Shown here: positions 1-64,000 of the stretch, piece by piece
Numbering within the stretch: position 1 is the first letter of the stretch
How the letters are laid out: each line of letters opens with the position of its first letter
Origin: a virus
Length of the DNA: 64,000 bases
Reading direction: 5' to 3' (one strand)
IMG/VR virus record: IMGVR_UViG_3300036790_000219
Location: 56,058-120,057 of that record
Program-made: the position numbers and the translations under genes
The notes under the pieces: model-generated
The model's input: the letters and a program-made list of their open reading frames with translations, nothing else
What the model was told of the DNA's origin: nothing
The model's database searches: none

Positions 1-2
1 GA

Positions 3-2003
3 ATTTCTGTCGTCAATGACCAGTCCGGCAACACATCACTCGCGGGGCCGACGATCTCCGGCATCACCGTTTCAGGCTACGGCAGCAATTGTATCGAGAT
101 TAAAGGCACCAGTGGCACGTCCGGTTTTAACGGCGTCGATATCACCAGGACTACCGCGCACGACTGCACCGGGAATGTCTTACCTGAAACAGTCCTGAAC
201 GGATCGTCCTGCATCACCGGCTTTTCAGGGCCGGCGAGCGGGACGACAAGTGCGTTCTCGAACGTCTCTATTACCTACACCACCGTCTATAATTGCACTG
301 GGATCGCTACCGCTACCGCGACCAACGGCAACGGCGTCACTTTCTTTCAGGTCAATGGCCTGACGATGAAATACAACGTCGCCCGCGACATCGGGACGGC
401 AGTTACCTCGTGCGGCGGCGCTGGCGCATTCTGGACTCAAGATGCCACTAATGCCGACGTCGAATATAACGAAGCCTACCACATCCATCATGGCTCGGGC
501 GGCTGTGACGGCGACGGTTTCGATCTGGACGTCTGTGTCACCAATTCGATTGTGGCGCACAATTACGCTCACGACAACGACAGCTACGATTACCTGACCG
601 ATCCCGGTTCCGACGGCTTTGGCTGCTCGGCGTGGGGCAACAATACGATCGCCTGGAACATCGGCCAGCTCGCTGGCTTGGGCGAACTGGCGCTGGCCAT
701 GACCGGCAACGCGACCGGAGCGCTTTACGCGTACAACAATACTTTCTACTGCGTTGGCTCCGGAACGTGTTTTCTCGAAGCCGATAGCGGCACGCAGAGC
801 GCAACGATTGCCAACAATATTTTCATCGGTCTCGGCGGCGCTGACATTCTCAAACTGACAACGACCAGTTCTATCGATTTCTTGGGCAATGACTACGTTA
901 CGACCACCGGCGTTCCCAGTTTTAATTGGGGCGGTACGACCTACTCCACCTTCGCGGCATGGCAGAGCGCCTCGGGACAGGAAAAAATCAACGGCAGCAA
1001 TGTCGGGCTGACTGTCAATCCGCAAATCTACGTGCCGGGCGGCGGCTGGGCCAATGGCGGCTATGTGCCCGCCAATTTGTACGCTTACAATCTGCAGGCC
1101 GCGTCGCCGATGATCGGCGCCGGTCAGACCTACGCAACGCTCGGCATTCCGTCTCCGATCCTGACGGATTACTACGGCGTCGCTGTCAGCGCAGGTAGCC
1201 CACCCGTCGGTGCAGCGAATGGAGACTTCGGCACCTTCGTGGCATCGTGTACCCCGACGAGCAATTACCTCGCGCGAGTGTCGAGCTTCACCAAGCTTGA
1301 CGAGGTCAACTACAATTCGCTGCTGTGCGGCGAGAATTCCGACGGCGATCTGCCTCTGATTGATGTTGAAAATATCTGGGCGGCACCAAATCACGCTGCG
1401 GCACTGCTCAATCTTGTTAGCAACAACCATAATTCCACCGAGAACGGCACGGTGACATTCAGCGCGCGCGTGGGCATCACGGGTGACGCATCGACCGGCT
1501 ATGAGGACCCGGCTTTCACACCATCGACGGCGGCCGGCAACTATACTCAAAACATCGCAACTGTTGGCGGGTATCTCACCAATAGCCGAACGACGGTGGA
1601 AAACTGGAACATCCTGGGCGCGACTGACACGACCAATACCTATGAAACTAACATTTCGCCCTATACTACCGGGCCGGACGTATTTGCCGACGTTAACAGT
1701 GAAATCGGAACGGAAGCCGGGAGCACGAACGCACAGGGTCAGTGGCTCGCGCAGCGGCTCTCTACTACGTCCGAGGCAATCTACAAAAACGGGGCCAGCG
1801 TCAAACTTTCAACTACCGATACGACTACCAGTCTGCTGAACAACAAGCTGCTAATCGCGGCGGAGACTGCGCCAAATGGCACGGCGGAGAATTTCTCTGG
1901 CGATACGTTTGCGGCTAGCGTCATTGGCGGAGCAATTTCACCTTTGAATGTGTCCAATCGCATCAACTCATTCATGCAAGCCTATGGTATCAATGTGTAT
2001 TGA
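3..2003 (+). CDS. Beta-helix tail adhesin/spike, 5'-truncated by window edge
   Basis: The frame is open from base 3 to the stop at 2001-2003, so the true start lies upstream. The first part is rich in Asn, Gly, Thr and short repeated strands with runs such as YNEAYHIHHGSGGCDGDGFDL, typical of right-handed parallel beta-helix (pectate-lyase-like) spikes. The last ~230 residues (from SNYLARVSSFTKL) resemble a separate globular LamG-like module seen at the end of phage and bacterial adhesins. Likely role: receptor binding or polysaccharide degradation by the virion. GC content is clearly higher than in the capsid genes that follow, suggesting module exchange. No catalytic residues can be assigned by eye. 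Confidence 0.6.
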   Translation: MSVVNDQSGNTSLAGPTISGITVSGYGSNCIEIKGTSGTSGFNGVDITRTTAHDCTGNVLPETVLNGSSCITGFSGPASGTTSAFSNVSITYTTVYNCTGIATATATNGNGVTFFQVNGLTMKYNVARDIGTAVTSCGGAGAFWTQDATNADVEYNEAYHIHHGSGGCDGDGFDLDVCVTNSIVAHNYAHDNDSYDYLTDPGSDGFGCSAWGNNTIAWNIGQLAGLGELALAMTGNATGALYAYNNTFYCVGSGTCFLEADSGTQSATIANNIFIGLGGADILKLTTTSSIDFLGNDYVTTTGVPSFNWGGTTYSTFAAWQSASGQEKINGSNVGLTVNPQIYVPGGGWANGGYVPANLYAYNLQAASPMIGAGQTYATLGIPSPILTDYYGVAVSAGSPPVGAANGDFGTFVASCTPTSNYLARVSSFTKLDEVNYNSLLCGENSDGDLPLIDVENIWAAPNHAAALLNLVSNNHNSTENGTVTFSARVGITGDASTGYEDPAFTPSTAAGNYTQNIATVGGYLTNSRTTVENWNILGATDTTNTYETNISPYTTGPDVFADVNSEIGTEAGSTNAQGQWLAQRLSTTSEAIYKNGASVKLSTTDTTTSLLNNKLLIAAETAPNGTAENFSGDTFAASVIGGAISPLNVSNRINSFMQAYGINVY

Positions 2004-2180
2004 GAGTGGGGGAGATCTCTTCGGCCACGGTCCACAGGCCGATGGTCCCGGACAATCCCATCTTGCCAAAGCCCCGCGAATCATGCGCCCTGACCATCCT
2101 TGTCCGCGCGCTACAGGAGCCGACATGACACGTCTGGCAGGCACCGTGAAATCACCGTTCAATGATTGGAGGACAAAACA

Positions 2181-2399
2181 GTGAATGATAATGTTACCCA
2201 TTTGCAGACCACGGTTAAGACTGATATTGAAAAGGCAAGAGAGTATCGGGAACGTATGCTTGTGCCACTTCAGGAAATCTGCAAGGTTGTTAGCGAGGCC
2301 AAGCGCGATGGTATTATTATAAGTTACCAAACAGCTGCTGACGGTCTTGGCAATCAGTTCATAGCGAACCTTTCTACGCTGAAAGAACTGAAGGATTAG
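2181..2399 (+). CDS. Small helical phage protein, unknown function
   Basis: A 72-residue protein starting MNDNVTHLQ. GTG 2181 is chosen because GGAGG at 2168-2172 is well placed; an in-frame TTG at 2166 would overlap that ribosome-binding site. The protein is charged and probably helical, with no motif I recognise. It ends four bases before the next GTG start, so it is probably cotranscribed and coupled with the P-loop gene. It opens the capsid operon after the GC-rich adhesin. Confidence 0.6.
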   Translation: MNDNVTHLQTTVKTDIEKAREYRERMLVPLQEICKVVSEAKRDGIIISYQTAADGLGNQFIANLSTLKELKD

Positions 2400-2402
2400 G
2401 CT

Positions 2403-3707
2403 GTGCTCCTCGACGCCGACTTCAAGGAAGGGGAACACCCGCGCGGCCAGCCGAAGAACTCTGGACAGTTCGCGTCTAAGCCTGGCGGAAAAGGTTCGGA
2501 GAAAGGCAGCGGTGAAGGCGGTAAAGAAGCTCAGGCCGGTGAACAGGGTGAGAAGAAGTCTGTTGGCAAGGTTGCCCCGCGTGAAAAACAGATAGAGGGT
2601 ACGGTTGAACTCTCTGCATACTTGCGCAAGATCGCCAATATCAACAGGATGCCGAAAGGAATGAAGTCTCAGTCTCAGTTTATTCTAGATAACGGCCAGA
2701 ACTATGTCGCTAACGCCAAGACGTACGAGGGTCCTAGGGATCCAATGCATGAGTGTTATAAAAATGCAACCCTCGCTGCTCTAAGCAATAAGGACCGCAC
2801 TTATGTTGAAGGCTATATGACTGTCCATGGTGTTCCAATTGAACACGCTTGGACTGTAGATAAGACTGGCCAGGTTTACGATTCGACCGTTACCCCAGAT
2901 TTGGGGATATCAGGTTATTTTGGCGTACCGTTCAAAACTGATTACGTTCTGGCATCAGGATTGCTGAATAAGGTTTATGGCTTGCTTGGGCACAATAGTC
3001 GAAAGACGCTTGATCCCTTATTGAAAGGTCAAGTTAAGGACTTCCGGGGCGAGGTAGATCCGGATTCGCTCTCGCCTCAGGTGATTGCTGATCGGATAGC
3101 ATACGCAGACGCCGTGGTGCGGTCTATTCCTCCTACGGATAAGATTAATACTCCTGAGCGTAAGCAGATGCGCAAGGAGATTGCGGACAAGCTCTACAAC
3201 AAGGATATTGACAAGCGCAAGCGTAATCGTGAAGCAACAATTGTCTTAGGCTTACCCGGTGCTGGTAAAAGCACATTCATGGACCCGTTGCTCAAGGATG
3301 GCTACTTGAATATGGGTGGTGATGAAGTCAAATATGAGATACCAGAATTTGCTGGCGGCGCGGGCGCTTTTGCCGTACACGAGGAAGGTTCTGGGATCAT
3401 GCGGGATGTTCTGCAGCGTGCCGTTACAAATGGCGACAACCTGGCTTGGGAACGTGTGGATTCCCCGGATAAGATTGTAAGTGACCTCGAAAGTCTAAAG
3501 AAGGCTGGATATAAGGTCAACGTCAAGTTGGTGGATGCTTCGCCTGAAATCGCGATGAAGTCAGCGGTGAAACGTTTCTTGAAGACGGGGCGCTACGTCT
3601 CCCTTGAGAATATAAAAGGTTATGGGGGCGCACCGCGTGATGCGTACGAAGCGGCCAAGAAGACTGGCTTGCTAGAATCAAGTGAGGAGCTTAAACGTGG
3701 ATCTTGA
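2403..3707 (+). CDS. Zeta-toxin-like P-loop kinase fused to head-associated N-terminal motif
   Basis: A 434-residue protein. Residues 11-25 (HPRGQPKNSGQFASK) match a short motif I recognise from phage head and polyvalent proteins, followed by a Gly/Lys/Glu-rich linker. A middle region (~110-200) holds HECYKNATLAAL and HAWTVD, which could place a Cys/His pair. The C-terminal third has a Walker A, GLPGAGKS (~283-290), then GGDEVK and a long helical part as in zeta-toxin/UDP-N-acetylglucosamine-kinase-like proteins. It sits directly upstream of the prohead protease and overlaps it by 11 bases. It may be a capsid-associated effector; activity and target are inference. Confidence 0.6.
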   Translation: MLLDADFKEGEHPRGQPKNSGQFASKPGGKGSEKGSGEGGKEAQAGEQGEKKSVGKVAPREKQIEGTVELSAYLRKIANINRMPKGMKSQSQFILDNGQNYVANAKTYEGPRDPMHECYKNATLAALSNKDRTYVEGYMTVHGVPIEHAWTVDKTGQVYDSTVTPDLGISGYFGVPFKTDYVLASGLLNKVYGLLGHNSRKTLDPLLKGQVKDFRGEVDPDSLSPQVIADRIAYADAVVRSIPPTDKINTPERKQMRKEIADKLYNKDIDKRKRNREATIVLGLPGAGKSTFMDPLLKDGYLNMGGDEVKYEIPEFAGGAGAFAVHEEGSGIMRDVLQRAVTNGDNLAWERVDSPDKIVSDLESLKKAGYKVNVKLVDASPEIAMKSAVKRFLKTGRYVSLENIKGYGGAPRDAYEAAKKTGLLESSEELKRGS

Positions 3708-4602
3708 GGCAGTTCTAAAGGAACTCCAGGGCGATCCGAACGCGGCGGCGAACGCCAAGTTCTATGCTGAGCTTTTGGCTGGCAGCGAAGACGAGGACAC
3801 GCGCTCTCTGCGCGACTTCGTGGATAAGCTAGCCAAGCAGAACGGTGAGAGCGGAGAGGAGGAGGACAAAGGTAAGGAGGAAACGTCTACTGCTAAGGAC
3901 CGCCGCACAATTACTCTCGACCGCGATGCCCGTGATATTGAGTATTATACCACGGAAGAGCTTGGTCCCCAACGGGAACGGACTCCTGAAGGCTTCTTGA
4001 TTTGTTACGACGTGCCGGTGGCACGTACTGGCGAGATGACTTATGGTCCTGGTGAAACCCCCGTTCCTACTGGTCGGGATGGGCGGGTCAAGATCCACCG
4101 CCGTGAAGGTGAAGTCTTCGCTGCCAAGAGCATGCGTTCGCTGAACGGTAAGCCGGTGACGGACGATCATCCGCCTGTGGACGTGGACCCCAAGAACTGG
4201 CGGTTCTACACGCGGGGGATGGTTGTTAACCCCCGGCGCGGTGAGGGGGAACACAAGAGCTTTCTGGTTGCTGACCTAATCATTCTTGATCATGATTTAA
4301 TTGAGGACATCGAATCGGGCAAGCGCGAGGTGTCCTGTGGTTACAACCCAGACTACCTCCAGATGTTAGATGATCGTGGAGAGCCAGTCGCAGGTGAAGG
4401 TGAGCAGGTAAACATTATTTACAATCACCTGGCTCTGGTTGATCGTGGACGGTGTGGGGCACGGTGCTCCATTGGCGATCGTAAAACAGTTGATGCTCTG
4501 GCACAAGAGTTTGTGCGGGCAACGGAATATCGTGCTATCCGTAAAAAGAAGCACAAAGCAAAAACTCGTCCTCGGGTGGTTATCTTTAACCACACACGCT
4601 AG
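3697..4602 (+). CDS. Prohead protease, DUF2213 family
   Basis: A 301-residue protein. GTG 3697 is chosen over an in-frame GTG at 3682 because GAGGAG (3684-3689) lies 7 bases upstream. The family core is clear: GFLICYDVPVARTGEMTYG, GKPVTDDHPP, REVSCGYNPDY and NHLALVDRGRCGARCSI. DUF2213 proteins are the maturation proteases of many myovirus heads and act on scaffold and capsid precursors. After the RCSIGDRK motif the protein ends with ~38 basic residues (HKAKTRPRVVIF) unlike the acidic extension I expect from the family. A second copy of the LALVD...RDR motif occurs just past the stop (see 4621-4690). Confidence 0.85.
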   Translation: MDLEAVLKELQGDPNAAANAKFYAELLAGSEDEDTRSLRDFVDKLAKQNGESGEEEDKGKEETSTAKDRRTITLDRDARDIEYYTTEELGPQRERTPEGFLICYDVPVARTGEMTYGPGETPVPTGRDGRVKIHRREGEVFAAKSMRSLNGKPVTDDHPPVDVDPKNWRFYTRGMVVNPRRGEGEHKSFLVADLIILDHDLIEDIESGKREVSCGYNPDYLQMLDDRGEPVAGEGEQVNIIYNHLALVDRGRCGARCSIGDRKTVDALAQEFVRATEYRAIRKKKHKAKTRPRVVIFNHTR

Positions 4603-4620
4603 TTTCTTTCAAAATTCATC

Positions 4621-4690
4621 TTGGCGCTGGTCGATCCTTGCGGTCGCTGTGGCCTGCGCTGTTCCATACGCGACCGTAATTGTCGGAACC
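4621..4690 (+). pseudogene. Orphan second copy of prohead-protease LALVD...CSIRDR motif
   Basis: Translating from 4621 gives LALVDPCGRCGLRCSIRDRN, a diverged repeat of LALVDRGRCGARCSIGDRK encoded at 4429-4485. The copies start exactly 192 bases (64 codons) apart and share one frame, separated by a single TAG at 4600-4602. This frame runs on without a stop into the scaffold-like gene at 4714. It looks like the ancestral junction of a protease-scaffold fusion, displaced by an inserted or duplicated segment. There is no ribosome-binding site of its own. Confidence 0.6.
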
Positions 4691-4713
4691 TCATGGGAAA
4701 GGAGAAAGACCCC

Positions 4714-5649
4714 ATGTCTACCAAATCTGTACTTCGTAGGCTTCAGAAGGCATTCTCGGCGAAGGATGAGCGCGCATTTGATGATGCGATGGAAGAGCTC
4801 GAAGAGAAGGAAGACGAAGCCCACGACGAAGAAGACCCGGACACCGTCGAAATCCACAATCACATTCCTGGTGAGGATGGTCTCGGCGAAATGCCGCCAA
4901 AGGATCCAAAAATGCCCGGTGCACGTGACGACGAAATGCCGGAGTGGTTCAAGAAGCACCAGCAGGATTGTGTGGACCGCTTCAAGTCCCTCGACGAAGG
5001 CGTGGCTGGCCTGAAGAAGTGGGCTGAGGAAGAGGGTAAGGAACCTCAACATCAGGACGACGAGGAAGATCCGAACCTCGAAATGGGAATGGAAGATCGT
5101 CGGAGCGATGATCGTCGGTCTGACGATCGCCGTCATGGTAAGGATGCCAAGGATGACGAAGCCAACAAAGCCATTCTTGGCGAGTTGGAATTCGAATCTC
5201 CTCCTGGCACTGGTGATAAGGCGAGCAAGGCACGGGATAGTGAGTATTTGGAAGAGTCCTTCCAAGACACGATCTCGAAGGCCGAGATCCTTGCACCAGG
5301 TATACGCGTGCCAACTTTCGATCGTGCTGTTGACCCCCGTAAGTCATTCCGCACCATCCATGGTCTGCGTTGTACGGCACTGGATCTGGCCTACACCAAG
5401 CCGGAAACCCGTGGCGTTCTTGATGTGGCCCTTGGCGGGCGAGCACTCGATACCAAGGGTCTTGGTTACGGTGCGGCGCGCGTTCTGTTCAATTCCGCAG
5501 CTGCGGTAGTTGCCACAAACAACAACTCTCGTGCCACGGACCGCAGTACTACAACGACACCAACTGGCGGCACACAGAAGGGTCGGCTGAACTCGATTGC
5601 CGACATCAACCAGCGTAACGCAGAACGTTACGGCCGTAAGTCGGCCTAA
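4714..5649 (+). CDS. Acidic scaffold-like head protein, probably C-terminal half of DUF2213 protein
   Basis: A 311-residue protein starting MSTKSVLRRLQKAFSAKDE. ATG 4714 is preceded by AAAGGAG at 4698-4704; an in-frame ATG at 4693 lacks such a site. Residues ~15-160 are very acidic with coiled-coil character and contain a short tandem repeat (RRSDDRRSDD). The C-terminal half is more globular (ILAPGIRVPTFDRAVDPRK). Position between protease and decoration protein, and composition, fit an internal scaffold. The protease motif upstream in the same frame suggests it was once fused to that protease. Function is inferred from context. Confidence 0.65.
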   Translation: MSTKSVLRRLQKAFSAKDERAFDDAMEELEEKEDEAHDEEDPDTVEIHNHIPGEDGLGEMPPKDPKMPGARDDEMPEWFKKHQQDCVDRFKSLDEGVAGLKKWAEEEGKEPQHQDDEEDPNLEMGMEDRRSDDRRSDDRRHGKDAKDDEANKAILGELEFESPPGTGDKASKARDSEYLEESFQDTISKAEILAPGIRVPTFDRAVDPRKSFRTIHGLRCTALDLAYTKPETRGVLDVALGGRALDTKGLGYGAARVLFNSAAAVVATNNNSRATDRSTTTTPTGGTQKGRLNSIADINQRNAERYGRKSA

Positions 5650-5675
5650 CGCTGCCAGGAAAGGAGAATCATTCC

Positions 5676-6254
5676 ATGAAAGATAACATCCTCGTTCCCG
5701 AGCGCAAATTCCGCGTTCTTGGACGGCACCGTACTTGTGATACGTCGTACACGTTCCGTATGACGGCAGGTGCGGCAGGCGACATCTCTCGTGCCCACCC
5801 GGCGTCTATTCAGCCATGTTTGGGTGATCCTACGAACTTCCCGACTGCATATGGTCAACCAGTTGTTGTTGATTCGGTCTCAGAAGGCGTGCGACCGATT
5901 GGTGCGGGGGACAGTGCTCTCACCCAGATTTGGGGTGTGACGTGTCGTCCATACCCAATTCAGCAGTCCACGACTTCCAACAACTACGGTGAGGTCAATT
6001 ACGGATCGATTGCTCCGCCGTTGTTACAGCCCATCGACGTCATGACGGTAGGATACATGATGGTGCCGGTGGTTGGTGCCCCAATAAAGGGCGGTTCCGT
6101 GTGGATTTGGTACGCGGCCTCAGGTGGTGGCCACACGCAAGGCGGTTTCGAAGCTGCCAACACGGGTGGCAGTACACTGGCGCTGAACGGTAACTATGCC
6201 TGGAATTCGCCACCCGATACCAACGGTATCGCCGAACTCAAGATTGTCGTGTAA
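5676..6254 (+). CDS. Head decoration / structural cement-like protein
   Basis: A 192-residue protein starting MKDNILVPERKFRVLG, preceded by AAAGGAGAA. It is rich in Gly, Val, Pro and Thr with beta character and carries APIKGGSVWIWY, similar to small structural proteins that I recall lying between DUF2213 and DUF2184 genes in other phages. No catalytic motif. Likely a capsid-stabilising or decoration protein; identification rests mainly on gene order, so the exact role is uncertain. Confidence 0.6.
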   Translation: MKDNILVPERKFRVLGRHRTCDTSYTFRMTAGAAGDISRAHPASIQPCLGDPTNFPTAYGQPVVVDSVSEGVRPIGAGDSALTQIWGVTCRPYPIQQSTTSNNYGEVNYGSIAPPLLQPIDVMTVGYMMVPVVGAPIKGGSVWIWYAASGGGHTQGGFEAANTGGSTLALNGNYAWNSPPDTNGIAELKIVV

Positions 6255-6287
6255 TCGGCGGCGATCAGGAAAAGGACAAAGCAAACC

Positions 6288-7478
6288 ATGAAACACGAAC
6301 GTGACTTCCGCTCGGCTAGCGCATTCACGCCGCCCGAGCAGGTCCTGAACCGCCGTCGTTCTCTTGGACGGTTCCGGACCGTTGACATGTTGACTTTCGA
6401 CAAGGGTTACACCTTTGACGAAGGGGGTAACATGCGCGGTAAGTCTCTGGGTCAGGCGTTCAAGACCCACGACGGCCGTACGATTGACTCCACGGGAGCT
6501 TTCCTTGTGGGCGAACTTGAGCGTCTCGATCTGACACTCCACGAGCCATTGGCTGCGGTCAGTTGGGGTCGCGACATTCAACTTCGTGAAGACGTTACGA
6601 CGGCGGACGAGGTCTCCTCGTTCACGGTCTCGACGTACTACTCACCAGGTTCGCTTGGTACTGGTCAGGGTGTTGGCAACGCCAAGTCCTGGATCGGTAA
6701 AGACACCAACCAAGTGACTCGTGTGTCGGTTGACATCGCAAAGGTCACTCAACCTCTCATCCCGTGGGGCAAGGAACTTGCCTATACGGTTCTTGAGCTT
6801 GAGTCCGCTGCGAAGCTCGGCCGTCCGGTGGACGAGCAGAAGTACCGTGCACTCCAACTCGCCCATCAGATGGAAGTGGACGAAATGGTGTACTATGGTG
6901 ACACCCCTGGTGCCTTCTACGGTCTGGTCAATTCGAACAACCGTACGTTCATCGACCAGGTCACGAACGTTTCCAACGTCGCCAACGGTGCGCAAGGTTC
7001 GCCACTTTGGACGCAGAAGACGCCTGCTGAGATTCTTCAGGACTTCAATGAGGAACTGACCTCGGCATGGGCGGCTACGGGTTGGGCTATCCTGCCTGAT
7101 TCCATTCTGCTGCCACCAGCGGATTTTGGTTACATTTCAACCCAGACCGTGTCTACGGCTGGTAACGTATCCATTCTGAACTACGTGCTTGAAAACAATA
7201 TCACGGCACGGCAGGGTGGCGCAACGCTGGACATCAAGCCGGTCAAGTGGTGTTTGGGAACTGGCATAGGTGGTACGGTAGGGGTTGGTGCTGCGGGCCA
7301 TGATCGTATGGTGGTGTACACCAACGATAAGGAGCGCGTTCGCTACCCGATGACTATGTTAAGCAAGACGCCTCTCCAATATGACTCGATTTGGCATCGC
7401 TCAACTTATTATGGCCGTCTTGGCGTTTTGGAGATCGTCTACCCCGAATGTATATGTTATAGGGATGGAATCAGCTAG
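6288..7478 (+). CDS. Major capsid protein, DUF2184 family
   Basis: A 396-residue protein. Recognisable family segments are GAFLVGELERLDLTLHEPL (~70-88), SWGRDIQLREDV, KSWIGKDTNQVTRVSVDI, WGKELAYTVLELESAAKLGRP and HQMEVDEMVYYGD. The length is typical of DUF2184 capsid proteins. It is the last gene of the capsid block before a GIY-YIG endonuclease gene. Start ATG 6288 follows AGGAAAAGGAC. Codon use is phage-like and the gene appears intact. Confidence 0.85.
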   Translation: MKHERDFRSASAFTPPEQVLNRRRSLGRFRTVDMLTFDKGYTFDEGGNMRGKSLGQAFKTHDGRTIDSTGAFLVGELERLDLTLHEPLAAVSWGRDIQLREDVTTADEVSSFTVSTYYSPGSLGTGQGVGNAKSWIGKDTNQVTRVSVDIAKVTQPLIPWGKELAYTVLELESAAKLGRPVDEQKYRALQLAHQMEVDEMVYYGDTPGAFYGLVNSNNRTFIDQVTNVSNVANGAQGSPLWTQKTPAEILQDFNEELTSAWAATGWAILPDSILLPPADFGYISTQTVSTAGNVSILNYVLENNITARQGGATLDIKPVKWCLGTGIGGTVGVGAAGHDRMVVYTNDKERVRYPMTMLSKTPLQYDSIWHRSTYYGRLGVLEIVYPECICYRDGIS

Positions 7479-7523
7479 GAGACGGCTTATCCTAATCCTT
7501 GACCGTGTGCTTCTGTGAGGTTA

Positions 7524-7549
7524 TACTCCGGTAAATTCTAACCGGAGTA
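7524..7549 (+). promoter_or_regulatory. RBS-sequestering hairpin before GIY-YIG endonuclease gene
   Basis: Bases 7524-7532 (TACTCCGGT) and 7541-7549 (ACCGGAGTA) are perfect inverted repeats with an 8-base A/T-rich loop. The right arm contains the GGAG ribosome-binding site (7544-7547) of the ATG at 7554, so pairing would hide it. T4 I-TevI and related homing endonuclease mRNAs are known to use such hairpins for translational repression. It has no T-run, so it is unlikely to be an intrinsic terminator. Confidence 0.65.
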
Positions 7550-7553
7550 CTCT

Positions 7554-8555
7554 ATGCCTAAGCACACGATCTACGGCCTCTACGATCCGAGCGATCGGAA
7601 AAAGGAGGTTCGCTATGTTGGAGCAACTAAGTTCACGCCTGAGCAACGTTTAACTGATCACATCTCCGGTGCAGAAGCCGCAGACACTTATAAGAAGAAG
7701 TGGATCAGAAAACTGCTCAGGCAGAACTTGGTTCCTGCCATCCTAGTTCTTGAAGTCACAACGACGAGACACTGGAAGAAGCGGGAGAAGTATTGGATCG
7801 CCTACCTTCGTTCTAAAGGTAGCCGCCTAACGAACTCAACGGAAGGCGGGGAGGGCCTGGTCAACCCAACGAAAAATGTTCGGGCCAGGATTGCCAAGAA
7901 GGTTTCTGAGCTTCTTATTGGAAACCAACGCGCTACAGGAATGAGTCACACAAAAGAAGCCTGTCTGGCTATTTCGAAGGGATTACGGGAATCCAAGAAG
8001 TTTCAGCGGTCCCAGCGAAAATGGCGAGGGAAGGCGCGTTATACTCCAACCGAGGAATCTAAGCTCAAAATCTCCTTGGCTAACTTGGGAAGACCCCGTC
8101 CGGATGTACGAGCTCTTGCTCTTCGCTTAAACAAACGCCGGAAAGGTTCGGTCTGGGTAACAGATGGAAAGAGCAATAAGCAGATTCTAAAGGGAACCCC
8201 AATTCCTAAGGGATTTGTTTGTGGTCGGCTTATGACTTGGCAAGAACCTGGTAAGGGGCCGACGAAAGGGCGACGGTACATAACTAATGGAGTTGAAAAC
8301 CAGATGATCGAAATTTCGGCTCCAATCCCCGAGGGCTTTAAGTTTGGACAAACACGTCATAATCCGCGTCGGGATACAAAGGTAGGTTTAAGAAAATTGA
8401 GTGAAACAGTACGGCAACTTAAACTAGGTTTTCGTTTAATCACTGATGGTGCGGTTCGCCGTCAGCTTCCAAGGGATCAGGTACTTCCAGCGGGTTGGGT
8501 GTTTGTTAAAAAGAACACTCTAAAGTCGCTTACAACCTCGGTCTCGTTAGATTGA
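7554..8555 (+). CDS. GIY-YIG homing endonuclease with NUMOD3-like and W-TDG repeats
   Basis: A 333-residue protein. The N-terminal ~95 residues form a GIY-YIG nuclease (IYGLYDPSD, VRYVGATK, Arg in EQRLTDH). NUMOD3-like helices follow (GMSHTKEACLAISKGLRES; TEESKLKISLANLGRPRP). The C-terminal half holds three copies of a ~30-residue module beginning VWVTDG, RYITNG and RLITDG (~199, 240, 293), each followed by a Pro-Gly-Phe/Trp turn, probably for DNA contact. It is a free-standing selfish gene between the capsid gene and the next structural gene. Its start is masked by a hairpin. The target site is unknown. Confidence 0.85.
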   Translation: MPKHTIYGLYDPSDRKKEVRYVGATKFTPEQRLTDHISGAEAADTYKKKWIRKLLRQNLVPAILVLEVTTTRHWKKREKYWIAYLRSKGSRLTNSTEGGEGLVNPTKNVRARIAKKVSELLIGNQRATGMSHTKEACLAISKGLRESKKFQRSQRKWRGKARYTPTEESKLKISLANLGRPRPDVRALALRLNKRRKGSVWVTDGKSNKQILKGTPIPKGFVCGRLMTWQEPGKGPTKGRRYITNGVENQMIEISAPIPEGFKFGQTRHNPRRDTKVGLRKLSETVRQLKLGFRLITDGAVRRQLPRDQVLPAGWVFVKKNTLKSLTTSVSLD

Positions 8556-8593
8556 CAGAGTCATATCGTTAACCCCTAAAGGAGTAGAGTGAA

Positions 8594-9061
8594 ATGGCTG
8601 AACGTGTAATCCCAAAGACCGGCAGAGATATGTCGGGAGTTGCTCCGGCAAAACAGGAGCTCTTGAACCAGGACGACGACAAGGAACTTGAGTCGAAGGC
8701 TAAGAAGGTTGCCGACGACGAGGAAGACGAAGTTGACGAAGCCGAATCTCCGGAGTATTCCCGCGAGACTATTGGCCCACGCGTCGGTGAGGAGGTGGGT
8801 AAGGCCAACTCCGCGGAAGGCGCTGCCGCGCTCGAACAGAAGCTCGACACTGAAGATGTCGTTCCTCTGATTTTCTCAAGGGCGGTCAACCTTCAGGACA
8901 AGGGGTTGATGCATCATTGGGCACCTGGTATTCATATGGTCCCAATTTCCCTTGCCGGCACCGACAAGAAGACCATGCATTGGTGGTTGCGCCACAATGG
9001 TGTCCGCCGCGCGGGCAAACCGTTGCCCAATCCGAATGCTGAGGAAAAGGTGCAGGAGTAA
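8594..9061 (+). CDS. Acidic structural-region protein, unknown function
   Basis: A 155-residue protein starting MAERVIPKTGRDMSG, with AAAGGAG at the expected distance. Residues 25-60 are a highly acidic, probably disordered stretch (DDDKELESKAKK, DDEEDEVDEAES). The last ~60 residues are more ordered (HHWAPGIHMVPISLAG, MHWWLRHNGVRRAG). Placed among head genes and probably a minor virion or assembly protein, but I recognise no family. Confidence 0.55.
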   Translation: MAERVIPKTGRDMSGVAPAKQELLNQDDDKELESKAKKVADDEEDEVDEAESPEYSRETIGPRVGEEVGKANSAEGAAALEQKLDTEDVVPLIFSRAVNLQDKGLMHHWAPGIHMVPISLAGTDKKTMHWWLRHNGVRRAGKPLPNPNAEEKVQE

Positions 9062-9064
9062 AGA

Positions 9065-9247
9065 ATGTCCGAGCGTACGCCAAGCTTCTTGATTCCGTGC
9101 GCGCTCGAAGTCGATGAGGACGGGGTCATTGTGAAAGTACTGCCCGACGTGGTCTGGCTTTCACAAACCCGTGTCCGTCTTGAAACTCACGGTGACACAA
9201 CGGACTTCCGGCTAGAACCTAAAGGAAAGGAAATGTCCAATGGTTGA
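9065..9247 (+). CDS. Small hypothetical head-region protein
   Basis: A 60-residue protein (MSERTPSFLIPCALEV...). It starts three bases after the previous stop and overlaps the next gene by 8 bases, so translation is probably coupled. The sequence looks like a compact beta domain (VIVKVLPDVVWLSQTRVRLE). No recognised motif. Confidence 0.55.
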   Translation: MSERTPSFLIPCALEVDEDGVIVKVLPDVVWLSQTRVRLETHGDTTDFRLEPKGKEMSNG

Positions 9248-9563
9248 TTCTAACGACGCTCCTGTATCCGAGGCCCAGCGCAAAGCAATGGGCGCAGCGA
9301 TGGGTGGCCACTCTACCCTAGGGATCCCCAAGGCTGCAGGGAAAGAATTTATCGACAAGGACCCCGGTGGGAAGCTGCCGGAGAAGTCCAAGGATGCTAC
9401 CTCACCGAAGCCGGGCTCGGGACCGATGTCACCAAATGGTCCGCAAGGAAGTGAGGAGGGTCTGCCAAAAACTACCCGTTCCTTCGGAGCAGGAGATGGG
9501 GTTGGGAAAGCGATGAGTCTCGATGAAATAAAAAGCCAGGCCAAAAGAATCGGCCGTTATTAA
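9240..9563 (+). CDS. Small phage protein with EAQRKAMGAAMGG motif
   Basis: A 107-residue protein. Residues ~10-45 (EAQRKAMGAAMGGHSTLGIP, GKEFIDKDPGGKLPE) match a short helical motif I recall from many small phage structural-region proteins of unknown function. The rest is Pro/Gly/Ser-rich and probably disordered, ending in a basic helix (DEIKSQAKRIGRY). ATG 9240 overlaps the end of the preceding gene. This is the last gene before the minus-strand cargo locus. Confidence 0.6.
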   Translation: MVDSNDAPVSEAQRKAMGAAMGGHSTLGIPKAAGKEFIDKDPGGKLPEKSKDATSPKPGSGPMSPNGPQGSEEGLPKTTRSFGAGDGVGKAMSLDEIKSQAKRIGRY

Positions 9564-9724
9564 ACCATACCGAACCGAACCGGACGCTACCCCAACAAAC
9601 CACAACGTACCAAACCCCAACTTACCGCACAAAAAGTAGGAAATTTTCAAAACTAAAGCCACACCTCACCGCACCGCAACTAAACATTCCTGACCGTACC
9701 CGATCCGACCAGAACCCACCACAC
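9564..9724. repeat. Strand-biased A/C-rich intergenic tract with ACC-type microrepeats
   Basis: The plus strand is almost free of G and is built from ACC, AACC and ACCGAACC-like units (for example ACCGAACCGAACCGGA near 9570-9585), interrupted by an AT-rich centre near 9632-9650. The minus strand is therefore GGT/GGG-rich and would be the 3' transcript of the minus-strand gene. No coding frame or intrinsic terminator is evident. It may be a recombination-prone or G-rich RNA/DNA structure. Confidence 0.55.
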
Positions 9725-10357
9725 CTAAGTTTTGAATTTAGTTGTCTGAAATCGTCCATATGTAGGGCGGAAGTCTCCTAGAGCACAGAAACGTCCAGCA
9801 TTGGTTAGAGCGGAATTCAGGATATCCGGTGAGATATACTCGGGAAGAAGTACTTGGATATCAAAATCCAATTCCCAGCCAGTTTTGAGCGCTGGGCGGA
9901 CGCGAGTAATAGCGTTTCGCTGAATGACAGCACGACAGCGGTGTTCGTAGTGCCAATTTTTGGTTCCAACACTTGCGAGATCAGTTAATACCACAATGCC
10001 AGCTTTGAAAAGATCCATGGCTGATTTACGGGGTGATCGTGGATCTTGTAGGAACTTTGCTGCGTAGACGAGTGCCATACGTAGCTGCGTTCCTGGTACA
10101 CAAAGAAAACCTGCGTCGTTTCGATAGACGTAGGACTCAAGGTCATCGGTCTTTTTTTTTTTTTTTTTTGCTTTCGAGCCTTTTGCGGCATTCGCACTTT
10201 CAGCGACCGATTCACAGTTATATCGATGATATAGGTAATCGGCAACGCCACTGATAGTAACAGAAGCGACGTAAGGTTCAATAAGTTTGTTGGCCGCACC
10301 GTTGGTAGGAACTCCCCCACCAATAGATATGACTTCTGCAGTTACTCTTTTAGCCAT
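9725..10357 (-). CDS. Minus-strand cargo protein of unknown function with poly-Lys tract
   Basis: A 210-residue protein transcribed against the surrounding structural operon. ATG at 10357 has AAGGAG upstream. Features are GVPTNGAANKLI, a Lys-rich loop (KGSKAKKKKKKTDD, ~59-72), CVPGTQLRMAL, then a conserved-looking C-terminus (RPALKTGWELDFDIQVL, NAGRFCALGDFRPTYGRF). I believe this C-terminal signature occurs in other phage proteins of unknown role, with a superficial likeness to RAMP-type folds, but no function can be assigned. Opposite orientation, the flanking A/C-rich tract and inverted repeats suggest a moron-like insertion. Confidence 0.7.
   Translation of the reverse strand: MAKRVTAEVISIGGGVPTNGAANKLIEPYVASVTISGVADYLYHRYNCESVAESANAAKGSKAKKKKKKTDDLESYVYRNDAGFLCVPGTQLRMALVYAAKFLQDPRSPRKSAMDLFKAGIVVLTDLASVGTKNWHYEHRCRAVIQRNAITRVRPALKTGWELDFDIQVLLPEYISPDILNSALTNAGRFCALGDFRPTYGRFQTTKFKT
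10152..10169. repeat. 18-bp T/A homopolymer inside the minus-strand cargo gene
   Basis: The plus strand reads a C followed by 18 T then G; on the coding strand this is A18, encoding the Lys run. Tracts this long in genes commonly slip during replication or transcription. A one-base change would truncate or re-frame the protein. A neighbouring minus frame also stays open across the tract. Confidence 0.85.
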
Positions 10358-10365
10358 AGTAAGGT

Positions 10366-10479
10366 CTCCTTCGCGCCCAGCCAGTAAAGCCCGGAACGCG
10401 GTTCAGGGGTCACATTTCTGCGACACCAGACGCGAAGGAGGTTCGTGTAGGGTGCCGCGTTCTAAAGCCGGTTTACTGC
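10366..10479. repeat. Nested inverted repeats upstream of minus-strand cargo gene
   Basis: CTCCTTCGCG at 10366-10375 is exactly complementary to CGCGAAGGAG at 10431-10440. An imperfect outer pair follows: CAGTAAAGCCCGGAACGCG near 10382-10400 against CGCGTTCTAAAGCCGGTTTACTG near 10457-10479. The left inner arm includes the ribosome-binding site of the minus gene. The mirrored arm gives an equivalent site on the plus strand followed by GTG-TAG, so it drives nothing. It could be a cruciform regulatory site or a relic of inversion. Confidence 0.6.
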
Positions 10480-10535
10480 CCAGCTACTAAGAACATACTG
10501 GGCATTGAATTTTATCAAAATGGAGAAAGATCAAC

Positions 10536-10802
10536 ATGGTCGAAAAACCCAACTCCCAACCAGGTATCCCGCCGACGTCTGAACCGTCCAGCATGCGGCT
10601 ACAACAGCCAGGTGAGCCAGCGACGGTCGTGTCGGGAATGCCAGGTATTGGACAGCCCATCAAGCAGGGACCGTTGTATCGTGATGGCGCTCCGCCTAGC
10701 AAGTTCAAGTTGCCGGAATCGGTTACTCCGGCTGAGATCAAGGATCAGAGCTACCGTTATGGGGGTGGTAGATCAGCAGGGCGAAAGAGCACCGAACCAT
10801 GA
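10536..10802 (+). CDS. Pro/Gly-rich small structural-region protein
   Basis: An 88-residue protein (MVEKPNSQPGIPPTSEP...). Start ATG 10536 has GGAGAAAG upstream. The N-terminal 60 residues are Pro, Gly and Ser-rich and probably disordered; the end (VTPAEIKDQSYRYGGGR) is basic. No family is recognised. It resumes the plus-strand operon after the minus-strand insertion and overlaps the next gene at ATGA. Confidence 0.55.
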   Translation: MVEKPNSQPGIPPTSEPSSMRLQQPGEPATVVSGMPGIGQPIKQGPLYRDGAPPSKFKLPESVTPAEIKDQSYRYGGGRSAGRKSTEP

Positions 10803-11008
10803 AACCTCGTGTCAAGATTATCAATCACGTTGGCCGTAGACGAACTGGCGACGCAGAAAATGAACAAGAAGCAGTTATTCTTATGGGGCGCGCAGCGTTT
10901 TGCGTGCGTGAAATTACGAGTCGAGCAAAAGCTAACGCTCAAATAACTGGAAGGGAGCTTGCACAACTTAAGCAAGCTGTAAAACTGTTGGAGAGCGTTG
11001 CTTACTAA
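10799..11008 (+). CDS. Small helical phage protein
   Basis: A 69-residue protein with basic N-terminus (MKPRVKIINHVGRRR) and two predicted amphipathic helices (ITSRAKANAQITGRELAQLK). It overlaps the gene before (ATGA) and the gene after by one base (TAATG). No recognised family; probably a head-completion or assembly factor by position only. Confidence 0.55.
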   Translation: MKPRVKIINHVGRRRTGDAENEQEAVILMGRAAFCVREITSRAKANAQITGRELAQLKQAVKLLESVAY

Positions 11009-11535
11009 TGATCACTCCTGGTACTTTTCGAGCGGATTGGCCTGAGTTTGGGAGCCTTTCGGTTTACCCAAACAACGTCGTTGCGTATTGGATCGCGATA
11101 GCTGGGATGCTTCTGAATACTGTGTATTGGGGCATTGGCTCAACGGTGGCTGTTGCTCCCCCCACAACGAAGTTGGATTTTGCCACTGAACTCTTCGTTG
11201 CCCACAATTTGGTCCTTGAGCAACAAGCCTTTGCTGCGGCGCAGAGTGGTGGTACGCCTGGTACACAACAAGGTGTTGTCACTAGCAAGTCCGTGGGTTC
11301 TGTCAGTCTCGGCTATTCGGTAGCAGAAGTTCTAAATCTTGACGGGAGTTTCTGGAACGCTACGAATTATGGCGTTCGGTTTCTCTGGTTAGCACGTTTG
11401 GTGGGTTCTGGCCCAATCCAAATTGGGATCGGCAAAGTACCACTGCCGTTTCTGACATTTGTGGGTTGGGGTGAGAGCGCGTGGGCCGGACCTTATCCAT
11501 ATCCTCAACAAGGTGATTCTGGTTTCTCAAGCTAA
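11008..11535 (+). CDS. Head-tail connector, DUF4054 family
   Basis: A 175-residue protein. The pattern TFRADWPEFGSLSVYPNNVV, TELFVAHNLVLEQQAF, SKSVGSVSLGYS, NATNYGVRFLWLARLVGSGP matches DUF4054 proteins, head-to-tail adaptors found after DUF2184 capsid genes. It acts at the portal vertex as part of the neck. The length is usual for the family. Starts at the previous stop (TAATG) and ends overlapping the next ATG, so translation is coupled. Confidence 0.8.
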   Translation: MITPGTFRADWPEFGSLSVYPNNVVAYWIAIAGMLLNTVYWGIGSTVAVAPPTTKLDFATELFVAHNLVLEQQAFAAAQSGGTPGTQQGVVTSKSVGSVSLGYSVAEVLNLDGSFWNATNYGVRFLWLARLVGSGPIQIGIGKVPLPFLTFVGWGESAWAGPYPYPQQGDSGFSS

Positions 11536-11975
11536 TGCACCGCAAATACGTCGTTCATAATACCCGTGATATCAGCTGGGTTGAGGAAGCTCGCGGGCGG
11601 GGCTTTACTGCTGGCTGGCGGAACGACCGTTGGCAGGACAATCCGTTTGATGATCCTAAGATGAACTTGGCTTGGCAGGCAGGATACAGACAGGGGCGCA
11701 ACAAGGCGCAGATGCGGTCAAATTATCATAAGGGTGAGCTCCGCAACAAGAAGTTCGAAGCTCCTAGTCGAGATTTCAAAAGTGAGAGAGGATTTCAGGC
11801 AAAAGTATTCTCAAGCACTGGCGGTGTGGTAGCAACGTCTCCACCATTCTTGAAAGAGCTCCCGGCCCAGCAGTGGGCTAGCAAGAAGATTGAAGAAGCC
11901 TTGAAGAAAGGCTTTCGTGTTTCTAGCAAGGTGTTTGCCGGTTTCTTTGATCCTTTCCAACTCAAGGAAGCTTAG
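11535..11975 (+). CDS. Basic protein with Rmf/CrpP-like motif
   Basis: A 146-residue protein. Residues ~17-58 (EEARGRGFTAGWRNDRWQDNPFDDP...LAWQAGYRQGRN) follow the pattern of ribosome modulation factor/CrpP-like small proteins: paired Gly-rich helices around an NPF turn and a W..GY..G helix. The remaining ~90 residues are basic (KSERGFQAKVF) and end in a helix. Location between two neck genes is odd for such a fold. It could be a virion protein that kept the motif for nucleic-acid contact. Function unknown. Confidence 0.5.
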   Translation: MHRKYVVHNTRDISWVEEARGRGFTAGWRNDRWQDNPFDDPKMNLAWQAGYRQGRNKAQMRSNYHKGELRNKKFEAPSRDFKSERGFQAKVFSSTGGVVATSPPFLKELPAQQWASKKIEEALKKGFRVSSKVFAGFFDPFQLKEA

Positions 11976-11979
11976 TCCT

Positions 11980-12552
11980 GTGGCTGCTAAATCTGGCGTG
12001 GTTAAGACTGTAAGCAACCTTGCCAAAGTTATGGCTGGCATAAACTTGTTAGCCGGGACCGATGTAATGGTTGGTGTACCGAGCACTAAGGCCGGACGTA
12101 GAGAAGGACCCATCAACAACGCGGCACTTGCTTACATCCACGATAAAGGCGCACCGGCTGCTCACATTCCCGCCCGTCCGTTTATGGAGCCTGGTATCAA
12201 ATCCGTTCAGGCTAAGATTGCTGCTGAGCTTGAGAAAGCTGGACCGCTCGCTCTCCAAGGCAAGGTCTCCGGGGTCCAGACTACCCTCAACCGGGTAGGG
12301 ATCATCGCGAGTCAGGCGATAAAGGCCAAGATCTCAGAGGGTATCCCGCCGCCGCTGGCTCCTTCTACCATAAAGGGTAGAATTAGAAGAATCAAAGGCA
12401 AGAAACGGCGACAAAAAATTGCTGTTGCTTTAGCTTCGGGAGTAGCACCAAGTGTTCAGGGTGGCCAACCTGGGCTATTTGTGCCGTTAATTGTTACGGG
12501 AGCCCTTAGAAATTCAATAACGTATGTGCTTAGGAAGGCGCAGGGGAAGTAG
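11980..12552 (+). CDS. HK97 gp10-like / virion morphogenesis neck protein
   Basis: A 190-residue protein. GTG 11980 is chosen because it follows the previous stop by five bases with AAGGAAG upstream. The segments VMVGVPSTKAGRREGPINNAA, HIPARPFMEPGI, ALQGKVSGVQTTLNRVG and ISEGIPPPLAPSTIKGR are typical of the HK97-gp10-like / phage virion morphogenesis family, tail-completion proteins at the neck. It is followed after nine bases by a GIY-YIG gene. Confidence 0.75.
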   Translation: MAAKSGVVKTVSNLAKVMAGINLLAGTDVMVGVPSTKAGRREGPINNAALAYIHDKGAPAAHIPARPFMEPGIKSVQAKIAAELEKAGPLALQGKVSGVQTTLNRVGIIASQAIKAKISEGIPPPLAPSTIKGRIRRIKGKKRRQKIAVALASGVAPSVQGGQPGLFVPLIVTGALRNSITYVLRKAQGK

Positions 12553-12561
12553 GATAAACTT

Positions 12562-13314
12562 TTGAGACATTATTTATACGTATTTACTTTTCCGAATGAA
12601 AAGCAATACTTTGGACACGCACGTGATGTGAAACGGCGATGGGTAGAGCATAAGAAAGCTGCCAAGCGCAATCGACAAACACCAATTTACCGTGCAATTC
12701 GTAAATACGGTTGGGGCGCCATTAAAAAGCAAGTCGTGGTTGTTGGCCCAGAAGACTATATTGTTGGAATGGAGGCTACCGCAATAGAAAAATTTAATAC
12801 CCTAGTTCCTCAGGGGTACAATCTCTCACCTGGGGGGTTTTCTGCACCAACTTCAAACCCCGAAGTAGCTGCCAAACTTAGCCGTTATATGATTGAGCGC
12901 TGGAAAGACCCCAAATACCGAGCGTATATTGAGGAGTGCTCTAGAAATCGAGAACCCACCAACGAAAGCCGTGACAAAATTTCTGTGGCTGCGCGTTTAA
13001 GATGGCAGAATCCAAATTACCGAGACAACTTTATCAAAAACCGAACTGGTAAGGGGCGTGGGCGAGTTTGGATAACTAATGGCAAGGCACGACGGTTAGT
13101 TCTTCCGGATGCGGAGCTACCTTTTGGTTGGGTTGTTGGAATGGGCCGAATTTATACGGCCCAGGAACTAAGAGCACGAAGTAACTCTATGCTTGGGCAC
13201 TTACGGATTACTAATGGGGCAGAAGAGCGGTGTATATCCCCAGAGACGCCTCTTCCTATAGGTTGGCATTACGGTCGTAAGTTGGGTATAGATTATAGTG
13301 GGAAATTCAAATGA
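12562..13314 (+). CDS. GIY-YIG homing endonuclease with W-DP-YR and ITNG repeats
   Basis: A 250-residue protein from TTG 12562. The N-terminus has a GIY-YIG fold variant (YLYVFTFP, KQYFGHARDVKRRWVEHK). Two helical repeats RWKDPKYRAY and RWQNPNYRDN (~112, ~147) match repeats in the HNH gene at 14820. Two ITNG modules follow (VWITNGKARRL; LRITNGAEERC), each ending in a Gly-Trp turn as in the endonuclease at 7554. It lies between neck genes and overlaps the following ATG, so it depends on operon transcription. Confidence 0.8.
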   Translation: MRHYLYVFTFPNEKQYFGHARDVKRRWVEHKKAAKRNRQTPIYRAIRKYGWGAIKKQVVVVGPEDYIVGMEATAIEKFNTLVPQGYNLSPGGFSAPTSNPEVAAKLSRYMIERWKDPKYRAYIEECSRNREPTNESRDKISVAARLRWQNPNYRDNFIKNRTGKGRGRVWITNGKARRLVLPDAELPFGWVVGMGRIYTAQELRARSNSMLGHLRITNGAEERCISPETPLPIGWHYGRKLGIDYSGKFK

Positions 13315-13973
13315 GTGCTCTTATTATCAAGACGGGTATGTCGGTCGAAAACTCGATTGCCGAGGCCTACGCCGCCAAAGATATCTTAAAGTTGACCGGG
13401 GCATTCACCGTTGATACGCTCGACGCTGCGGTACCGGTAGATGCTAAAGCAATCATTAGCTTCGGTGTTTGTGGTGGGTTATCACCTGATGCTCAGATTG
13501 GCCAGGCTTTTATCTACAGTGCATGTGTCACCCCGAACGGAACCTTCTACGTAGATACAGCTTGGCGCATGCGGCTATTTGCCGCTACGAAGTACTACGA
13601 GCGCAAGTGCTGGTCATCGGGGGAGTTCAACACCGCCAACACCGTTGAAGAACGCGCCAAGCTTTTTGCTCAGACCGAATGCTCGGTTATTGACGATGAG
13701 ACCTTCGCGGTGGCTGAGTTGGCTCACAAGCGAGGAATTGCCTGGATTGGGTTGCGCACAGTGAGTGACGGTGCCGAGGACAACTTACCTCCGGCCGTAG
13801 TCAATGCCCTCAATCCAGATGGGGATGTCGATATTGAAGCCGTTCTAGCTTCTGTAGTTGAGGACCCGCTTCAGATTCCGGCTCTGCTAGAGACCGCTGA
13901 GGAAGCGCAGACATCCTTCGACGAGTTGCGCACTGCTGCGATAGCAATCGGCCCTAACTTCCAGTGGTTGTAG
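13311..13973 (+). CDS. Nucleoside phosphorylase / MTA-SAH nucleosidase-like protein
   Basis: A 220-residue protein of the phosphorylase (PNP/UDP) superfamily. Recognisable are AIISFGVCGGLSPDAQIGQAFI (phosphate/ribose-binding Gly loop, ~46-68), DDETFAVAELAHKRGI with a Glu where family members hold the ribose-contacting Glu, and GLRTVSDGAEDNLPP near the base-contacting Asp. The family cleaves nucleosides or adenosyl thioethers in the cytoplasm. Its position among neck genes, between a homing endonuclease and a tail-completion gene, is unusual and suggests cargo or a co-opted structural protein. The substrate cannot be decided. Confidence 0.7.
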   Translation: MSALIIKTGMSVENSIAEAYAAKDILKLTGAFTVDTLDAAVPVDAKAIISFGVCGGLSPDAQIGQAFIYSACVTPNGTFYVDTAWRMRLFAATKYYERKCWSSGEFNTANTVEERAKLFAQTECSVIDDETFAVAELAHKRGIAWIGLRTVSDGAEDNLPPAVVNALNPDGDVDIEAVLASVVEDPLQIPALLETAEEAQTSFDELRTAAIAIGPNFQWL

Positions 13974-14450
13974 ATGCCTTCTATTGATGTCACTGAGGCT
14001 CTGGTTAGTCCTGATATTGCTGCAGAGCAATTTACGGTCATTCGCAGACAAGAGGTCGTTAATGACTTTGGCGAATCAACTGTCCTAGTAGAGACTTCTA
14101 TTCAAATAGGAGCCGTTCAACCGGGGGGTGAGCAAAGTCTGTTGCGGGAAGAAGGCCAGGATGCCCAGACTAAAACCCTAAACATAGTGACCAAATTTCG
14201 GTTGCGTGGTGTTAGTAAAAGCACTAGCGGAAGCCGCTATAAGCCCGATCAAATAAATTGGAATGGTAATATTTACGAGGTCAAGGACGTTACTTCGTAT
14301 AGCCGCTTCGGCGCGGGTTTTGTTGAAGCCACCGCCGCATCTATTGACTACGTCGATTACCCACCTGCTGAATTGCCTGGTTACATCGGTCGGTTGGACT
14401 TTAGTCGGATCCAAAATACTGTCCTGGCTCGTGGAGGCAGACCGTGCTGA
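13974..14450 (+). CDS. Head-tail joining / collar-type protein
   Basis: A 158-residue protein beginning immediately after the preceding stop. The middle part (VIRRQEVVNDFGES, INWNGNIYEVKDVTSYSRFGAGFVEA) resembles neck or collar proteins that follow gp10-like genes in myoviruses. Overlap with the next GTG (14444) suggests coupling. The assignment is by position plus weak similarity. Confidence 0.55.
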   Translation: MPSIDVTEALVSPDIAAEQFTVIRRQEVVNDFGESTVLVETSIQIGAVQPGGEQSLLREEGQDAQTKTLNIVTKFRLRGVSKSTSGSRYKPDQINWNGNIYEVKDVTSYSRFGAGFVEATAASIDYVDYPPAELPGYIGRLDFSRIQNTVLARGGRPC

Positions 14451-14818
14451 TTCAAGTTCTAGATGCTGGCGGTACGCCACACTGGGTTGTGTTTCAAGGC
14501 CAGGACCAGATCAATGATGCTTCTGGAATACTGGGGGCTGGGGCGGTTGGAGAAAATCCGGAACCACAACAAATTCTAGCAGCTAACGACGAGCGTGCCG
14601 GGTGGTTGTTCCAGAACACATCACCGAACCCCATGTTCTTACTAGAAATAGTTGCGGAAGAGCCTGCGATCTCTTCATGGCTTGTTAACCCCGGCGAGTG
14701 CTTTCCGCCTTGCGGCTATCCTATTCCTGTAGGCGCTATTTCGGTGTTTGGATCAGGCACGTCAGTAGAGAACGACCCATTTACGGCGCGCGAGTGGGTT
14801 AACGCGGCGGGCGAGTGA
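14444..14818 (+). CDS. Neck-region structural protein, unknown family
   Basis: A 124-residue beta-rich protein (MLIQVLDAGGTPHWVVFQ, VNPGECFPPCGYPIPVG, AISVFGSGTSV) with the character of small phage structural proteins. GTG 14444 overlaps the previous gene. The next gene, an HNH endonuclease, starts two bases after its stop. No family is recognised. Confidence 0.6.
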   Translation: MLIQVLDAGGTPHWVVFQGQDQINDASGILGAGAVGENPEPQQILAANDERAGWLFQNTSPNPMFLLEIVAEEPAISSWLVNPGECFPPCGYPIPVGAISVFGSGTSVENDPFTAREWVNAAGE

Positions 14819-14819
14819 T

Positions 14820-15590
14820 TTGTTGGGGCTAGCATTGCAAAACAACAAGTACCGTCGTTGGTATAATGAGCTCATAGCGAGAGCAAAGAACCGCCACTTA
14901 AGTTGTTATTTTGAAAGACACCATATAAAGCCTAAAGCTCTCGGCGGTGGAAATGAGAAGTCCAATATTGTAAAGTTGACTTACAGAGAGCACTTTCTAG
15001 CACATTGGCTGTTGACTAAGTGTACGCTTGGGGTGGCCCAACAAAAGATGTTCGCTGCATTAGCATATATGACTAGGGCAACGAGTGGCCGCACAGTTTC
15101 GAGTTGGCAGTTTTCTTTGGCACGCACTGCACGAGTGTTAGTAATAGAGGCAATTTTAAAGGAGTGTTGGAAGAACCCTTCCTACCGTGAACTTCAGTTT
15201 ACACAGCAAAGTTTGTCAATGAAGAATCGATGGAAGGACGATGATTGGCGTGTGTATATGGAGAGACTTATTTCAGCGAAAAACCGGGCGTTATGGCAGG
15301 ATCCTAGTTACCGGGAGAAGCAAACTAAAACTCGGCGTAGTACTGCCTTTCGGGAAGGTCAACGTAAAAAGGCAAAAGCAGCGTGGGCTAAAGCTGAATG
15401 TCGCAAGAAGTATTTAGCTACGAATAGTTTACGTACTCTATTGAAGGACCCTATGTTTGTCAGAAAAAGGATAAGAAAGTTTAGAGCAGCGATAAAAGTT
15501 TTGTGGCAGGATCCTATTTGGCGGGCTAACACTTTGGCGGCGCAGGCTGCTGGGCGACTAAAGAAAAAAGCTCTCCAAAATGGTCAATAA
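14820..15590 (+). CDS. HNH homing endonuclease with W-DP-YR repeats
   Basis: A 256-residue protein from TTG 14820. The HNH core is CYFERHHIKPKALGGGNEKSNIVKL followed by REHFLAHWLL (~30-66). The rest is very basic and made of repeats centred on WKNPSYR, WKDDDWR, WQDPSYR and WQDPIWR, the same module as in the GIY-YIG protein at 12562. Its 3' end overlaps the next structural gene by 11 bases. Codon use is more A-rich than the neighbours, fitting recent acquisition. The target is unknown. Confidence 0.85.
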   Translation: MLGLALQNNKYRRWYNELIARAKNRHLSCYFERHHIKPKALGGGNEKSNIVKLTYREHFLAHWLLTKCTLGVAQQKMFAALAYMTRATSGRTVSSWQFSLARTARVLVIEAILKECWKNPSYRELQFTQQSLSMKNRWKDDDWRVYMERLISAKNRALWQDPSYREKQTKTRRSTAFREGQRKKAKAAWAKAECRKKYLATNSLRTLLKDPMFVRKRIRKFRAAIKVLWQDPIWRANTLAAQAAGRLKKKALQNGQ

Positions 15591-16215
15591 TTCAGCAACT
15601 GGTGGTTACTTACTGCCGGCTTCTTCTCCTGCTCCGTTGGAAGATCAAGCACTACTTCGATTCTTTCAAACCCTCATAGTTGGAATTACAGGGTTGCCTG
15701 GCTCTTTGGTGAGACCCTACTGGCAGGAACGCCCACCGGACGTTCCTGATGCAGGGGTGGCTTGGGCTGCGTTCAAGATAACAAAGCGCCCCTCGGATGA
15801 GTATCCTTATGTGGGCCGCAACCCTTACGGCGCGGAGGACGGTGCTGATCACCTGCAACGTCACGAGTTGCTGGAGATTCTAACCAGCTTCTACGACACA
15901 GGCGTCACTGGATTAGCCAATACTGGGGGAAGTGCTGATGCGAACGCAGCACTCTTACGAGACGGCTTAATGATCGGGCAGAACCGTGAGCCGTTGTTCA
16001 AAATTGGCTACGGTTTGGTTCGAATTGGAGAAGTTGTAACGCTTCCCAACCTCTTCAAGCAGCGTTGGCAGAACCGCGTTGACTTTGAATGGGCGGTCCG
16101 CCGTCAGATTGACCGCTCCTACCCTGTGGAAACTTTGGTTGCCGCCACAGGCGATTTGTATACGGACACCGGGCTTCCGCCTGAGCCGTTTAACGTTCCT
16201 AGTCCCTCAGAATAA
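15580..16215 (+). CDS. Neck / tail terminator protein (gp12-like, LIC_12616-type)
   Basis: A 211-residue protein. The pattern ALLRFFQTLIVGITGLPGSLVRPYWQERPPDVP, RHELLEILTSFYD and RDGLMIGQNREPLF, ending in a typical QRWQNRVDFEWAVRRQIDR, matches phage neck-terminator proteins that cap the tail tube before the sheath gene. It precedes the sheath gene as expected. The start overlaps the HNH gene. Confidence 0.7.
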   Translation: MVNNSATGGYLLPASSPAPLEDQALLRFFQTLIVGITGLPGSLVRPYWQERPPDVPDAGVAWAAFKITKRPSDEYPYVGRNPYGAEDGADHLQRHELLEILTSFYDTGVTGLANTGGSADANAALLRDGLMIGQNREPLFKIGYGLVRIGEVVTLPNLFKQRWQNRVDFEWAVRRQIDRSYPVETLVAATGDLYTDTGLPPEPFNVPSPSE

Positions 16216-16227
16216 TTGGAGGCCCTT

Positions 16228-16581
16228 ATGGCCGATAAATACGATACGGAACCTCAGGCGGTTCCGGTGATGGAGGCTGCGCCTCCGGCCAAGCTGGAAG
16301 GCGACGCAGAAAGAAGTGTTCGGCGGAAGGTGGATCTCGATGCTCTCTTCGCTGCGCATATGAACGCGGTAAGGCTTGCCCACAAGCTTTTCCCTACCCC
16401 TGCGATACCTTTTGCGCGGATGAAGAAGTCTGACAAGATCAAGGCACGGGAAAAGCAGAAACTTATCATCGTGGCCAACAAGAAGTATCACGTAGCGGTG
16501 CGTGAGACTTGTCGTCGGCACAGAGACGAAGAGAGCGTACGGCTTCGCAAGATAGCCCAAGCCAAGAAGGAGGCTGCGTAA
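16228..16581 (+). CDS. Basic small protein before tail sheath
   Basis: A 117-residue protein starting MADKYDTEPQAVPV; ATG 16228 has TTGGAGG upstream, while an earlier in-frame TTG would lie inside that site. The N-terminus is Pro/Ala-rich; the last 70 residues are strongly basic and helical (KKSDKIKAREKQKL, RRHRDEESVRLRK). It ends directly at the sheath ATG. Function unknown; possibly a tail-assembly cofactor. Confidence 0.6.
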   Translation: MADKYDTEPQAVPVMEAAPPAKLEGDAERSVRRKVDLDALFAAHMNAVRLAHKLFPTPAIPFARMKKSDKIKAREKQKLIIVANKKYHVAVRETCRRHRDEESVRLRKIAQAKKEAA

Positions 16582-18099
16582 ATGAACGCAACTGTGAACC
16601 TTCCAATCTCACTTCTCGTTGATGTTACGGTGGACCTGACCCCCGTTGGGGCGCAGGCACCGTCGCTCAACACGGGGTTGTTGCTCGGTACTAGCGCAGT
16701 CATTGACGTGGTAACCCGTATGCGTGTTTACGCTACGTTGGCTGCTGTAGCAACCGACTTTGGTAACGACGCCGAAGAATATCTGGCTGCGGAACTCTGG
16801 TTTGGGCAGAGCCCACAGCCAACGTCGTTGAACATCGGCCGGTGGGCAAAGACTGCTAGTGCGGGCCAGTTGTACTGCGGTGAGTTGAGTGAAGCTGACA
16901 CTCTCATTTCGGCTTGGACTGGTATTACCACCGGTAGTTTTAAGGTCGCTGTGGATGGTGGTGCGGTAACGAACGTTCCCGACCTTGACTTCGCTGCTGC
17001 AGGTAACCTCAACGCTGTTGCGGTAATCATTCAAACTGCTCTTCAAGGCATAGGTGGTGCCTTCGCAACTGTGACTTGCGTGTACAATGCGACGTACAAC
17101 CGCTTTGTTATTACGAGTGGCACCACAGGTACGAGTTCTGAGATCTCCTTCCTGACCGCAGGCAGCACGGGTATAGATATCTCTGCAATGCTGCAAGGAC
17201 TTTCCACAAGCGACGGTGCTTACATTGCTAATGGTATCGCTGCTGAGACTGCTTTGTCTTGTGTTGAGTTGTTTGACAATCAGTTTGCGGGTCAGTGGTA
17301 CAATCTGTTCATCCCAGAAGCAAGTGACAGTGATGATACGGCCATCGCACCGTATATTGATGGCGACGGGACACCACACTTCTACTGGATCAATACCCAA
17401 GAGGAAGCCCTGCTCTCTCTGGGGGACACAACGCATATCGGCTACTTGCTACAACAGTTGCAGTCCCAACACACAGCGTGGCAGTATTCGAGTACGTCGC
17501 TGTATGCGGTGTGGAGTATGGCGGCCCGGATTGCTACGGTGAACTGGCAAGGCTCGCTAACGGCGCTCTCGCTGATGTACAAGACTGAGCCAAGTGTTGA
17601 TGCAGAAGCGTTGACGGTGGATCAACGAGATGCTCTGCTCAGTTATAATGGTAACGTTTATGACACGTACTCCAATCCGAGTGGGGTACCACTTATTGAG
17701 CCGGGCATTTGTCCTTCCGGACAGTTCATTGATACCATTATCGGAGTGGACTGGCTGCGAACTCAAATCCAGACGAATATCTTCAACATTCTTCTGGGTT
17801 CAACAACGAAGATCCCGCAGACTGATCCTGGTGTAAATCAGTTGGTCAACGGTGCTTCTACTGCCTGTGGTCAGGGGGTAGTCAATGGTCTTCTGGCACC
17901 GGGGACTTGGAACTCTGGTGGCTTCGGGCAGCTGACCGAAGGCCAGTGGCTAGATAAGGGCTACTACATTTACGCCCAGCCCATTGCCAGTCAGCCAGAG
18001 GACCAACGGCAGGCACGTATCTCACCCCCGATCCAAGTGGCCGCGAAGCTTGCTGGGGCAATTGACACGGTCTCCGTGACCGTAGTTGTAAATCAATAA
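16582..18099 (+). CDS. Tail sheath protein, DUF3383 family
   Basis: A 505-residue protein. The N-terminus (VNLPISLLVDVTVDL, QAPSLNTGLLLGTS), VYATLAAVATDFG, EYLAAELWFGQSPQPTSLNIGRW and the C-terminal YYIYAQPIASQPEDQRQARISPPIQVAAKLAGAID match DUF3383 contractile-tail sheath proteins. It polymerises around the tube and contracts on infection. The following gene is the tube, as expected. Intact. Confidence 0.85.
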   Translation: MNATVNLPISLLVDVTVDLTPVGAQAPSLNTGLLLGTSAVIDVVTRMRVYATLAAVATDFGNDAEEYLAAELWFGQSPQPTSLNIGRWAKTASAGQLYCGELSEADTLISAWTGITTGSFKVAVDGGAVTNVPDLDFAAAGNLNAVAVIIQTALQGIGGAFATVTCVYNATYNRFVITSGTTGTSSEISFLTAGSTGIDISAMLQGLSTSDGAYIANGIAAETALSCVELFDNQFAGQWYNLFIPEASDSDDTAIAPYIDGDGTPHFYWINTQEEALLSLGDTTHIGYLLQQLQSQHTAWQYSSTSLYAVWSMAARIATVNWQGSLTALSLMYKTEPSVDAEALTVDQRDALLSYNGNVYDTYSNPSGVPLIEPGICPSGQFIDTIIGVDWLRTQIQTNIFNILLGSTTKIPQTDPGVNQLVNGASTACGQGVVNGLLAPGTWNSGGFGQLTEGQWLDKGYYIYAQPIASQPEDQRQARISPPIQVAAKLAGAIDTVSVTVVVNQ

Positions 18100-18112
18100 T
18101 TGAGGCACAGAC

Positions 18113-18571
18113 ATGAGCGCATATAGCTTTCTAAACGTAGCTGCTGCCATTGCTGGGCCGGGTCTTGTGGCTCAGATTGGTTCCTCAGCGGGCGCGGCGA
18201 AAGAAGGTATTTCGACGGGCTTCGATGAAGACAAGACGACAATCACGACCGGTGCTGATGGGTCAATCATGACCTCGCTTCGTGCGACCATGACGGGCCG
18301 CATAACCGTACGGTTGTTGAAGGTATCACCCATCAACGCCATCCTAAGTCAAGCGTACAACTTCCAGCGGGTAAACGTTCTCAATTGGGGGCAGAATTCC
18401 ATTACTGTTACCGACACGGCACGGGGGGATGTTGTGACGGGGCGACAGATGGCCTTCATCAAGTTCCCAGACAATGGTTGGGCCGAGGATGGTAATACTC
18501 TGGACTGGGTCTTTCAGGGCATCATCAACGAAATCCTCGGTGTTGGAATTCCTGACGTCAATACTCCGTAA
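18113..18571 (+). CDS. Tail tube protein, DUF3277 family
   Basis: A 152-residue protein (MSAYSFLNVAAAIAGPG...). Features are GADGSIMTSLRATMTGRITVRLLKVSPINAIL and QNSITVTDTARGDVVTGRQMAFIKFPDNG..., the usual DUF3277 pattern of myovirus tubes paired with DUF3383 sheaths. It forms the inner channel for DNA delivery. Length is typical. Confidence 0.8.
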   Translation: MSAYSFLNVAAAIAGPGLVAQIGSSAGAAKEGISTGFDEDKTTITTGADGSIMTSLRATMTGRITVRLLKVSPINAILSQAYNFQRVNVLNWGQNSITVTDTARGDVVTGRQMAFIKFPDNGWAEDGNTLDWVFQGIINEILGVGIPDVNTP

Positions 18572-18593
18572 CCCCCTCTAACGCGAGTTCTCT

Positions 18594-19070
18594 ATGGTCC
18601 CCGAACTAGAGTTTACCGTAAACAGTCACAAGTACCGCGCTACTCGGTTAAGTGTCTTTCAACAGTTCAATCTTGCTGCTGACTTTCGTGATGTGTTAGT
18701 CGGTCTGGCTGTCTTGAAGAAAGACCGACCAAAGGAGTTGGATGAGAAGGCTTTTACCAAAGCTATTGAGTTCATCGTAACTGGTGGCTCAAAAGCTCTC
18801 AGTCCTGAAATCCGCGAACGGACGATGCATTTGTGTCTCTCCGTTATAGCTAGACAGGTGGCGTCTCCTGGTGTGGGTTGGACAGCTATTCAGACAGCTG
18901 ACGGCGTACTAACCCACCAAGATATTCAGCTTCCGGAAATGATTGCGATCATGTACCACGTGATCGATCACAACGGGCTGCTGGATTTTTTCTTCGAAGG
19001 CCCGTCAACTTCGGACGGGCCGGAGACGGAAAAGTCTGGGCCACACTCCCTGACGGCGAAGACTGGTTAA
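18594..19070 (+). CDS. Tail assembly chaperone
   Basis: A 158-residue protein located between tube and tape measure, where tail chaperones are encoded. It has a beta N-terminus (ELEFTVNSHKYRATRLSVFQQFNL) and helical middle (FRDVLVGLAVLKK). The stop overlaps the next small gene at TAATG, a typical site for coupling between the two chaperone parts. Identity is mainly from context. Confidence 0.65.
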   Translation: MVPELEFTVNSHKYRATRLSVFQQFNLAADFRDVLVGLAVLKKDRPKELDEKAFTKAIEFIVTGGSKALSPEIRERTMHLCLSVIARQVASPGVGWTAIQTADGVLTHQDIQLPEMIAIMYHVIDHNGLLDFFFEGPSTSDGPETEKSGPHSLTAKTG

Positions 19071-19207
19071 TGGGACCAATTCCTGAAGGCTTCTATACCC
19101 TTCCCGACTTGAACGAAGGTACTATAACGCTCTGTGATGTCGCTCGCGCCAACGACATGTTGGCGGTCAGAGCCGAGAACCGTCGGCGCGCTGAAAGTAA
19201 GCCATGA
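19070..19207 (+). CDS. Short tail chaperone partner, DUF6889-like
   Basis: A 45-residue protein (MGPIPEGFYTLPDLNEG...). The motif LNEGTITLCDVARANDMLAVRAEN matches the short DUF6889-type proteins that I recall next to tape-measure genes. Its ATG at 19070 shares the A of the preceding TAA, and its TGA overlaps the tape-measure ATG. It is probably made by termination-reinitiation, taking the place of a frameshift-produced chaperone extension. Confidence 0.7.
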   Translation: MGPIPEGFYTLPDLNEGTITLCDVARANDMLAVRAENRRRAESKP

Positions 19208-20811
19208 CCCTTGAAGAATATCTTATTCGTCTTGGCTGGAATATTGACGAGCCAAGCTTCAAGAAGTTTGTCAATGCGGTTTCGGCAACGAGCAAGCTCA
19301 CTGCCGAAGTTGGCGGCGTGGCTTTGGAGACGGCAGGGGCTATTGAGTTGATGGTCACGCGCGTGGCGCGACAGTATGAGACGCTCTACTACGTCAGCCA
19401 GCGTACCAATCAGTCAGTACGGTATATCCAGGCTACCCAGTACGCCTTCGGTCAGATTGGGTTAAGTGCAGACGATGCCTCCTCAGCAATTGAGAACTTT
19501 GGGGCTAAGATGCGTACCCAGCCTTGGTTACGGGCTGTGTTGGGTGGCGCGACAACTCCTCAACAAGTTGTTCAGAATCTCAGCAAGTCGGGCTTACCAT
19601 ACTTCTTGCAGGCACAATTTGCCGAACAGTTTGCTGGTATTCCGGAGCAGACTTATTTTCACATGCTCAAGTACCAGGCAGCGCAAGCCCAGGCTGACGC
19701 TGAGTTCAGGACGCGTCAAGGTCAAGCTGGAATCGACCCCGACGCATTTGCCAAACGCATTTCTGAACCAAAGCCGGGTTCTTTCATTTGGTCACTGAAC
19801 CGTTTGGAAAGTGACCTTGGTATCTTTGGTCAGCGTATGGCAATGGACTTTGTCGATCCGGCTCAGAGAGGCATAGATACTGTTGACCGTCTCGTTCAGT
19901 GGCTCAACCGGGCGGATGCCGCGACAAAGGGTTGGTTAGGTACGTTAGAGACGCTCGCAGGGACCGTGGCGGGAAGTTGGGTCCTTGAGGGCCTCTTTCG
20001 CAAGGTCTTTGGCCTTGGGGGTAAGACACTTGCTGGGCGGGTCGTAGGGACGGCTGCAAGGGCGGTAGGAATTACAGGGGGGCTTGCAGGGGGCGCTACG
20101 GTAGCCCTTGCGGGCGGCGCTCTCCTCGCCTCCACGACGGCTGCAAACCAGGATGAAGCCTCACGGCCTTGGAACCAGCCCCTCGGTGCCCCCGATACGG
20201 GGGGTGCAGGGGCGACGAAGCGGATCAATCAGGCTATCGCATACTTTATGGCGCAAGGCTACTCTCAATCAGCCGCACAAGGTATTGCCTCAGCGCTGTT
20301 CTTTGAGAGTGGTAAGACCCTTTCGCCTACGGCCTTCAACGGCGCGGGCGGTGGCGCGGGCGCGCGAGGTATCGGGCAGTGGCGCGGGGAACGGCTGGCG
20401 GCTTTCCGTAAGATGTTTGGAAAGGACCCACTCAATGCGACGTTCGAAGAGCAACTACAGTTTGTGGCTTGGGAACTTGCCCATGGCACAGACAAGGGTG
20501 CACTGAGTGCAGGCAAGCTGCTTCGCGGTGGCAAGCTAGGTGCGGGGCAATCTGCCGGTACCTTTATCGACATGTTTGAACGGCCGGGCGACAATGGGCA
20601 GGAAGCCGGACGAGCTTCTCGGTTTGCCGAAGGGCTTTCAGCCCTTGCTGCGCAACAACACCGGGGCACAACCAATAACGTGACCGTCACAAACAAGACT
20701 GATATTCATGTTAGTGGTGTTGGCGCACAAGACGCTGCCAATAAAGTGGCTACTGCCCAGGATAAGGTTGGTCAAGACACAGCACGTTCCGTGGTTGGAG
20801 CCTTGCGTTGA
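19204..20811 (+). CDS. Tape measure protein with tail-lysozyme domain
   Basis: A 535-residue protein. The N-terminus MTLEEYLIRLGWNIDEPSFKKF is typical of tape measures in this phage group. Hydrophobic Gly/Ala segments lie at ~260-320. A phage tail-lysozyme domain covers ~338-460 (YFMAQGYSQSAAQGIASALF, SPTAFNGAGG, ARGIGQWRGERL, EEQLQFVAWEL) for local peptidoglycan cleavage during DNA entry. A 535-aa tape measure implies a short tail. The stop overlaps a TTG start (TTGA). Confidence 0.8.
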   Translation: MTLEEYLIRLGWNIDEPSFKKFVNAVSATSKLTAEVGGVALETAGAIELMVTRVARQYETLYYVSQRTNQSVRYIQATQYAFGQIGLSADDASSAIENFGAKMRTQPWLRAVLGGATTPQQVVQNLSKSGLPYFLQAQFAEQFAGIPEQTYFHMLKYQAAQAQADAEFRTRQGQAGIDPDAFAKRISEPKPGSFIWSLNRLESDLGIFGQRMAMDFVDPAQRGIDTVDRLVQWLNRADAATKGWLGTLETLAGTVAGSWVLEGLFRKVFGLGGKTLAGRVVGTAARAVGITGGLAGGATVALAGGALLASTTAANQDEASRPWNQPLGAPDTGGAGATKRINQAIAYFMAQGYSQSAAQGIASALFFESGKTLSPTAFNGAGGGAGARGIGQWRGERLAAFRKMFGKDPLNATFEEQLQFVAWELAHGTDKGALSAGKLLRGGKLGAGQSAGTFIDMFERPGDNGQEAGRASRFAEGLSALAAQQHRGTTNNVTVTNKTDIHVSGVGAQDAANKVATAQDKVGQDTARSVVGALR

Positions 20812-21518
20812 GTATCTTCCCTCTGAATGGCACAGTAGGGGTCATCGCCAGCATCGGTCTCAGCACCCTTCTTCAAAGCATTGTCTTCCCCCGTGGCTTT
20901 GGTGCCGATATAACTGTCGAGGAGAAGCATTCAGACATTTTGACTGTTACTGAGAACCCTGTTGAGCAGGGCGCGGCTATTACTGACCATGCGTTTAAGC
21001 GCCCTGCCGAACTTACGGTGCGGGTGGGTTACTCCGATAGCAGTCCCGCTTCGGTCATTGGAACCGGCTTGGCGGTAATGAGTGCGGCTTCTGCTTTAGC
21101 CGCCGCATCAGCCCTCTCCTCGGGTGGTAGTCTTTCGAGCGTACTCAGTACAACAACGGGACTTTCATTAGTTGAAGCGGCAACCACAGCAGATTACGTG
21201 GAAGCCGTTTACAACATGTTTCTCATTTTACAGTCTAGTCGCGTTCCGTTTGGGTTGATCACGGGCAAACGCATTTACAACACCTTATTGATCACGGCGC
21301 TCCACACTTCAACGACAGAGGAGTGGGAGAACTCCATGATCCTTGAAGTTGAGATGCGGGAGATCATTCTGGTTAACACCCAGACAGTCTCGGTTCCCCC
21401 CGCAGCCAATATGGCGAATCCACAAATAAACGGGGCTACACAGAACCTAGGAGCCAATAATTTGACTCCTGGGAATGGCTACAATGCCGCAGCCGCGCCA
21501 GCACCGCTGAGCCAATGA
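20808..21518 (+). CDS. Baseplate hub-region / Dit-like tail protein
   Basis: A 236-residue protein from TTG 20808 (MSIFPLNGTVGVIASIG). The beta-rich core with EEKHSDILTVTENPVEQGAAITDHAFKRPAEL resembles Dit-like or DUF6046-like phage tail proteins that link the tube to the baseplate. An Ala/Ser-rich insertion lies at ~85-120 and the C-terminus is disordered. Translation is coupled to the tape measure through TTGA. Confidence 0.65.
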   Translation: MSIFPLNGTVGVIASIGLSTLLQSIVFPRGFGADITVEEKHSDILTVTENPVEQGAAITDHAFKRPAELTVRVGYSDSSPASVIGTGLAVMSAASALAAASALSSGGSLSSVLSTTTGLSLVEAATTADYVEAVYNMFLILQSSRVPFGLITGKRIYNTLLITALHTSTTEEWENSMILEVEMREIILVNTQTVSVPPAANMANPQINGATQNLGANNLTPGNGYNAAAAPAPLSQ

Positions 21519-21841
21519 GTGATGTTACGTATACCCCGTACCTGGTTCCTCTTCAGCCAACGGCTCAGCAGTTTACGGTATCTCTGGCAGGGGTGACGTA
21601 TACCGTAAAGTTGCGGTGGAATGCGCAGAATGCATCTTGGGTCCTGGACTTGATGGACTCAAATCAGAATCCAATATTGACCGGCCTTCCGCTCGTCACG
21701 GGGGTAGACCTTCTGGAACAGTACGGCTACCTCGGGATTGGCGGGTCCCTGGTCGTTCAAAGCACTAACGACCCGAGCCTTGTGCCAAACTATGACACGC
21801 TCGGTTCTACGGGAAACCTCTTCTTTGTGGTTGCATCTTGA
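21515..21841 (+). CDS. Baseplate plug protein, DUF6983-like
   Basis: A 108-residue protein. The pattern QQFTVSLAGVTYTVKLRWNAQNASWVLDLMDSNQNPILTGLPLVTG followed by DLLEQYGYLGIGGSLVV is that of the small beta-barrel plug proteins seen in myovirus baseplates. It overlaps both neighbours by 4 bases (ATGA and TTGA). Confidence 0.7.
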   Translation: MSDVTYTPYLVPLQPTAQQFTVSLAGVTYTVKLRWNAQNASWVLDLMDSNQNPILTGLPLVTGVDLLEQYGYLGIGGSLVVQSTNDPSLVPNYDTLGSTGNLFFVVAS

Positions 21842-22965
21842 ACAATCAGTTCATCCGCAAGTGCTCCTTGATCGTTTACGGAACACCGCCTACGCCAGCT
21901 GGAACTGGATTAGCGGTACCGTCAAGTTCGGGCAGTAGTACAACTATAACAGCGAGTGGTGCTACGGCGATTGTTATTCCAAACAGTCAGCTACAATCAG
22001 CACAGAACCAGCCTGGCATAGAACTCGGTGCCCTTCGTATCCAGTTCAACGTCTCGGCAATGGATATTGATTCCCCACCGACGGCGCGTATCAGAGTTAT
22101 TAATCTTTCTGATACTACTGCGAAGCTTATCCAACAAGAATTCTCAGGTGTTGTTCTTCAAGCCGGATATGAGAACGGTAACTTTGGTGTGATTTTTCAA
22201 GGGACTATTATTCGTGTCCGGAAAGGTCGCCTTAGTAATATTGATACGTACGTCGAGATTCTAGCATCGAACTTTGACCTTTTGTACAACTACGGCTTCG
22301 TCAACAAAACGGTCGCTAAGGGTAGTAGTGCGCAAGACCGTGCTAACGCTATAGCGGCGGCGGCTAACCAATCCGCTGCCGTACAATCTGCTGCTGCTCA
22401 AGTCCAGCAAGTACAGACAAGCGGCTGGCAATACGGTTACATTTCTAACAGTTTCGGTACAGGGGGTGTTCTCCCACGTGGCAAGGTGATGTTTGGTCTT
22501 GCCCGAAAGTATATGAACCACTTGACTGACACACAAGGGGCCACCTGGTCGATTGATCCTTCAGGCAAGGTTCAGATCATCTCCTATAACGACGTTTTAC
22601 CAGGACAAGCTGTTGTTATCAATGCCCAGACGGGAATGGTTGGTATCCCGGAAGCGACGCAGCAAGGGGTTGAAGTGGGTTGCTTACTTAATCCCAATAT
22701 TAAGACCGGACAACAGATCCAACTGGATAACGCTTCAATAAACACAACGACGAACCGCAGTAATATAGGCTTTCCCGCATACTCTGACTTTGAGTTCTTC
22801 GCTAGTACTTCGGATGACGGTATTTACCGCGCACTCGTTGTTGAGCATGAAGGTGACAGTCGTGGTGAAGGAGCGGATTGGCTTACAAAGATAACGGCGT
22901 TGGCAGTGGACCAAAGCGTTCCCGCTGGGGCAAGTTCTCAAGTCAAAGTGGCCTATTCAGGCTAG
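21838..22965 (+). CDS. Baseplate hub protein
   Basis: A 375-residue protein from TTG 21838. It has paired beta domains (ELGALRIQFNVSAMDIDSPPTARIRVINLSD; GNFGVIFQGTIIRVRKGRLSNIDTYVEILASN), an Ala/Gln-rich segment (~165-190) and a C-terminal region VEVGCLLNPNIKTGQQIQL typical of gp44/hub-like proteins. It lies directly before the spike gene. It should form the central hub that carries the spike. Assigned on order and the hub-type C-terminus. Confidence 0.7.
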   Translation: MNNQFIRKCSLIVYGTPPTPAGTGLAVPSSSGSSTTITASGATAIVIPNSQLQSAQNQPGIELGALRIQFNVSAMDIDSPPTARIRVINLSDTTAKLIQQEFSGVVLQAGYENGNFGVIFQGTIIRVRKGRLSNIDTYVEILASNFDLLYNYGFVNKTVAKGSSAQDRANAIAAAANQSAAVQSAAAQVQQVQTSGWQYGYISNSFGTGGVLPRGKVMFGLARKYMNHLTDTQGATWSIDPSGKVQIISYNDVLPGQAVVINAQTGMVGIPEATQQGVEVGCLLNPNIKTGQQIQLDNASINTTTNRSNIGFPAYSDFEFFASTSDDGIYRALVVEHEGDSRGEGADWLTKITALAVDQSVPAGASSQVKVAYSG

Positions 22966-22974
22966 GAGTTCTTT

Positions 22975-23583
22975 GTGGATCGGAGGGAACGTCTCAATAG
23001 CTTAGCTGTTACCCTACGCATGGCGTTGCAGGACTTCCAGAGCGGTCTCTGGACCGCGTTACCCGCAGTAGTAGAGAGTTTTGATGCTACAACGTTAACG
23101 GTCACAGCCCAGCCGACTATCCAAGGACAGGTTCGCCAACCGGATGGTACGTGGTTTAATACCACAATGCCGTTGTGCACAGAGTGTCCTGTTATTTTAC
23201 CGGGAGGAGGTTCCTTCGTTTTGACGTTTCCTATTACTAAGGGCGACGAAGGAACAATTATTTTTGCATCGCGGTGTATAGATTCCTGGTGGCAGAGTGG
23301 TGGCATCCAAACTCAAGCCGAGTTGCGGATGCACGACTTATCTGATGGTTTCTTTCTGCCAAAATGCTTTTCGCTACCAAACGTTCCTGGTTCAATCAGC
23401 ACAACAGCGGTTGAGCTTCGCAGTCTCGATGGCAAAACACTGGTCCACGTTGAAACCGATAAGATCATTCTTTCACTGAATAACGGTAGAACAGTGCTTA
23501 CGGTAGATGATAGTGTCCAGAAGGTTGAAATCACGGCTGTTGGTGGGTTGTGGGTTAACGGCGTTCAGGTGACAGTCCCTTGA
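22975..23583 (+). CDS. Baseplate spike, Gp138 N-terminal-like
   Basis: A 202-residue protein from GTG 22975. The OB-like N-terminal domain pattern WTALPAVVESFDATTLTVTAQPTIQG, MPLCTECPVILPGGG, PITKGDEGTIIFASRCIDSWWQSGG matches phage Gp138 N-terminal proteins. The C-terminal part has repeated short beta strands (VELRSLDGKTLVHVETDKI) as in a beta-helical tip. It punctures the outer membrane. Stop overlaps the next TTG. Confidence 0.8.
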   Translation: MDRRERLNSLAVTLRMALQDFQSGLWTALPAVVESFDATTLTVTAQPTIQGQVRQPDGTWFNTTMPLCTECPVILPGGGSFVLTFPITKGDEGTIIFASRCIDSWWQSGGIQTQAELRMHDLSDGFFLPKCFSLPNVPGSISTTAVELRSLDGKTLVHVETDKIILSLNNGRTVLTVDDSVQKVEITAVGGLWVNGVQVTVP

Positions 23584-23972
23584 GATACCGCGCGCTTTCC
23601 GCTACGGGCGACTATACTTTTGGTCAAGGCGAAGCTAACTTTTTGATCAACAGTCCCGCAGCGGTAGCGCAATCTGTTTTAACAAGGCTCCGGCTGTGGG
23701 AAGGGGAGTGGTTTCTTGATCAAACTCTAGGAACTCCCTACACGCAACAGATATTGGGCTACAATACGGCGGGGCTTTACGACCTCGCTATTCAACAACA
23801 GATTCTTAACACCCCTGGTGTTACATCGATTACACAATACTCCTCGTCCGTTGATCCGGAAACACGGGCGCTTACGATTAACGCCGCCATCAATACCCAA
23901 TATGGCCCCACAGCAGTTACAAACACCTTTACTGCTGGTCCCACAAGCTTCACCCCGGCGCTCGCTGCATGA
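23580..23972 (+). CDS. Baseplate wedge protein, gp25/W-like
   Basis: A 130-residue protein from TTG 23580. The pattern FLINSPAAVAQSVLTRLRLWEGEWFLDQTLGTPYTQQILG followed by IQQQILNTPGVTSI is typical of the small wedge proteins encoded just before baseplate J genes in this phage group. It forms part of the inner baseplate. Overlaps both neighbours by 4 bases. Confidence 0.75.
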   Translation: MRYRALSATGDYTFGQGEANFLINSPAAVAQSVLTRLRLWEGEWFLDQTLGTPYTQQILGYNTAGLYDLAIQQQILNTPGVTSITQYSSSVDPETRALTINAAINTQYGPTAVTNTFTAGPTSFTPALAA

Positions 23973-25147
23973 CAACACTTGCTTGCACTGTTAGCTCAAC
24001 CGGTATTACTGCGCCGGATTACGCTGATATCTTAGCCGAATTGCAGAATGCCTACTACAGTATTTACGGTGCGGACTCAGATCTCGATGCAGATTCACAG
24101 GACGGGCAGTTCATCGCGATCCTAGCACAGGCCATTTACGACACGAATCAGATTGCCATCGCAGTGTACAATGCGTACTCACCGGCGACGTCGCAAGGCA
24201 CGGCCTTGTCGAGTGTCGTTAAGATAAACGGCATTGAACGGCAGTCTGCCAGTAACAGTACTGATGTTGTAACACTGATGGGTGTGGCGGGGACTGTTAT
24301 AACAGGAGGTCAGGTAGGTGACAACCTAAGCCAGGGTACGATCTGGAACCTGCCGCCGTCTGTTACGATTCCGGATAGCGGTACAATTGATGAGACCGTA
24401 ACCTGTGCAGAGCAAGGTGATATCCAATTTGCTCCAGGATCGCTAACGGTCATTCTTACACCTACGCGGAACTGGCAGTCCGTTACAAATATTGGACCAA
24501 ATTCTCCAGGCAACCCGATTGAAAGCGACGCCACACTTCGTCAGCGTCAGGCACAATCAACTGCCTTGCCATCCCTTTCCATTATAGAGGGCATTTACGG
24601 TGCAGTGGCTGCAATTTCCGGGGTCTCGGAGTTACAGATTTACGAGAACCAGACTGATATAACTGATGGTAATGGTATTCCACCACACTCGATTGCCGTG
24701 GTCGTTTTGGGTGGGGACATTCAGACTATTGCGGATACAATTGCGTTGAAGAAGACGCCAGGAACGAACACCTACGGTGATATTTCGGTGTTAACGGTAG
24801 ACCAGAATGGTGTGCCGTTGACCATCAATTTTACTGAGCTTGAACAGGTCCCGCTTTTTGTTACTGTTACACTTAATCCGTTGTCGGGGTACACTTCACT
24901 AATTGGCGAGGAAATTCAGACAGCAGTGGCTAGCTTTATTAATAGCCTCTTGTCGGGCGAAGACAGTTACCTCGCGCGGTTGTACTCTCCCGCCAACTTG
25001 GGAGGAACAGGGGATGGTGCCACTTTTGTTGTTACTGGTATAGTTCAAGGTACGGTGTCTGGAGATCAGGCAGCTGCAGATATTGATGCCACTTACGAGC
25101 AGCAATTCACCTGTACCACAGATAACGTAACCATCACGGTGCTGTAG
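23969..25147 (+). CDS. Baseplate J-like protein
   Basis: A 392-residue protein. The J-family signature is visible: DYADILAELQNAYYSIYG, LDADSQDGQFIAILAQAIYDTNQIAIAVYNAYSP, the GI...R segment, and late SDATLRQRQAQS with GIYGAVAAISGVSELQIYEN. It builds the wedge ring of the baseplate. Length is normal; the next gene starts two bases after its stop. Confidence 0.85.
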   Translation: MTTLACTVSSTGITAPDYADILAELQNAYYSIYGADSDLDADSQDGQFIAILAQAIYDTNQIAIAVYNAYSPATSQGTALSSVVKINGIERQSASNSTDVVTLMGVAGTVITGGQVGDNLSQGTIWNLPPSVTIPDSGTIDETVTCAEQGDIQFAPGSLTVILTPTRNWQSVTNIGPNSPGNPIESDATLRQRQAQSTALPSLSIIEGIYGAVAAISGVSELQIYENQTDITDGNGIPPHSIAVVVLGGDIQTIADTIALKKTPGTNTYGDISVLTVDQNGVPLTINFTELEQVPLFVTVTLNPLSGYTSLIGEEIQTAVASFINSLLSGEDSYLARLYSPANLGGTGDGATFVVTGIVQGTVSGDQAAADIDATYEQQFTCTTDNVTITVL

Positions 25148-25148
25148 C

Positions 25149-27200
25149 GTGACTTTTATTGATACCTGGGATTCTGGCCAGCCCAATGGTCTCTGGGATG
25201 TGGGGATTCAATGGGACGTGAATTCTCCTTCTCCTGGGGGTGACCCCACACCCTACTTAAATCTCGTAACGTCGGAGCACCGGGACCAACCTGATTTTAT
25301 TGCAACGCTAACAGCAGTTCTGCAGCCCTTTGCTGACCTGCAGACTGTGATGTCGTCTTTCCCTACTCTTTTTGACATTGACGTTGCTGTTGGTGTACAA
25401 GAAGACGCAGTAGGTAAGTGGGTTGGGGTTTCTAGGAATCTGAATGAACCATTAACGGGCGTTTACTTTGAGTTGGACTCTGCTACTCTTGGTCTAGATC
25501 AAGGTATTCTTCAAGGCCCATTTGATCCAACATCAGGTATTGTACAGCTTCCGGACGATGTCTACCGTCAATTGTTGCAGGCAGAGGTTCTTAACAATTC
25601 TTGGGATGGAACTGTTACCGAAGCTTACGCCATCTGGAAAACTCTCTTTCCAGACACTCTTCCCAGTCTAGTTCCAACCGAGTTAGTTGATTTTACAACC
25701 AATTATGTTAACGGGGTAGTATACCCCTCTTCGGAAGCGGTATTCAGCCGCGCAGAGTTGACGCTCACCCGTAATGGTCCTGCTACCTATACGGATTCAT
25801 TCGGGTTATTAGTGACCGCTGCTGCGAATGTACCCAGGTTCAACTATGTTGGCGGCGTCGCGGTCGGGATTTTGCTGGAAGGGGCCAGCACCAATAATTT
25901 TACCTATTCAAACGACTTTTCCAATGCGGCGTGGACGTTGTCTGATCCAACGCTATCTCAAAACGCTTTGGGGCCGGATGGCGGATCATCATCAGCGTGG
26001 ACCGCAACGGCTGCGAGTTTTGCCGCCAACAGAGCCTACCGCAGCGACAATATAGCGTCGAGCCAAACGATTTCGTTCTATGTGGAGGCCGGCACCTGCG
26101 GCTTCGCCTATATATGGGCAATCGAAAGTGGCGGTGGTCAGATCGGCACATGGTTCAATCTGTTGGCTGGAGTGAAGGGGACCAACAACTACACGATAAC
26201 TGGCTCACCCGTTGGCTCGTTTTCCAACGTCACCATCACTCCGGCCGCAAACGGCTTTTATCGAATTTCAGCTTACTACAATTACGTCTCGGGGACCGTC
26301 AGCGCGGGGTGGGGATTTTCCGATAGCGATGCATCCAATGCCGCAACGATTGGGCATACCGGGATTATTTTCGGAGCACAGATGGAGTCCCTGCAGTACG
26401 CCTCTTCGTACATCCCGACCACGACCGCTGCCGCCTCCCGCGTTGCCGACAGCATCACCCGCACCCGCAGCAGCCCGACGGCGTTCACGCGGCTGGTGTC
26501 GGGCATCACGCCTGCGGGATTGCCGTCGGCAGGGAGTGCGTTTTGGACCCTCGATGACGGCACGACCAGTAACATAATCTTCGCCTACTATACCCCTGCC
26601 GGTCATATTGAGGTCCTGGCTAATATCGGCGGCACTACGGTCGTTGCGCTCGACATGGGCGCAGTCGCATTCAACGCGGCATTCTCCTTGGCCGTCACTG
26701 CGTCGGCCGGTAATTTCGCCGCCTCGCTCAACGGTGGCGCGGTGGTCTCCAGTTCCTACGGCACCATGCCGACCGGCCTCATCAACGATTGGATCGGCGA
26801 GGCGTTCTCGGCCGGAAACTATCCGCTCAACTCCAATCTTGGCGTGTTCGCCGAATGGACCGGCGTGGTGATGACGAATGCACAATTGCAGGCCCTGGCC
26901 GCGCCAGGGGGCGCTGCTGCGCTTGAAGCGTCTTGGGTTGTTGGTCCTGAGCTTCTAATCCAGGACGAAAGCAATATGCACATGATTCTTGCTTTAACTG
27001 GAACGCCTCCTTCCCCTCTCGACTTGGCACTTTTTCTAAGTGGGAGTTTGAACGTACGACCTGACGGTGTACAGATAGATTATTACTTAACTCCTGATAC
27101 TTCTGGTGACCCGTACTTTGGTCTTGATATTGAGAACGCAAATATTGCGGGGCTGGACGTTGGCGGCTTTGGTTTCTTAAATAACGGCACCGGGTACTGA
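25149..27200 (+). CDS. DUF2612-like baseplate protein with inserted adhesin domain
   Basis: A 683-residue protein. Residues 1-190 (NLVTSEHRDQPDFIATLTAV, FDIDVAVGVQEDAVGKWVGVSRNL) and ~592-683 (LLIQDESNMHMILAL, LRPDGVQ-like NVRPDGVQIDYYL) together look like one DUF2612 tail protein. Between them lie ~400 GC-rich residues of lectin/LamG-like beta sequence (STNNFTYSNDFSNAAWTL, GLINDWIGEAFSAGNY). The base composition changes sharply at both ends. I infer insertion of a carbohydrate-binding module into a baseplate protein, likely for receptor binding. Confidence 0.7.
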   Translation: MTFIDTWDSGQPNGLWDVGIQWDVNSPSPGGDPTPYLNLVTSEHRDQPDFIATLTAVLQPFADLQTVMSSFPTLFDIDVAVGVQEDAVGKWVGVSRNLNEPLTGVYFELDSATLGLDQGILQGPFDPTSGIVQLPDDVYRQLLQAEVLNNSWDGTVTEAYAIWKTLFPDTLPSLVPTELVDFTTNYVNGVVYPSSEAVFSRAELTLTRNGPATYTDSFGLLVTAAANVPRFNYVGGVAVGILLEGASTNNFTYSNDFSNAAWTLSDPTLSQNALGPDGGSSSAWTATAASFAANRAYRSDNIASSQTISFYVEAGTCGFAYIWAIESGGGQIGTWFNLLAGVKGTNNYTITGSPVGSFSNVTITPAANGFYRISAYYNYVSGTVSAGWGFSDSDASNAATIGHTGIIFGAQMESLQYASSYIPTTTAAASRVADSITRTRSSPTAFTRLVSGITPAGLPSAGSAFWTLDDGTTSNIIFAYYTPAGHIEVLANIGGTTVVALDMGAVAFNAAFSLAVTASAGNFAASLNGGAVVSSSYGTMPTGLINDWIGEAFSAGNYPLNSNLGVFAEWTGVVMTNAQLQALAAPGGAAALEASWVVGPELLIQDESNMHMILALTGTPPSPLDLALFLSGSLNVRPDGVQIDYYLTPDTSGDPYFGLDIENANIAGLDVGGFGFLNNGTGY

Positions 27201-27210
27201 GGAAAAAGCA

Positions 27211-27795
27211 ATGCCTGTAGAAAATGACTTTCTTTATTTTGCCACAGGTGTTGGGGCAAACGTAGTTGACCAGGCGACTTATGCCGCCGCTAGTTATATC
27301 TCACCGGGGCTAGGCAGTGGTATTCTCGCCTCGGCAGTGTTCAATAAGATAGTTCGCCAGGGTAGTGCTGGCGCGGCGATGCTGGCGCAGTTCATTGTAG
27401 ATCAACTTGATCAAGCTGTTCTTGATGGTGGTGATGCTGAAACTCTGGCTTTACAGCTTACTGCTGCGATCCAACAAAGTTCAACGCAGAAGCCCGCACG
27501 AATTGTGACAGCTAGTACTACGTTGACAGTAAGTCTGACTGACTGGTATATCGGGATTAACCGTAGCTCAGCGCCTGCTGCCATTAACGTAGACTTACCG
27601 ACGGGTCCGGCTGTGGGTCAAGAATTCGTCTTTGAGGATCTTTATGGTAATGCACAAGCGTATCCAATTACGTTAGTACCACCAGGGGGTACCACCTTCA
27701 AAGGCGGCCGCAATTCCTGGATTATAGACGAGGACGGCGGCGCGGTCTCAGTGGTTTACGCAGGTTCTGATATCTTCGGAGCGAGAATGACATGA
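27211..27795 (+). CDS. Short tail fibre / tail protein
   Basis: A 194-residue protein. The N-terminal half is helical and Ala-rich (GSAGAAMLAQFIVDQLDQAVL), suited to attachment or trimerisation. The C-terminal half (ASTTLTVSLTDWYIGINRSS, VDLPTGPAVGQEFVFEDLYGNA) matches the small beta domain common at the end of phage tail proteins. It follows the baseplate genes and its stop overlaps the next ATG. Confidence 0.6.
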   Translation: MPVENDFLYFATGVGANVVDQATYAAASYISPGLGSGILASAVFNKIVRQGSAGAAMLAQFIVDQLDQAVLDGGDAETLALQLTAAIQQSSTQKPARIVTASTTLTVSLTDWYIGINRSSAPAAINVDLPTGPAVGQEFVFEDLYGNAQAYPITLVPPGGTTFKGGRNSWIIDEDGGAVSVVYAGSDIFGARMT

Positions 27796-29147
27796 TGAAG
27801 AAACTCTTTACCGCACTCTTACTCCTTGTTCTCAGCGTCAGCGTTACGTCTGCGCAGTTTACTGACCAGCGTACGTGGGGTGGAACTGCTGGGGGCAGTG
27901 CCAATGCTTTGACGCTGACCATAAGCAACTGGCCAACAACACCTGCTGTTGGGGTGGCCGTTACGTTCTTTCCCAATGTAGCTAACACAACAACTGCTAC
28001 GGTTGCAATTTCTGGGCAAGGTGGTAGCTCTGGAACGTACCCAATCTACAAGAAGTCTGGAGCGGGACCCGTCGCTCTGATCGGGGGTGAACTCCAGCCC
28101 AATCAACCCGTAGTGCTTTTATGGAATGCGTCGCTCAGTGTCTACGTCATTCAGAACGGCATTAACGACGCGATAGCCGCTATCACGACACCACCGGAAG
28201 GGTATCTGACGCCGTGTAACTATGCTAACAGCCCTTCGGTAAGTGGTTGCACAGCGAATCAGATGTTGCCTACCAGTGACGTTAGTGGTGTTGCTGCGGT
28301 ATACTATGGTACATGGTTTGGCAATCAAATTCCGATATACAATGGGTCGGCTTTAGTTAACATCAACTTTTCGGAGCTTTCACTCAGTCTACCTTCTAGC
28401 TTCGCCAGTGGCACTATTCGTGACGTTTGCGTGTTCCTCAATTCTGGTGCCCCTACGCTGGTATTGTCCACGGCTTGGACAACGAGCACCGCAGGTTCTG
28501 GTAACCGAGGAACAGGGGCCAGCACCGCGCAAATTGCTCTCATTGCTGGTGTGTGGACAAATGCGGTTACGATCAACGGTGTCAATGGATCGACTACGTA
28601 CAGTAACATCCCGGCCAACGAGTGCACAGTGGTCGGTAGTCTATTGGCATCCGCTAACGGACAGATCACGTGGAGCGTGGCCTACGGTCAGAGTAGACAG
28701 ATCGATGTGGCAAATATCTACAACCGGCAGCCCATTGGGGAGAAGGCTGGTGATTCGACGGCCAGTTGGGCGGACGCCAACAACAGTAGTTTTGGCCCCG
28801 TGAATGGTACGGCAAACAATTCGTTGGAGATCCTTCTTTCTCTGCCAACCAAGATGTCGCTGACCTATAATCAGAACATCAATCAGTTGAATGAGGGGAT
28901 GCAAACTCTAATTGGGATAGGGGTAGATTCCACGACTACAACTAGTGGCACTCGTGGGGCGATGTATACTTACTCTAGTCTGTCTGGGGTTGGCAATACT
29001 CTCCAGACTAATCCAGTTGCCATGTACGCGGCTCAGGGTACGATCGGTGCTCACGTAATTACGGCGTTGTCCAAGTCGGTCACAAATACTGCGACCCTGT
29101 ACGGGACCGAGACCGATATGCAGTTACGGGCAGAGATACAGCAGTAA
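27792..29147 (+). CDS. Fibre-like protein with Sec signal peptide
   Basis: A 451-residue protein. The first ~21 residues form a clear Sec signal (MMKKLFTALLLLVLSVSVTSAQ, cleavage after SA-type site). The rest is Thr, Gly, Ala and Asn-rich beta sequence with fibre character (GGSANALTLTISNWPTTPAVG...). A signal peptide on a protein encoded among tail genes is unusual: either it is exported or the leader was acquired with a host-derived gene. Function unknown. Confidence 0.65.
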   Translation: MMKKLFTALLLLVLSVSVTSAQFTDQRTWGGTAGGSANALTLTISNWPTTPAVGVAVTFFPNVANTTTATVAISGQGGSSGTYPIYKKSGAGPVALIGGELQPNQPVVLLWNASLSVYVIQNGINDAIAAITTPPEGYLTPCNYANSPSVSGCTANQMLPTSDVSGVAAVYYGTWFGNQIPIYNGSALVNINFSELSLSLPSSFASGTIRDVCVFLNSGAPTLVLSTAWTTSTAGSGNRGTGASTAQIALIAGVWTNAVTINGVNGSTTYSNIPANECTVVGSLLASANGQITWSVAYGQSRQIDVANIYNRQPIGEKAGDSTASWADANNSSFGPVNGTANNSLEILLSLPTKMSLTYNQNINQLNEGMQTLIGIGVDSTTTTSGTRGAMYTYSSLSGVGNTLQTNPVAMYAAQGTIGAHVITALSKSVTNTATLYGTETDMQLRAEIQQ

Positions 29148-29163
29148 GAGGCCAGCTAAATCC

Positions 29164-30570
29164 ATGAGAAAGATTCTAGCAGCGTTGATCTACGTTACGC
29201 TTGGAACACCACTCGCCCTGGCGCAGAGTACGATCAACCCTAATATACCAACACAGAATTCGCCTCTGAATTCCGCACCGGTACGGGGTAACTTCGCCGC
29301 CGCCTACAACGACGTCAACGGCCTTCTGCAGATGCATGCCGCGACGATTATAGGGAACTGTCCTAGTACACCAACTGTTGGTGAGGACTGTCTTGTCTCC
29401 GGTGTTCCCTATACATGGTATAAATGGTCACCAGCTGGGAACTGGTCAGCCATAGGGACCCTCAATGCAGGGACTGGAGTGTTTAGCCCCACGCTGCCTC
29501 TCGGCACAAATACTAGCCTTGGTGCCGTTCGGTGTGATGGTGTAACTATTAATTGTACGTCTGGTATTATCACTGCAGTCGGAGCGGCGGCGTCCAGCAT
29601 CGGCGTTGGTACGACAACCATTGCGGCAGGAACGAGCAAGGGGTTATTGTTTAATAACGGCACGCTCGGCGATACCATGACGTCCCTGAGCGCCTCCTCA
29701 GGCATTTATCCAATTCTGAACATGGGATCGTCGGCCACTATTCCGACTAATCTTGGGTACGGTACACACGCTGATTTTCAGCTTGTCGGGGCGGACAGTG
29801 ATCAGAACAGCCAGTTTCAGATCAATGGAGTGACGTCGTCTGGTGATTCTACCCCTGGTATTTTTCTGGCGAGCTACGGTAATACGACCGCTTCGCCATC
29901 ATCGTTGGCGGCGGGCAATCTTCTAGGCAACGTAAGTTTCTTCGGGTACGTCGGCGGGACAGGGGGGTATGAGGGAACAGATTATGCCAACGGCGCGACT
30001 TTCGACTGCTATGCGACACAGAACTGGTCAACTACCCAAGCTGGAACAGCGTGTCAGATTTTGACCACGGCGAACGGAGGTCTGACCTACGCGGTCGCCG
30101 CGACGTTCGGACAAGATCAGAGCCTCACAGTCGCGGGAATAATAAAGACGCCGACGATCTCTTCGCCGACGATCTCTCTTGGCACCGGTGGTGGCGCGAC
30201 GGCCACGGTCCTGGCCAGTTCCACGGCGACGGGGTTCGAGAACGCCTATGAAATCGCCAACTCCGGCGATCATACCAACTCGCAGACGCAGGCCGCGTAT
30301 GAGGCCACCCTGACCGAGAGCGGATGCACGAACTGCTTTTTGGTGAACGCTGTGGGCGGCGGGACCAACCCGGCCGCCATCATCGAGACCGGGTCCGGGT
30401 TGTCCGGCGGTCTCACGATCACGACTAACGGAGGCGGGACGTTGTCCGTCGTCGCGCCGACGCTTTCAGGAGCCGTCAACGTCAACGGTGCCAGCGGCGG
30501 CGGCGCGGCCAGCAAATACGTCTGCACCGACTCCTCCGGTACCATCGTCGTTCAGGCAGGAGCTTGTTGA
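29164..30570 (+). CDS. Tail-fibre-like protein with Sec signal peptide and GC-rich C-terminal half
   Basis: A 468-residue protein. The leader is MRKILAALIYVTLGTPLALAQ, then a fibre N-terminus with VRGNFAAAYNDVNGLL. From ~residue 140 (base ~29570) the DNA becomes clearly GC-richer and the protein becomes a beta-rich Gly/Thr/Ser adhesin-like domain ending KYVCTDSSGTIVVQAGAC. This is consistent with swapping of a receptor-binding domain. Second of four consecutive genes with signal peptides. Confidence 0.65.
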   Translation: MRKILAALIYVTLGTPLALAQSTINPNIPTQNSPLNSAPVRGNFAAAYNDVNGLLQMHAATIIGNCPSTPTVGEDCLVSGVPYTWYKWSPAGNWSAIGTLNAGTGVFSPTLPLGTNTSLGAVRCDGVTINCTSGIITAVGAAASSIGVGTTTIAAGTSKGLLFNNGTLGDTMTSLSASSGIYPILNMGSSATIPTNLGYGTHADFQLVGADSDQNSQFQINGVTSSGDSTPGIFLASYGNTTASPSSLAAGNLLGNVSFFGYVGGTGGYEGTDYANGATFDCYATQNWSTTQAGTACQILTTANGGLTYAVAATFGQDQSLTVAGIIKTPTISSPTISLGTGGGATATVLASSTATGFENAYEIANSGDHTNSQTQAAYEATLTESGCTNCFLVNAVGGGTNPAAIIETGSGLSGGLTITTNGGGTLSVVAPTLSGAVNVNGASGGGAASKYVCTDSSGTIVVQAGAC

Positions 30571-30612
30571 TACTGTATGTTAAAAGATCCCAAACGTAAA
30601 ACGGAGTAGTTT

Positions 30613-31053
30613 ATGATGTTGAAATTGTTGGTGTGTGTTCTTACCAGTGTCTTTCTTATTTCGCCTGCTTTTGCGGCAGAAACTCAGATCGACTTTACGG
30701 CTACCCTTACGGGGCCGAATGGTGTAGCACAACAAGACTGTGATCACGTCAATGAGAATAATCCACAGGCTCCCTTCTGTGACAAGTTTGTTCCCTTAAC
30801 GCTCGGCCGATTGGCGGCAGCGGCCTTGGACCAGATCGAACCCAACCTCAAACCCGAAGATATCGTTGTGCGGGGTTCGTTAGCGCGGCGAATTCGTGAC
30901 AGTATGTCCCCGCTCTCTTCTACCCATGGTAAACTGGGTTTGGATCCTAGAGATATTGACCTCATACGGGGTCAACTCGCCAAAATGCGGGAGAACCCTT
31001 CGATTATAGACGAGGCATATGACTTGTTGACGCCTTCTCCAGCGACCAAGTAG
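30613..31053 (+). CDS. Exported protein of unknown function
   Basis: A 146-residue protein with a signal peptide (MMLKLLVCVLTSVFLISPAFAAE). The mature part holds FTATLTGPNGVAQQDC followed by a helical region (LTLGRLAAAALDQIEPNLKPED, LDPRDIDLIRGQLAKMRENPSII). The segment after the leader resembles short proteins encoded by other phages of Rhizobiales, but I do not know their function. Likely periplasmic. Confidence 0.6.
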   Translation: MMLKLLVCVLTSVFLISPAFAAETQIDFTATLTGPNGVAQQDCDHVNENNPQAPFCDKFVPLTLGRLAAAALDQIEPNLKPEDIVVRGSLARRIRDSMSPLSSTHGKLGLDPRDIDLIRGQLAKMRENPSIIDEAYDLLTPSPATK

Positions 31054-31091
31054 AATACCGTTCCCTGAAACGGCTGAATGAGGACAGTTTT

Positions 31092-31721
31092 ATGAGGGCT
31101 TTCTTTGCACTCGTTTTTCTTCTTGCACTTTCCATTACCCCTGCAGTCGCTAAGACCCATCACCATCATTATCACTACCATCATCGAGCAGTATATCGCT
31201 CATTTGGGTTCGGTGGCAGTAACGTCGCTGCAGCAAGAGCACAAGGCTTGCCTTGGTGTGGCGCTGAGATGGCGGACGAGTTTGGTTTTCGTGGTGCACA
31301 AGGCCGGGATCTTTGGCTAGCCCGTAATTGGGCTAATATTGGCAGTGCAACATCGGCGCATGTTGGTGCCGTAGTTGTGTGGCGGCACCATGTTGGCCGA
31401 ATTGTTGGACGAGAAAACGGTCAATGGGTCGTGCATTCTGGTAACGACGGAGGGGGTGTTCGCTCCCGTCCCCGTTCCCTAGCAGGAGTCATCGCAATCC
31501 GCGACGTCGGTGGGGCTTCATCCTTTGTAAGTGCGTCTGCGTACACTCCGCAACGGGTTGCCCGGAGACGCCCCACCTTCACCTTTACTTTCGCTTCAAC
31601 TTACGTAGGGTCTTTCTTTGACGTTGCAGCGCAACCAGCGTATCCGGAGGCTGTGGTGGTGACCAAACGCCGCCACTTCCGACAGCGTTATGCCCGCTCT
31701 AATCAAAGGGGCACCACCTAA
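31092..31721 (+). CDS. Exported CHAP/TIGR02594-like peptidase with His-rich N-terminus
   Basis: A 209-residue protein with a signal peptide (MRAFFALVFLLALSITPAVA) and a His-rich mature start (KTHHHHYHYHH). The core GLPWCGAEMADEFGF (Cys56), LWLARNWANIGSA, HVGAVVVWRHHVGRIVG (His100) and VVHSGNDGGGVRSR follows CHAP or TIGR02594-type cysteine peptidase/amidase folds. Expected to act on peptidoglycan in the periplasm. The host-like leader suggests capture from a bacterium. The C-terminus is basic. Confidence 0.7.
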   Translation: MRAFFALVFLLALSITPAVAKTHHHHYHYHHRAVYRSFGFGGSNVAAARAQGLPWCGAEMADEFGFRGAQGRDLWLARNWANIGSATSAHVGAVVVWRHHVGRIVGRENGQWVVHSGNDGGGVRSRPRSLAGVIAIRDVGGASSFVSASAYTPQRVARRRPTFTFTFASTYVGSFFDVAAQPAYPEAVVVTKRRHFRQRYARSNQRGTT

Positions 31722-31918
31722 TGCCACGGCGCTTTAGGGTTACCGATCACACCGAAATTGAAACCTTTAACCCTGAAGCGCCGTTTAATACTCCGAACAA
31801 GAGTGCGGCCATGAGTTGGCCTGCTTGGATAAAGACTATTTCTGCCATCGTTCTCGCTTTTCTAGTCGTTCTCTTATTCTTGGCGCTGTTAGTACCAGTC
31901 TTTATAGGAACCCCATGA
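31721..31918 (+). CDS. Single-TM small membrane protein (holin candidate)
   Basis: A 65-residue protein with one strong transmembrane segment near the C-terminus (TISAIVLAFLVVLLFLALLVPVFIG). The N-terminal ~35 residues are polar. Its stop overlaps the start of the DUF1906 endolysin gene (ATGA), a typical holin-endolysin arrangement. A second two-TM candidate lies at 34098. Confidence 0.6.
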   Translation: MPRRFRVTDHTEIETFNPEAPFNTPNKSAAMSWPAWIKTISAIVLAFLVVLLFLALLVPVFIGTP

Positions 31919-32652
31919 TTCTGGACACCGCTGAGATTACTACACCACAGATTGAGCATCTGGTAGCAGACAAATCGGAAGCTGTTCTGCGCTACGTTTC
32001 CCCTATTAGTCCCAAGGGTGCAAAATGCATCCAACCAGGGGAGGCCCTAGCTCTTGCTAAGGCCAACATCCGTCTTGGTCTCGTCTGTGAAGGCTGGGGT
32101 GACTTCAAGAACCATGAGGATGACTTCCCCCAGATAAGTGCCCAAGCAGGTGCTCGTGATGGAAAGTTCTGTGCTAATTACGCAGCTACTGTTGGTGCCC
32201 CAGTGGGCGCTTGTATCTATATTGCAATTGATACTGACGCCATAGCTACTCAAATCAGCCGGTTTGTGGTTCCACATTTCATTGCAGTAAAAAACGCCTT
32301 TACCGCAGCAGGTACTGGTTTCCTACTTGGGGCCTACGGTTCCGGTGCAGTGTGTTCGGTTCTAGCAAAGGCAGGATTGATTACCCACGCTTGGCTTTCA
32401 CAGTCAATGGGGTGGAGCGGTTCCAAAGAATATCTAACCGCGAAGCCTCCGGAACTTGTTTTAGTCCAAGGGGCGTCAATTCGAATTGCAAACCTTAGGT
32501 GTGATCCTAATACTGCTTACGGTGACTTTGGCGACTTCCTGCCATTTGATATTTCGCCCCCCACACCCACTGTGGTTGAAGCGCCGCGCCCTGTACATCC
32601 CGGTGAAGACCGGATTCTGGCGTGGCTCGAGGACCTCCGCAAGGTTCTTTAG
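31915..32652 (+). CDS. DUF1906 glycoside-hydrolase-like endolysin
   Basis: A 245-residue protein. ATG 31915 is chosen because it overlaps the preceding stop; the open frame upstream lies under that gene. DUF1906 (GH25-like TIM barrel) features: MILDTAEITTPQ, EAVLRYVSPIS, RLGLVCEGWGD, CIYIAIDTDA, GFLLGAYGSGAVC, HAWLSQSMGWSGSKEY. Family members are predicted muramidase-like cell-wall hydrolases. The C-terminal ~35 residues are a Pro-rich tail. Likely the main endolysin. Confidence 0.75.
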   Translation: MILDTAEITTPQIEHLVADKSEAVLRYVSPISPKGAKCIQPGEALALAKANIRLGLVCEGWGDFKNHEDDFPQISAQAGARDGKFCANYAATVGAPVGACIYIAIDTDAIATQISRFVVPHFIAVKNAFTAAGTGFLLGAYGSGAVCSVLAKAGLITHAWLSQSMGWSGSKEYLTAKPPELVLVQGASIRIANLRCDPNTAYGDFGDFLPFDISPPTPTVVEAPRPVHPGEDRILAWLEDLRKVL

Positions 32653-32736
32653 GCCCCACCCCTACCCCTTCTATCGTAAAATCGCTCTAGAGCCTCTGCA
32701 ACGGCTGCAGAAAGGCTTCTAAAAGGAGAGTTAGAT

Positions 32737-33294
32737 ATGGCTAAAGCCTATGCCTTCTGGATGTATGGCATGTGGGGGCCGGTTACGGACCCCGGTTCCC
32801 GTACAATGTCGGAACGGATCGCTGAGCTTCCGGGGGTAGATATTGGAGCATCGCCTTACCGGGATTATGATGTCAACACGATAGTCGCGGCTATTCTAGC
32901 ATTGCCGTTGAGCGTGCCAGTGATTGTTGGTGGTACTTCGTTGGGGTGTAACAACACCCCGGTGGTAGCCGCCTACGTTTATGCTCAGAACCCGAAGCGA
33001 ATTATTCAGGGCATTTGGGGCTTTCAAGCGTCAGAGTACGGTGCCAAAGCTGGTGTGGAAAGCTATTACCCTGGTATCACACCAAATGTTCTCTTTGCCC
33101 ATCTAGTTTCAAGTGACAATCCAATTCCATTCCCTGGTTTGGGTTCATACCGTTGGAAAAACGCACCGGGCAATAACGTTACAAGCCTCCACCTTGATAC
33201 GGTTGATGACCCACATCCGGGTGATACCAACGTAACCGAGCAAGATAAATTCCTTGCCGAAATGCAGCGTGTCATTGCAAACGCCGAAGGCTAG
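32737..33294 (+). CDS. Alpha/beta-hydrolase-like protein with GTSLG nucleophile motif
   Basis: A 185-residue protein. GGTSLGCNN places Ser68 in a GxSxG nucleophile elbow after a hydrophobic strand (VPVIVGG). Late HLDTVDDPHPGD could supply Asp and His. It is short for the family, so it may be a minimal serine esterase. ATG 32737 has AAAGGAGAG upstream. Position in the lysis module suggests an action on lipids or other envelope esters, but this is inference. Confidence 0.55.
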   Translation: MAKAYAFWMYGMWGPVTDPGSRTMSERIAELPGVDIGASPYRDYDVNTIVAAILALPLSVPVIVGGTSLGCNNTPVVAAYVYAQNPKRIIQGIWGFQASEYGAKAGVESYYPGITPNVLFAHLVSSDNPIPFPGLGSYRWKNAPGNNVTSLHLDTVDDPHPGDTNVTEQDKFLAEMQRVIANAEG

Positions 33295-33299
33295 CCCAA

Positions 33300-33776
33300 G
33301 TGCCGATTACATTACAATTTATCCAAGGGGAGAACGTCTTTGATAAGGCAATCATGGCGTACAGTCATGGGTGGGCAACTCATGTGGACGCCGTTATGCC
33401 TGATGAACGGCTTCTCGGTTCGCAATCACATGTGATTGGTGGAATCCCGGAAGGAGTACAGATCCGGCCCCCGAAGTATGAACCCTTCGCCAAAATTATC
33501 CGAGTAACGCTTCCGGCATCACCACAGCAAGAGAAAGTCTTCTGGAACTTCCTCAATGCCCAGCTTGGGAAGCCCTATGATTATGCTGCCATCTTCGGGA
33601 TGGCCTTTGGACGTGATTGGCATCGAGACGGCTCCTGGTTCTGTTCCGAACTTGCCGGTGTTGGTTTAGAAAATTGTGGGGTGTTCCCTAATGGCTTGGC
33701 GGAAACCACGAGCACGCTCACTCCTCCTGGCTTGCTACTCGCTTGTAGTGTGTTAACAAAAGTTGAAGGAGTATAA
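33300..33776 (+). CDS. Permuted papain-like (YiiX/YebB-type) amidase/peptidase
   Basis: A 158-residue protein from GTG 33300. The order is His28 (ATHVDAVMPDERLLGS) followed by Cys115 (SWFCSELAG), the circularly permuted NlpC/P60 arrangement. Conserved context includes GIPEGVQIRPPKY, NAQLGKPYDYAAIFG and GRDWHRDGSWFCS. Phages of Gram-negative bacteria often encode such proteins near lysis genes. Probably cleaves amide bonds in the cell wall; no signal peptide seen. Confidence 0.75.
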   Translation: MPITLQFIQGENVFDKAIMAYSHGWATHVDAVMPDERLLGSQSHVIGGIPEGVQIRPPKYEPFAKIIRVTLPASPQQEKVFWNFLNAQLGKPYDYAAIFGMAFGRDWHRDGSWFCSELAGVGLENCGVFPNGLAETTSTLTPPGLLLACSVLTKVEGV

Positions 33777-33781
33777 GGGTT

Positions 33782-34093
33782 ATGGCTACCGATGCAGAAA
33801 TCGCGGCTGGTTTGAGCGCACTTTCAGTTTATCTTGGCACCGCTCTTGGGTGGGAAGCGTCCTTTATACCGGAGTATGCGGAGCAGGATGCTGTTACGGA
33901 TGTCATAACTGCGGCAGATGCGGCCGCTGACCAATCTGCCGGCGGACGGCAGCAAGCCGGAGTGATGGCACTTCGCACTGGCCTCAATAACGCGGGCTAC
34001 GGCTCGGAAGTAACCGACCAAATGTGCGCCGACGCTGTCCAGACAATTCTGGCAGCGATAGCCCAGGTTAGAAACCCAACAACTGGAGCGTAG
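33782..34093 (+). CDS. Ala-rich helical protein, unknown function
   Basis: A 103-residue protein (MATDAEIAAGLSALSVYLG...). It is predicted helical and acidic, with no transmembrane segment or known motif. It lies between the permuted-papain gene and the holin-like gene, five bases after the former, so is likely cotranscribed. Possibly a small lysis or virion accessory. Confidence 0.55.
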   Translation: MATDAEIAAGLSALSVYLGTALGWEASFIPEYAEQDAVTDVITAADAAADQSAGGRQQAGVMALRTGLNNAGYGSEVTDQMCADAVQTILAAIAQVRNPTTGA

Positions 34094-34097
34094 AAAG

Positions 34098-34349
34098 ATG
34101 TCGTCTCAAGCACCACAGACGGCTGTCGTTACGGTTACGTCAGCGTGGACCTCAAAAATTAACTGGACGCAAGCTATTGCTGCGTTAGCAATGTTGTTGA
34201 CCTGGTTGACTGGTGGGCAAATCGATTTGTCTGCTTCCGATCAAGCCGCGATCATTCTAGTGATCGGGTTGATTAGTCAAGTCGTGACGTGGGTTCTAAA
34301 GACCTTCTTCACGAGTACGGTGCACGCTTCTTCCCTTCCATCAAAGTAA
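34098..34349 (+). CDS. Two-TM holin-like protein
   Basis: An 83-residue protein with two hydrophobic segments (WTQAIAALAMLLTWLTGG and AAIILVIGLISQVVTWVLKTFF) separated by a short polar loop and ending in a short polar tail. Size and topology match class II holins. It sits in the lysis module three bases after the previous gene. Best candidate for the main holin. Confidence 0.65.
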   Translation: MSSQAPQTAVVTVTSAWTSKINWTQAIAALAMLLTWLTGGQIDLSASDQAAIILVIGLISQVVTWVLKTFFTSTVHASSLPSK

Positions 34350-34362
34350 AGGAGATATTGAA

Positions 34363-34767
34363 ATGAATATGTCACGTCGAAAGCTTCTTACCGGCGTAGC
34401 GGTGGGCGCAGTTGCTGCTAGCGTTGCAGCATGCTCAACCACGCAGATTGCTTCCTTTGAATCCGCCTGGGCTTCCATCGTGGATGAAGTTCAATCAGCG
34501 GTAGCAGCGGCTGCGCAGTACATCCCTACTGTGGAGAGTATTGCTCAGACGGCGGCTTCGTTGTTTGGTCCCGCTTGGCAAGCTGCAGTTGCGGCAGGCA
34601 CAGTGGTGGTCAATCAAATCATCACGACCCTCACCAGTGTGGTGAATAGCCTGACGCCTCCAGCGGTGACTTCGTTGCGTGCCAAGTTGCGGGCGAGCTC
34701 TGTTGCCGCCCCGGTCGTTATTGGTACGACAACGGGTGGTGTTGTGGTCCACGGCTACAAGGTCTGA
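34363..34767 (+). CDS. Tat-signal lipoprotein
   Basis: A 134-residue protein. The leader SRRKLLTGVAVGAVAASVAAC combines a twin-arginine motif (S-R-R-K-L-L) with a lipobox ending at Cys24. The mature part is Ala/Thr/Val-rich and helical with no enzyme motif. It would be membrane anchored after export. In a lysis module it could be an outer-membrane spanin component or an exclusion protein; neither is shown. Confidence 0.6.
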   Translation: MNMSRRKLLTGVAVGAVAASVAACSTTQIASFESAWASIVDEVQSAVAAAAQYIPTVESIAQTAASLFGPAWQAAVAAGTVVVNQIITTLTSVVNSLTPPAVTSLRAKLRASSVAAPVVIGTTTGGVVVHGYKV

Positions 34768-34774
34768 GGACCAC

Positions 34775-35584
34775 ATGAGCGCCGCTGTCAAAACTATCTT
34801 CCATCCGGTAACAGGTCGGAAGTTTCGATTAGGGCGGCGGCGACCGCTCTCACGTCCACCATTCAGATTGCGGGCGGCGATGCTGCCCGCATTTCCTCCT
34901 CCCCCTCCGAGTGTAAATTATACGGTGAAAGCTGCAACGTGTCTTAGCCAAGTCTACGCCAACGACGAGTTAGGGGACTGTACCGCAGCGGGGGCTTTTC
35001 ACATTGGCGGAACTTTCCTCGCCAATGCTGAGGAGAACGTAGCTTTCACTAAATTGGATGTTATTGCTTTCTACTCAGCATCCTGTGGGTACGTCCCTGG
35101 TGATGAGAGTACAGACCAGGGTGGCGACGAGCAGACGGTTCTCAACTACTGGAAGAAGGCTGGGTTGGTTGGGGGCCTTCACAAAATTACAGCTTGGAGT
35201 GGGGTTGACGGCCTTAACGTGACTGAAGTCAAGGCCGCAATCTGGTTGTTTGAGGCTTGCTATTTTGGTATTGAACTTCCCGACGCTTGGATAAACCCAA
35301 TGCCTTCTGCACCAGGGTTCATTTGGGACGTAGAAGGGAATGCCGACCCAGAAAATGGACATGCGTTTTGCGGCTTGGGATACACTGCCCAAGGAGTGAT
35401 CATTGATACATGGGGAATGTTGGGGATCATCACTTGGGCGGCAATAGCAAAATACGCCACGGCGGGTTTGGCGGGCGAACTCTACACCGTATTAGGGGCA
35501 GACGCAATAATCAAAGCCACAGCCAAGGCTCCGAATGGCTTCGATGTTTCACAATTGACATCGGACTTTGGAAGTTTTGGGTAG
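34775..35584 (+). CDS. Papain-like cysteine-peptidase-fold protein
   Basis: A 269-residue protein from ATG 34775; the open frame upstream overlaps the lipoprotein gene and is not used. After a basic, Pro-rich N-terminus the core shows NDELGDCTAAGAFHI (Cys69), GGDEQTVLNYWKKAGL, FGIELPDAWINP, GHAFCGLGYTAQGVIIDTWG. The Cys, His and Asp/Trp-Gly order fits a papain-like fold. Related bacterial and phage proteins are uncharacterised. May be a peptidase or a virion protein. Confidence 0.6.
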   Translation: MSAAVKTIFHPVTGRKFRLGRRRPLSRPPFRLRAAMLPAFPPPPPSVNYTVKAATCLSQVYANDELGDCTAAGAFHIGGTFLANAEENVAFTKLDVIAFYSASCGYVPGDESTDQGGDEQTVLNYWKKAGLVGGLHKITAWSGVDGLNVTEVKAAIWLFEACYFGIELPDAWINPMPSAPGFIWDVEGNADPENGHAFCGLGYTAQGVIIDTWGMLGIITWAAIAKYATAGLAGELYTVLGADAIIKATAKAPNGFDVSQLTSDFGSFG

Positions 35585-35595
35585 GAGAACTTGAA

Positions 35596-35847
35596 ATGTC
35601 AAAAAGACTGCTCGCGTTTGCTTTCGGTTTGATCCTTGGTATAGGAGGGCTTTCCCTCAGTTTTGCTGCTGGAAGCTTTCCCAGTGTGGAGGATCTTCAA
35701 GAGCAACTCCCTTTGCTTCCGGGGTCACCGCTGCCCAAGCAGGTGATGAACTCCCGAACCGGGCAAATTTTCAACGTCTTCTACGTCCGGGGCCACTACC
35801 TTGGGAATGGGCTTTACGAAGCCGAGCTTCGGTTGGCAGTGAGGTAG
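35596..35847 (+). CDS. Small exported or membrane-anchored protein
   Basis: An 84-residue protein (83 plus start) with an N-terminal hydrophobic segment (LLAFAFGLILGIGGLSLSFAAG) readable as a signal peptide or anchor. The rest (LPLLPGSPLPKQVMNSRTGQIFNVFYVRGHYLGNGLY) is a short beta domain. ATG 35596 has TAGGAG upstream; the longer open frame overlaps the preceding gene. Lysis-module accessory by position. Confidence 0.6.
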   Translation: MSKRLLAFAFGLILGIGGLSLSFAAGSFPSVEDLQEQLPLLPGSPLPKQVMNSRTGQIFNVFYVRGHYLGNGLYEAELRLAVR

Positions 35848-35894
35848 TACCCCAACCCCACCCTGCTCCTTCAAAAGAAGAGGCAGAAACGGAT

Positions 35895-36296
35895 GTGGTT
35901 ATGAATCAGTGGGAATTCGTTGTGGCGATAGGTGGGTTGGTGGTTAACTTACTTGCTGCAGTGATTGGGGGGACTTGGGTTCTAAGCAAAAATAATACGA
36001 AGCTGCTCGGCAAGTTCTACAAGCAACTAGATCTTGAACGCAGGGAAATCGATATCAAGATCGAAAATGTTGCACACTACTTTGGGGAAAGTGTAAGCGC
36101 TATCCGAACGAAGGTGACCGAAGTGGAACTTTGGAACCGCGATAATTTAGCCAGTAAAACAACATTTCAACAGGTAATTGCCGATTTCCGTTCTACCCTC
36201 CAACGCTTTGAAGATAAGCTAGACAAGCGGCTTGGTCGTATTGAAAGCAAACTTGACGACAAGCCAAATAGAGTTTCCCCTGATGATGGGGAATAG
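35895..36296 (+). CDS. Membrane-anchored coiled-coil protein (spanin-like candidate)
   Basis: A 133-residue protein. A single N-terminal transmembrane segment (VVAIGGLVVNLLAAVIGGTWVL) is followed by ~100 residues of coiled coil (LDLERREIDIKIENVAHYF, LQRFEDKLDKRLGRIESKL). GTG 35895 is used; ATG 35901 is an alternative two codons later. The topology fits an inner-membrane spanin or similar. It is the last gene before the terminator at 36342. Confidence 0.6.
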   Translation: MVMNQWEFVVAIGGLVVNLLAAVIGGTWVLSKNNTKLLGKFYKQLDLERREIDIKIENVAHYFGESVSAIRTKVTEVELWNRDNLASKTTFQQVIADFRSTLQRFEDKLDKRLGRIESKLDDKPNRVSPDDGE

Positions 36297-36341
36297 AGGT
36301 TGCGGCTCCTAAACCGCGACACTGGCGTACTGAGCAAACTT

Positions 36342-36375
36342 GACCCCTGGTGCCTCGCGGTGCCGGGGGTCTTTT
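36342..36375 (+). terminator. Rho-independent terminator of the late operon
   Basis: GACCCCTGG (36342-36350) pairs with CCGGGGGTC (36363-36371), allowing one G-T pair, and is followed by TTTT. It lies 46 bases after the last plus-strand gene and just before the end of the converging minus-strand gene at 36381. Confidence 0.85.
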
Positions 36376-36380
36376 CATTT

Positions 36381-36923
36381 CTAACGTGCGTTCGTGACTT
36401 CCTTAGCGTTGCGAATCTCGACCAGAGAAGCTTCGGGCGCGGGAGGATCAAACTCCATCAGTGCACTTGCAGTCTGTTCGGCGCGACCATACCAGTTCTT
36501 TGTATCAAGCTCATCACTGATCTTGGTTGTGGGGCTATTAATAACCTCCCGCAATAGTCCCGCTGCTTTTACGCAAAGCTTTTTGATCAGGATCATTTCT
36601 TCATGTTCTTCCTCACCCGCCGCCGATACGCCACCTTCATCAAAAGGCTTCTCAATTTTGTCTCGTAGTTGAATCAGTTTGTCCACAGGTAGAAACGTTG
36701 CCGCCCAATGGAGACACTTGCGCAAGTTGGAGTTCTCAAGATCACAGAGATTGTAGTCCTCCTCTCTGACCGTGGGAGGAAGACGCAAAGCCCAATAGCC
36801 ATCGGGGCGTTGTATCCACTCACCGTAGTTGATACTCTTGCCGCTGGCGTCTTCAACCTCAACAAAGCGCCCAGCCACTGGACCAGGCGGTCCGTCGAAT
36901 ACAATATCAATACGTTTGTGCAT
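36381..36923 (-). CDS. Phage protein with VFDGPPGP N-terminus
   Basis: A 180-residue protein. ATG at 36923 has GGAGG upstream; the open frame extends further but lacks a site. The N-terminal ~50 residues (IDIVFDGPPGPVAGRFVEVED, SINYGEWIQRPDGYWALRLP) form a small domain that recurs in phage early proteins of unknown function. The remainder is helical. Last gene of the leftward early region; convergent with the late operon. Confidence 0.7.
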   Translation of the reverse strand: MHKRIDIVFDGPPGPVAGRFVEVEDASGKSINYGEWIQRPDGYWALRLPPTVREEDYNLCDLENSNLRKCLHWAATFLPVDKLIQLRDKIEKPFDEGGVSAAGEEEHEEMILIKKLCVKAAGLLREVINSPTTKISDELDTKNWYGRAEQTASALMEFDPPAPEASLVEIRNAKEVTNAR

Positions 36924-37098
36924 AGTCCTGCCTCCGGGCGGTGTGGTTCGTGTTGATTCGCTCTGCGCCAGAACATGTGTTCGTCCCCGCGCATAAGCAT
37001 AAGATGTGCAATGACATCGTCTGTGGGGCACATGGCTCCAGCCCAGGATCCTTGGTAGTACGCAATTGGGGGAATCTCTCCTTCAGGTCACCAAGGAT

Positions 37099-37242
37099 TT
37101 AGCTGTCATTTTTATTATCATCCTCTTCCTCGTAGGCCTCATAAGCGATGCAGTCACATTCGGTGCAGGCGGTAGAACCAGGATGCTTTGGGTCGCTGCC
37201 GTGTTCCTCAATCGAATGGCCACAGTGACAGGGCTTGTCCAT
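37099..37242 (-). CDS. Miniature zinc-ribbon protein
   Basis: A 47-residue protein (MDKPCHCGHSIEEHGSD...). The pattern C-x-C-G-H-x4-H, then C-x2-C-x-C-x2-Y, suggests a metal-binding mini-domain, followed by a very acidic tail (YEEEDDNKND). ATG 37242 has GGAG upstream; the longer open frame overlaps the HAD gene. One of many zinc-ribbon peptides in this arm. Confidence 0.6.
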   Translation of the reverse strand: MDKPCHCGHSIEEHGSDPKHPGSTACTECDCIAYEAYEEEDDNKNDS

Positions 37243-37246
37243 GGAC

Positions 37247-37711
37247 TTATTTCTCCAAGAGGGGTTTGAGTTTCTCGATGGTAGACTTTGCAGAGGTGTG
37301 GGTAACCCAGATTCCACCGGCCTGTACCCAAAGGTGTTGGTATTTTGTCCAATCGTCAACCAGGACGTCACCGTGTTGGGCGTGTAGACACTTCTCTTTT
37401 GATAGGCAACACCGCACTTCGACATGCTTGCCTAAGTGCTTGGCAACCCACTTGCGTTTGTTATTAACGGCTTTATCGACCGAAACCGGAACGCCAGTCA
37501 AAACGATTGGTTTGTAGGGGCTGATAAAGTGCCAGAGTTCAAGCATATCTGCCATTGGGGGAATGTTCAAATGAAAGCCTGGGTACTCGTTCACCCGTGA
37601 CCAATCCACATTATCTGCCTCTTTACTGGCACGCTCGCCAAAGACAGTTTCGTGGTGACGGTCAAAATCTGCGAGCACGCCATCCATATCAACAAATAGT
37701 TGCACCTTCAA
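37247..37711 (-). CDS. HAD-family 5'(3')-deoxyribonucleotidase-like protein
   Basis: A 154-residue protein. The HAD nucleophile motif DMDGVLADFD (Asp8, Asp10), a Thr-containing motif II (IVLTGVP) and the late VLVDDW (motif IV) are present, as in NT5C-type nucleotidases. It would dephosphorylate nucleotides during the phage takeover of nucleotide pools. A WVTHTSAKSTIEKL C-terminus matches this family. Four bases separate it from the next gene. Confidence 0.8.
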   Translation of the reverse strand: MKVQLFVDMDGVLADFDRHHETVFGERASKEADNVDWSRVNEYPGFHLNIPPMADMLELWHFISPYKPIVLTGVPVSVDKAVNNKRKWVAKHLGKHVEVRCCLSKEKCLHAQHGDVLVDDWTKYQHLWVQAGGIWVTHTSAKSTIEKLKPLLEK

Positions 37712-37741
37712 TTCTCCCTTCCTCAGCTTTATTCTGGTCCA

Positions 37742-38077
37742 TTATTCCCCACTCATAATTGCTACGTGAAGCGCCTTGTAGTCAATATCCGCTGGCCCTT
37801 CCATCTTGATGAAATGGGTTGGTGTGACTTTGACTTCGTACCACTCGTCGTTGGTCATGCTCCACTTGCAGGCAAGCCAGCCGTCGTAGTTTACACCCGG
37901 TTCTCGCACCGCGCCGTGTTCGTTACTTGGCACATCACGTTCATCTTGGAAGTACCCCATCCCAATACCGAAGGGATTGCAGTTCAAGTCGATGAGCTCC
38001 GGCGCACAGAGAAGCAAGTTGGTATCATACTTGTCCTCAGATACGAGCTCCAAAATGGGACGCCAAGGAAGTTTCAT
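37742..38077 (-). CDS. Hypothetical phage protein
   Basis: A 111-residue protein starting MKLPWRPILELVSEDKYDTNLLL. Mixed charge with aromatic clusters (YDGWLACKWSMTNDEWYEVKVTP) and no motif I can assign. A strong leftward position in the operon and clean spacing support it being real. Confidence 0.6.
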   Translation of the reverse strand: MKLPWRPILELVSEDKYDTNLLLCAPELIDLNCNPFGIGMGYFQDERDVPSNEHGAVREPGVNYDGWLACKWSMTNDEWYEVKVTPTHFIKMEGPADIDYKALHVAIMSGE

Positions 38078-38115
38078 TGTTAGTTCTCCACGGCAATAGT
38101 TTGCATTGGTCGCTC

Positions 38116-38403
38116 CTACTGTGACTGGCGCTTGTTGTGGTTCGCGCGCCTAGACGTTGGTAATTTCTGTTCGGCGTCCGACGCGATTAAGAGATTACTT
38201 CGCGAGCGACTTCCGAAATAGGTAACGCGCTTGAGCATCCCCAAGCCGCGCTCGACGATGTAGCGGACGGTCGGATTCTTGGGAGAAAACCGGCCATTGC
38301 CGCTATGAGATACCGCGCCGTCAACGCCAACAATCTTCTGGCGTTGAACTTCGCGCAGCAGCACCATAGCTCTCGCCTTTTTCTTTCCCTTGTCGGCGCT
38401 CAC
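38116..38403 (-). CDS. Basic hypothetical protein
   Basis: A 95-residue protein from GTG 38403, with AGGAG upstream. It is Lys/Arg-rich (DKGKKKARAMVLLREVQRQK; RRANHNKRQSQ), so nucleic-acid contact is possible. No recognised family. Upstream lies an intergenic stretch with two hairpins. Confidence 0.55.
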   Translation of the reverse strand: MSADKGKKKARAMVLLREVQRQKIVGVDGAVSHSGNGRFSPKNPTVRYIVERGLGMLKRVTYFGSRSRSNLLIASDAEQKLPTSRRANHNKRQSQ

Positions 38404-38426
38404 AAAAATCTCCTATTTAATTAAGT

Positions 38427-38507
38427 GTGGGGCTTGACTGGAAGGTGGCCCCACGGTCACCCAGGAGAAAGCAGAGGCTGCGTACTCGGGGGTAACATCA
38501 CAGCCTC
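38427..38507. promoter_or_regulatory. Two hairpins in intergenic gap downstream of DUF932 gene
   Basis: GTGGGGC (38427-38433) pairs with GCCCCAC (38448-38454), and GAGGCTG (38474-38480) pairs with CAGCCTC (38501-38507). They lie between the DUF932 gene stop (38558) and the GTG at 38403. No T-run follows on the minus strand, so processing or attenuation is as likely as termination. Confidence 0.45.
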
Positions 38508-38557
38508 GGCTAGGTCGCCAGTCTCAACCATTCATACTCCTAATGGCTACGCTGGTA

Positions 38558-39628
38558 CTACGCTGCTTCCAGGACTTCAACCCAGTCCTTCTTTGGCAGG
38601 TCGATCAGCCGGTCGCCCATGGACTCAAATTCGACTGCTCGGTCGTAGTTTAGAGCCTTGTGGGCTTGGGCTGTCACAGCGTTGATCACTCCCCACCGTG
38701 ATAGATCAGCGCCTTCGATCAGCGCCGTCAAGATACCACCGCGTTCGGCATCGCTAACGCCGATCTTCTGGGCCAAGACTTCCACGGCCTTGGGGACATC
38801 GCCGGTGATCTTCCCTTCCGTCATTCCCCGAGCCTTTTCGAGCCAACCCTTGAATCGGGTCTCATCAACCACCGCCCGAACCATGTCGCGGATCTTCAAG
38901 AGAATCGCGGCGTCGTCGGCTGCGCGCGTGTCATCCGCCCAGTCGATCTCACCGGTCTCCTGAATGGCTCGGCCAGCATGGTACTTGCGGTAAGCTTCCT
39001 CACCCTTCATACCGTTGAGGCAGAGCAGCCGCCACCGCAGCGCCGACACCGCAGCCGACCCACAACCAACCTCGGAGTTGGAGATCACGCCACCAGCCTG
39101 GACCACGTCGCCCCGCTTGACTTCGCCTTGAACCGTCGGTACGACGAAGTGAATGTACAGCCGCTTCTCCGTGACTTCGGAGGACACGATCTGTACACCG
39201 GGAAGGTCAAACAACACCGGCAACGCCACTTCGGCGATCTCGTTGTTGTCCACGCGCTGATAACGGTTGGAGAGGAAAGCCCGCGCCCGCCCGTGAAGAG
39301 TACGAACCATACGCTTGCGATCATCGGCTTGCAACCAGGTGTTGACGTTTTGCGCAAGCAGAGTAGGCCGTTCGACAAGCATGCGGTCGTAGTACGGCTT
39401 TGGGATCTTCAAGAAGGAACCGACTTGTTCGTGGGCGAGGGGTTGCAATGGGAACGTTCCATTGTCGGGGATGACTAGCGATGTACGAGAAGTACTCTCG
39501 CCGTCTACCGGGCGAACTGATTGGACCGTCATTTGCAACCCACGCGAATCGGCTACGAAGTCCTGCTTCGCTTTTGCGTTCGCGGTGATCTTCGCGGCAA
39601 GTTCATTGAGTGTAATGCCTTTCAACAT
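38558..39628 (-). CDS. DUF932 phage/plasmid-like protein
   Basis: A 356-residue protein. ATG 39628 has AGGAGA upstream; ten extra residues of open frame are not used. The DUF932 pattern is clear: FPLQPLAHEQVGSFLKIPKPYYDRML, FLSNRYQRVDNNEIAEVALPVL, GVISNSEVGCGSAAVSALRWRLLC. DUF932 proteins are widespread in phages and plasmids and are thought to act in DNA metabolism or recombination, but the role is not settled. Confidence 0.8.
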   Translation of the reverse strand: MLKGITLNELAAKITANAKAKQDFVADSRGLQMTVQSVRPVDGESTSRTSLVIPDNGTFPLQPLAHEQVGSFLKIPKPYYDRMLVERPTLLAQNVNTWLQADDRKRMVRTLHGRARAFLSNRYQRVDNNEIAEVALPVLFDLPGVQIVSSEVTEKRLYIHFVVPTVQGEVKRGDVVQAGGVISNSEVGCGSAAVSALRWRLLCLNGMKGEEAYRKYHAGRAIQETGEIDWADDTRAADDAAILLKIRDMVRAVVDETRFKGWLEKARGMTEGKITGDVPKAVEVLAQKIGVSDAERGGILTALIEGADLSRWGVINAVTAQAHKALNYDRAVEFESMGDRLIDLPKKDWVEVLEAA

Positions 39629-39707
39629 TTGCTTTCTCCTGTTATCGGCCTGTCTCATCAGTACAGGTAGGCCATTTCCTGCATACGGCGAACTAGCGCC
39701 GTTTCAA

Positions 39708-39821
39708 CTAACTACCCCATCTACCAGTGACAATTCTATAGAGGAGGGATCCTAAAATTGCAGTTATAATGAGGCTATTTATAGACCAAATTCCAAGAAG
39801 CCAGCTGATGTAGATGTTCAT
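39708..39821 (-). CDS. Tiny single-TM protein
   Basis: A 37-residue protein (MNIYISWLLGIWSINSLIIT..., ending RIVTGRWGS) with one transmembrane helix. GGAGGG lies upstream of ATG 39821. It begins four bases after the stop of the preceding gene. Too short for most gene callers; one of several similar miniature membrane peptides in this arm. Confidence 0.55.
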   Translation of the reverse strand: MNIYISWLLGIWSINSLIITAILGSLLYRIVTGRWGS

Positions 39822-39825
39822 TTCT

Positions 39826-40266
39826 TCATCCCTCCACAATTCTTTTGGACAGCGGCGCAACCGAATCCGTGGTACAAGTTGCTGCAATCTTGTCGAGCGC
39901 CGCCCGGTCTAGCTTGTACCGTTTGGCCACGGCCTCGACAAATTTATCCTTAGAGAACGTCTGCCGTGGTTTGTCTACCGTGACCATGCAGGTAAACGCA
40001 GTGGACTGCGTGATGACGTGCTCTTCACCTTGCTTCTTCTCGCGCAGAACGTCATCATCGTCAATGAGACCTTCGTCGGCCGCCGCCTTCCAAACCTTCT
40101 TCAGTTGAGAATCAGCGTACTTCTTGGTCTCCTGCCAGACGTATATCTCACCGAGCAACGGGCCTTGGTTGTCGTTCCGTTTGAATGTGAGTACCCCGCC
40201 GTCAGGAGTGGCGAGTTTGTCCAGCTTTGTAGTAAGTAGGGTCTTGACTTTCTTGTCGTCACTCAT
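39826..40266 (-). CDS. Hypothetical protein with acidic and helical segments
   Basis: A 146-residue protein starting MSDDKKVKTLLTTKLDKL. Composition is mixed alpha/beta (GGVLTFKRNDNQGPLLGEIYVW; QTFSKDKFVEAVAKRYKL). No recognised family. Its start overlaps the end of the upstream gene by four bases (ATGA), implying coupled translation. Confidence 0.6.
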   Translation of the reverse strand: MSDDKKVKTLLTTKLDKLATPDGGVLTFKRNDNQGPLLGEIYVWQETKKYADSQLKKVWKAAADEGLIDDDDVLREKKQGEEHVITQSTAFTCMVTVDKPRQTFSKDKFVEAVAKRYKLDRAALDKIAATCTTDSVAPLSKRIVEG

Positions 40267-40550
40267 TTGAGCAGTTCCTCTACCGCCATTTGAAATTTCA
40301 TGGCATCGCTGCGGTCGCAGAAGCCAATCTTCACGTAGTGAATCTCACCAATTGTATCAAGAGTTGTGTACGTAGACGCGTTAGCCATAAGTTCAAGCAC
40401 CCCCAATTCCGGTTTGGATCTTGGTTGACCAAGAAGATTAACAATCTCATGACGGAGCTTGTCCTGCTTACTAGAGAGGGGGTACTCTGTGAGCACCGTT
40501 GCAACAGCCTTGGCTGTTGCAATTAGAAGCTTCTGCTCGTCTGTATTCAT
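40263..40550 (-). CDS. Hypothetical early protein
   Basis: A 95-residue protein (MNTDEQKLLIATAKAVATVL...). Helical N-terminus then a short beta segment (IGEIHYVKIGF). No family is recognised. Overlaps the downstream gene by four bases. Confidence 0.55.
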   Translation of the reverse strand: MNTDEQKLLIATAKAVATVLTEYPLSSKQDKLRHEIVNLLGQPRSKPELGVLELMANASTYTTLDTIGEIHYVKIGFCDRSDAMKFQMAVEELLK

Positions 40551-40562
40551 CTTTTCTCTCCA

Positions 40563-40802
40563 TTAATCTGTAAACCCATACATGTGTTTTCTAGCCTTCT
40601 GGGAGTCACTTTCAATCCAGTTTGAACCATCGCTGAAAGCAAACCCAAAAATTATGGTTTCCTTCCCATCGGCAACTCTTTCGTACGCCCGCAGTTTAGC
40701 ATGCTCACTCATTTCAGAGAAAGCGAGGTTTATGGCATCGGTATGGAAAGGACCAGCAACATAAATTTTGCCTCGGAATTTAATTGCTGGTTGCCTCACC
40801 AT
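40563..40802 (-). CDS. Hypothetical early protein
   Basis: A 79-residue protein starting MVRQPAIKFRGKIYVAGPFH. ATG 40802 is preferred to ATG 40832 because GGAG precedes it. The core has a small alpha/beta look (HAKLRAYERVADGKETIIFGFAF). No motif recognised. Confidence 0.55.
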   Translation of the reverse strand: MVRQPAIKFRGKIYVAGPFHTDAINLAFSEMSEHAKLRAYERVADGKETIIFGFAFSDGSNWIESDSQKARKHMYGFTD

Positions 40803-40843
40803 GAGTTTAACTCCGATTTTTGCCTGGTGCATTTTGCCAGCGG

Positions 40844-41293
40844 TTAGACCCCGCCAGGGAGGGGTCTATCCACAAACCACCAAGCGGCTCCGTTGTGTAC
40901 CTTTTGAAAGGCATCCTTACTTGCAAGCATTGAAGCGATACTGTCACTATTAGCTTGTCGGTACTTCGCAACGTAAGCGCAAAGTTCACGAAAGCTGAGT
41001 GGATGGTTGGCTTCGTTCAAGGCTTGTGCAACCAGGACTGGATATGTAAGTGGTGGCTGTGACACATCCTGTACCTTACCAACGTCCTCTTCCTCGTGCG
41101 TTTCCGGTGCCTGTTCTTGAGGCACTTGGTACCCCATTGCGATCAGGACAGTATCCGCTGATTGGTCAACTGATGTGAAGTCCTTGCTCGTGTAGAAGAG
41201 TTTGCTACCACTTCCATAGTCAGCCTCAATTCGTCGTACTAGGCTGGTATTGGCCCAGATAGTACGACCGTTCTTACTCAATTTAACCCACAT
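40844..41293 (-). CDS. Hypothetical protein with winged-helix-like C-terminus
   Basis: A 149-residue protein; ATG 41293 has CGGAG upstream, the longer open frame does not. The N-terminus is beta (MWVKLSKNGRTIWANTSLVR). An acidic linker (APETHEEEDVG) leads to a helical end (PLSFRELCAYVAKYRQANSDSI, ASMLASKDAFQKV) that could be a winged helix. Not assigned to a family. Confidence 0.55.
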   Translation of the reverse strand: MWVKLSKNGRTIWANTSLVRRIEADYGSGSKLFYTSKDFTSVDQSADTVLIAMGYQVPQEQAPETHEEEDVGKVQDVSQPPLTYPVLVAQALNEANHPLSFRELCAYVAKYRQANSDSIASMLASKDAFQKVHNGAAWWFVDRPLPGGV

Positions 41294-41354
41294 TTTGGTT
41301 TCTCCGTTTTGAAAGAATTCCCTGACGCTCACTAAAGAGGCGTCAGGGGTTGAG

Positions 41355-41639
41355 TTAGCGAGACGCAACGACCTTGAGATGTGACTTTACCTTCCGGTCC
41401 ACCATCACAAAGTCTTTGCCCATCGCACGTGCTGTCGCAACCACCGTAGCGTGCTTGGGGCGGCGGGTTTTTCCGTTCCACCACGCTCCGTAAGTTGAGG
41501 CACTGACGCCGGTGATCTCGCTGAGCCTTTGATAGCTCTTGATCCCGGAATCCTCCCACACGGTACGTAGAGCGTCAATAACCGGGTCCTTGTCCCGGAA
41601 ATTGTACGTCTTATAGGGCTTCAAGAATCCCCTGCTCAT
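41355..41639 (-). CDS. Helix-turn-helix regulator-like protein
   Basis: A 94-residue protein. SYQRLSEITGVSASTYGAWWNG resembles a Cro/CI-type helix-turn-helix, followed by a basic tail (KTRRPKHATVVATARAMG). It overlaps the upstream gene by four bases. It could regulate early transcription; its operator is unknown. Confidence 0.65.
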   Translation of the reverse strand: MSRGFLKPYKTYNFRDKDPVIDALRTVWEDSGIKSYQRLSEITGVSASTYGAWWNGKTRRPKHATVVATARAMGKDFVMVDRKVKSHLKVVASR

Positions 41640-41962
41640 TTGAGTACCTCGTAGATTCCCCGCGACTTGCGGCGGATGAGCTTCTCGCTGAGCATCCTAG
41701 TGGTTGCAGACCCGAGGGACTTCTTAGAGAAGCCCGCCGCAGCTACAATCACCCCGGCCTCAGCGAAGGTGAAGGTCTTCTTGCGTTGGGCATGAAGGGT
41801 CTGAAGAAGAACCTCATGCGCCATACCGGTGGCTTGGACCTTTCCATTTTTCGTCTGTGCCCCCGCCACGGGTTGTACAGACAAGTTGAGTGCCAGCCCG
41901 TCTAGGCTTTTGAGTGTAGGGACTAGCTTCTTGTCATCGACAAAGAACTCTATTCGGAACAC
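41636..41962 (-). CDS. Winged-helix-like protein, paralogue of 46435 gene
   Basis: A 108-residue protein. The N-terminus MFRIEFFVDDKKLVPTLKSL and the C-terminal GFSKKSLGSATTRMLSEKLIRRKSRGIYEVL both have counterparts in the protein at 46435-46791 (FDVKLRIDEKNL; GFSKESVGPNLSKLLSAGRI). The C-terminus fits a winged helix ending in a beta hairpin. The two may bind DNA. GGAGAAAG precedes the ATG. Confidence 0.65.
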   Translation of the reverse strand: MFRIEFFVDDKKLVPTLKSLDGLALNLSVQPVAGAQTKNGKVQATGMAHEVLLQTLHAQRKKTFTFAEAGVIVAAAGFSKKSLGSATTRMLSEKLIRRKSRGIYEVLK

Positions 41963-42076
41963 AACATGCTTTCTCCTTTTGATTAAGTGGGCCTGTCATC
42001 GTCAGGCGGAGCTAGGCCAAGTGCTCCACGACCGGGAACTAAAAGCCTGGTTTCGACTATTTGTTAAACAGTAGAA

Positions 42077-42436
42077 TCACCGCCGATACCGGGACGGTTC
42101 GTCTCGTTTGGTTCCACTGCTTTCAATTGGGGCATTCGCTTTCTCCTTCTCCTGCTGCTTTGCTAGTTTTTCACACCGCTGGCAATTTGCATCCTCACGG
42201 AAGACCGTAACCTCACCCAGCGTTAGACCAAATTTGCCGCAGAGTGAGGCGGCGGAAACAACATCCCGAATTGCGGGTGGGCCTTGGGTATAGAGCCAAT
42301 ATAGATGAATGGCTCTAAACGCCGCAATATTTGCAAAACTCTCTCGTACACCCTTAGACTTCAACCAAGCCATCCAACCCTGCCCGGTGAGAGCGGAAGG
42401 CACTTCGACAACGTGCTCCTTCGGCTTCCGCCGCAT
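42077..42436 (-). CDS. Hypothetical protein with Lys/Glu-rich tail
   Basis: A 119-residue protein (MRRKPKEHVVEVPSALTGQGW...). It has a helical middle (SFANIAAFRAIHLYWLYTQG), a Cys pair (NCQRCEKL) and a charged tail. The pair CxxC could bind metal but there are too few ligands seen for a full site. Unknown function. Confidence 0.55.
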   Translation of the reverse strand: MRRKPKEHVVEVPSALTGQGWMAWLKSKGVRESFANIAAFRAIHLYWLYTQGPPAIRDVVSAASLCGKFGLTLGEVTVFREDANCQRCEKLAKQQEKEKANAPIESSGTKRDEPSRYRR

Positions 42437-42487
42437 TGGTAAAACCCGGCGCGGGAAACAGGCGGTTTTTGCGCGACGCTTTGGGGT

Positions 42488-42820
42488 CTATGCATTTCTC
42501 AACTCCGCGATCTCCGCGCGGAGGTTTTCGATCAGCGCCAGCATCGTTTTCGGATCGACGGTCGCAATATATCGCATATCGTTCCACCCGCTGGCGTGCG
42601 GGTTAACACCGAAATGAGCTTGGCCCTCAAGGTGCGGCTGATACGCGATGTCAAACGAGACATCCCTTACGCTGCCATCCGGTAAGACTCCTAAGTCGTG
42701 CTTGATGACGACGCCATGACTGATTGCCCATGGACCGGGCGTCGCCTTCTTGGCGTTGCCTTCAATCTCGGCGAACACCCGGCGGATAAAATTGAGACGT
42801 TTGGTTCTATCTTCGATCAT
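42488..42820 (-). CDS. Ead/Ea22-like early protein
   Basis: A 110-residue protein. The motif AKKATPGPWAIS and the ending RYIATVDPKTMLALIENLRAEIAEL match the Ead/Ea22-type early proteins found in many phages, of unknown function. It overlaps the upstream gene by four bases. Confidence 0.65.
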   Translation of the reverse strand: MIEDRTKRLNFIRRVFAEIEGNAKKATPGPWAISHGVVIKHDLGVLPDGSVRDVSFDIAYQPHLEGQAHFGVNPHASGWNDMRYIATVDPKTMLALIENLRAEIAELRNA

Positions 42821-43056
42821 CGGACCACCTTTACATCCTTTTCAAAGAGTGTCTTTGCTTCCGGGTCGAGTGTTGCGAGTTCAGCCATAACTTTATTGAA
42901 CCGAATACGAGCCTTGCCAATGTCCGGGCGAATGTGTTCAGCTAGGCGTGCGCCACAGTCCAGACCGACAGAGCGGTTGTGAATTGTGAGATAAAGTCGC
43001 CGCGCTTCGGCTTTTAATACAACAACGTGCATTGCGTCACCGATCTTTTTGAACAT
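42817..43056 (-). CDS. Small hypothetical protein
   Basis: A 79-residue basic protein (MFKKIGDAMHVVVLKAEARRLYLTI...). Two helices with no known motif. Starts one base after the stop of the upstream gene, and overlaps the downstream gene by four bases, consistent with a dense early operon. Confidence 0.5.
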   Translation of the reverse strand: MFKKIGDAMHVVVLKAEARRLYLTIHNRSVGLDCGARLAEHIRPDIGKARIRFNKVMAELATLDPEAKTLFEKDVKVVR

Positions 43057-43290
43057 TTAGCGTTTCCCATGATTTTTGTAGAGGGGGTGTTCGTAGTTCA
43101 TCGGGCAGTCTCGTATATCCGTTGCCCGCAATCGCCGCCCAAACCGCTTTTCCATGCATTGCTGACACAGAAATGTTTCATAGGATTGAGCTTTAGGAAC
43201 GATCATGTTCCATGCTTTTGTGGTTAACATCGGCCCCCAACCGTATCCCGGGCAATCATCACAGATAGGGTAGTCAGACCCTCTGGGCAT
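43057..43290 (-). CDS. Small Cys-rich zinc-binding protein
   Basis: A 77-residue protein (MPRGSDYPICDDCPGYGWG...). Two CxxC pairs (CDDC and CQQC) spaced by ~38 residues suggest a treble-clef or ribbon zinc site. ATG 43290 lies inside the upstream gene; the longer open frame to 43407 is not used. Probably a nucleic-acid or protein-binding mini-domain. Confidence 0.6.
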   Translation of the reverse strand: MPRGSDYPICDDCPGYGWGPMLTTKAWNMIVPKAQSYETFLCQQCMEKRFGRRLRATDIRDCPMNYEHPLYKNHGKR

Positions 43291-43627
43291 GTTTAGCCTT
43301 CCACTCGTTAACGTATTTGAGCCAGTCTTTGGGCGCGATGCAGAATGAGCGATTATCGGATGCCACCACATAGACCATGGCTTTCGGATTCCGAAACAAC
43401 CTTCCATCCTTTTTGTACACTGCCGCTCGCATGGCGTCCAGAAGGTCGTTGTAGCGGTGAGAGTGTACGGTACCCGGCCCGATCACAAGTGTTACTCGGA
43501 AGTAGTCGGCCTTGGCAAAGATATCGGCGTCCCACTCGCTGCTCTTCTTGAACGGGATATCGGGGAAGGCTGGGACACGTAACTCCGTGTTTTGTCTAAG
43601 TGGGCGTGTGAGGCGTTGCTTTGTCAT
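43274..43627 (-). CDS. Hypothetical early protein
   Basis: A 117-residue protein starting MTKQRLTRPLRQNTELRVPAF. Mixed alpha/beta; the segment YFRVTLVIGPGTVHSHRYNDLLDAM has no clear match. It overlaps the next gene by 17 bases and the previous one by four, which supports coupling. Confidence 0.55.
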   Translation of the reverse strand: MTKQRLTRPLRQNTELRVPAFPDIPFKKSSEWDADIFAKADYFRVTLVIGPGTVHSHRYNDLLDAMRAAVYKKDGRLFRNPKAMVYVVASDNRSFCIAPKDWLKYVNEWKAKHAQRV

Positions 43628-44121
43628 CCTTGACTCCTTTCTCTAGCCCGGTTATCCAGCATATCCTGCGCAACTTGTATAGCTAGGGGATTCATCCTTT
43701 CGTGGGCTTCCTTCTCCCACGGGCGGTCGCGATATGGGATGGTGGACTGGTTAAGTGGGGTGTTATAGAAGAGCGTGATTGGTCTCTTCGCTTTGTCAAC
43801 ACCACATCCTAGCACCCCTATCAAATGTTGCTTGACGTGGACCATTTCGTGGCAGAATGCTTGAAGCATCGTTGCACGATCCTGACGGGTGATCTGCATT
43901 TCAAACTCGCGGATAGGCTTACCGCCAAAAATCCTTCTTTTGTTTTGGGAAGTGCCGGCCGGACCAAGACGGCCATTCTCCCCTGGATTGTGTCCCGCGT
44001 AGAGTTCGACGGTGGCCTTATACTCTGATATGCCCAACCGTTTCGTCAGCACCGGAAAGGCTTCCGCGAAGAAGCGGCGCTCCGGTGCGGTAAAGCATTT
44101 ATTGGAAATGCGTAATTTCAT
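43624..44121 (-). CDS. HExxH metallopeptidase-like (SprT-type) protein
   Basis: A 165-residue protein. FCHEMVHVKQH (His91, Glu92, His95) is a zinc HExxH motif; a possible third ligand lies in PWEKEAHERM. The overall helical pattern fits SprT-like or similar small metalloproteases. Such phage proteins could process host or phage proteins early. No signal peptide, so cytoplasmic. Confidence 0.7.
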   Translation of the reverse strand: MKLRISNKCFTAPERRFFAEAFPVLTKRLGISEYKATVELYAGHNPGENGRLGPAGTSQNKRRIFGGKPIREFEMQITRQDRATMLQAFCHEMVHVKQHLIGVLGCGVDKAKRPITLFYNTPLNQSTIPYRDRPWEKEAHERMNPLAIQVAQDMLDNRARERSQG

Positions 44122-44161
44122 GGGATCAGGGCCTCCTAGTTCCCTAAGTCACCAAAAGGTT

Positions 44162-44263
44162 TTAGTACTCCATGCAACCACAACGAGAACAGTAGCAGAT
44201 CTCTTCGTCCTCGTCACTAACTACCCAGCAACGCGAGCAAGAACGCCCATAAACAGTTCGCAT
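44162..44263 (-). CDS. Miniature zinc-ribbon peptide
   Basis: A 33-residue frame (MRTVYGRSCSRCWVV...CYCSRCGCMEY). Cys spacing CxxC and CxCxxCxC is dense and strongly suggests metal binding. It overlaps the 3' part of the tiny membrane-protein frame at 44217-44333 in another frame. There is no clear ribosome-binding site, so translation may be coupled. Confidence 0.4.
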   Translation of the reverse strand: MRTVYGRSCSRCWVVSDEDEEICYCSRCGCMEY

Positions 44264-44333
44264 CTTTTGTAATGTAAAGCCCTACACACACGGCGACGGA
44301 GACACTGATCCACATAGCGGCGTATCTGTTCAT
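44217..44333 (-). CDS. Tiny single-TM protein
   Basis: A 38-residue frame (MNRYAAMWISVSVAVCVGLY...LWAFLLALLGS) with two short hydrophobic stretches. GAGGAAGG precedes ATG 44333. It fits the series of miniature membrane peptides at 39708, 47295 and 50950. Confidence 0.5.
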   Translation of the reverse strand: MNRYAAMWISVSVAVCVGLYITKDANCLWAFLLALLGS

Positions 44334-44336
44334 GGA

Positions 44337-44909
44337 TCACCTTCCTCCGTGCCATTCGAGTGTTCCGTTGTTGGGTTGGACGGCTCGCGTTCCCCTTACG
44401 GAAGCGGCGGAGTTTAACCCATAATCACACAAGTATACCCATGCTTCGACTTCTTGCCCATTTGGGAGCAAAAAGTTGTGTAGCTCCCGATGGTAGAAAT
44501 TTGGGTGTCCTTCCAGCCCGTCACAAGCGGCGAACTCTTGAGCATTTACTCGGAAGAGTTCACCTTTGACAGCATGCCCAGTTCCAGCCTTTGCCAGAAA
44601 CGGAAAGCCACCAGAAGTCATCTGATAGTTTGTATCAGCAGAAACGGCTTCGCCTAGGAACGTAGCTTGGCTAAGCAATCGTGAGTAATTGCCGTAGCCC
44701 CGTTTTAGCGTGCCGTAAACGAAAATGGTATACTCTGGGGTATCTTGAACTAGCCAGATACGGGTAAGATGTGGGTACGCCCACCTGCCAGAGAACTTCA
44801 AGCAAGGCTTCCCTTTGGACGCATAGCAATAGGGGCACTCCACCCGGTAGTATCTGGATGTGTTACCCTTGAGGTTGTAGCGCAATGCATAAGTGTTTGA
44901 GCCTGACAT
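44337..44909 (-). CDS. Zinc finger fused to gamma-glutamylcyclotransferase-like domain
   Basis: A 190-residue protein. The N-terminal ~50 residues hold CPYC (25-28), Cys36 and His47, a phage-type zinc finger. From ~62 comes a GGCT/AIG2 domain: FVYGTLKRGYGN (65-71) and DGLEGHPNFYHR with Glu133 in the position of the catalytic acid. Such domains remove gamma-glutamyl groups as 5-oxoproline. With the amidoligase at 48410 and the second GGCT at 47408 it may form one pathway. Confidence 0.75.
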   Translation of the reverse strand: MSGSNTYALRYNLKGNTSRYYRVECPYCYASKGKPCLKFSGRWAYPHLTRIWLVQDTPEYTIFVYGTLKRGYGNYSRLLSQATFLGEAVSADTNYQMTSGGFPFLAKAGTGHAVKGELFRVNAQEFAACDGLEGHPNFYHRELHNFLLPNGQEVEAWVYLCDYGLNSAASVRGTRAVQPNNGTLEWHGGR

Positions 44910-45407
44910 TTATTCCCCCGGTAGTTGATAGTAATTGTGGAGCGCACAAATTTCCTCTGCAAGTTTGCGAACTTGATTCTGATCCCGCCCTATCCCAAGA
45001 TTACGTGGGATAATACAAATGGGTTGATGCTTCTCATCAAAGACAACCGCGCCTTCTGCACGGCCATCTATATAGCGATCTTCAAAAGACCATTGCGGCT
45101 TTTGATCAAACCTAAATGCTGAAATTCCCACACAAGCTTCGGCGGCTTCCGTTAATGACAGCGTATCAGACGTGAGATAGCGAATGTTAGGCCCTTCCTC
45201 CAAAGGAAAGTAGAAGGGGCCTCGTGTAGCTAGATAATCTACTGCGTCACTAATCTGGAGCACTTCCAATATTGACTCGATGCAAGCGGCTTTGGTTTTA
45301 TTGTCAATACCAAATATGAGAACTTGAAACCCCGTTTCACATTTTTCTATAGACAACACTTTTGCCCCGTCTGGGAGCTCTTCACGTTTAAGTGGTCGTT
45401 CCAGCAT
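44910..45407 (-). CDS. Hypothetical protein beside zinc-GGCT gene
   Basis: A 165-residue protein (MLERPLKREELPDGAKVLSIEK...). The beta-rich middle (YFPLEEGPNIRYLTSDTL; DRYIDGRAEGAVVF) has no recognised family. Starts with GAGGA upstream and ends at the start of the zinc-GGCT gene, so it is its operon partner. Confidence 0.55.
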   Translation of the reverse strand: MLERPLKREELPDGAKVLSIEKCETGFQVLIFGIDNKTKAACIESILEVLQISDAVDYLATRGPFYFPLEEGPNIRYLTSDTLSLTEAAEACVGISAFRFDQKPQWSFEDRYIDGRAEGAVVFDEKHQPICIIPRNLGIGRDQNQVRKLAEEICALHNYYQLPGE

Positions 45408-45419
45408 TTTGATCCTCCT

Positions 45420-45803
45420 CTATTCGTAGTGTGGACGTGTAGAAGGAAAGTGCGGGTTTGGGTACCCTGCACAAACATGGGCAGCGTACCGTCCCGTAGA
45501 TAACACACTTGAGAGGGGTCGCCGGTCCTTGTTGACCCCTTCCCGCATAAGAGAGTTAACCTGTTCGGCAAAATCGTATGCCTCATCCCGGTCATGAAAA
45601 ATACGTGGGCAATTGAATGGTGCATCTGGGTTGATTTGCTTCAACTCAAGAGCATCATTCACCCGTCGTCCGGCTGTGTAGTACCAGCCGCCCTCCTCTG
45701 CACCACCGTAGACCCGGTCCTCAAGGTAAAGTGCGACGGTATAGAATGCCACTTCGGGCGTTGCTTGATGGGCCTGCGCTTCGTCCAAATCTTCAATCTG
45801 CAT
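45420..45803 (-). CDS. Hypothetical early protein
   Basis: A 127-residue protein from ATG 45803 (MQIEDLDEAQAHQATPE...), with GGAGGGG upstream; a longer frame to 45974 lacks such a site. Segments VALYLEDRVYGGAEEGGWYY and FHDRDEAYDFAEQVNSLM suggest a small alpha/beta fold. No known family. Confidence 0.55.
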   Translation of the reverse strand: MQIEDLDEAQAHQATPEVAFYTVALYLEDRVYGGAEEGGWYYTAGRRVNDALELKQINPDAPFNCPRIFHDRDEAYDFAEQVNSLMREGVNKDRRPLSSVLSTGRYAAHVCAGYPNPHFPSTRPHYE

Positions 45804-45811
45804 ATCCCCTC

Positions 45812-46000
45812 CTACCATTGTAAACCTAAGCCCAACCAAATCCCACCGACCGTGAAGACTGTACCTGCCAGTAAGACCACGGGTATCATGTCGAACGCAA
45901 GTTGTTTCCAAGTCATTTTGGTAAGTCTCCTTAAAACTAAATGGATGAAAGCGAGCTCGCCGAAAATACCCCATGATTCAATTATATGAAACGTAGTCAT
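45812..46000 (-). CDS. Small single-TM protein
   Basis: A 62-residue frame with a C-terminal membrane helix (MIPVVLLAGTVFTVGGIWLGLGL). ATG 46000 (GAGGA upstream) keeps the tight 9-base spacing to the upstream gene; an internal ATG at 45916 with AAGGAG would give a 34-residue protein. The start is unsettled. Confidence 0.5.
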   Translation of the reverse strand: MTTFHIIESWGIFGELAFIHLVLRRLTKMTWKQLAFDMIPVVLLAGTVFTVGGIWLGLGLQW

Positions 46001-46009
46001 GAGAAATCC

Positions 46010-46363
46010 TCAGATGTTGCCGACCAACTCCGGGTCCTGTTTGGTCTCTCGGGTTTTGGTAGTGAGTTTCAGCGTGCCGTCCATAGAGGCGGCAGCCCGA
46101 ATGTCCTTCCAGTTTAACCGCACCTTACGTTTGCCCACTGCAGGCCCGATGCAGCGTCCGTTGGGGTACATTACCCCAAACATTTCACCGTGCTGAAGGA
46201 AGACAATCATAGAAGTACTACCTCCACCATCGGTTATAGTTTGATAGACGTGCCAGCCAGCGGCTATGTACTCCGCTGCCGCTTTGGCTTGTTTAGGGTG
46301 ACGAGAATTCAACGCGGCTGCGTTGAGCTCCTCTTGGGTTATATAGTGTCTACGTTTGTGCAT
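46010..46363 (-). CDS. Hypothetical early protein
   Basis: A 117-residue protein (MHKRRHYITQEELNAAAL...). Helical N-terminus, beta middle (HGEMFGVMYPNGRCIGP) and a basic end. No recognised motif. GGAGAAG precedes the ATG. Confidence 0.55.
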   Translation of the reverse strand: MHKRRHYITQEELNAAALNSRHPKQAKAAAEYIAAGWHVYQTITDGGGSTSMIVFLQHGEMFGVMYPNGRCIGPAVGKRKVRLNWKDIRAAASMDGTLKLTTKTRETKQDPELVGNI

Positions 46364-46434
46364 GCTTCTTCTCCTTTCGTAAGGCGTACGCCCCTGTGGG
46401 CCAGTGTGAAATACCGACCCACAGAAGCTTACGT

Positions 46435-46791
46435 CTATTCCCCTTTTACAAGGTGGTAGGTCCCATCGCTGTCCTTGCGGATGCGACCGGCGCTAAGAAG
46501 CTTCGAGAGATTGGGGCCAACGCTCTCTTTCGAGAAGCCTCGGTCCACAAAAACTTCATCGAAGTCCCCGGCAAGCATAGGAGAATTACGGAGTGAAGCA
46601 AGAACGAGCTCCGGTCCGGTAATACCCTTGTCGTGCTTACCATTAACGTACCGGCTTTTGGGGGTCTTCTCTCCCGTAGTCGGCACAACCCCGCTTAACG
46701 CAACCCGCCGCTCCCCGGCAATCAAAGCCAAGAACCAAGCGAGATTCTTCTCGTCGATGCGAAGTTTGACGTCGAAGGAAGTCAAGGTCAC
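46435..46791 (-). CDS. Winged-helix-like protein, paralogue of 41636 gene
   Basis: A 118-residue protein with the same two-part design as the gene at 41636: a beta N-terminus (SFDVKLRIDEKNLAWFLAL) and a C-terminal GFSKESVGPNLSKLLSAGRIRK plus final beta hairpin (DGTYHLV). The linker differs (PTTGEKTPKSRYVNG). Probably DNA binding. Located about 4.5 kb from its relative, indicating an old duplication within the early arm. Confidence 0.65.
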   Translation of the reverse strand: MTLTSFDVKLRIDEKNLAWFLALIAGERRVALSGVVPTTGEKTPKSRYVNGKHDKGITGPELVLASLRNSPMLAGDFDEVFVDRGFSKESVGPNLSKLLSAGRIRKDSDGTYHLVKGE

Positions 46792-46795
46792 CCCC

Positions 46796-47095
46796 TCAGT
46801 TCATGAGGGAAGTGAGCTTCGACTTCACTTCGTCGTAGGTCTCCCGAACCGGACGACCCGCGCCGTTGGTGTAAGTAATGCGGGTACCGGGCTTGCCGCC
46901 GTGACGCGGGTAGTATTCCCGAATCTCATCGACATAAACGGTGACTGGGAAAGTCGCCGAATCCGGTGTGGTGAACGGCGTGGGTGTAGTAGGCTGCTCC
47001 AGGTCATTCGTAGTTTGAGCAGCAACTGCGGCGTTAGCGTACGCAGTACGCTCCGCATCGGTATCGATCGCAGTGAGTTCAATAGAAGCACGCAT
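46796..47095 (-). CDS. Hypothetical early protein
   Basis: A 99-residue protein from ATG 47095 (MRASIELTAIDTDAERTAY...), with AAGGAAA upstream. It has a Thr/Pro-rich linker (EQPTTPTPFTTPDS) and a beta C-terminus (FPVTVYVDEIREYYPRHGGKP). No family is recognised. Confidence 0.55.
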   Translation of the reverse strand: MRASIELTAIDTDAERTAYANAAVAAQTTNDLEQPTTPTPFTTPDSATFPVTVYVDEIREYYPRHGGKPGTRITYTNGAGRPVRETYDEVKSKLTSLMN

Positions 47096-47294
47096 TGGTA
47101 GGTTTCCTTCTTTTGCCCGCAATTTGGGGATTAAGCCGACCGGGGCGGGCGTCACCAGTTGGCTATTCTGTGCACAAAACTGTGCTCCATTACACCGTCA
47201 CGAGAACGGTGCAACAGGCCACAGTTATTTCTTCAAGGATTCTGTCCAATAAAACCTGCTCGGACAAGAATCTGTTTGACCTGAGTTGCGCTCG

Positions 47295-47411
47295 TCATTG
47301 CAACAACATCCATTCGAACAGCTGCTCAATGCTGTACGCAGCTGCCATTATAACGGCCCAAGCAACTACTGTCAGCATGGCCTTTTCTGCCTTGCCTATT
47401 GGCATCATCAT
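47295..47411 (-). CDS. Tiny membrane peptide
   Basis: A 38-residue frame (MMMPIGKAEKAMLTVV...IEQLFEWMLLQ) with one hydrophobic helix. GGGAGGA lies upstream of ATG 47411. It overlaps the start of the GGCT-like gene end by four bases (its ATG lies inside that gene's stop region). Likely a real but easily missed gene. Confidence 0.5.
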   Translation of the reverse strand: MMMPIGKAEKAMLTVVAWAVIMAAAYSIEQLFEWMLLQ

Positions 47412-47983
47412 TGTAGCGGTCCTCCCTTCGGTGGCACGGCCTGCGCGGCGCGGCGGATATCTAGCCGCCGTAACGCCACGCTTTCCGGCATCTTGACTAG
47501 CTGCTTGTGTAACTGGGTATCTTTTTGTCGCTCACGGCGGGCTTGGGTTTCGACATCAGGACGCTTCTCGTCCCACGACTGTTTGATCGCCGTGTTCAGG
47601 AATTTCTCGTCGAGTTCGAAGTCCTTATAGCCGCGCCGGATGATGTCAGCGTAATGCTGTGACGGTGGCATGATACCATCACTACTACGCATCAAGTACA
47701 TGAGTGTGTTACGCGGTCGCCCACAGTATTCGATAACGACGCCGGTCTCTTTGTAGTAGCCCGCCCCTTCGTACCGGTCTAACGCTGCTTCGTCGGCTTG
47801 ATTGATTGCCCAAAGCCCGCAAGGAACCTTATCCCCAGGGGAGTACTCAACGTCTGCCGCGCCACGGAAGACCAGCTTGGCATCCGTCAGGTAAAACTTG
47901 CCCAGCGGGCGCGCGGTAGAACACCGCTGACGCATCTGGCGCTTGTTCAAGTTTGAGCCATAACTGATGTATAGTTTTGTCAT
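47408..47983 (-). CDS. Gamma-glutamylcyclotransferase-like protein
   Basis: A 191-residue protein from ATG 47983 (GGGGAAGG upstream). GGCT features are YISYGSNLNKRQM (8-12), VPCGLWAINQADEAALDRYEG with Glu72 as putative catalytic acid, and a beta core. The last ~70 residues are a basic helical extension (KRPDVETQARRERQKDTQL). The family forms 5-oxoproline from gamma-glutamyl amines or related amides. Direct operon partner of the amidoligase at 48410. Confidence 0.75.
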   Translation of the reverse strand: MTKLYISYGSNLNKRQMRQRCSTARPLGKFYLTDAKLVFRGAADVEYSPGDKVPCGLWAINQADEAALDRYEGAGYYKETGVVIEYCGRPRNTLMYLMRSSDGIMPPSQHYADIIRRGYKDFELDEKFLNTAIKQSWDEKRPDVETQARRERQKDTQLHKQLVKMPESVALRRLDIRRAAQAVPPKGGPLQ

Positions 47984-48183
47984 TATCCTTCCCCCTTTCG
48001 TGTGTTCCAATGCTCCGTAGCGGCTCTCTCATTCGCAAATGATGATGTGGCACAGTCCACATCAAATAGCGGTCCCTCTGCGCCGCAGCTAGTACACCGG
48101 ATCTTCACATCAAAGAAGGAGTGTTCGCCACGAGCCACCCTTGCTTCGCTCGCACAGAATGGGCAATTTTTTAGCATTGTCAT
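47983..48183 (-). CDS. Lar-like restriction-alleviation zinc finger
   Basis: A 66-residue protein. CPFC (7-10), RCTSCG and the ending EHWNTRKG match Lar-like zinc-finger proteins, first known from Rac prophage where they ease type I restriction. A paralogue lies at 52703. Overlaps the GGCT gene by one base, so it belongs to the amidoligase operon. Confidence 0.75.
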   Translation of the reverse strand: MTMLKNCPFCASEARVARGEHSFFDVKIRCTSCGAEGPLFDVDCATSSFANERAATEHWNTRKGEG

Positions 48184-48413
48184 TCAGTTACCTCGCTCAA
48201 GAGACCGGTCCGTAACAACGCGGCTACAAACTCGCTCTCAGAATCTGTTGGGATATAGACACCGGAGGTTTGCCGAACACGCCGCGCCATCTGTTTCATA
48301 AAGGCTTCGGTGTTTGGCTCCGGATCGCGTGACGCGGTGCGAAGCTGACGAATCACATCGCGTGAGTTATCAGCTTCGAATACCGCGCCGTCGTCTGTCT
48401 TGTAGTGTTTCAT
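48180..48413 (-). CDS. Small hypothetical early protein
   Basis: A 77-residue protein (MKHYKTDDGAVFEADNSRDVI...). Helical and charged; no motif recognised. It overlaps both neighbours by four bases, so is coupled between the amidoligase and the Lar-like gene. Confidence 0.6.
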   Translation of the reverse strand: MKHYKTDDGAVFEADNSRDVIRQLRTASRDPEPNTEAFMKQMARRVRQTSGVYIPTDSESEFVAALLRTGLLSEVTE

Positions 48414-49519
48414 GGTACCACCGTACTCACCACATCAACTGTGGGTGGCGAGCCAATCTCACCGTTAGAACCCACCTGCGCTGTTCCTAACGCAACTGTC
48501 CGTTGCTGCCAGAAGGCCTTATCCATATCGTCGAGTTGTAACTTCTCGTATAACTCCACGAGGGACATGGCAACGTGCGAGGGCGCGGTAGAGCCACCGG
48601 AAGAGGCAGTGGGGTCAAGCTTAAACACTTCCCGTCCGTACCGGTGCCCCATCACGACTTCGGCCGCTCCGGCGCGGCGCAAATGTCCTTGAATGTAAGG
48701 TTGAGAGCGAATACCAAGGGCCAAGCGAATATCTTCGGAAGTAGCGCCTTCCTCACGGCTTAGTAACCGGTAGATCACTCGCCGTGCCCGGCCACTTTGC
48801 CAGTACGCTCGCTCACCGATACCGTGAGTACCACCAGCAATAGGCTGGCCCGCTTCACGCACCGCCGTTTCAACCATCTTCGAGCAGAAGATCACCCACT
48901 TGATAATCTTCTGTGCATCAACGGTCCCCGAGTGGTGTCGGAATTCAACCGTGCCGTGTTTCCAATACGCGGTAAAGTTGAGCTTGACGTAGCGGTTGTG
49001 TTCCCCACCAACAGCGCTGGCGATCTCTGTCACCGTTGTAGCTTGGTTGAGCCTCACCATGTCAGCACGGGTTGCATTCGAACCGCAGTACTGATTCGCA
49101 TTGCCGCGCCGTGACGGAGGTAGCAGTTGGTCAATGAGGCACTCGTGTTGAACATAAAGTTCAGCAAGCTTCTTCAACGCCGCCACTGACATGCGGTTCC
49201 GCGCTCCGATGTGGATGTGAAGACCACAGGAACGGTTGACCACCGCGCCGAGTTGTGTCAACACCGCGCCAACCTTCTCAATCTGCTCGAAGTTGGCTTC
49301 GCTTAGCGGCGGTGACACAAGTTCCATGCCCACACCGCCCGGTACGTGCATTGACCGTAACGAACCGTCGGTAACGATCTTCCACCGTTCCCGCTCAGCG
49401 CGGTGTGTGTACCCCGCGTTGAGGCACGACACCCCGGCCGCTTCGATCGCCGCCGCCACGCCAACATACGTTGAACCGGCAGGCGCGATGAACTCAATTT
49501 CTACCCCAAAATCAAGCAT
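48410..49519 (-). CDS. Amidoligase-family enzyme
   Basis: A 369-residue protein. Family motifs are FGVEIEF (4-10, metal/ATP-binding Glu residues), VTDGSL (49-54), MELVSP (65-70), CGLHIHIG (98-105) and LNFTAYWKHGTVEFRHHSG. This set fits the Amidoligase_2 family of the glutamine-synthetase/COOH-NH2 ligase superfamily, which forms amide bonds using ATP. The C-terminal ~120 residues are an extra domain with a winged-helix look (YRLLSREEGATSEDIRLAL). ATG 49519 has GGGGAG upstream. Downstream partners are Lar-like and GGCT-like genes. Confidence 0.8.
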   Translation of the reverse strand: MLDFGVEIEFIAPAGSTYVGVAAAIEAAGVSCLNAGYTHRAERERWKIVTDGSLRSMHVPGGVGMELVSPPLSEANFEQIEKVGAVLTQLGAVVNRSCGLHIHIGARNRMSVAALKKLAELYVQHECLIDQLLPPSRRGNANQYCGSNATRADMVRLNQATTVTEIASAVGGEHNRYVKLNFTAYWKHGTVEFRHHSGTVDAQKIIKWVIFCSKMVETAVREAGQPIAGGTHGIGERAYWQSGRARRVIYRLLSREEGATSEDIRLALGIRSQPYIQGHLRRAGAAEVVMGHRYGREVFKLDPTASSGGSTAPSHVAMSLVELYEKLQLDDMDKAFWQQRTVALGTAQVGSNGEIGSPPTVDVVSTVVP

Positions 49520-49613
49520 TCGTATTCTCCCCTTCTAACATACCGTTTAGTCAGCGTTGGTTGGCCAAAGATAGTGAAATTCGGTTCTAACCTGATCGCC
49601 GTTGCCACCTTTC

Positions 49614-49829
49614 TTAACGATGGCGGCAAGCAAAGTTGTCACGCGAAGCAACGTAATCACCGAGTGTCGCTGGACCGTTGTCATTGACGGCATTGTCGAT
49701 ACCAGCCAATTCCCAACACTCTGAGCACAGTTCGCTGTCGGCTCCTTGATCGGTGCGGCGGGTGTTGCGCCCACAGATTTCACACTTGAACACCCCACGT
49801 CCACCGCGTTCAAAGTATCGTTTAGTCAT
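49614..49829 (-). CDS. Treble-clef-like zinc-binding protein
   Basis: A 71-residue protein from ATG 49829 (AAGGAAGG upstream). CEICGRNTRR and LCSECWELAGIDN form two Cys pairs separated by ~17 residues, as in small phage zinc proteins. Last ~20 residues are polar. It directly precedes the amidoligase in transcription. Confidence 0.7.
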   Translation of the reverse strand: MTKRYFERGGRGVFKCEICGRNTRRTDQGADSELCSECWELAGIDNAVNDNGPATLGDYVASRDNFACRHR

Positions 49830-49843
49830 GCTGGTTTCCTTCC

Positions 49844-50227
49844 TTAGTCGGCGTACGGCAAGTGATTCGACGGTCTTACCGTTCCTCGTTCCAAGAAATC
49901 GGAGATTAGCCATACACCGTGGCCGATTGGCGTAAGAGTGGCTGAGTGGTCGAGAAAGATATCCTTCTCGCCATCGGTGCGAACCCAATATTCTCGCCCG
50001 CTCAGCGGGCCGGTCTCGGAGTATTTATAGCCCCGACGCTGAAGTTCACACGCCGCTTGATTGTGGTTCATTCCTTTCCTTTGTTGTATCAGTACATTGC
50101 GCTGGCCCTGAACGTACGTATATTCGAGAAGCTTGTTAAGCCGCTCGACAAAGGCAGCATATTGAGTAGTACTGAGCTTGATACAGTTTGTAGAAGCGAA
50201 CTGCTTCGCTTGCTTCTCAAAGTTCAT
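49844..50227 (-). CDS. Hypothetical early protein
   Basis: A 127-residue protein (MNFEKQAKQFASTNCIKL...). The sequence YSETGPLSGREYWVRTDGEKDIFLDHSATLTP suggests a small beta fold at the C-terminus. No recognised family. First gene after the large intergenic region at 50228-50949, so its promoter may lie there. Confidence 0.6.
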   Translation of the reverse strand: MNFEKQAKQFASTNCIKLSTTQYAAFVERLNKLLEYTYVQGQRNVLIQQRKGMNHNQAACELQRRGYKYSETGPLSGREYWVRTDGEKDIFLDHSATLTPIGHGVWLISDFLERGTVRPSNHLPYAD

Positions 50228-50949
50228 TGCTTTTTCCTCTCTTCAACAAAACGCCAAGCAGGGGCGGCCATACGGCTACGCCCCTGCGTAACTTTGTGTT
50301 GAGTTGTCTGCTGCTGTCTTGACGTACCACCGCGCCGCTCGCTCCGCCCCAGAAACCCAGTGCGTCTAAACCGGGCAACCAAAAACGGGTTGTGGCGTGG
50401 CTTTGTGTCAACCGGGGTTGGTGGCTACCCCCGCCAGTCCCTACCGCGCCGCCGCCCCTACCGCCTAGTTTGGCTCGAGGGCTACGTGGGTTTCGGGCTG
50501 ACTTACCCCTGACAGCGCGCGGTCGTCATCACCGCTCGGGCCGTAGGCGCGGCGGGCTTCCCTCTCCCAAGGGGCCACCGGCTTCTTTGGCGCACCCCGG
50601 AGTGGCGAACGTAGGGCCTGCTCATTTTCGAGATTCCGGGGTCCACCCTCAATATGGACGTTCCATCAAATAAAGTCAAGTCCTATTTCGACAAAACCGG
50701 CAAAGATTTAGTCAAATTAAATCAATCATTTAGACACAAAAATTGACTAGTGGCTAATAAGGCTCCGAAGGCCGAGAGAAGCCCCTAGAGGAGCCGAGGC
50801 CGGGGAGGGTAGCCACGCCTGGGCGGGGCAGAAATAACTTCCCTGTGGCCGTTTGCAGGAGCCGATTATAGACCCTACCCGGCCGAAACGGGCTACTCGA
50901 CGGGTAAACGGCCCTCCGCCCGGTCTATCGCTTGACATTATATACTTTT
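50228..50949. other. Long non-coding control region, GC-rich flanks with AT-rich core
   Basis: I see no convincing gene here; the short open frames have no phage codon pattern. The section 50280-50650 and 50760-50930 is GC-rich with short inverted repeats such as GGCTCC/GGAGCC near 50761-50800. An AT-rich core lies at 50663-50752. A minus-strand promoter is visible at 50651-50679. Alternating GC-rich arms and an AT-rich core could mark a replication origin or packaging site as well as a promoter block. Confidence 0.5.
50651..50679 (-). promoter_or_regulatory. Sigma-70-type promoter for leftward genes
   Basis: On the minus strand TTGACT (50679-50674) and CATATT (50656-50651) are separated by 17 bases. 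It points toward the leftward early genes beginning at 50227. The transcript would have a long leader of about 420 bases. Confidence 0.5.
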
Positions 50950-51078
50950 CTACGATCCTGTAGAGTCACCGTGTTGACTCTTTTCCCACGGCCATAGGCC
51001 GTCAACCGCCCTGAGATAAAGAAACATCAATCCCACTATTGCCCCAACTGCTACTAAAGCAAATAAAAATATACACAT
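50950..51078 (-). CDS. Tiny single-TM protein
   Basis: A 42-residue frame (MCIFLFALVAVGAIVGLMFL, then YLRAVDGLWPWEK). One transmembrane helix; GGGAGTGA upstream of ATG 51078. Two inverted repeats (50962-50981 and 50988-51002) fall within its 3' end, so the coding call and a hairpin role compete. Part of the series of miniature membrane peptides. Confidence 0.5.
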   Translation of the reverse strand: MCIFLFALVAVGAIVGLMFLYLRAVDGLWPWEKSQHGDSTGS

Positions 51079-51091
51079 AAATCACTCCCAA

Positions 51092-51367
51092 TTACACCAA
51101 AGGCCACTGTTTTTGTTCAAACACATGAAATACCAGATCGCCGTCATAAAACGTTCCTAGGTACTTGCCTACGGCATTAGGATGTCCGGTACCCCGCATA
51201 ATTAAGGTGCGCCGTTCTTTTAATGCGGTCGGATTACACCGATACCAAACGCATACTTGCTTATGCTGTACCTGAACACAAAGGAACTCTGCTCCCTTGG
51301 GAACCAGAATATCCTGAGTATCAACGATACCTAATGTGGCCTTCCAGACCACCTCAAGTTCAGCCAC
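51092..51367 (-). CDS. DUF7352-like phage protein
   Basis: A 91-residue protein. The pattern VWKATLGIVDTQDILVPKGAEFLCVQVQ...RGTGHPNAVGKYLGTFYDGDLVFHVF matches small phage proteins of the DUF7352 type, with no known function. Overlaps the MazG-like gene by eight bases. Confidence 0.7.
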   Translation of the reverse strand: MAELEVVWKATLGIVDTQDILVPKGAEFLCVQVQHKQVCVWYRCNPTALKERRTLIMRGTGHPNAVGKYLGTFYDGDLVFHVFEQKQWPLV

Positions 51368-51680
51368 TAAGCTTCTCCGTTTGCATGTATATAGCCAACC
51401 GCTCCTTCTTCCGCCGACGGCCTAAGAGTTTGTAGCTATAATTAATCAACTGCTCTTGCTTAGCTAATGATAGCATATACTCAAGATCCCCCACCTCAAG
51501 GGAAAGGTCTATAATATTGGTATAGTTAGTAGAAGCATTAGGGTTGTGATCTTGCTTTCCGAACCGCAGTATCTTGCTGCAGGATCGAATTACTTCAGCG
51601 CACTCTTCCATCAAAATAGTTAGGACTTCCCGTTCAAAGGGGGTAACTTGAGGGTGGGGAGAAATATAGCGTGTGGTCAT
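51360..51680 (-). CDS. MazG-like nucleotide pyrophosphohydrolase-like protein
   Basis: A 106-residue protein. ILMEECAEVIRSCSKILRFG and LSLEVGDLEYML fit the helical EExxE...ExxD arrangement of phage MazG-like (dUTPase/MazG-type) proteins. Phage versions adjust nucleotide or alarmone pools. Length is typical. It overlaps the downstream gene by eight bases and the upstream one by four. Confidence 0.7.
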   Translation of the reverse strand: MTTRYISPHPQVTPFEREVLTILMEECAEVIRSCSKILRFGKQDHNPNASTNYTNIIDLSLEVGDLEYMLSLAKQEQLINYSYKLLGRRRKKERLAIYMQTEKLSG

Positions 51681-51790
51681 TTTTGATCCCTAAGTATGTT
51701 TACTATTGCCCATACTGCACTAGCATTTAGGCTGAATGCCAACACCGCAATTGCACATCCGGGCAGAAACACGTGGGGTGTAGGAGTCAT
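51677..51790 (-). CDS. Tiny single-TM protein
   Basis: A 37-residue frame (MTPTPHVFLPGCAIAVLAFS...IVNILRDQK). One hydrophobic helix. GGAGG abuts the ATG at 51790, which is closer than usual, and an in-frame TTG at 51859 would give 60 residues without a site. The start is therefore uncertain. Confidence 0.4.
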   Translation of the reverse strand: MTPTPHVFLPGCAIAVLAFSLNASAVWAIVNILRDQK

Positions 51791-51837
51791 ACCTCCTTCC
51801 TGATGCGTGTCTAAAGAAGTGACGGATAGGCCCTCGT

Positions 51838-51955
51838 CCAGTTCGGCTCCGATAGTCAAGCTGGAGGCTGAATACAGTCCTCTTTATCCTCAGGTATCTT
51901 TATCGGGGGTAAGGGGGAGTATTCGGCCTCTGAACCAGTTCTCACCGATAGTCAA
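51838..51955. repeat. Direct 21-22 bp repeat flanking the divergent intergenic region
   Basis: On the minus strand both copies read TTGACTATCGG, then diverge slightly, then GAACTGG or ACTGG (51838-51859 and 51935-51955 on the plus strand). They sit in the gap between leftward and rightward early genes, where a regulator operator or promoter would be expected. Confidence 0.5.
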
Positions 51956-52078
51956 ATAAAAAAAGGTTAGGGTATAAATTGACTTGCCGAAATAGGGGGT
52001 GTGTCGTATGATTGGGTTGGAGACTATCCCAGCAGCAGGTCAAGGCTTTGATGCTTATTGGAAGGGTTGCGGTAAAAA

Positions 52079-52678
52079 ATGCCTACTGGTTACACAGCAA
52101 ACGTTCAAGAAGGCAAAATCAAGACACTACGAGAATACGCTTTGTGTTGTGCTAGAGCATTTGGTGCTCTCATCAATATGCGAGACGAGCCTTACGACAA
52201 ACCCGTTCCCAAGATATTACCAATGAATATGACCTACTACGACGAGCGAATTGCCGCCCGTCAAAAGACCTTTGACGAGGTAACTGGTTTATCAATTAGT
52301 GAGTGTACTGAGCGAGCCAGGATGGAATTTGGTCAACTGTTGAAAGCTCATTGGGAGAGAGAAAATACGCGTGCCACTCAACAGCACCGTTATGAAGAAA
52401 TGCTTACGCGCGTTCTAAACTGGAAAGTCCCGGAGGAACTGCAGGGGTTGAAGGAGTTTATGACTTCTCAACTACAAGAATCTATTGAGCACGATTGTAG
52501 CTACCGCTCTAAAGCCCCGGTGTTGTTGACTGGGAAGAACTGGCGGGCGAAGGAATTAGCTAACGTTGTTGATGATCTTGCTTGGTATTCCAAGCGCCGT
52601 CAGGAAGAGATAGCCCGTGTAGAAGATCGTAATGCCTGGCTAAAAGCATTATGGGGTTCTTTGGAGAGTTACGTATAA
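52079..52678 (+). CDS. Conserved phage hypothetical protein
   Basis: A 199-residue protein starting MPTGYTANVQEGKIKTLREY. The N-terminal CARAFGALINMRDEPYDKPVP followed by MNMTYYDERIAARQK and long charged helices is a pattern I recall from phage early proteins of unknown function. First substantial rightward early gene, downstream of the divergent control region. Confidence 0.65.
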   Translation: MPTGYTANVQEGKIKTLREYALCCARAFGALINMRDEPYDKPVPKILPMNMTYYDERIAARQKTFDEVTGLSISECTERARMEFGQLLKAHWERENTRATQQHRYEEMLTRVLNWKVPEELQGLKEFMTSQLQESIEHDCSYRSKAPVLLTGKNWRAKELANVVDDLAWYSKRRQEEIARVEDRNAWLKALWGSLESYV

Positions 52679-52702
52679 CCGCAGCCTGAAAGGAAACCAC
52701 TG

Positions 52703-53017
52703 ATGAAACTCTTGCCGTGTCCTTTTTGCAATTCCGTTAATATTGACCCTGAAGGATGGGCGAGCACGGAACGCGCTGGTCCTGCATGTGACAATTGCGG
52801 GGGCACTGCCAACACTATCGAGCTTTGGAATACTCGTAAGGGTGAACAAGCGGAGCACGGGGTCGAAGATAGCTCTCACAATGATAGGGAAGCACATCTT
52901 TTACTCGACCTGATTTGTGCTGAGTTCACCAGTGATCCGTTGAGCGTCCAATGCTTTGACCTGCAAATAGTAGAGCGGGTGAAAATTTGCGTAGCAGCAC
53001 ACCGCTTGGAGGAATAG
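52703..53017 (+). CDS. Lar-like zinc finger with extra C-terminal domain
   Basis: A 104-residue protein. LPCPFCNSVN, ACDNCGGT and IELWNTRKG match the Lar zinc finger, as in the minus-strand gene at 47983. The last ~50 residues (REAHLLLDLICAEFTSDPLSVQCFD) are an added helical part. AAAGGAA precedes the ATG. Presumably antirestriction or another nucleic-acid role. Confidence 0.7.
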   Translation: MKLLPCPFCNSVNIDPEGWASTERAGPACDNCGGTANTIELWNTRKGEQAEHGVEDSSHNDREAHLLLDLICAEFTSDPLSVQCFDLQIVERVKICVAAHRLEE

Positions 53018-53019
53018 CC

Positions 53020-53190
53020 ATGATGGCCGGATATTATCTAGACGTGACAATCAATCGCAAGAACGGCGAGACAAAAGAGCACCGAAACGAAAAGGACGTC
53101 TCGCTCGCCGGGATTGCACTTACTGATCTCTTAGAAAAACACCCCGACGCCACATCATTTGTCGTAGCCGTCGTCCCGAAGTCAGAGTAG
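53020..53190 (+). CDS. Small ORFan of the GC-rich array
   Basis: A 56-residue protein (MMAGYYLDVTINRKNGETKE...). ATG 53020 follows GGAGGAAT. It ends ..PKSE with CAGAGTAG at the stop, the first of several genes with this terminal sequence. No known family. Confidence 0.55.
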   Translation: MMAGYYLDVTINRKNGETKEHRNEKDVSLAGIALTDLLEKHPDATSFVVAVVPKSE

Positions 53191-53198
53191 GCTACCCG

Positions 53199-53408
53199 AT
53201 GAAAATGTCGAAGATAGAGGTCGGCATGAGGCTCATCTGCAAAAACAGAGGGGCGCTTTCTCCCATTACCGTGACGGAGCTTACCTCGCGCGGCTTCAAA
53301 TACCGTTTGGATGAGGTAAGGTTACTCATGCCGGGCAAGACGTTTGCCATAGACGGCCACGAGCATTTTGGTATCGACGGCGAGTCATTCTACGAGTTGG
53401 AGAAATAG
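53199..53408 (+). CDS. Small ORFan of the GC-rich array
   Basis: A 69-residue protein (MKMSKIEVGMRLICKNRG...), beta-rich, with a KOW/SH3-like look (LICKNRGALSPITVTELTSRGFKYRL). Starts eight bases after the previous stop. No family assigned. Confidence 0.55.
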   Translation: MKMSKIEVGMRLICKNRGALSPITVTELTSRGFKYRLDEVRLLMPGKTFAIDGHEHFGIDGESFYELEK

Positions 53409-53413
53409 CCCCG

Positions 53414-53602
53414 ATGGCAACAATCACACTCAAACTTCAAGCCAAAACTACTAAGGCCGAGGACGACGAAGCCAATCTGTTACTCGCTGCTGCCTTGTGT
53501 CGTGACACCGACGAAATTACTGATCGCTTCAAACGACCAGCGATAAAGAAACTGCTCAGGCGCGGCGTTCTAAAAATCAACTGCAGCAACTTGGATATTT
53601 AG
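53414..53602 (+). CDS. Small ORFan, paralogue of 54156 gene
   Basis: A 62-residue protein (MATITLKLQAKTTKAEDDEAN...). The C-terminal RPAIKKLLRRGVLKIN matches TPTIKSLLKRGVLRID of the gene at 54156, and both begin MAT-hydrophobic-L. Probably a small helical-hairpin DNA- or protein-binding domain. GGAGAAAT precedes the ATG. Confidence 0.6.
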   Translation: MATITLKLQAKTTKAEDDEANLLLAAALCRDTDEITDRFKRPAIKKLLRRGVLKINCSNLDI

Positions 53603-53609
53603 GCCAGTC

Positions 53610-53846
53610 ATGCCACTGCGCGAAAAAGCACTGGAAATGAGGAATGCCATTGACGGCATAGAATTGGCATTGCACGGCAACAACAAGATCACGGACACGG
53701 CAAGACTGTTCGACGATGCGGAGGATGATCTTGTTGTGAAGGTGGCTATGACTGCCGGCAATCTTCGTCAAATTTGCACAGCACTCGATGAGTGCAACCG
53801 CATTATCCACTCGCCGGAATTTATCCCGGCCAACCTGGCAGAGTAG
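53610..53846 (+). CDS. Small helical ORFan of the array
   Basis: A 78-residue, mostly helical protein (MPLREKALEMRNAIDGIELA...). It ends ..NLAE with CAGAGTAG at the stop. No motif. Starts seven bases after the preceding stop. Confidence 0.55.
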   Translation: MPLREKALEMRNAIDGIELALHGNNKITDTARLFDDAEDDLVVKVAMTAGNLRQICTALDECNRIIHSPEFIPANLAE

Positions 53847-53851
53847 TCCCG

Positions 53852-54145
53852 ATGAATCGACGTCAGATAGATGAGGCAGAACAGGAAGTCGAACAAATGA
53901 AGCAGGCATATCTTCGCCGCTTCGGTTGGGACTTAACCTGCAATACGCCGGGTTCGTATTGGCTCTGGCGCCGGGATTTTGCAACTGAGGACGCCGCAAG
54001 CCATCGTCGTTGGGAAGAGCGCGGTCCTGGCCCGCTGGGGTGGCCGTCCCAACCACGGCCTTATGGCGTCATAACCGCATCGCTCGACCTCGCCGTTTCA
54101 ATGACGGAACGATTTCTTGACGAGCATCCGGACGTAGCAGAGTAG
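53852..54145 (+). CDS. Charged helical ORFan of the array
   Basis: A 97-residue protein from ATG 53852 (MNRRQIDEAEQEVEQMKQAY...); an upstream extension of the frame overlaps the previous gene. N-terminal coiled coil, then an aromatic region (YWLWRRDFATEDAASHRRWEER). Ends ..PDVAE with CAGAGTAG. Function unknown. Confidence 0.55.
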   Translation: MNRRQIDEAEQEVEQMKQAYLRRFGWDLTCNTPGSYWLWRRDFATEDAASHRRWEERGPGPLGWPSQPRPYGVITASLDLAVSMTERFLDEHPDVAE

Positions 54146-54155
54146 GATTACGCCC

Positions 54156-54374
54156 ATGGCAACGCTTTCGCTTGATCTCACCAAAAAAGCTTCCGAGACA
54201 GAGATCGCGGCTGCGCAAAAGCTGCAGGTGGCTGCGCTTACTAGGGACGTTGACGAAACCAACCGTCTCCTGAAAACACCAACCATAAAATCGCTTCTCA
54301 AGCGCGGCGTGCTTCGTATTGATCGACGCACTGTCCTCGACTTTGAGGGCGAGCAACACGAACTGTCAGAGTAG
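54156..54374 (+). CDS. Small ORFan, paralogue of 53414 gene
   Basis: A 72-residue protein (MATLSLDLTKKASETEIAAAQ...). Shares with the gene at 53414 the opening MAT, an ALxRDxDE segment and a final IKSLLKRGVLRID. The stop is preceded by TCAGAG. A leader AGTAGGATTACGCC lies between it and the previous gene. Confidence 0.6.
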   Translation: MATLSLDLTKKASETEIAAAQKLQVAALTRDVDETNRLLKTPTIKSLLKRGVLRIDRRTVLDFEGEQHELSE

Positions 54375-54380
54375 CCCGCC

Positions 54381-54590
54381 ATGACCGACGCTGAAATTCA
54401 GGCGATCCTGAGCGAAAAGAATGTATTAATCGACGCCCTCACGTTGGAGCGCGATCAACTACGCGGCGCGTTGAACTTTATAGAAGCTGCAGCGAGCGAT
54501 GTGTTGGCCGGATATGTTGCTGCTGCAGGATGGGTCACGCAAAACGATGATGGTTCTATCGTCGCGGCGAGATCGTTCCTAACTCAGTAG
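54381..54590 (+). CDS. Small coiled-coil ORFan
   Basis: A 69-residue protein (MTDAEIQAILSEKNVLIDAL...) with a coiled-coil N-terminus and an Ala-rich hydrophobic middle. No recognised family. Confidence 0.55.
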   Translation: MTDAEIQAILSEKNVLIDALTLERDQLRGALNFIEAAASDVLAGYVAAAGWVTQNDDGSIVAARSFLTQ

Positions 54591-54602
54591 GAAGAGGCCG
54601 CC

Positions 54603-54827
54603 ATGTCTGCCATATTCAATTTCATCAGCGGAAAACGGCGCGGCAAGATCGCCGAGCTTGAGGCATCGGTTGGACACACCGCTGGCTACCTCGGCTTGGA
54701 ACTTGAGGAAAACGAGAGGCTCCGCGCCAAGCTCGATCAGATTGCGGCCGTCTGCGACGACAATGCCGCGGCGACCTGCGACGCTCACATGACGTTGAAA
54801 TTCATCCGCCAGATCGCAGCCGCCTAA
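54603..54827 (+). CDS. Small coiled-coil ORFan
   Basis: A 74-residue protein (MSAIFNFISGKRRGKIAELE...). It has a possible membrane-associated N-terminus and coiled coil (GLELEENERLRAKLDQIAAV). Spaced from its upstream neighbour by AGTAGGAAGAGGCC. Unknown function. Confidence 0.55.
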   Translation: MSAIFNFISGKRRGKIAELEASVGHTAGYLGLELEENERLRAKLDQIAAVCDDNAAATCDAHMTLKFIRQIAAA

Positions 54828-54847
54828 CCGAGTAGGATTACGCCGCC

Positions 54848-55072
54848 ATGAAAGTATATCGGCTTAACGAGTGGCACGAGGCTTGCGGCGATGTGCTGTG
54901 GTGGAAATTTCCGGTCACTGAGCCGCCTTATATTGGATCGCCCCTGGACGTTGGTCGCGCCGTGGAAGTGACAATCCGCGATAGCGTTCGGAATTATACT
55001 TATACGCAGCATTTCGGTGGCTGGCCTGGCTATCACACGCACTGGACTCAAATCGATGTCCCAACTCTTTGA
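54848..55072 (+). CDS. Small ORFan of the array
   Basis: A 74-residue aromatic-rich protein (MKVYRLNEWHEACGDVLWWK...). Likely a small beta domain. Preceded by the repeated junction AGTAGGATTACGCCGCC after an independent stop codon. No family. Confidence 0.55.
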   Translation: MKVYRLNEWHEACGDVLWWKFPVTEPPYIGSPLDVGRAVEVTIRDSVRNYTYTQHFGGWPGYHTHWTQIDVPTL

Positions 55073-55084
55073 AGGTAGAGGCCG

Positions 55085-55324
55085 ATGCAGCACGCGACGA
55101 CACTTGACGAAGTCTTGTCGCTCCGCGACGAGAATGCGCGGCTCTTAAGTATATTGATGCGTTACCGCTACGCAGTCGCATTTGCCGCCGCAGAAGCATG
55201 GGCTGGAACTGCTGAGACACGCGATAGGTTTGAATGGGCGCGCGCGAGCGACCGGCACGGCAATCTTAGCGACGGCGAACTGGCTGGTGTCGGCGCTGAA
55301 TTTCATCGTACTGCTGGCCTATAG
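55085..55324 (+). CDS. Small helical ORFan of the array
   Basis: A 79-residue protein (MQHATTLDEVLSLRDENARL...). Helical with a coiled-coil start. The last gene of the small-ORF array before the Tat-signal protein. Confidence 0.55.
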   Translation: MQHATTLDEVLSLRDENARLLSILMRYRYAVAFAAAEAWAGTAETRDRFEWARASDRHGNLSDGELAGVGAEFHRTAGL

Positions 55325-55329
55325 GATTA

Positions 55330-55339
55330 CCCCCCCCCC
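55330..55339. repeat. 10-bp poly-C tract between RBS and ATG of 55341 gene
   Basis: Ten C residues lie between AGGAT (55323-55327) and the ATG at 55341. Changes in tract length would alter the spacing between ribosome-binding site and start codon without touching the coding sequence. Confidence 0.75.
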
Positions 55340-55340
55340 G

Positions 55341-55895
55341 ATGAACCGCCGAACGACACTCACAGGACTTGCCGCCGCGCTCGCGGCCGCAGCGTTCCCA
55401 TTGCCCATTTCCGCAAAGGTCAAGCATGTCATTATGCCTAGCCTCTCCTGCGTGGAACAATGTAGTGAGGCGATTCGCGAGAATACGCGAACGATCTTTT
55501 GGGAAGTGATGGAACGATGGAGTTGCCGCGACGGCAAACTTTATTCCATCGAAACGGCGAAGGTAGTATCACCGCGCTACTGGCAATGGCTCGCCGAGGA
55601 GACAGAGCCGCGCAATCACTATCCTCATATCCAATTCGGCGGGGCAGTTGTCGCCGGCAAGGGCGATCCTGAGTTCTACAATCGATGGCTCACCTACGCT
55701 CGCACACTCAGCCGCAATTGGCCGGAGATCGGCGATGCAAGGTCGCTTGCTGCCGCAAATCGTCTCGAAGATAAGTTTATATCTCGCCCGGACTATGAAA
55801 GCGATGTCCAGTGGTTGCTAGAAAGGCAATCCGGGGACGCAGTTTTTGAAGGGATTACCCCGAGTGATCCACACTCAGATGGGGAATTATTATGA
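55341..55895 (+). CDS. Tat-signal exported protein, unknown function
   Basis: A 184-residue protein from ATG 55341. The leader NRRTTLTGLAAALAAAAFPLPISA has a twin-arginine motif and hydrophobic core. The mature part (CVEQCSEAIRENTRTIFWEV, YWQWLAEETEPRNHYPHIQF) has no recognised family. Translation may depend on the poly-C tract just upstream. GC-rich and host-like; probably acquired. Confidence 0.6.
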   Translation: MNRRTTLTGLAAALAAAAFPLPISAKVKHVIMPSLSCVEQCSEAIRENTRTIFWEVMERWSCRDGKLYSIETAKVVSPRYWQWLAEETEPRNHYPHIQFGGAVVAGKGDPEFYNRWLTYARTLSRNWPEIGDARSLAAANRLEDKFISRPDYESDVQWLLERQSGDAVFEGITPSDPHSDGELL

Positions 55896-56365
55896 CTACT
55901 TTGATCCGACTTCTGGAACCGTGTGATATACCGGCTTGCGTGCGTCTCGGCGTTTTAGGGTTTGGTCCTTTTGTTGGCCATTTGGCCCATGTCGATTTGA
56001 ATGAAGCGTTCAATTCGACAGCATGGCGTCCAACGTTTTACGTCGCGGAAATTGACGGTAATGTGGTTGGGATGGGTGCCTATAACATCGCATGGCTCGG
56101 GTACGGCATCTATTCGCTAACTTGGCTGATCGTCGCGCCGGACTTTCGGCGAAGGGGTATAGCCAAGGCGTTGATTGATCGCCGCCTCGCCGATCTCCGG
56201 CCAATGGCTCGGCTTATATTGACCGAAACGCCTCGTGAGGAAGTCGCGCACCTCTACGAGGGCCGATACGGGTTTCGTCGGTTACTAACCATTCCAGGGG
56301 AGTTGGAAAGAGAACGGTCTGAAATTCTTCTTGGATGGACGCCGAAAGCGTCGCCAAGGGCGTGA
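55892..56365 (+). CDS. GNAT acetyltransferase
   Basis: A 157-residue protein. The GNAT core is recognisable: beta strand VAEIDGNVVGMGAYNI, then LTWLIVAPDFRRRGIAKALIDRRL with the acetyl-CoA-binding RRRGIA loop, then HLYEGRYGFRRLLTIPG. The acceptor is unknown; phage GNATs may modify host proteins or small molecules. It overlaps the previous gene at ATGA. GC-rich and host-like. Confidence 0.75.
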   Translation: MTTLIRLLEPCDIPACVRLGVLGFGPFVGHLAHVDLNEAFNSTAWRPTFYVAEIDGNVVGMGAYNIAWLGYGIYSLTWLIVAPDFRRRGIAKALIDRRLADLRPMARLILTETPREEVAHLYEGRYGFRRLLTIPGELERERSEILLGWTPKASPRA

Positions 56366-56403
56366 ATTGAAGAATTTGGCCGCCAAAATGAGGAGGTAGT
56401 TTT

Positions 56404-56625
56404 TTGGTGATAATTTGTGGTTTTGTAGCGGCTGGTGGTGCACTTTACGCTTTGCTTGGCGTCGTAGCTGCCAGGAATATCAATAAGCAGGTTAAACGCA
56501 ACGGGTACGACGAACACGCTACGGGCTTCCTCTTTGGTTGTTTTTGGCCCCTTGCTATAGTACTAGTGGGTACTGCTACCGTATTGTTTGATGCTCCAAT
56601 CGGTGGCTCGGACCTTGTCAAATGA
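56404..56625 (+). CDS. Two-TM small membrane protein
   Basis: A 73-residue protein from TTG 56404 (GTG 56407 is possible) with AGGAGG upstream. Two hydrophobic segments (VIICGFVAAGGALYALLGVV and FLFGCFWPLAIVLVGTATVL). Ends ATGA-coupled with the next gene. Possible holin-like or exclusion protein; unassigned. Confidence 0.6.
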   Translation: MVIICGFVAAGGALYALLGVVAARNINKQVKRNGYDEHATGFLFGCFWPLAIVLVGTATVLFDAPIGGSDLVK

Positions 56626-57062
56626 CCGAGAAGAATCCCTACAAGATGGACTACCCCGGTTGGCTAGAACTAAAATGGCACGACGGCTATGAGGATCTGA
56701 AACGGTGGTTTTACAATTACCGTACAGGTCTCAACGTAGCGTTCTGTAATGATTCCGAATGGTTGGTCATCGATGACAAGAAGTTTACGGTGCGGAACAA
56801 GCAACATGTCCACTATACGGGGCAGATAGGATCTGATCACTATCCAAATTCCGTTCGCAAGGTGGACTTCGAGATTGATGCCCCACCGCCACCGACATTT
56901 ATGCAAGCCCCCAAACGGCCTAAACGGTTGGAGGTTCCTTCACATATATCCCCTAGGAACATGTACGCGAATCTAGTAAGTTCCGCATGTGCCCCCACTA
57001 GCCCTAGGATTGGGCTGAGGACGGACGACACATGCTTTTTTTCAAATTTCTCGCGCTTGTAG
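56622..57062 (+). CDS. Hypothetical protein
   Basis: A 146-residue soluble protein (MTEKNPYKMDYPGWLELKWH...). Aromatic, charged N-terminal half; the C-terminal region from ~85 is Pro-rich (DAPPPPTFMQAPKRPKRL) and overlaps the next gene by 31 bases in another frame. No motif is recognised. Host-like base use. Confidence 0.55.
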   Translation: MTEKNPYKMDYPGWLELKWHDGYEDLKRWFYNYRTGLNVAFCNDSEWLVIDDKKFTVRNKQHVHYTGQIGSDHYPNSVRKVDFEIDAPPPPTFMQAPKRPKRLEVPSHISPRNMYANLVSSACAPTSPRIGLRTDDTCFFSNFSRL

Positions 57063-57952
57063 GTGCTCTCTTGGGCATCTATGTCGCGGCGGCACTGCAA
57101 AGCAGCCCAGAGGTCGCAGATGCGAACCTCTGCAAGCTCTTACGTCGTATATCGTCAGAAGTGCCGGATAGGTGCACTCAATCAATTGACAATTATGCAA
57201 CTGTGATTGCGATCCTCTTTGTGCTGCTATGCGTGCTAATATTACTTTGGGATTTTCGAAAACATCCGTTTTGGCACACCGTAAAAATCGGTTTGGCTAA
57301 GGTGGTACCACATCTCATTCCTATTGGCCTGATTGTTATAGTTATAGGTGCGGTCATCGTCGGGATTGGCGCTTGGCAAAAGCCAAATATTGTCGAAGTA
57401 CGCAGTTTCGGCTTTGCACCTTCTCCCTCACCGCCGCCATTGCCGCCGGAACCGCCGCCCCGTCGCTACACGGCGTATGAAAAAGAACAAAGGTTGCGAG
57501 CAGTCGATGAAATATACAGCGTTCTGACAACTGAAATTGCCCCCGCTTATACACAAGTTCGAGATGTCATCAACAATATTTACACTACCGTTGGCGACGG
57601 TACCGCCGTTCCGAAATTGCAAGACTACTCAGTCAAAGCTCATGCGGCATTTAATGACCTAAATACTCTTTTGGAAAAATACGAATACTTTCCAGACATC
57701 GTACAATCTGTAAAAAAGAACCCTTATAACGTCGTGGCAGCTACAAATGCCGCTCAGAATCTAACGGAAGAAATTCAACAATTACGGAACAAAGTTCCTA
57801 ATGACATGCGTTGGTTTCTAGATCGCGATGTGGTCTTAATGGAAGCGCGCAATTCTATGAGGGATTTTGACACCTATCTAAAGGAAACGATGCCACGCCT
57901 ACAAGAGAAACGCGCCGAGATCGAAAAGGCCGACGTTTACTCGGATAAGTGA
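57032..57952 (+). CDS. Multi-pass membrane protein with Pro-rich linker and helical domain
   Basis: A 306-residue protein. Hydrophobic segments lie at ~3-22, ~58-76 and ~92-115, followed by a Pro-rich linker (PSPSPPPLPPEPPP, ~130-143) and a ~150-residue helical domain (LQDYSVKAHAAFNDLNTLL). Size and layout suggest a membrane-anchored sensor, scaffold or exclusion protein. Base composition is host-like, so a captured bacterial gene is plausible. Function unknown. Confidence 0.6.
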   Translation: MLFFKFLALVGALLGIYVAAALQSSPEVADANLCKLLRRISSEVPDRCTQSIDNYATVIAILFVLLCVLILLWDFRKHPFWHTVKIGLAKVVPHLIPIGLIVIVIGAVIVGIGAWQKPNIVEVRSFGFAPSPSPPPLPPEPPPRRYTAYEKEQRLRAVDEIYSVLTTEIAPAYTQVRDVINNIYTTVGDGTAVPKLQDYSVKAHAAFNDLNTLLEKYEYFPDIVQSVKKNPYNVVAATNAAQNLTEEIQQLRNKVPNDMRWFLDRDVVLMEARNSMRDFDTYLKETMPRLQEKRAEIEKADVYSDK

Positions 57953-57953
57953 C

Positions 57954-58148
57954 ATGACATCAAACAAAACCACGGATCGATTTGACCAGCTTCTCCGGGC
58001 CATTGTCACCCAACCCGAACCTTCGGTTCCTTTCGTCTTAATGGGCAGACTGTTCGGGCACACCGCTTCTCTTGTGAGGTTTTGGGGCACCGTTCCTGTC
58101 CACCGGAACATCACCGTGATCACACCTGCAAGTTCTCGCTATGCGTAA
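57954..58148 (+). CDS. Small hypothetical protein
   Basis: A 64-residue frame (MTSNKTTDRFDQLLRAIVTQ...). Starts two bases after the previous stop and overlaps the next gene by eight bases. A short inverted repeat around GAACCTTCGGTTC lies within it. Weak support by context only. Confidence 0.4.
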   Translation: MTSNKTTDRFDQLLRAIVTQPEPSVPFVLMGRLFGHTASLVRFWGTVPVHRNITVITPASSRYA

Positions 58149-58500
58149 ACCCCGAACACATCGAAGTCGTCCACAAGAAGGTCAACCAAGACCGCAGGTG
58201 GGAAGGAAAACGAAAGGTCCAGAGCTAGAGCCGGACCCGCTTAAAGAGGAACTTATGCTGGGAGCCTATCTCAGCTTCCTAAGTTGGGCAGCGAAGCGGA
58301 AAGATCTTTGGGAGGGGTTTGCGGTAGCTACTGGGTTAAAGTTGCCTGAAAGTTCGTCGGTTATTGAGTGTATGATTGATAGAGCCACCGGCTTCGAGGA
58401 GAACGTGGCAACACATTTCATAAAGTGGGTAACGGAGAACTACTGGGGAGTAGATGATGCCCCGGCTGTGTACTATAAGATCATCGCGGGGTTGAAATGA
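58141..58500 (+). CDS. Hypothetical phage protein
   Basis: A 119-residue protein with a basic N-terminus (MRKPRTHRSRPQEGQPRPQ) and a helical C-terminus (DLWEGFAVATGLKLPESSSV). It ends ATGA-coupled with the next gene and belongs to the replication-gene operon. No family recognised. Confidence 0.55.
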   Translation: MRKPRTHRSRPQEGQPRPQVGRKTKGPELEPDPLKEELMLGAYLSFLSWAAKRKDLWEGFAVATGLKLPESSSVIECMIDRATGFEENVATHFIKWVTENYWGVDDAPAVYYKIIAGLK

Positions 58501-58682
58501 GTATTTGGCCATGTCAGAACGGGGCCTTATGCTTAGTACCATGTGCGGGCTGTCCGGGGCCGGAATGTGATCACCTTCTGCCACTATTTCTTTGTCGGCA
58601 GTGCGTACCAATGAAGACCGCTTCCACTAACAGTAGCGGGAAGAAGACGGAACGGTACCGCCCAAAATTTTTGGAGGACTGA
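58497..58682 (+). CDS. Cys-rich miniature protein
   Basis: A 61-residue protein (MSIWPCQNGALCLVPCAGC...). Several Cys residues (C-x5-C-x3-C-x2-C and CRQC) suggest metal binding. Ends shortly before the next gene. Part of the widespread set of small zinc-type proteins in this phage. Confidence 0.5.
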   Translation: MSIWPCQNGALCLVPCAGCPGPECDHLLPLFLCRQCVPMKTASTNSSGKKTERYRPKFLED

Positions 58683-58690
58683 TTGGTCTG

Positions 58691-59164
58691 ATGGGGAAAC
58701 TTGAGCTACAAGAGATCATTCGAAAGTTACCCCGGTTAACCCTAGTTGAAAAGCGCATTCTGCTGAAGGAGCTTGGGTCAGCCTCTGTTACCCCCCCAGA
58801 AAAGTCGTTGGATGATTGGCTGCTTCCTGGAATTGAAGCTGAGCTTAGGCGACGTGGTCTTTCACACCGAGCGCTGAATCAGAAGTTAATTAATCGCCTT
58901 GCGCCAAACTACTTCGAAGAATCAAAGCGGGTACGGGAGCACTTGTTAGGCCAACTTAAGCCCCTCAAGCTCAAGCATGCGGAATTGATCTCGCTTGGCG
59001 GTATCTTTGCACAAGCGTTAGCTTCGTACCGTTCACCGGTCACGCCTATAGGTATCAAGTTTATGCTACAAAACGTTGGCAACATTCCGGAAGCGATTGA
59101 GCAGTCCTTTCCAGGGTACCTTGGCGCTGGCATGTTACAGTACTTGATTAAGGAGATCCGATGA
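58691..59164 (+). CDS. Hypothetical replication-operon protein
   Basis: A 157-residue, mostly helical protein (MGKLELQEIIRKLPRLTL...). The segment LDDWLLPGIEAELRRRGLSHRALNQKLIN has no known match. It is located just upstream of the DnaB-like helicase, so it may be a helicase accessory or loader; this is inference. Confidence 0.6.
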   Translation: MGKLELQEIIRKLPRLTLVEKRILLKELGSASVTPPEKSLDDWLLPGIEAELRRRGLSHRALNQKLINRLAPNYFEESKRVREHLLGQLKPLKLKHAELISLGGIFAQALASYRSPVTPIGIKFMLQNVGNIPEAIEQSFPGYLGAGMLQYLIKEIR

Positions 59165-59253
59165 ACGATAAAAATTTTTTCGGGGCCGTGCAGGAGTGGT
59201 CCTTATGCTGGTCAAGCTTTGACGCACTATACGGACAAGTTTGTAGTGTATAA
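59161..59253 (+). CDS. Very short ORF (30 aa), possible leader peptide
   Basis: MNDKNFFGAVQEWSLCWSSF... encoded from an ATG that overlaps the previous TGA (ATGA). It is followed by ~118 bases without a gene before the helicase. The overlap suggests translation. Could be a leader or chance frame. Confidence 0.35.
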   Translation: MNDKNFFGAVQEWSLCWSSFDALYGQVCSV

Positions 59254-59371
59254 ACCGATGATGCAGTTTTCTTTGGCTTCTTCTTCAGAATGCCAAGCCG
59301 TCCCGCTTGGTGAGTACTGGTTTGTACACGGAATGTGGATGTGGTGCCCGACTTAGTATGTTCTAGTTGGA

Positions 59372-61717
59372 ATGGCTGCAGACGAACTATCTCCCTCATT
59401 GCAGGAATCAATTTTAGCGGCTCTCATTTTTGATGAGAAAGCAGGCGCGGCTATCGCTATACAGGTTCTGCCCCGCCACTTTGATGAGAACTACCGTCCA
59501 ATAGCAGAACGGGTTCTGGGCTACCGTAGGAAGTACGGGCGTGGTCCTGGCCGCCAACACCTAGATGATCTCTTCGGAAAGCTTCTACACGAAGGCCGTA
59601 CGCCTAGGCTGCGTCGGGTGCTCTTTGGTCTGGCCGAATTAGCTGAGGGTCTAAACGGAGACTACGTTGTTGCCCGAACGCAGGATTTTGTCCGTGAGCA
59701 GCAACTTAAGGCGGCGCTCATTGATGCGAATTCGCGTTTTGAGCAAGGTGGTGAGGGTCTTGCGCCGGATATCGAGGGCATATTTGGCAAGGCGCTCCGC
59801 TACCGTGCCCAGACGTTGGATGCAGGGACCTTCCTAAGTGATACAACGAAGTCGCTCAAGTTTCTAGACCGTAATATTGAGGGGGGAATTTCACTTGGTA
59901 TTCGCGAGCTAGATCGAATAGGTGTCCAACTCATGCCAGGGGAACTTTTGCTTTATATCGGTGCGAAGGGCTGTTTGGTTGGAGAAACCTTAGTGGACTG
60001 CCCTAGGGATCTTAAGAGGTACCCTCGGGGAATCCCTCTTAAAAATTTGGTAGGTAAGAAGTTCCTGACCTATAGCTGGGATACTTGGCAAAACAAGTTG
60101 GTTTTGTCTAGGGTTTTAGACGTGTGGAAGACTGGTGAGAGACCCGTTTATCGGGTGGTGTTGACTGCGTACCCAACGCGAAAAGCTGGTGAATCAGGTA
60201 GACGCAATGGCGGGAAAGCGGTTAGTCCTTATTTGCCTCCCACTGAATTAATTGGAACCTACGACCATCCAGTTCTATTGTGTGATGGAACCTGGAAAAA
60301 ACTTGGAGAATTGACACCCGGATCGTCGTTGAAGTCCTTGTACCGGGGTGGATTGGGATCGCTTTCTACGGTGGGCTTACGTGTTTCTAAAGAGAAACCT
60401 ACAGTTGTTTCTCGTCATTGGTATTGGACAAGTAAGCTCAAAACGCCAATTATTTACCACAGCCTTGGGAGCGCAGTGGAAGAACACCGTTTCGTTTGTG
60501 CGGCCGTGAACGGGCCGTGTTCTGCCAAGTTTCACGCCCACCATAAAGATCGTAATAGCTACAATAACACCCCGGATAACCTTGAATGGCTGAGTGCTCC
60601 GGATCACGCTTCCCACCATCTGCGCTTGCGTAATTTAGAGGGAACTGCCGGTTGGAAAGTCTCGGGGGTACACCCTCGCGGAATGAAGGATAAAACGCAT
60701 TCTTCTAGGACTAAAAAGCGTCAACAAAAGGCGTCAAAGCAGTTGGCGGTAAGAAGACGGCGCGACGGGGCGGGTCGATTTGTTGTTGATCAGGTCAATC
60801 ACAAAGTAGTTTCCGTTGAGTATCTTGGGGTTCGGCCAGTGTACGATATGGAGGTTGAGAACACATCCAATTTTGTTGCTAACGGAGTATTTGTCCATAA
60901 TTCAGGCAAGACTTGGGCTTGTATTCATGTTGGTAAGCAAGCCCTCGTCCAACGTAAGAAGGTCCTGCATATTTCTAATGAAGTTGATGAAGACGTTATG
61001 ACGGGGCGATATTACCAAGCCTTATTTGCTGCTTCTACCCGCCCCGATAAGTATGATAAGACCTTCCTCGAATTTGATAAGTTGGGAAGGCTAGCTGGAT
61101 TTAGAACCCGTAAGGTCTCCCCAAAATGGGACTTCTCTGCGCCCTCTGCTCGGCGGGAGCTCCGTAAGAAGCTACAGCCTTGGGGCACTCGATTAGGTAG
61201 GCTTTGTGTTAAGCGGTTCCCGTCAGGGTCACTGACCATGTCACAGCTAGAAGCCTATTTGGACTTCCTGGAGAGTGAGCACAAGTTCATTCCACAGGTT
61301 CTGATTATTGACTACCCCGATTTGATGGCGCAGGATGTTAAGAACTATCGAATTAGCCTCGGCCGTACTTTTGTGGATATTCGGGGGTTGCTCGGGGAGC
61401 GCAGTATAGCGGGGTTTACGCCTACCCAGGGTAATCGGGCGTCTATAAAAGCTTCTCGTGTAAGTTCAGATATGGTGGCGGAGGATATAACAAAGGTCAA
61501 TACCGCTGATAATGTTTTGACTTATTCCCGCACTGAAGCGGAGAAGCGTCTCGGACTGGCGCGGTTACACGTGGCCCATGCTAGGAATGGTCGTGATGGT
61601 GATGTGATTATAATCACGCAAAGTTACACAACTGGGCAGTATGTTTTGGATAGTGCTCTTATGCAGCAGGCATATTGGACTCAACTCGAAGGCGAAGAAG
61701 GGGACGACGATGAGTAG
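59372..61717 (+). CDS. DnaB-like replicative helicase carrying an intein in Walker A
   Basis: A 781-residue precursor; removing the intein (residues 201-510) leaves ~471 residues. The N-terminal ~170 residues resemble a DnaB N-domain (SLQESILAALIFDEKAG, HFDENYRPIAERVL). The RecA core has GIRELDRIGVQLMPGELLLYIGAKG joined to SGKTWACIHVG, giving GAKGSGKTW, and a Walker B-like LIIDYPDL. Helicase at the replication fork. Splicing is needed to restore the ATP-binding loop. Downstream small genes and an SNF2-like helicase share the operon. Confidence 0.85.
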   Translation: MAADELSPSLQESILAALIFDEKAGAAIAIQVLPRHFDENYRPIAERVLGYRRKYGRGPGRQHLDDLFGKLLHEGRTPRLRRVLFGLAELAEGLNGDYVVARTQDFVREQQLKAALIDANSRFEQGGEGLAPDIEGIFGKALRYRAQTLDAGTFLSDTTKSLKFLDRNIEGGISLGIRELDRIGVQLMPGELLLYIGAKGCLVGETLVDCPRDLKRYPRGIPLKNLVGKKFLTYSWDTWQNKLVLSRVLDVWKTGERPVYRVVLTAYPTRKAGESGRRNGGKAVSPYLPPTELIGTYDHPVLLCDGTWKKLGELTPGSSLKSLYRGGLGSLSTVGLRVSKEKPTVVSRHWYWTSKLKTPIIYHSLGSAVEEHRFVCAAVNGPCSAKFHAHHKDRNSYNNTPDNLEWLSAPDHASHHLRLRNLEGTAGWKVSGVHPRGMKDKTHSSRTKKRQQKASKQLAVRRRRDGAGRFVVDQVNHKVVSVEYLGVRPVYDMEVENTSNFVANGVFVHNSGKTWACIHVGKQALVQRKKVLHISNEVDEDVMTGRYYQALFAASTRPDKYDKTFLEFDKLGRLAGFRTRKVSPKWDFSAPSARRELRKKLQPWGTRLGRLCVKRFPSGSLTMSQLEAYLDFLESEHKFIPQVLIIDYPDLMAQDVKNYRISLGRTFVDIRGLLGERSIAGFTPTQGNRASIKASRVSSDMVAEDITKVNTADNVLTYSRTEAEKRLGLARLHVAHARNGRDGDVIIITQSYTTGQYVLDSALMQQAYWTQLEGEEGDDDE
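59972..60901 (+). mobile_element. HNH-bearing intein in the Walker A motif of the helicase
   Basis: In frame within the helicase, from Cys201 (CLVGETLVDCP) to Asn510 (NGVFVHN), followed by Ser as the C-extein residue. Intein blocks: Cys1, TYDHPVLL near the TxxH block B, and terminal HN. An HNH-type homing nuclease lies in the middle (KFHAHHKDRNSYNNTPDNLEWL). About 310 residues. It is expected to self-splice and to home into intein-less copies. Confidence 0.85.
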
Positions 61718-61725
61718 GGGGGAAG

Positions 61726-61929
61726 ATGCCTATTCGCTTGGCAATTGACAAACGAGACTGTGATGGGGCACTTCAAATTTGTATTGAACGAACTCAAACA
61801 GGCACAGGGTTAAGACTTCTTGGGCCTAAGTATGATGGAAAAGGTAAGCGTCTCGCGAGTAGCGTGCTTACCAAAGCAGATGCTGACCAAATTCGCTCGT
61901 ATCTTGACGAATATGAGTTAGACGCCTAA
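61726..61929 (+). CDS. Small hypothetical protein after helicase
   Basis: A 67-residue protein (MPIRLAIDKRDCDGALQICI...). Short beta-alpha pattern ending in an acidic tail. It begins nine bases after the helicase stop. No family recognised. Confidence 0.55.
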   Translation: MPIRLAIDKRDCDGALQICIERTQTGTGLRLLGPKYDGKGKRLASSVLTKADADQIRSYLDEYELDA

Positions 61930-61951
61930 CACATTTTAAGGGAGCGCGGTA

Positions 61952-62203
61952 ATGAATGAGCTAGGACGCCGCCCGGATTATCGAATCATGGCACTAGACA
62001 AGGACACTGAGGAACGGGGTGAGCTCGGTGCCGGGTGGTTGAAGGAGGACGGTTCGATCTACCTCAAGTTTAACCCTTTCGTCACCGTCCCGGTGGGAGG
62101 ACGGTTCTCAGTTGCTGCTTTCCCAATTGATCATGAGCGGGACGAGCGCATTCGCCGTTCTTCTGCTGCTGCAGATGCAAAGCGTAGACCCCGCCGTAGA
62201 TGA
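61952..62203 (+). CDS. Small hypothetical protein with basic C-terminus
   Basis: An 83-residue protein (MNELGRRPDYRIMALDKDTE...). The first half resembles a short beta domain (AGWLKEDGSIYLKFNPFVTV); the tail is Arg-rich (DAKRRPRRR). ATGA overlap with the SNF2-like gene. Similar small proteins near phage replication genes are known, but the role is unknown. Confidence 0.6.
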   Translation: MNELGRRPDYRIMALDKDTEERGELGAGWLKEDGSIYLKFNPFVTVPVGGRFSVAAFPIDHERDERIRRSSAAADAKRRPRRR

Positions 62204-63774
62204 TCCCAGCGAAGGCGGTTAAGAAGTACCTCGTACAAACACGGGATGATCATCGCTGGCTTAAGAAGCTTAAGCACAAAGACCTTGATAGGCTTTTGGC
62301 GGAGCTCAATCCCCCGCCGAAGCCTTGGCACAAGTTAGGGCTTCATCAAAAGGTCTGCCTCTACCTCGGCATCAAGTACGGCTGTTTTGCTTTCTGGCTC
62401 GATATGGGTACGGGTAAGACGCTCGTTGCTCTTGAGCTTATGCAGTACTGGTGGGACAACAACCTTCTGCGTCGTGCACTGATCTTCGTCATTTCTGATA
62501 AGGCTTTCTCAACTTGGGAACGCCAGGTCAAGCAGTATAAGATTTCTGTTCCCTTCGTTTCCCTTGATGCTAGTTCGTCGGAGGAAAAGTGGCGGTTGCT
62601 TGACCGTTTTGATCGCGGGCTTGTGCTTCTGCACTACCCCGGCACAGTCGCCATGGTCTCTGAGCCCAGCCAGAAAAAGAAGAAGGGTTGGCAGCTATCT
62701 GAAGATGGCCTTAAGCGATTACTTAAGGAAGTAGATGCCGTAGTTCTTGATGAGAGCACGAAGTGCGGGAACACTGGATCATTAACTTACAAGCTTTGTA
62801 AACGAGCATCGAAGCAGGCTGAGTTTGTTTATGCTTTAGCAGGTATGCCGTTCGGGCGTGACCCCACACCGCTCTGGCCCCAGATGTTCCTGGTAGATTT
62901 AGGAGAGACACTAGGCCCTACGAAAGGGTTGTTTCGTGAGGCATTCTTCACTGAAGAGGACAACCCACATGGGAATGAGTATTCCAAGAACTACAAGTTC
63001 CGGAAGGTAATGAAGCCAAAGCTGTCTCAGATTCTACAACATCGGTCAGTTACTTACACTGCTGAGGAGTGCATTGACCTACCATCCTTCCGCAGGATCT
63101 TGGAGGAGGTCAAGCTTTCGCTTGAGGTTCGGGAGCAATACGAAGCTCTCGTCGAGGAGCTCATTGAAGCTGGTGGAAATAAGCGGGTCGTGAAGAACGC
63201 CTTCCTGAGAATGCGACAGCTGTCCTCTGGGTTCCTGGGTCTCAAGGATGATGAGACCGGCGAGCGGGCGACGATTGAGTTCGATCAGAACCCGAAGCTG
63301 GAGCGTACGCTTGAACTCGTTGATTCCCTTCCGGAGAACCGTAAGGTGTTGATTTTTTACCAGTACACGTATTCCGGGCGGCGGTTGACTGAAGAGCTTA
63401 CCAAAATGGGGCTAAAGCCGGTCTGGCTCTGGTCGGGTACCAAAGCTCCTAGGAAGGCCATGGAGCGGTTTATGGAGGACCCAGCCACGACCGTAGCGGT
63501 TGTAAACAACCAGCTTGGAGCCTATTCTCTGGATGGTTTGCAGGTGGCTAATTACGAGCTTTTCTATGAAAGCCCAGTCTCGGCAATAGATCGGGTGCAG
63601 GCGGAGAGGCGTATCCGTCGCCAAGGCCAGGTGCGGAGGTGCTTTTATTATGACGTCATCTGCAGAGGGACGGTGGATACTAAGATATTGGATTTTCATC
63701 GTGAAGGCGAGGATTTGTTTAAGTCATTGTTAACTCACCCGAAAGCGATTTTAAGGGGTGGGGCCGCCCCGTAG
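62200..63774 (+). CDS. SNF2-family DEAD/H helicase
   Basis: A 524-residue protein. Walker A LDMGTGKTLVAL (68-74), DEST in AVVLDESTKCG (~184) and late QAERRIRRQGQVRRCFYYDV (~467) are typical of SNF2 helicase motifs I, II and VI. The region between includes GMPFGRDPTPLWPQMF (motif III-like). Phage SNF2-type helicases act in replication or recombination. It is the last gene of the operon and ends before a terminator. Confidence 0.85.
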   Translation: MIPAKAVKKYLVQTRDDHRWLKKLKHKDLDRLLAELNPPPKPWHKLGLHQKVCLYLGIKYGCFAFWLDMGTGKTLVALELMQYWWDNNLLRRALIFVISDKAFSTWERQVKQYKISVPFVSLDASSSEEKWRLLDRFDRGLVLLHYPGTVAMVSEPSQKKKKGWQLSEDGLKRLLKEVDAVVLDESTKCGNTGSLTYKLCKRASKQAEFVYALAGMPFGRDPTPLWPQMFLVDLGETLGPTKGLFREAFFTEEDNPHGNEYSKNYKFRKVMKPKLSQILQHRSVTYTAEECIDLPSFRRILEEVKLSLEVREQYEALVEELIEAGGNKRVVKNAFLRMRQLSSGFLGLKDDETGERATIEFDQNPKLERTLELVDSLPENRKVLIFYQYTYSGRRLTEELTKMGLKPVWLWSGTKAPRKAMERFMEDPATTVAVVNNQLGAYSLDGLQVANYELFYESPVSAIDRVQAERRIRRQGQVRRCFYYDVICRGTVDTKILDFHREGEDLFKSLLTHPKAILRGGAAP

Positions 63775-63781
63775 CTTAGTC

Positions 63782-63812
63782 AAATTAGCAGGGAGAGGCC
63801 CTGCTAATTTTT
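63782..63812 (+). terminator. Rho-independent terminator after SNF2-like gene
   Basis: AAATTAGCAGGG (63782-63793) pairs perfectly with CCCTGCTAATTT (63799-63810), with a 5-base loop and a T-run. It is 8 bases after the SNF2-like gene stop. Confidence 0.9.
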
Positions 63813-63851
63813 CATCTCGCACCTCGCCCTGCTAATTTTTCATCTCGCACC
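63799..63851. repeat. Tandem direct repeat of the terminator right arm
   Basis: A 25-bp unit beginning CCCTGCTAATTTTTCATC occurs at 63799-63823 and again at 63827-63851, separated by three bases. The second copy can also pair with the left arm, so two mutually exclusive hairpins are possible. Confidence 0.8.
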
Positions 63852-63905
63852 CTCCTTTGCGTTCGCCCGTGAATATTTTTTGAAAGCTCCCTATACTTTG
63901 CGAGT

Positions 63906-64000
63906 ATGTTGGTGTATAAGCTTCGTACTGTTAAGAGTCACTGTTCGAATATGCGTAGCGACTTTGCCGCCCCTGGGCTATGTCCTAGGGAGCAGCGATT
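63906..64000 (+). CDS. Possible 5' end of a gene running off the window
   Basis: From ATG 63906 the frame (MLVYKLRTVKSHCSNMRS...) stays open to the window end. There is no convincing ribosome-binding site, and TATACT at 63889-63894 lies just upstream. It may be a leader region instead. Confidence 0.25.
   Translation, partial: MLVYKLRTVKSHCSNMRSDFAAPGLCPREQR

Follow-up and report, generated by a model that had tools for sequence, protein, structure and literature searches.

The stretch of DNA analysed here (the window) comprises 64,000 nucleotides, bases 56058-120057 of the 120,057-base viral record IMGVR_UViG_3300036790_000219. On its minus strand lies a gene train that includes an Amidoligase_2 enzyme and two predicted gamma-glutamylcyclotransferases (Table 1). 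Pfam and PHROG matches place the amidoligase, the GGCT-like gene and the zinc finger-cyclotransferase fusion at the coordinates given for them in an earlier reading of this DNA (the original prediction), and the Lar-like gene and the HExxH protein, which that reading had also assigned to the train, are both present in it.

One gene between the amidoligase and the GGCT-like gene had been missed. It encodes a protein of 77 amino acids and its start overlaps the amidoligase stop (ATGA). The junction between this gene and the Lar gene is likewise ATGA, and that between the Lar and GGCT-like genes is TAATG; on account of these overlaps the amidoligase, the 77-residue protein, the Lar-like protein and the GGCT-like enzyme are, in that order, translationally coupled as a single unit. 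About 2.5 kb beyond the GGCT-like gene lies the second cyclotransferase, on the same strand and with five genes in between. Elsewhere in the window, three open reading frames that read like GIY-YIG/HNH homing endonucleases (7554-8555, 12562-13314 and 14820-15590) are scattered among structural genes.

Table 1. Features of the gene train (window coordinates) and the matches on which their assignments rest
Feature	Position	Strand	Evidence
Amidoligase_2 enzyme, GS/GCS-fold, predicted ATP-dependent carboxylate-amine ligase	48410-49519	-	PF12224 (E 9.5e-38, 130.9 bits, cut-off 22); PHROG 2443; AF2 model (mean pLDDT 84); Foldseek
Conserved 77-aa partner protein outside known families	48180-48413	-	Locus profile counts; AF2 model (pLDDT 93)
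Lar-like restriction-alleviation zinc protein	47983-48183	-	PF14354 (E 1.9e-11)
GGCT-like gamma-glutamylcyclotransferase with C-terminal basic tail, Glu72 predicted catalytic	47408-47983	-	PF06094 (GGACT; E 2.3e-6); PHROG 2520 (E 6e-26); human GGCT 2pn7 (E 4.6e-5)
Zinc finger (Phage_zn_bind_8) + GGACT/AIG2-like cyclotransferase fusion, Glu133 predicted catalytic	44337-44909	-	PF06094 (GGACT; E 3e-23); PF24623 (E 1.6e-5); human GGACT 2kl2/3jub
HExxH protein (HEMVH)	43624-44121	same train	PHROG 10499, family of unknown function

Predicted enzymes of the train

Family, predicted fold and active-site motifs together support the assignment of the amidoligase to the GS/GCS superfamily of ligases. 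The motifs G-x-E-x-E, E-x-V-S-P, G-x-H-x-H and T-x-E-F-R are intact and, in an alignment of 34 relatives, invariant or nearly so, which bears out the expectation that the Glu and His residues of an amidoligase would be in place. Although a PDB search by sequence gave no match, the structural model aligned in Foldseek with YbdK (1r8g, E 2.4e-5), GshF (3ln7), glutamine synthetase (8oon) and plant glutamate-cysteine ligase (2gwc), and also with GmaS, so that structure prediction likewise upheld the proposed fold. The TM-scores are low (0.33), as expected of a distant relative with the GS fold. Most of them make gamma-glutamyl amides, and the window amidoligase may do the same. It shares with YbdK, glutamate-cysteine ligase and glutamine synthetase the predicted fold and the carboxylate-amine ligase motifs, but differs from them in sequence (about 11% identity by fold match) and in carrying an extra tail. 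The ligase domain spans residues 1 to about 220 and is followed by a winged-helix-like C-terminal region (about 243-301). This region, which the original prediction did not mention, has a weak HTH_20 match, resembles the ArsR-like structure 6j05 in a local fold alignment (E 0.26) and is common in sequence to a subset of the relatives. Another amidoligase (L023:3749-5248) is extended at its N-terminus by what look like pentapeptide repeats.

Enzymes of the GGCT and GGACT families open gamma-glutamyl-amide bonds to yield 5-oxoproline, and their substrates are small gamma-glutamyl compounds. Glu72 of the GGCT-like protein aligns with Glu98 of human GGCT, and Glu133 of the fusion protein with Glu82 of human GGACT, the human residues being the catalytic ones; both phage glutamates had been singled out beforehand. 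A YGSN loop begins at residue 8 of the former protein and a YGTL loop at residue 65 of the latter. Judged by these alignments the two cyclotransferases are members of different subfamilies, GGCT-like and GGACT-like, in keeping with the earlier view that they are unlike each other. Despite the shared loops and catalytic Glu, the phage proteins depart from the human enzymes, the first by its basic tail and the second by its zinc finger.

The zinc finger fusion was considered as a conserved feature and set aside, since it was not seen in the GGACT-like genes of L014 and L017, which are among the nearest relatives. Two GGCT-like proteins (L017:11363-12334 and L025:10973-11731) have C-terminal CxxC pairs, at the opposite end from the zinc finger of the window protein. 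In phage C75C1, a GGCT domain is fused to an N-terminal domain with the look of a class II glutamine amidotransferase (L011:6693-7589), about 0.85 kb downstream of that phage's amidoligase.

The 77-residue protein matches no family in Pfam or PHROG. Its model is that of a well-folded, compact alpha/beta protein, to which no PDB fold could be matched (best E 0.97) and which, among viral models, resembles only proteins without a functional name. Conservation across its relatives, too weak for the alignment to serve as a collection query, is concentrated at M39, R45 and F62, which look structural; the C-termini vary, and the alignment shows neither a conserved residue at the C-terminus nor a conserved Lys, Cys or carrier Ser.

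Genomic company of the amidoligases

Among the 80 viral amidoligase loci of a first scan, 60 contain a GGCT gene, compared with none of 94 control viral loci. In 59 of the 60 it lies on the amidoligase strand, at a median of 214 nt downstream; no GGCT was found in the examined flank of the other 20. The pairing of amidoligase and GGCT in phages is thus not a matter of chance, and the co-occurrence in related phages on which the original prediction depended is confirmed. The small protein, detected by profile, is present in 65 of the same 80 loci. A second scan, aimed at GAT-type (glutamine amidotransferase) amidoligases and overlapping in part with the first, brought the viral loci to 158, and the small protein stands near the amidoligase in 100 of these against 0 of the 94 controls. 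Its start mostly falls between -13 and +50 nt from the amidoligase stop (median +10).

The nearest relatives of the window locus (L014, L016 and L017) all retain the amidoligase, the small protein and both cyclotransferases. The order in L016 is GGACT, one open reading frame, amidoligase, small protein and GGCT, and L014 has the same matches; in L017 the order is amidoligase, small protein, GGCT and GGACT. Within this group only the window has the Lar gene and the zinc finger. Searching with the window Lar sequence recovered no Lar-like gene in any of the 80 amidoligase loci, and the Lar-like protein lies outside the conserved module.

Bacterial genomes give a different picture of the module. 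In 28 amidoligase loci with flanks of up to 5 kb (from Hymenobacter, Pontibacter, Chryseobacterium, Capnocytophaga, Desulfovibrio, Brasilonema and others), at least one of which (L291) looks like a prophage, the small protein is found in 24, GGCT in one and GAT in none. The small protein therefore accompanies the amidoligase more steadily than the cyclotransferases do: the two are the core, to which cyclotransferases are an addition common in phages, and the GGCTs look like phage-side accessories. This qualifies the proposal that ligase and cyclotransferases drive a single modification in opposite directions. The predicted folds, active sites and type of chemistry on which it drew are supported, but action on the same compound is called into question by the single GGCT among the bacterial loci and the 20 of 80 viral loci without one, and the tie of the cyclotransferases to the ligase reaction is a loose one.

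Amidoligase and GGCT genes have been found together before. Annotations place both in LUZ24-like phages (among them UFV-P2, tf and PaP3), along with a GATase and an ATP-grasp protein (PMC3890496), in Arthrobacter Laroyevirus, in the order AIG2, amidoligase and glutamine amidotransferase (PMC5513430), and in prophages of C. clostridioforme (PMC11318856). The phage module of amidoligase and GGCT is thus already predicted and annotated, and the small protein is the added element. Like the LUZ24-like phages, the window has its Amidoligase_2 and AIG2/GGCT genes in one train; unlike them, its record is without GATase_6 (PF13522; a control matched in 14 of 14 genomes), holds the 77-residue protein in the GAT position and has two cyclotransferases of different subfamilies. 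In Laroyevirus the amidoligase also adjoins GGCT, but GAT takes the place of the small protein after the amidoligase and GGCT is upstream. Searches of the record for ATP-grasp, with a single Vibrio-phage seed, and for COOH-NH2_lig (PF14395), whose control likewise matched nowhere, gave no match, and no PADLOC anti-phage defence model matched at E 0.01.

In related phage modules, then, a glutamine amidotransferase holds the place that the 77-residue protein occupies here. Across the 158 viral loci, the small protein occurs alone in 98, the GAT alone in 38, both together in two and neither in 20; after clustering at 60%, which removes loci duplicated between the two scans, the corresponding counts are 44, 15, 2 and 17 (Fisher p about 1e-5). 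Repeated independent exchange of the two genes was considered and rejected: in a tree of the amidoligases, the GAT-bearing members fall mostly in one clade with two outliers, requiring three to four changes. The exclusion is accordingly a division into subtypes brought about by few events, and GAT-coupled and small-protein-coupled amidoligases suggest two different amine sources.

Possible function of the amidoligase and its small partner

The phage amidoligase literature that we found has predicted amide modifications since 2009 and reports no substrate. Nor does it mention the small protein, the literature covered here being that other than Iyer et al. (2009), where a mention may occur. With a compact, well-folded partner usually encoded directly after it, the ligase becomes part of a defined two-protein unit, which offers a concrete handle on the phage amidoligases.

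Our best model, to which we give roughly even chances, is a ligase complex of amidoligase and small protein with optional cyclotransferases that cut glutamyl amides. The amidoligase and its co-translated partner would constitute a two-part ATP-dependent ligase, linking an amine to a carboxylate, probably that of a glutamyl side chain. The GGCT-like and GGACT-like enzymes would cut gamma-glutamyl-amino-acid or gamma-glutamyl-amine bonds, releasing 5-oxoproline, and in so doing would either trim the products of the ligase or clear competing gamma-glutamyl compounds of the host. The likeliest guess for the target is a component of the host envelope, or a host protein, that is modified during infection. 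More broadly, and with the balance of probability tipped somewhat against us, we propose that one amidoligase subfamily has in the 77-residue protein a near-constant, hitherto undescribed partner or substrate, and that this subfamily, in phages and prophages from a wide range of bacterial phyla, performs protein-assisted or protein-directed amide conjugation with detachable gamma-glutamyl erasers.

Should the small protein itself be the substrate, the amidoligase might load an amine or amino acid onto it or link it to one, in the manner of a carrier or of Pup, and the cyclotransferases might remove its gamma-glutamyl groups. The constant adjacency and translational coupling of the ligase and the protein of about 77 residues would suit such an arrangement. 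There is precedent in PafA, the Pup ligase, which is a GS-fold enzyme, and by analogy in BtrG, a GGCT-fold enzyme of butirosin synthesis that takes off a gamma-glutamyl protecting group. Against this stand the want of any conserved residue at the C-terminus, or of a conserved Lys, Cys or carrier Ser, and a model that is compact rather than that of a disordered tag, and we consider the substrate role unlikely. Two specific versions of it were rejected, namely Pup-like tagging (the C-termini vary, with no conserved C-terminal Glu or Gln) and a carrier-protein role (no conserved Ser or Cys). With no invariant attachment residue or conserved C-terminus, and with conserved positions that look structural, the small protein is more probably a partner or adaptor subunit than the item attached.

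A purely metabolic role, in which glutamate, glutathione or polyamine pools are rerouted and the GGCTs return 5-oxoproline or glutamate, would accord with the small gamma-glutamyl compounds that are the usual substrates of GGCT and GGACT. It has a counterpart in the ZRK32 phage, where amidoligase and AIG2/GGCT are annotated and a role in nitrogen metabolism is argued (PMC10945688). We nevertheless think it improbable: a conserved non-enzymatic partner and fusions resembling nucleic-acid-binding domains point to a targeted reaction, and no further glutathione or glutamate genes were found nearby. Superinfection exclusion through modification of the host cell wall, which Iyer et al. (2009) proposed for the phiEco32 amidoligase according to the papers that cite them (PMC11318856, PMC10580990), has the merit of having been put forward for relatives and would fit an amidoligase-small protein pair carried by a prophage (L291). 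No peptidoglycan gene was found in the module, and for the window locus such a function seems to us a minor prospect.

A second amidoligase in a hypermodification cluster

The record contains a second, divergent amidoligase outside the window (L003:11119-12051, which are also the record bases). Its neighbours are a radical SAM/SPASM protein, an FAD oxidoreductase, an amino acid:DNA transferase (ADDT), a 5-hmdU kinase (HMUDK) and a thymidylate-synthase-like protein. Although it scores below the Pfam cut-off, the protein can be aligned with the amidoligase of the window across the E, H and EFRH motifs, and its conserved motifs are G-A-E-x-E, G-G-E and V-E-F-R. Phage Simon (L013) and seven of 14 IMG/VR loci (L094-L107, ADDT present) likewise have a member of this family in a cluster of this kind, and no GGCT was found near the loci of the family. 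These associations suggest an amide-forming step in thymidine hypermodification.

With a thymidine hypermodification cluster in the same record, the window system could conceivably gamma-glutamylate amine-bearing thymidines of the virus's own DNA, the winged-helix-like tail of the amidoligase and the putative DNA-binding zinc finger of the fusion protein serving to bind it. Yet that cluster carries an amidoligase of its own, separate and different; a 5-hmdU kinase gene lies within 10 kb in only one of the 80 amidoligase loci, on which count a general link of the module to thymidine hypermodification was rejected; and the hosts of amidoligase phages and of 5-hmdU-kinase phages barely overlap. 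We regard this use of the window system as very improbable. Inside the hypermodification cluster of phage Simon lies an open reading frame (L013:8860-9381) that, by eye, resembles a low-molecular-weight protein tyrosine phosphatase (VCHGNINRS).
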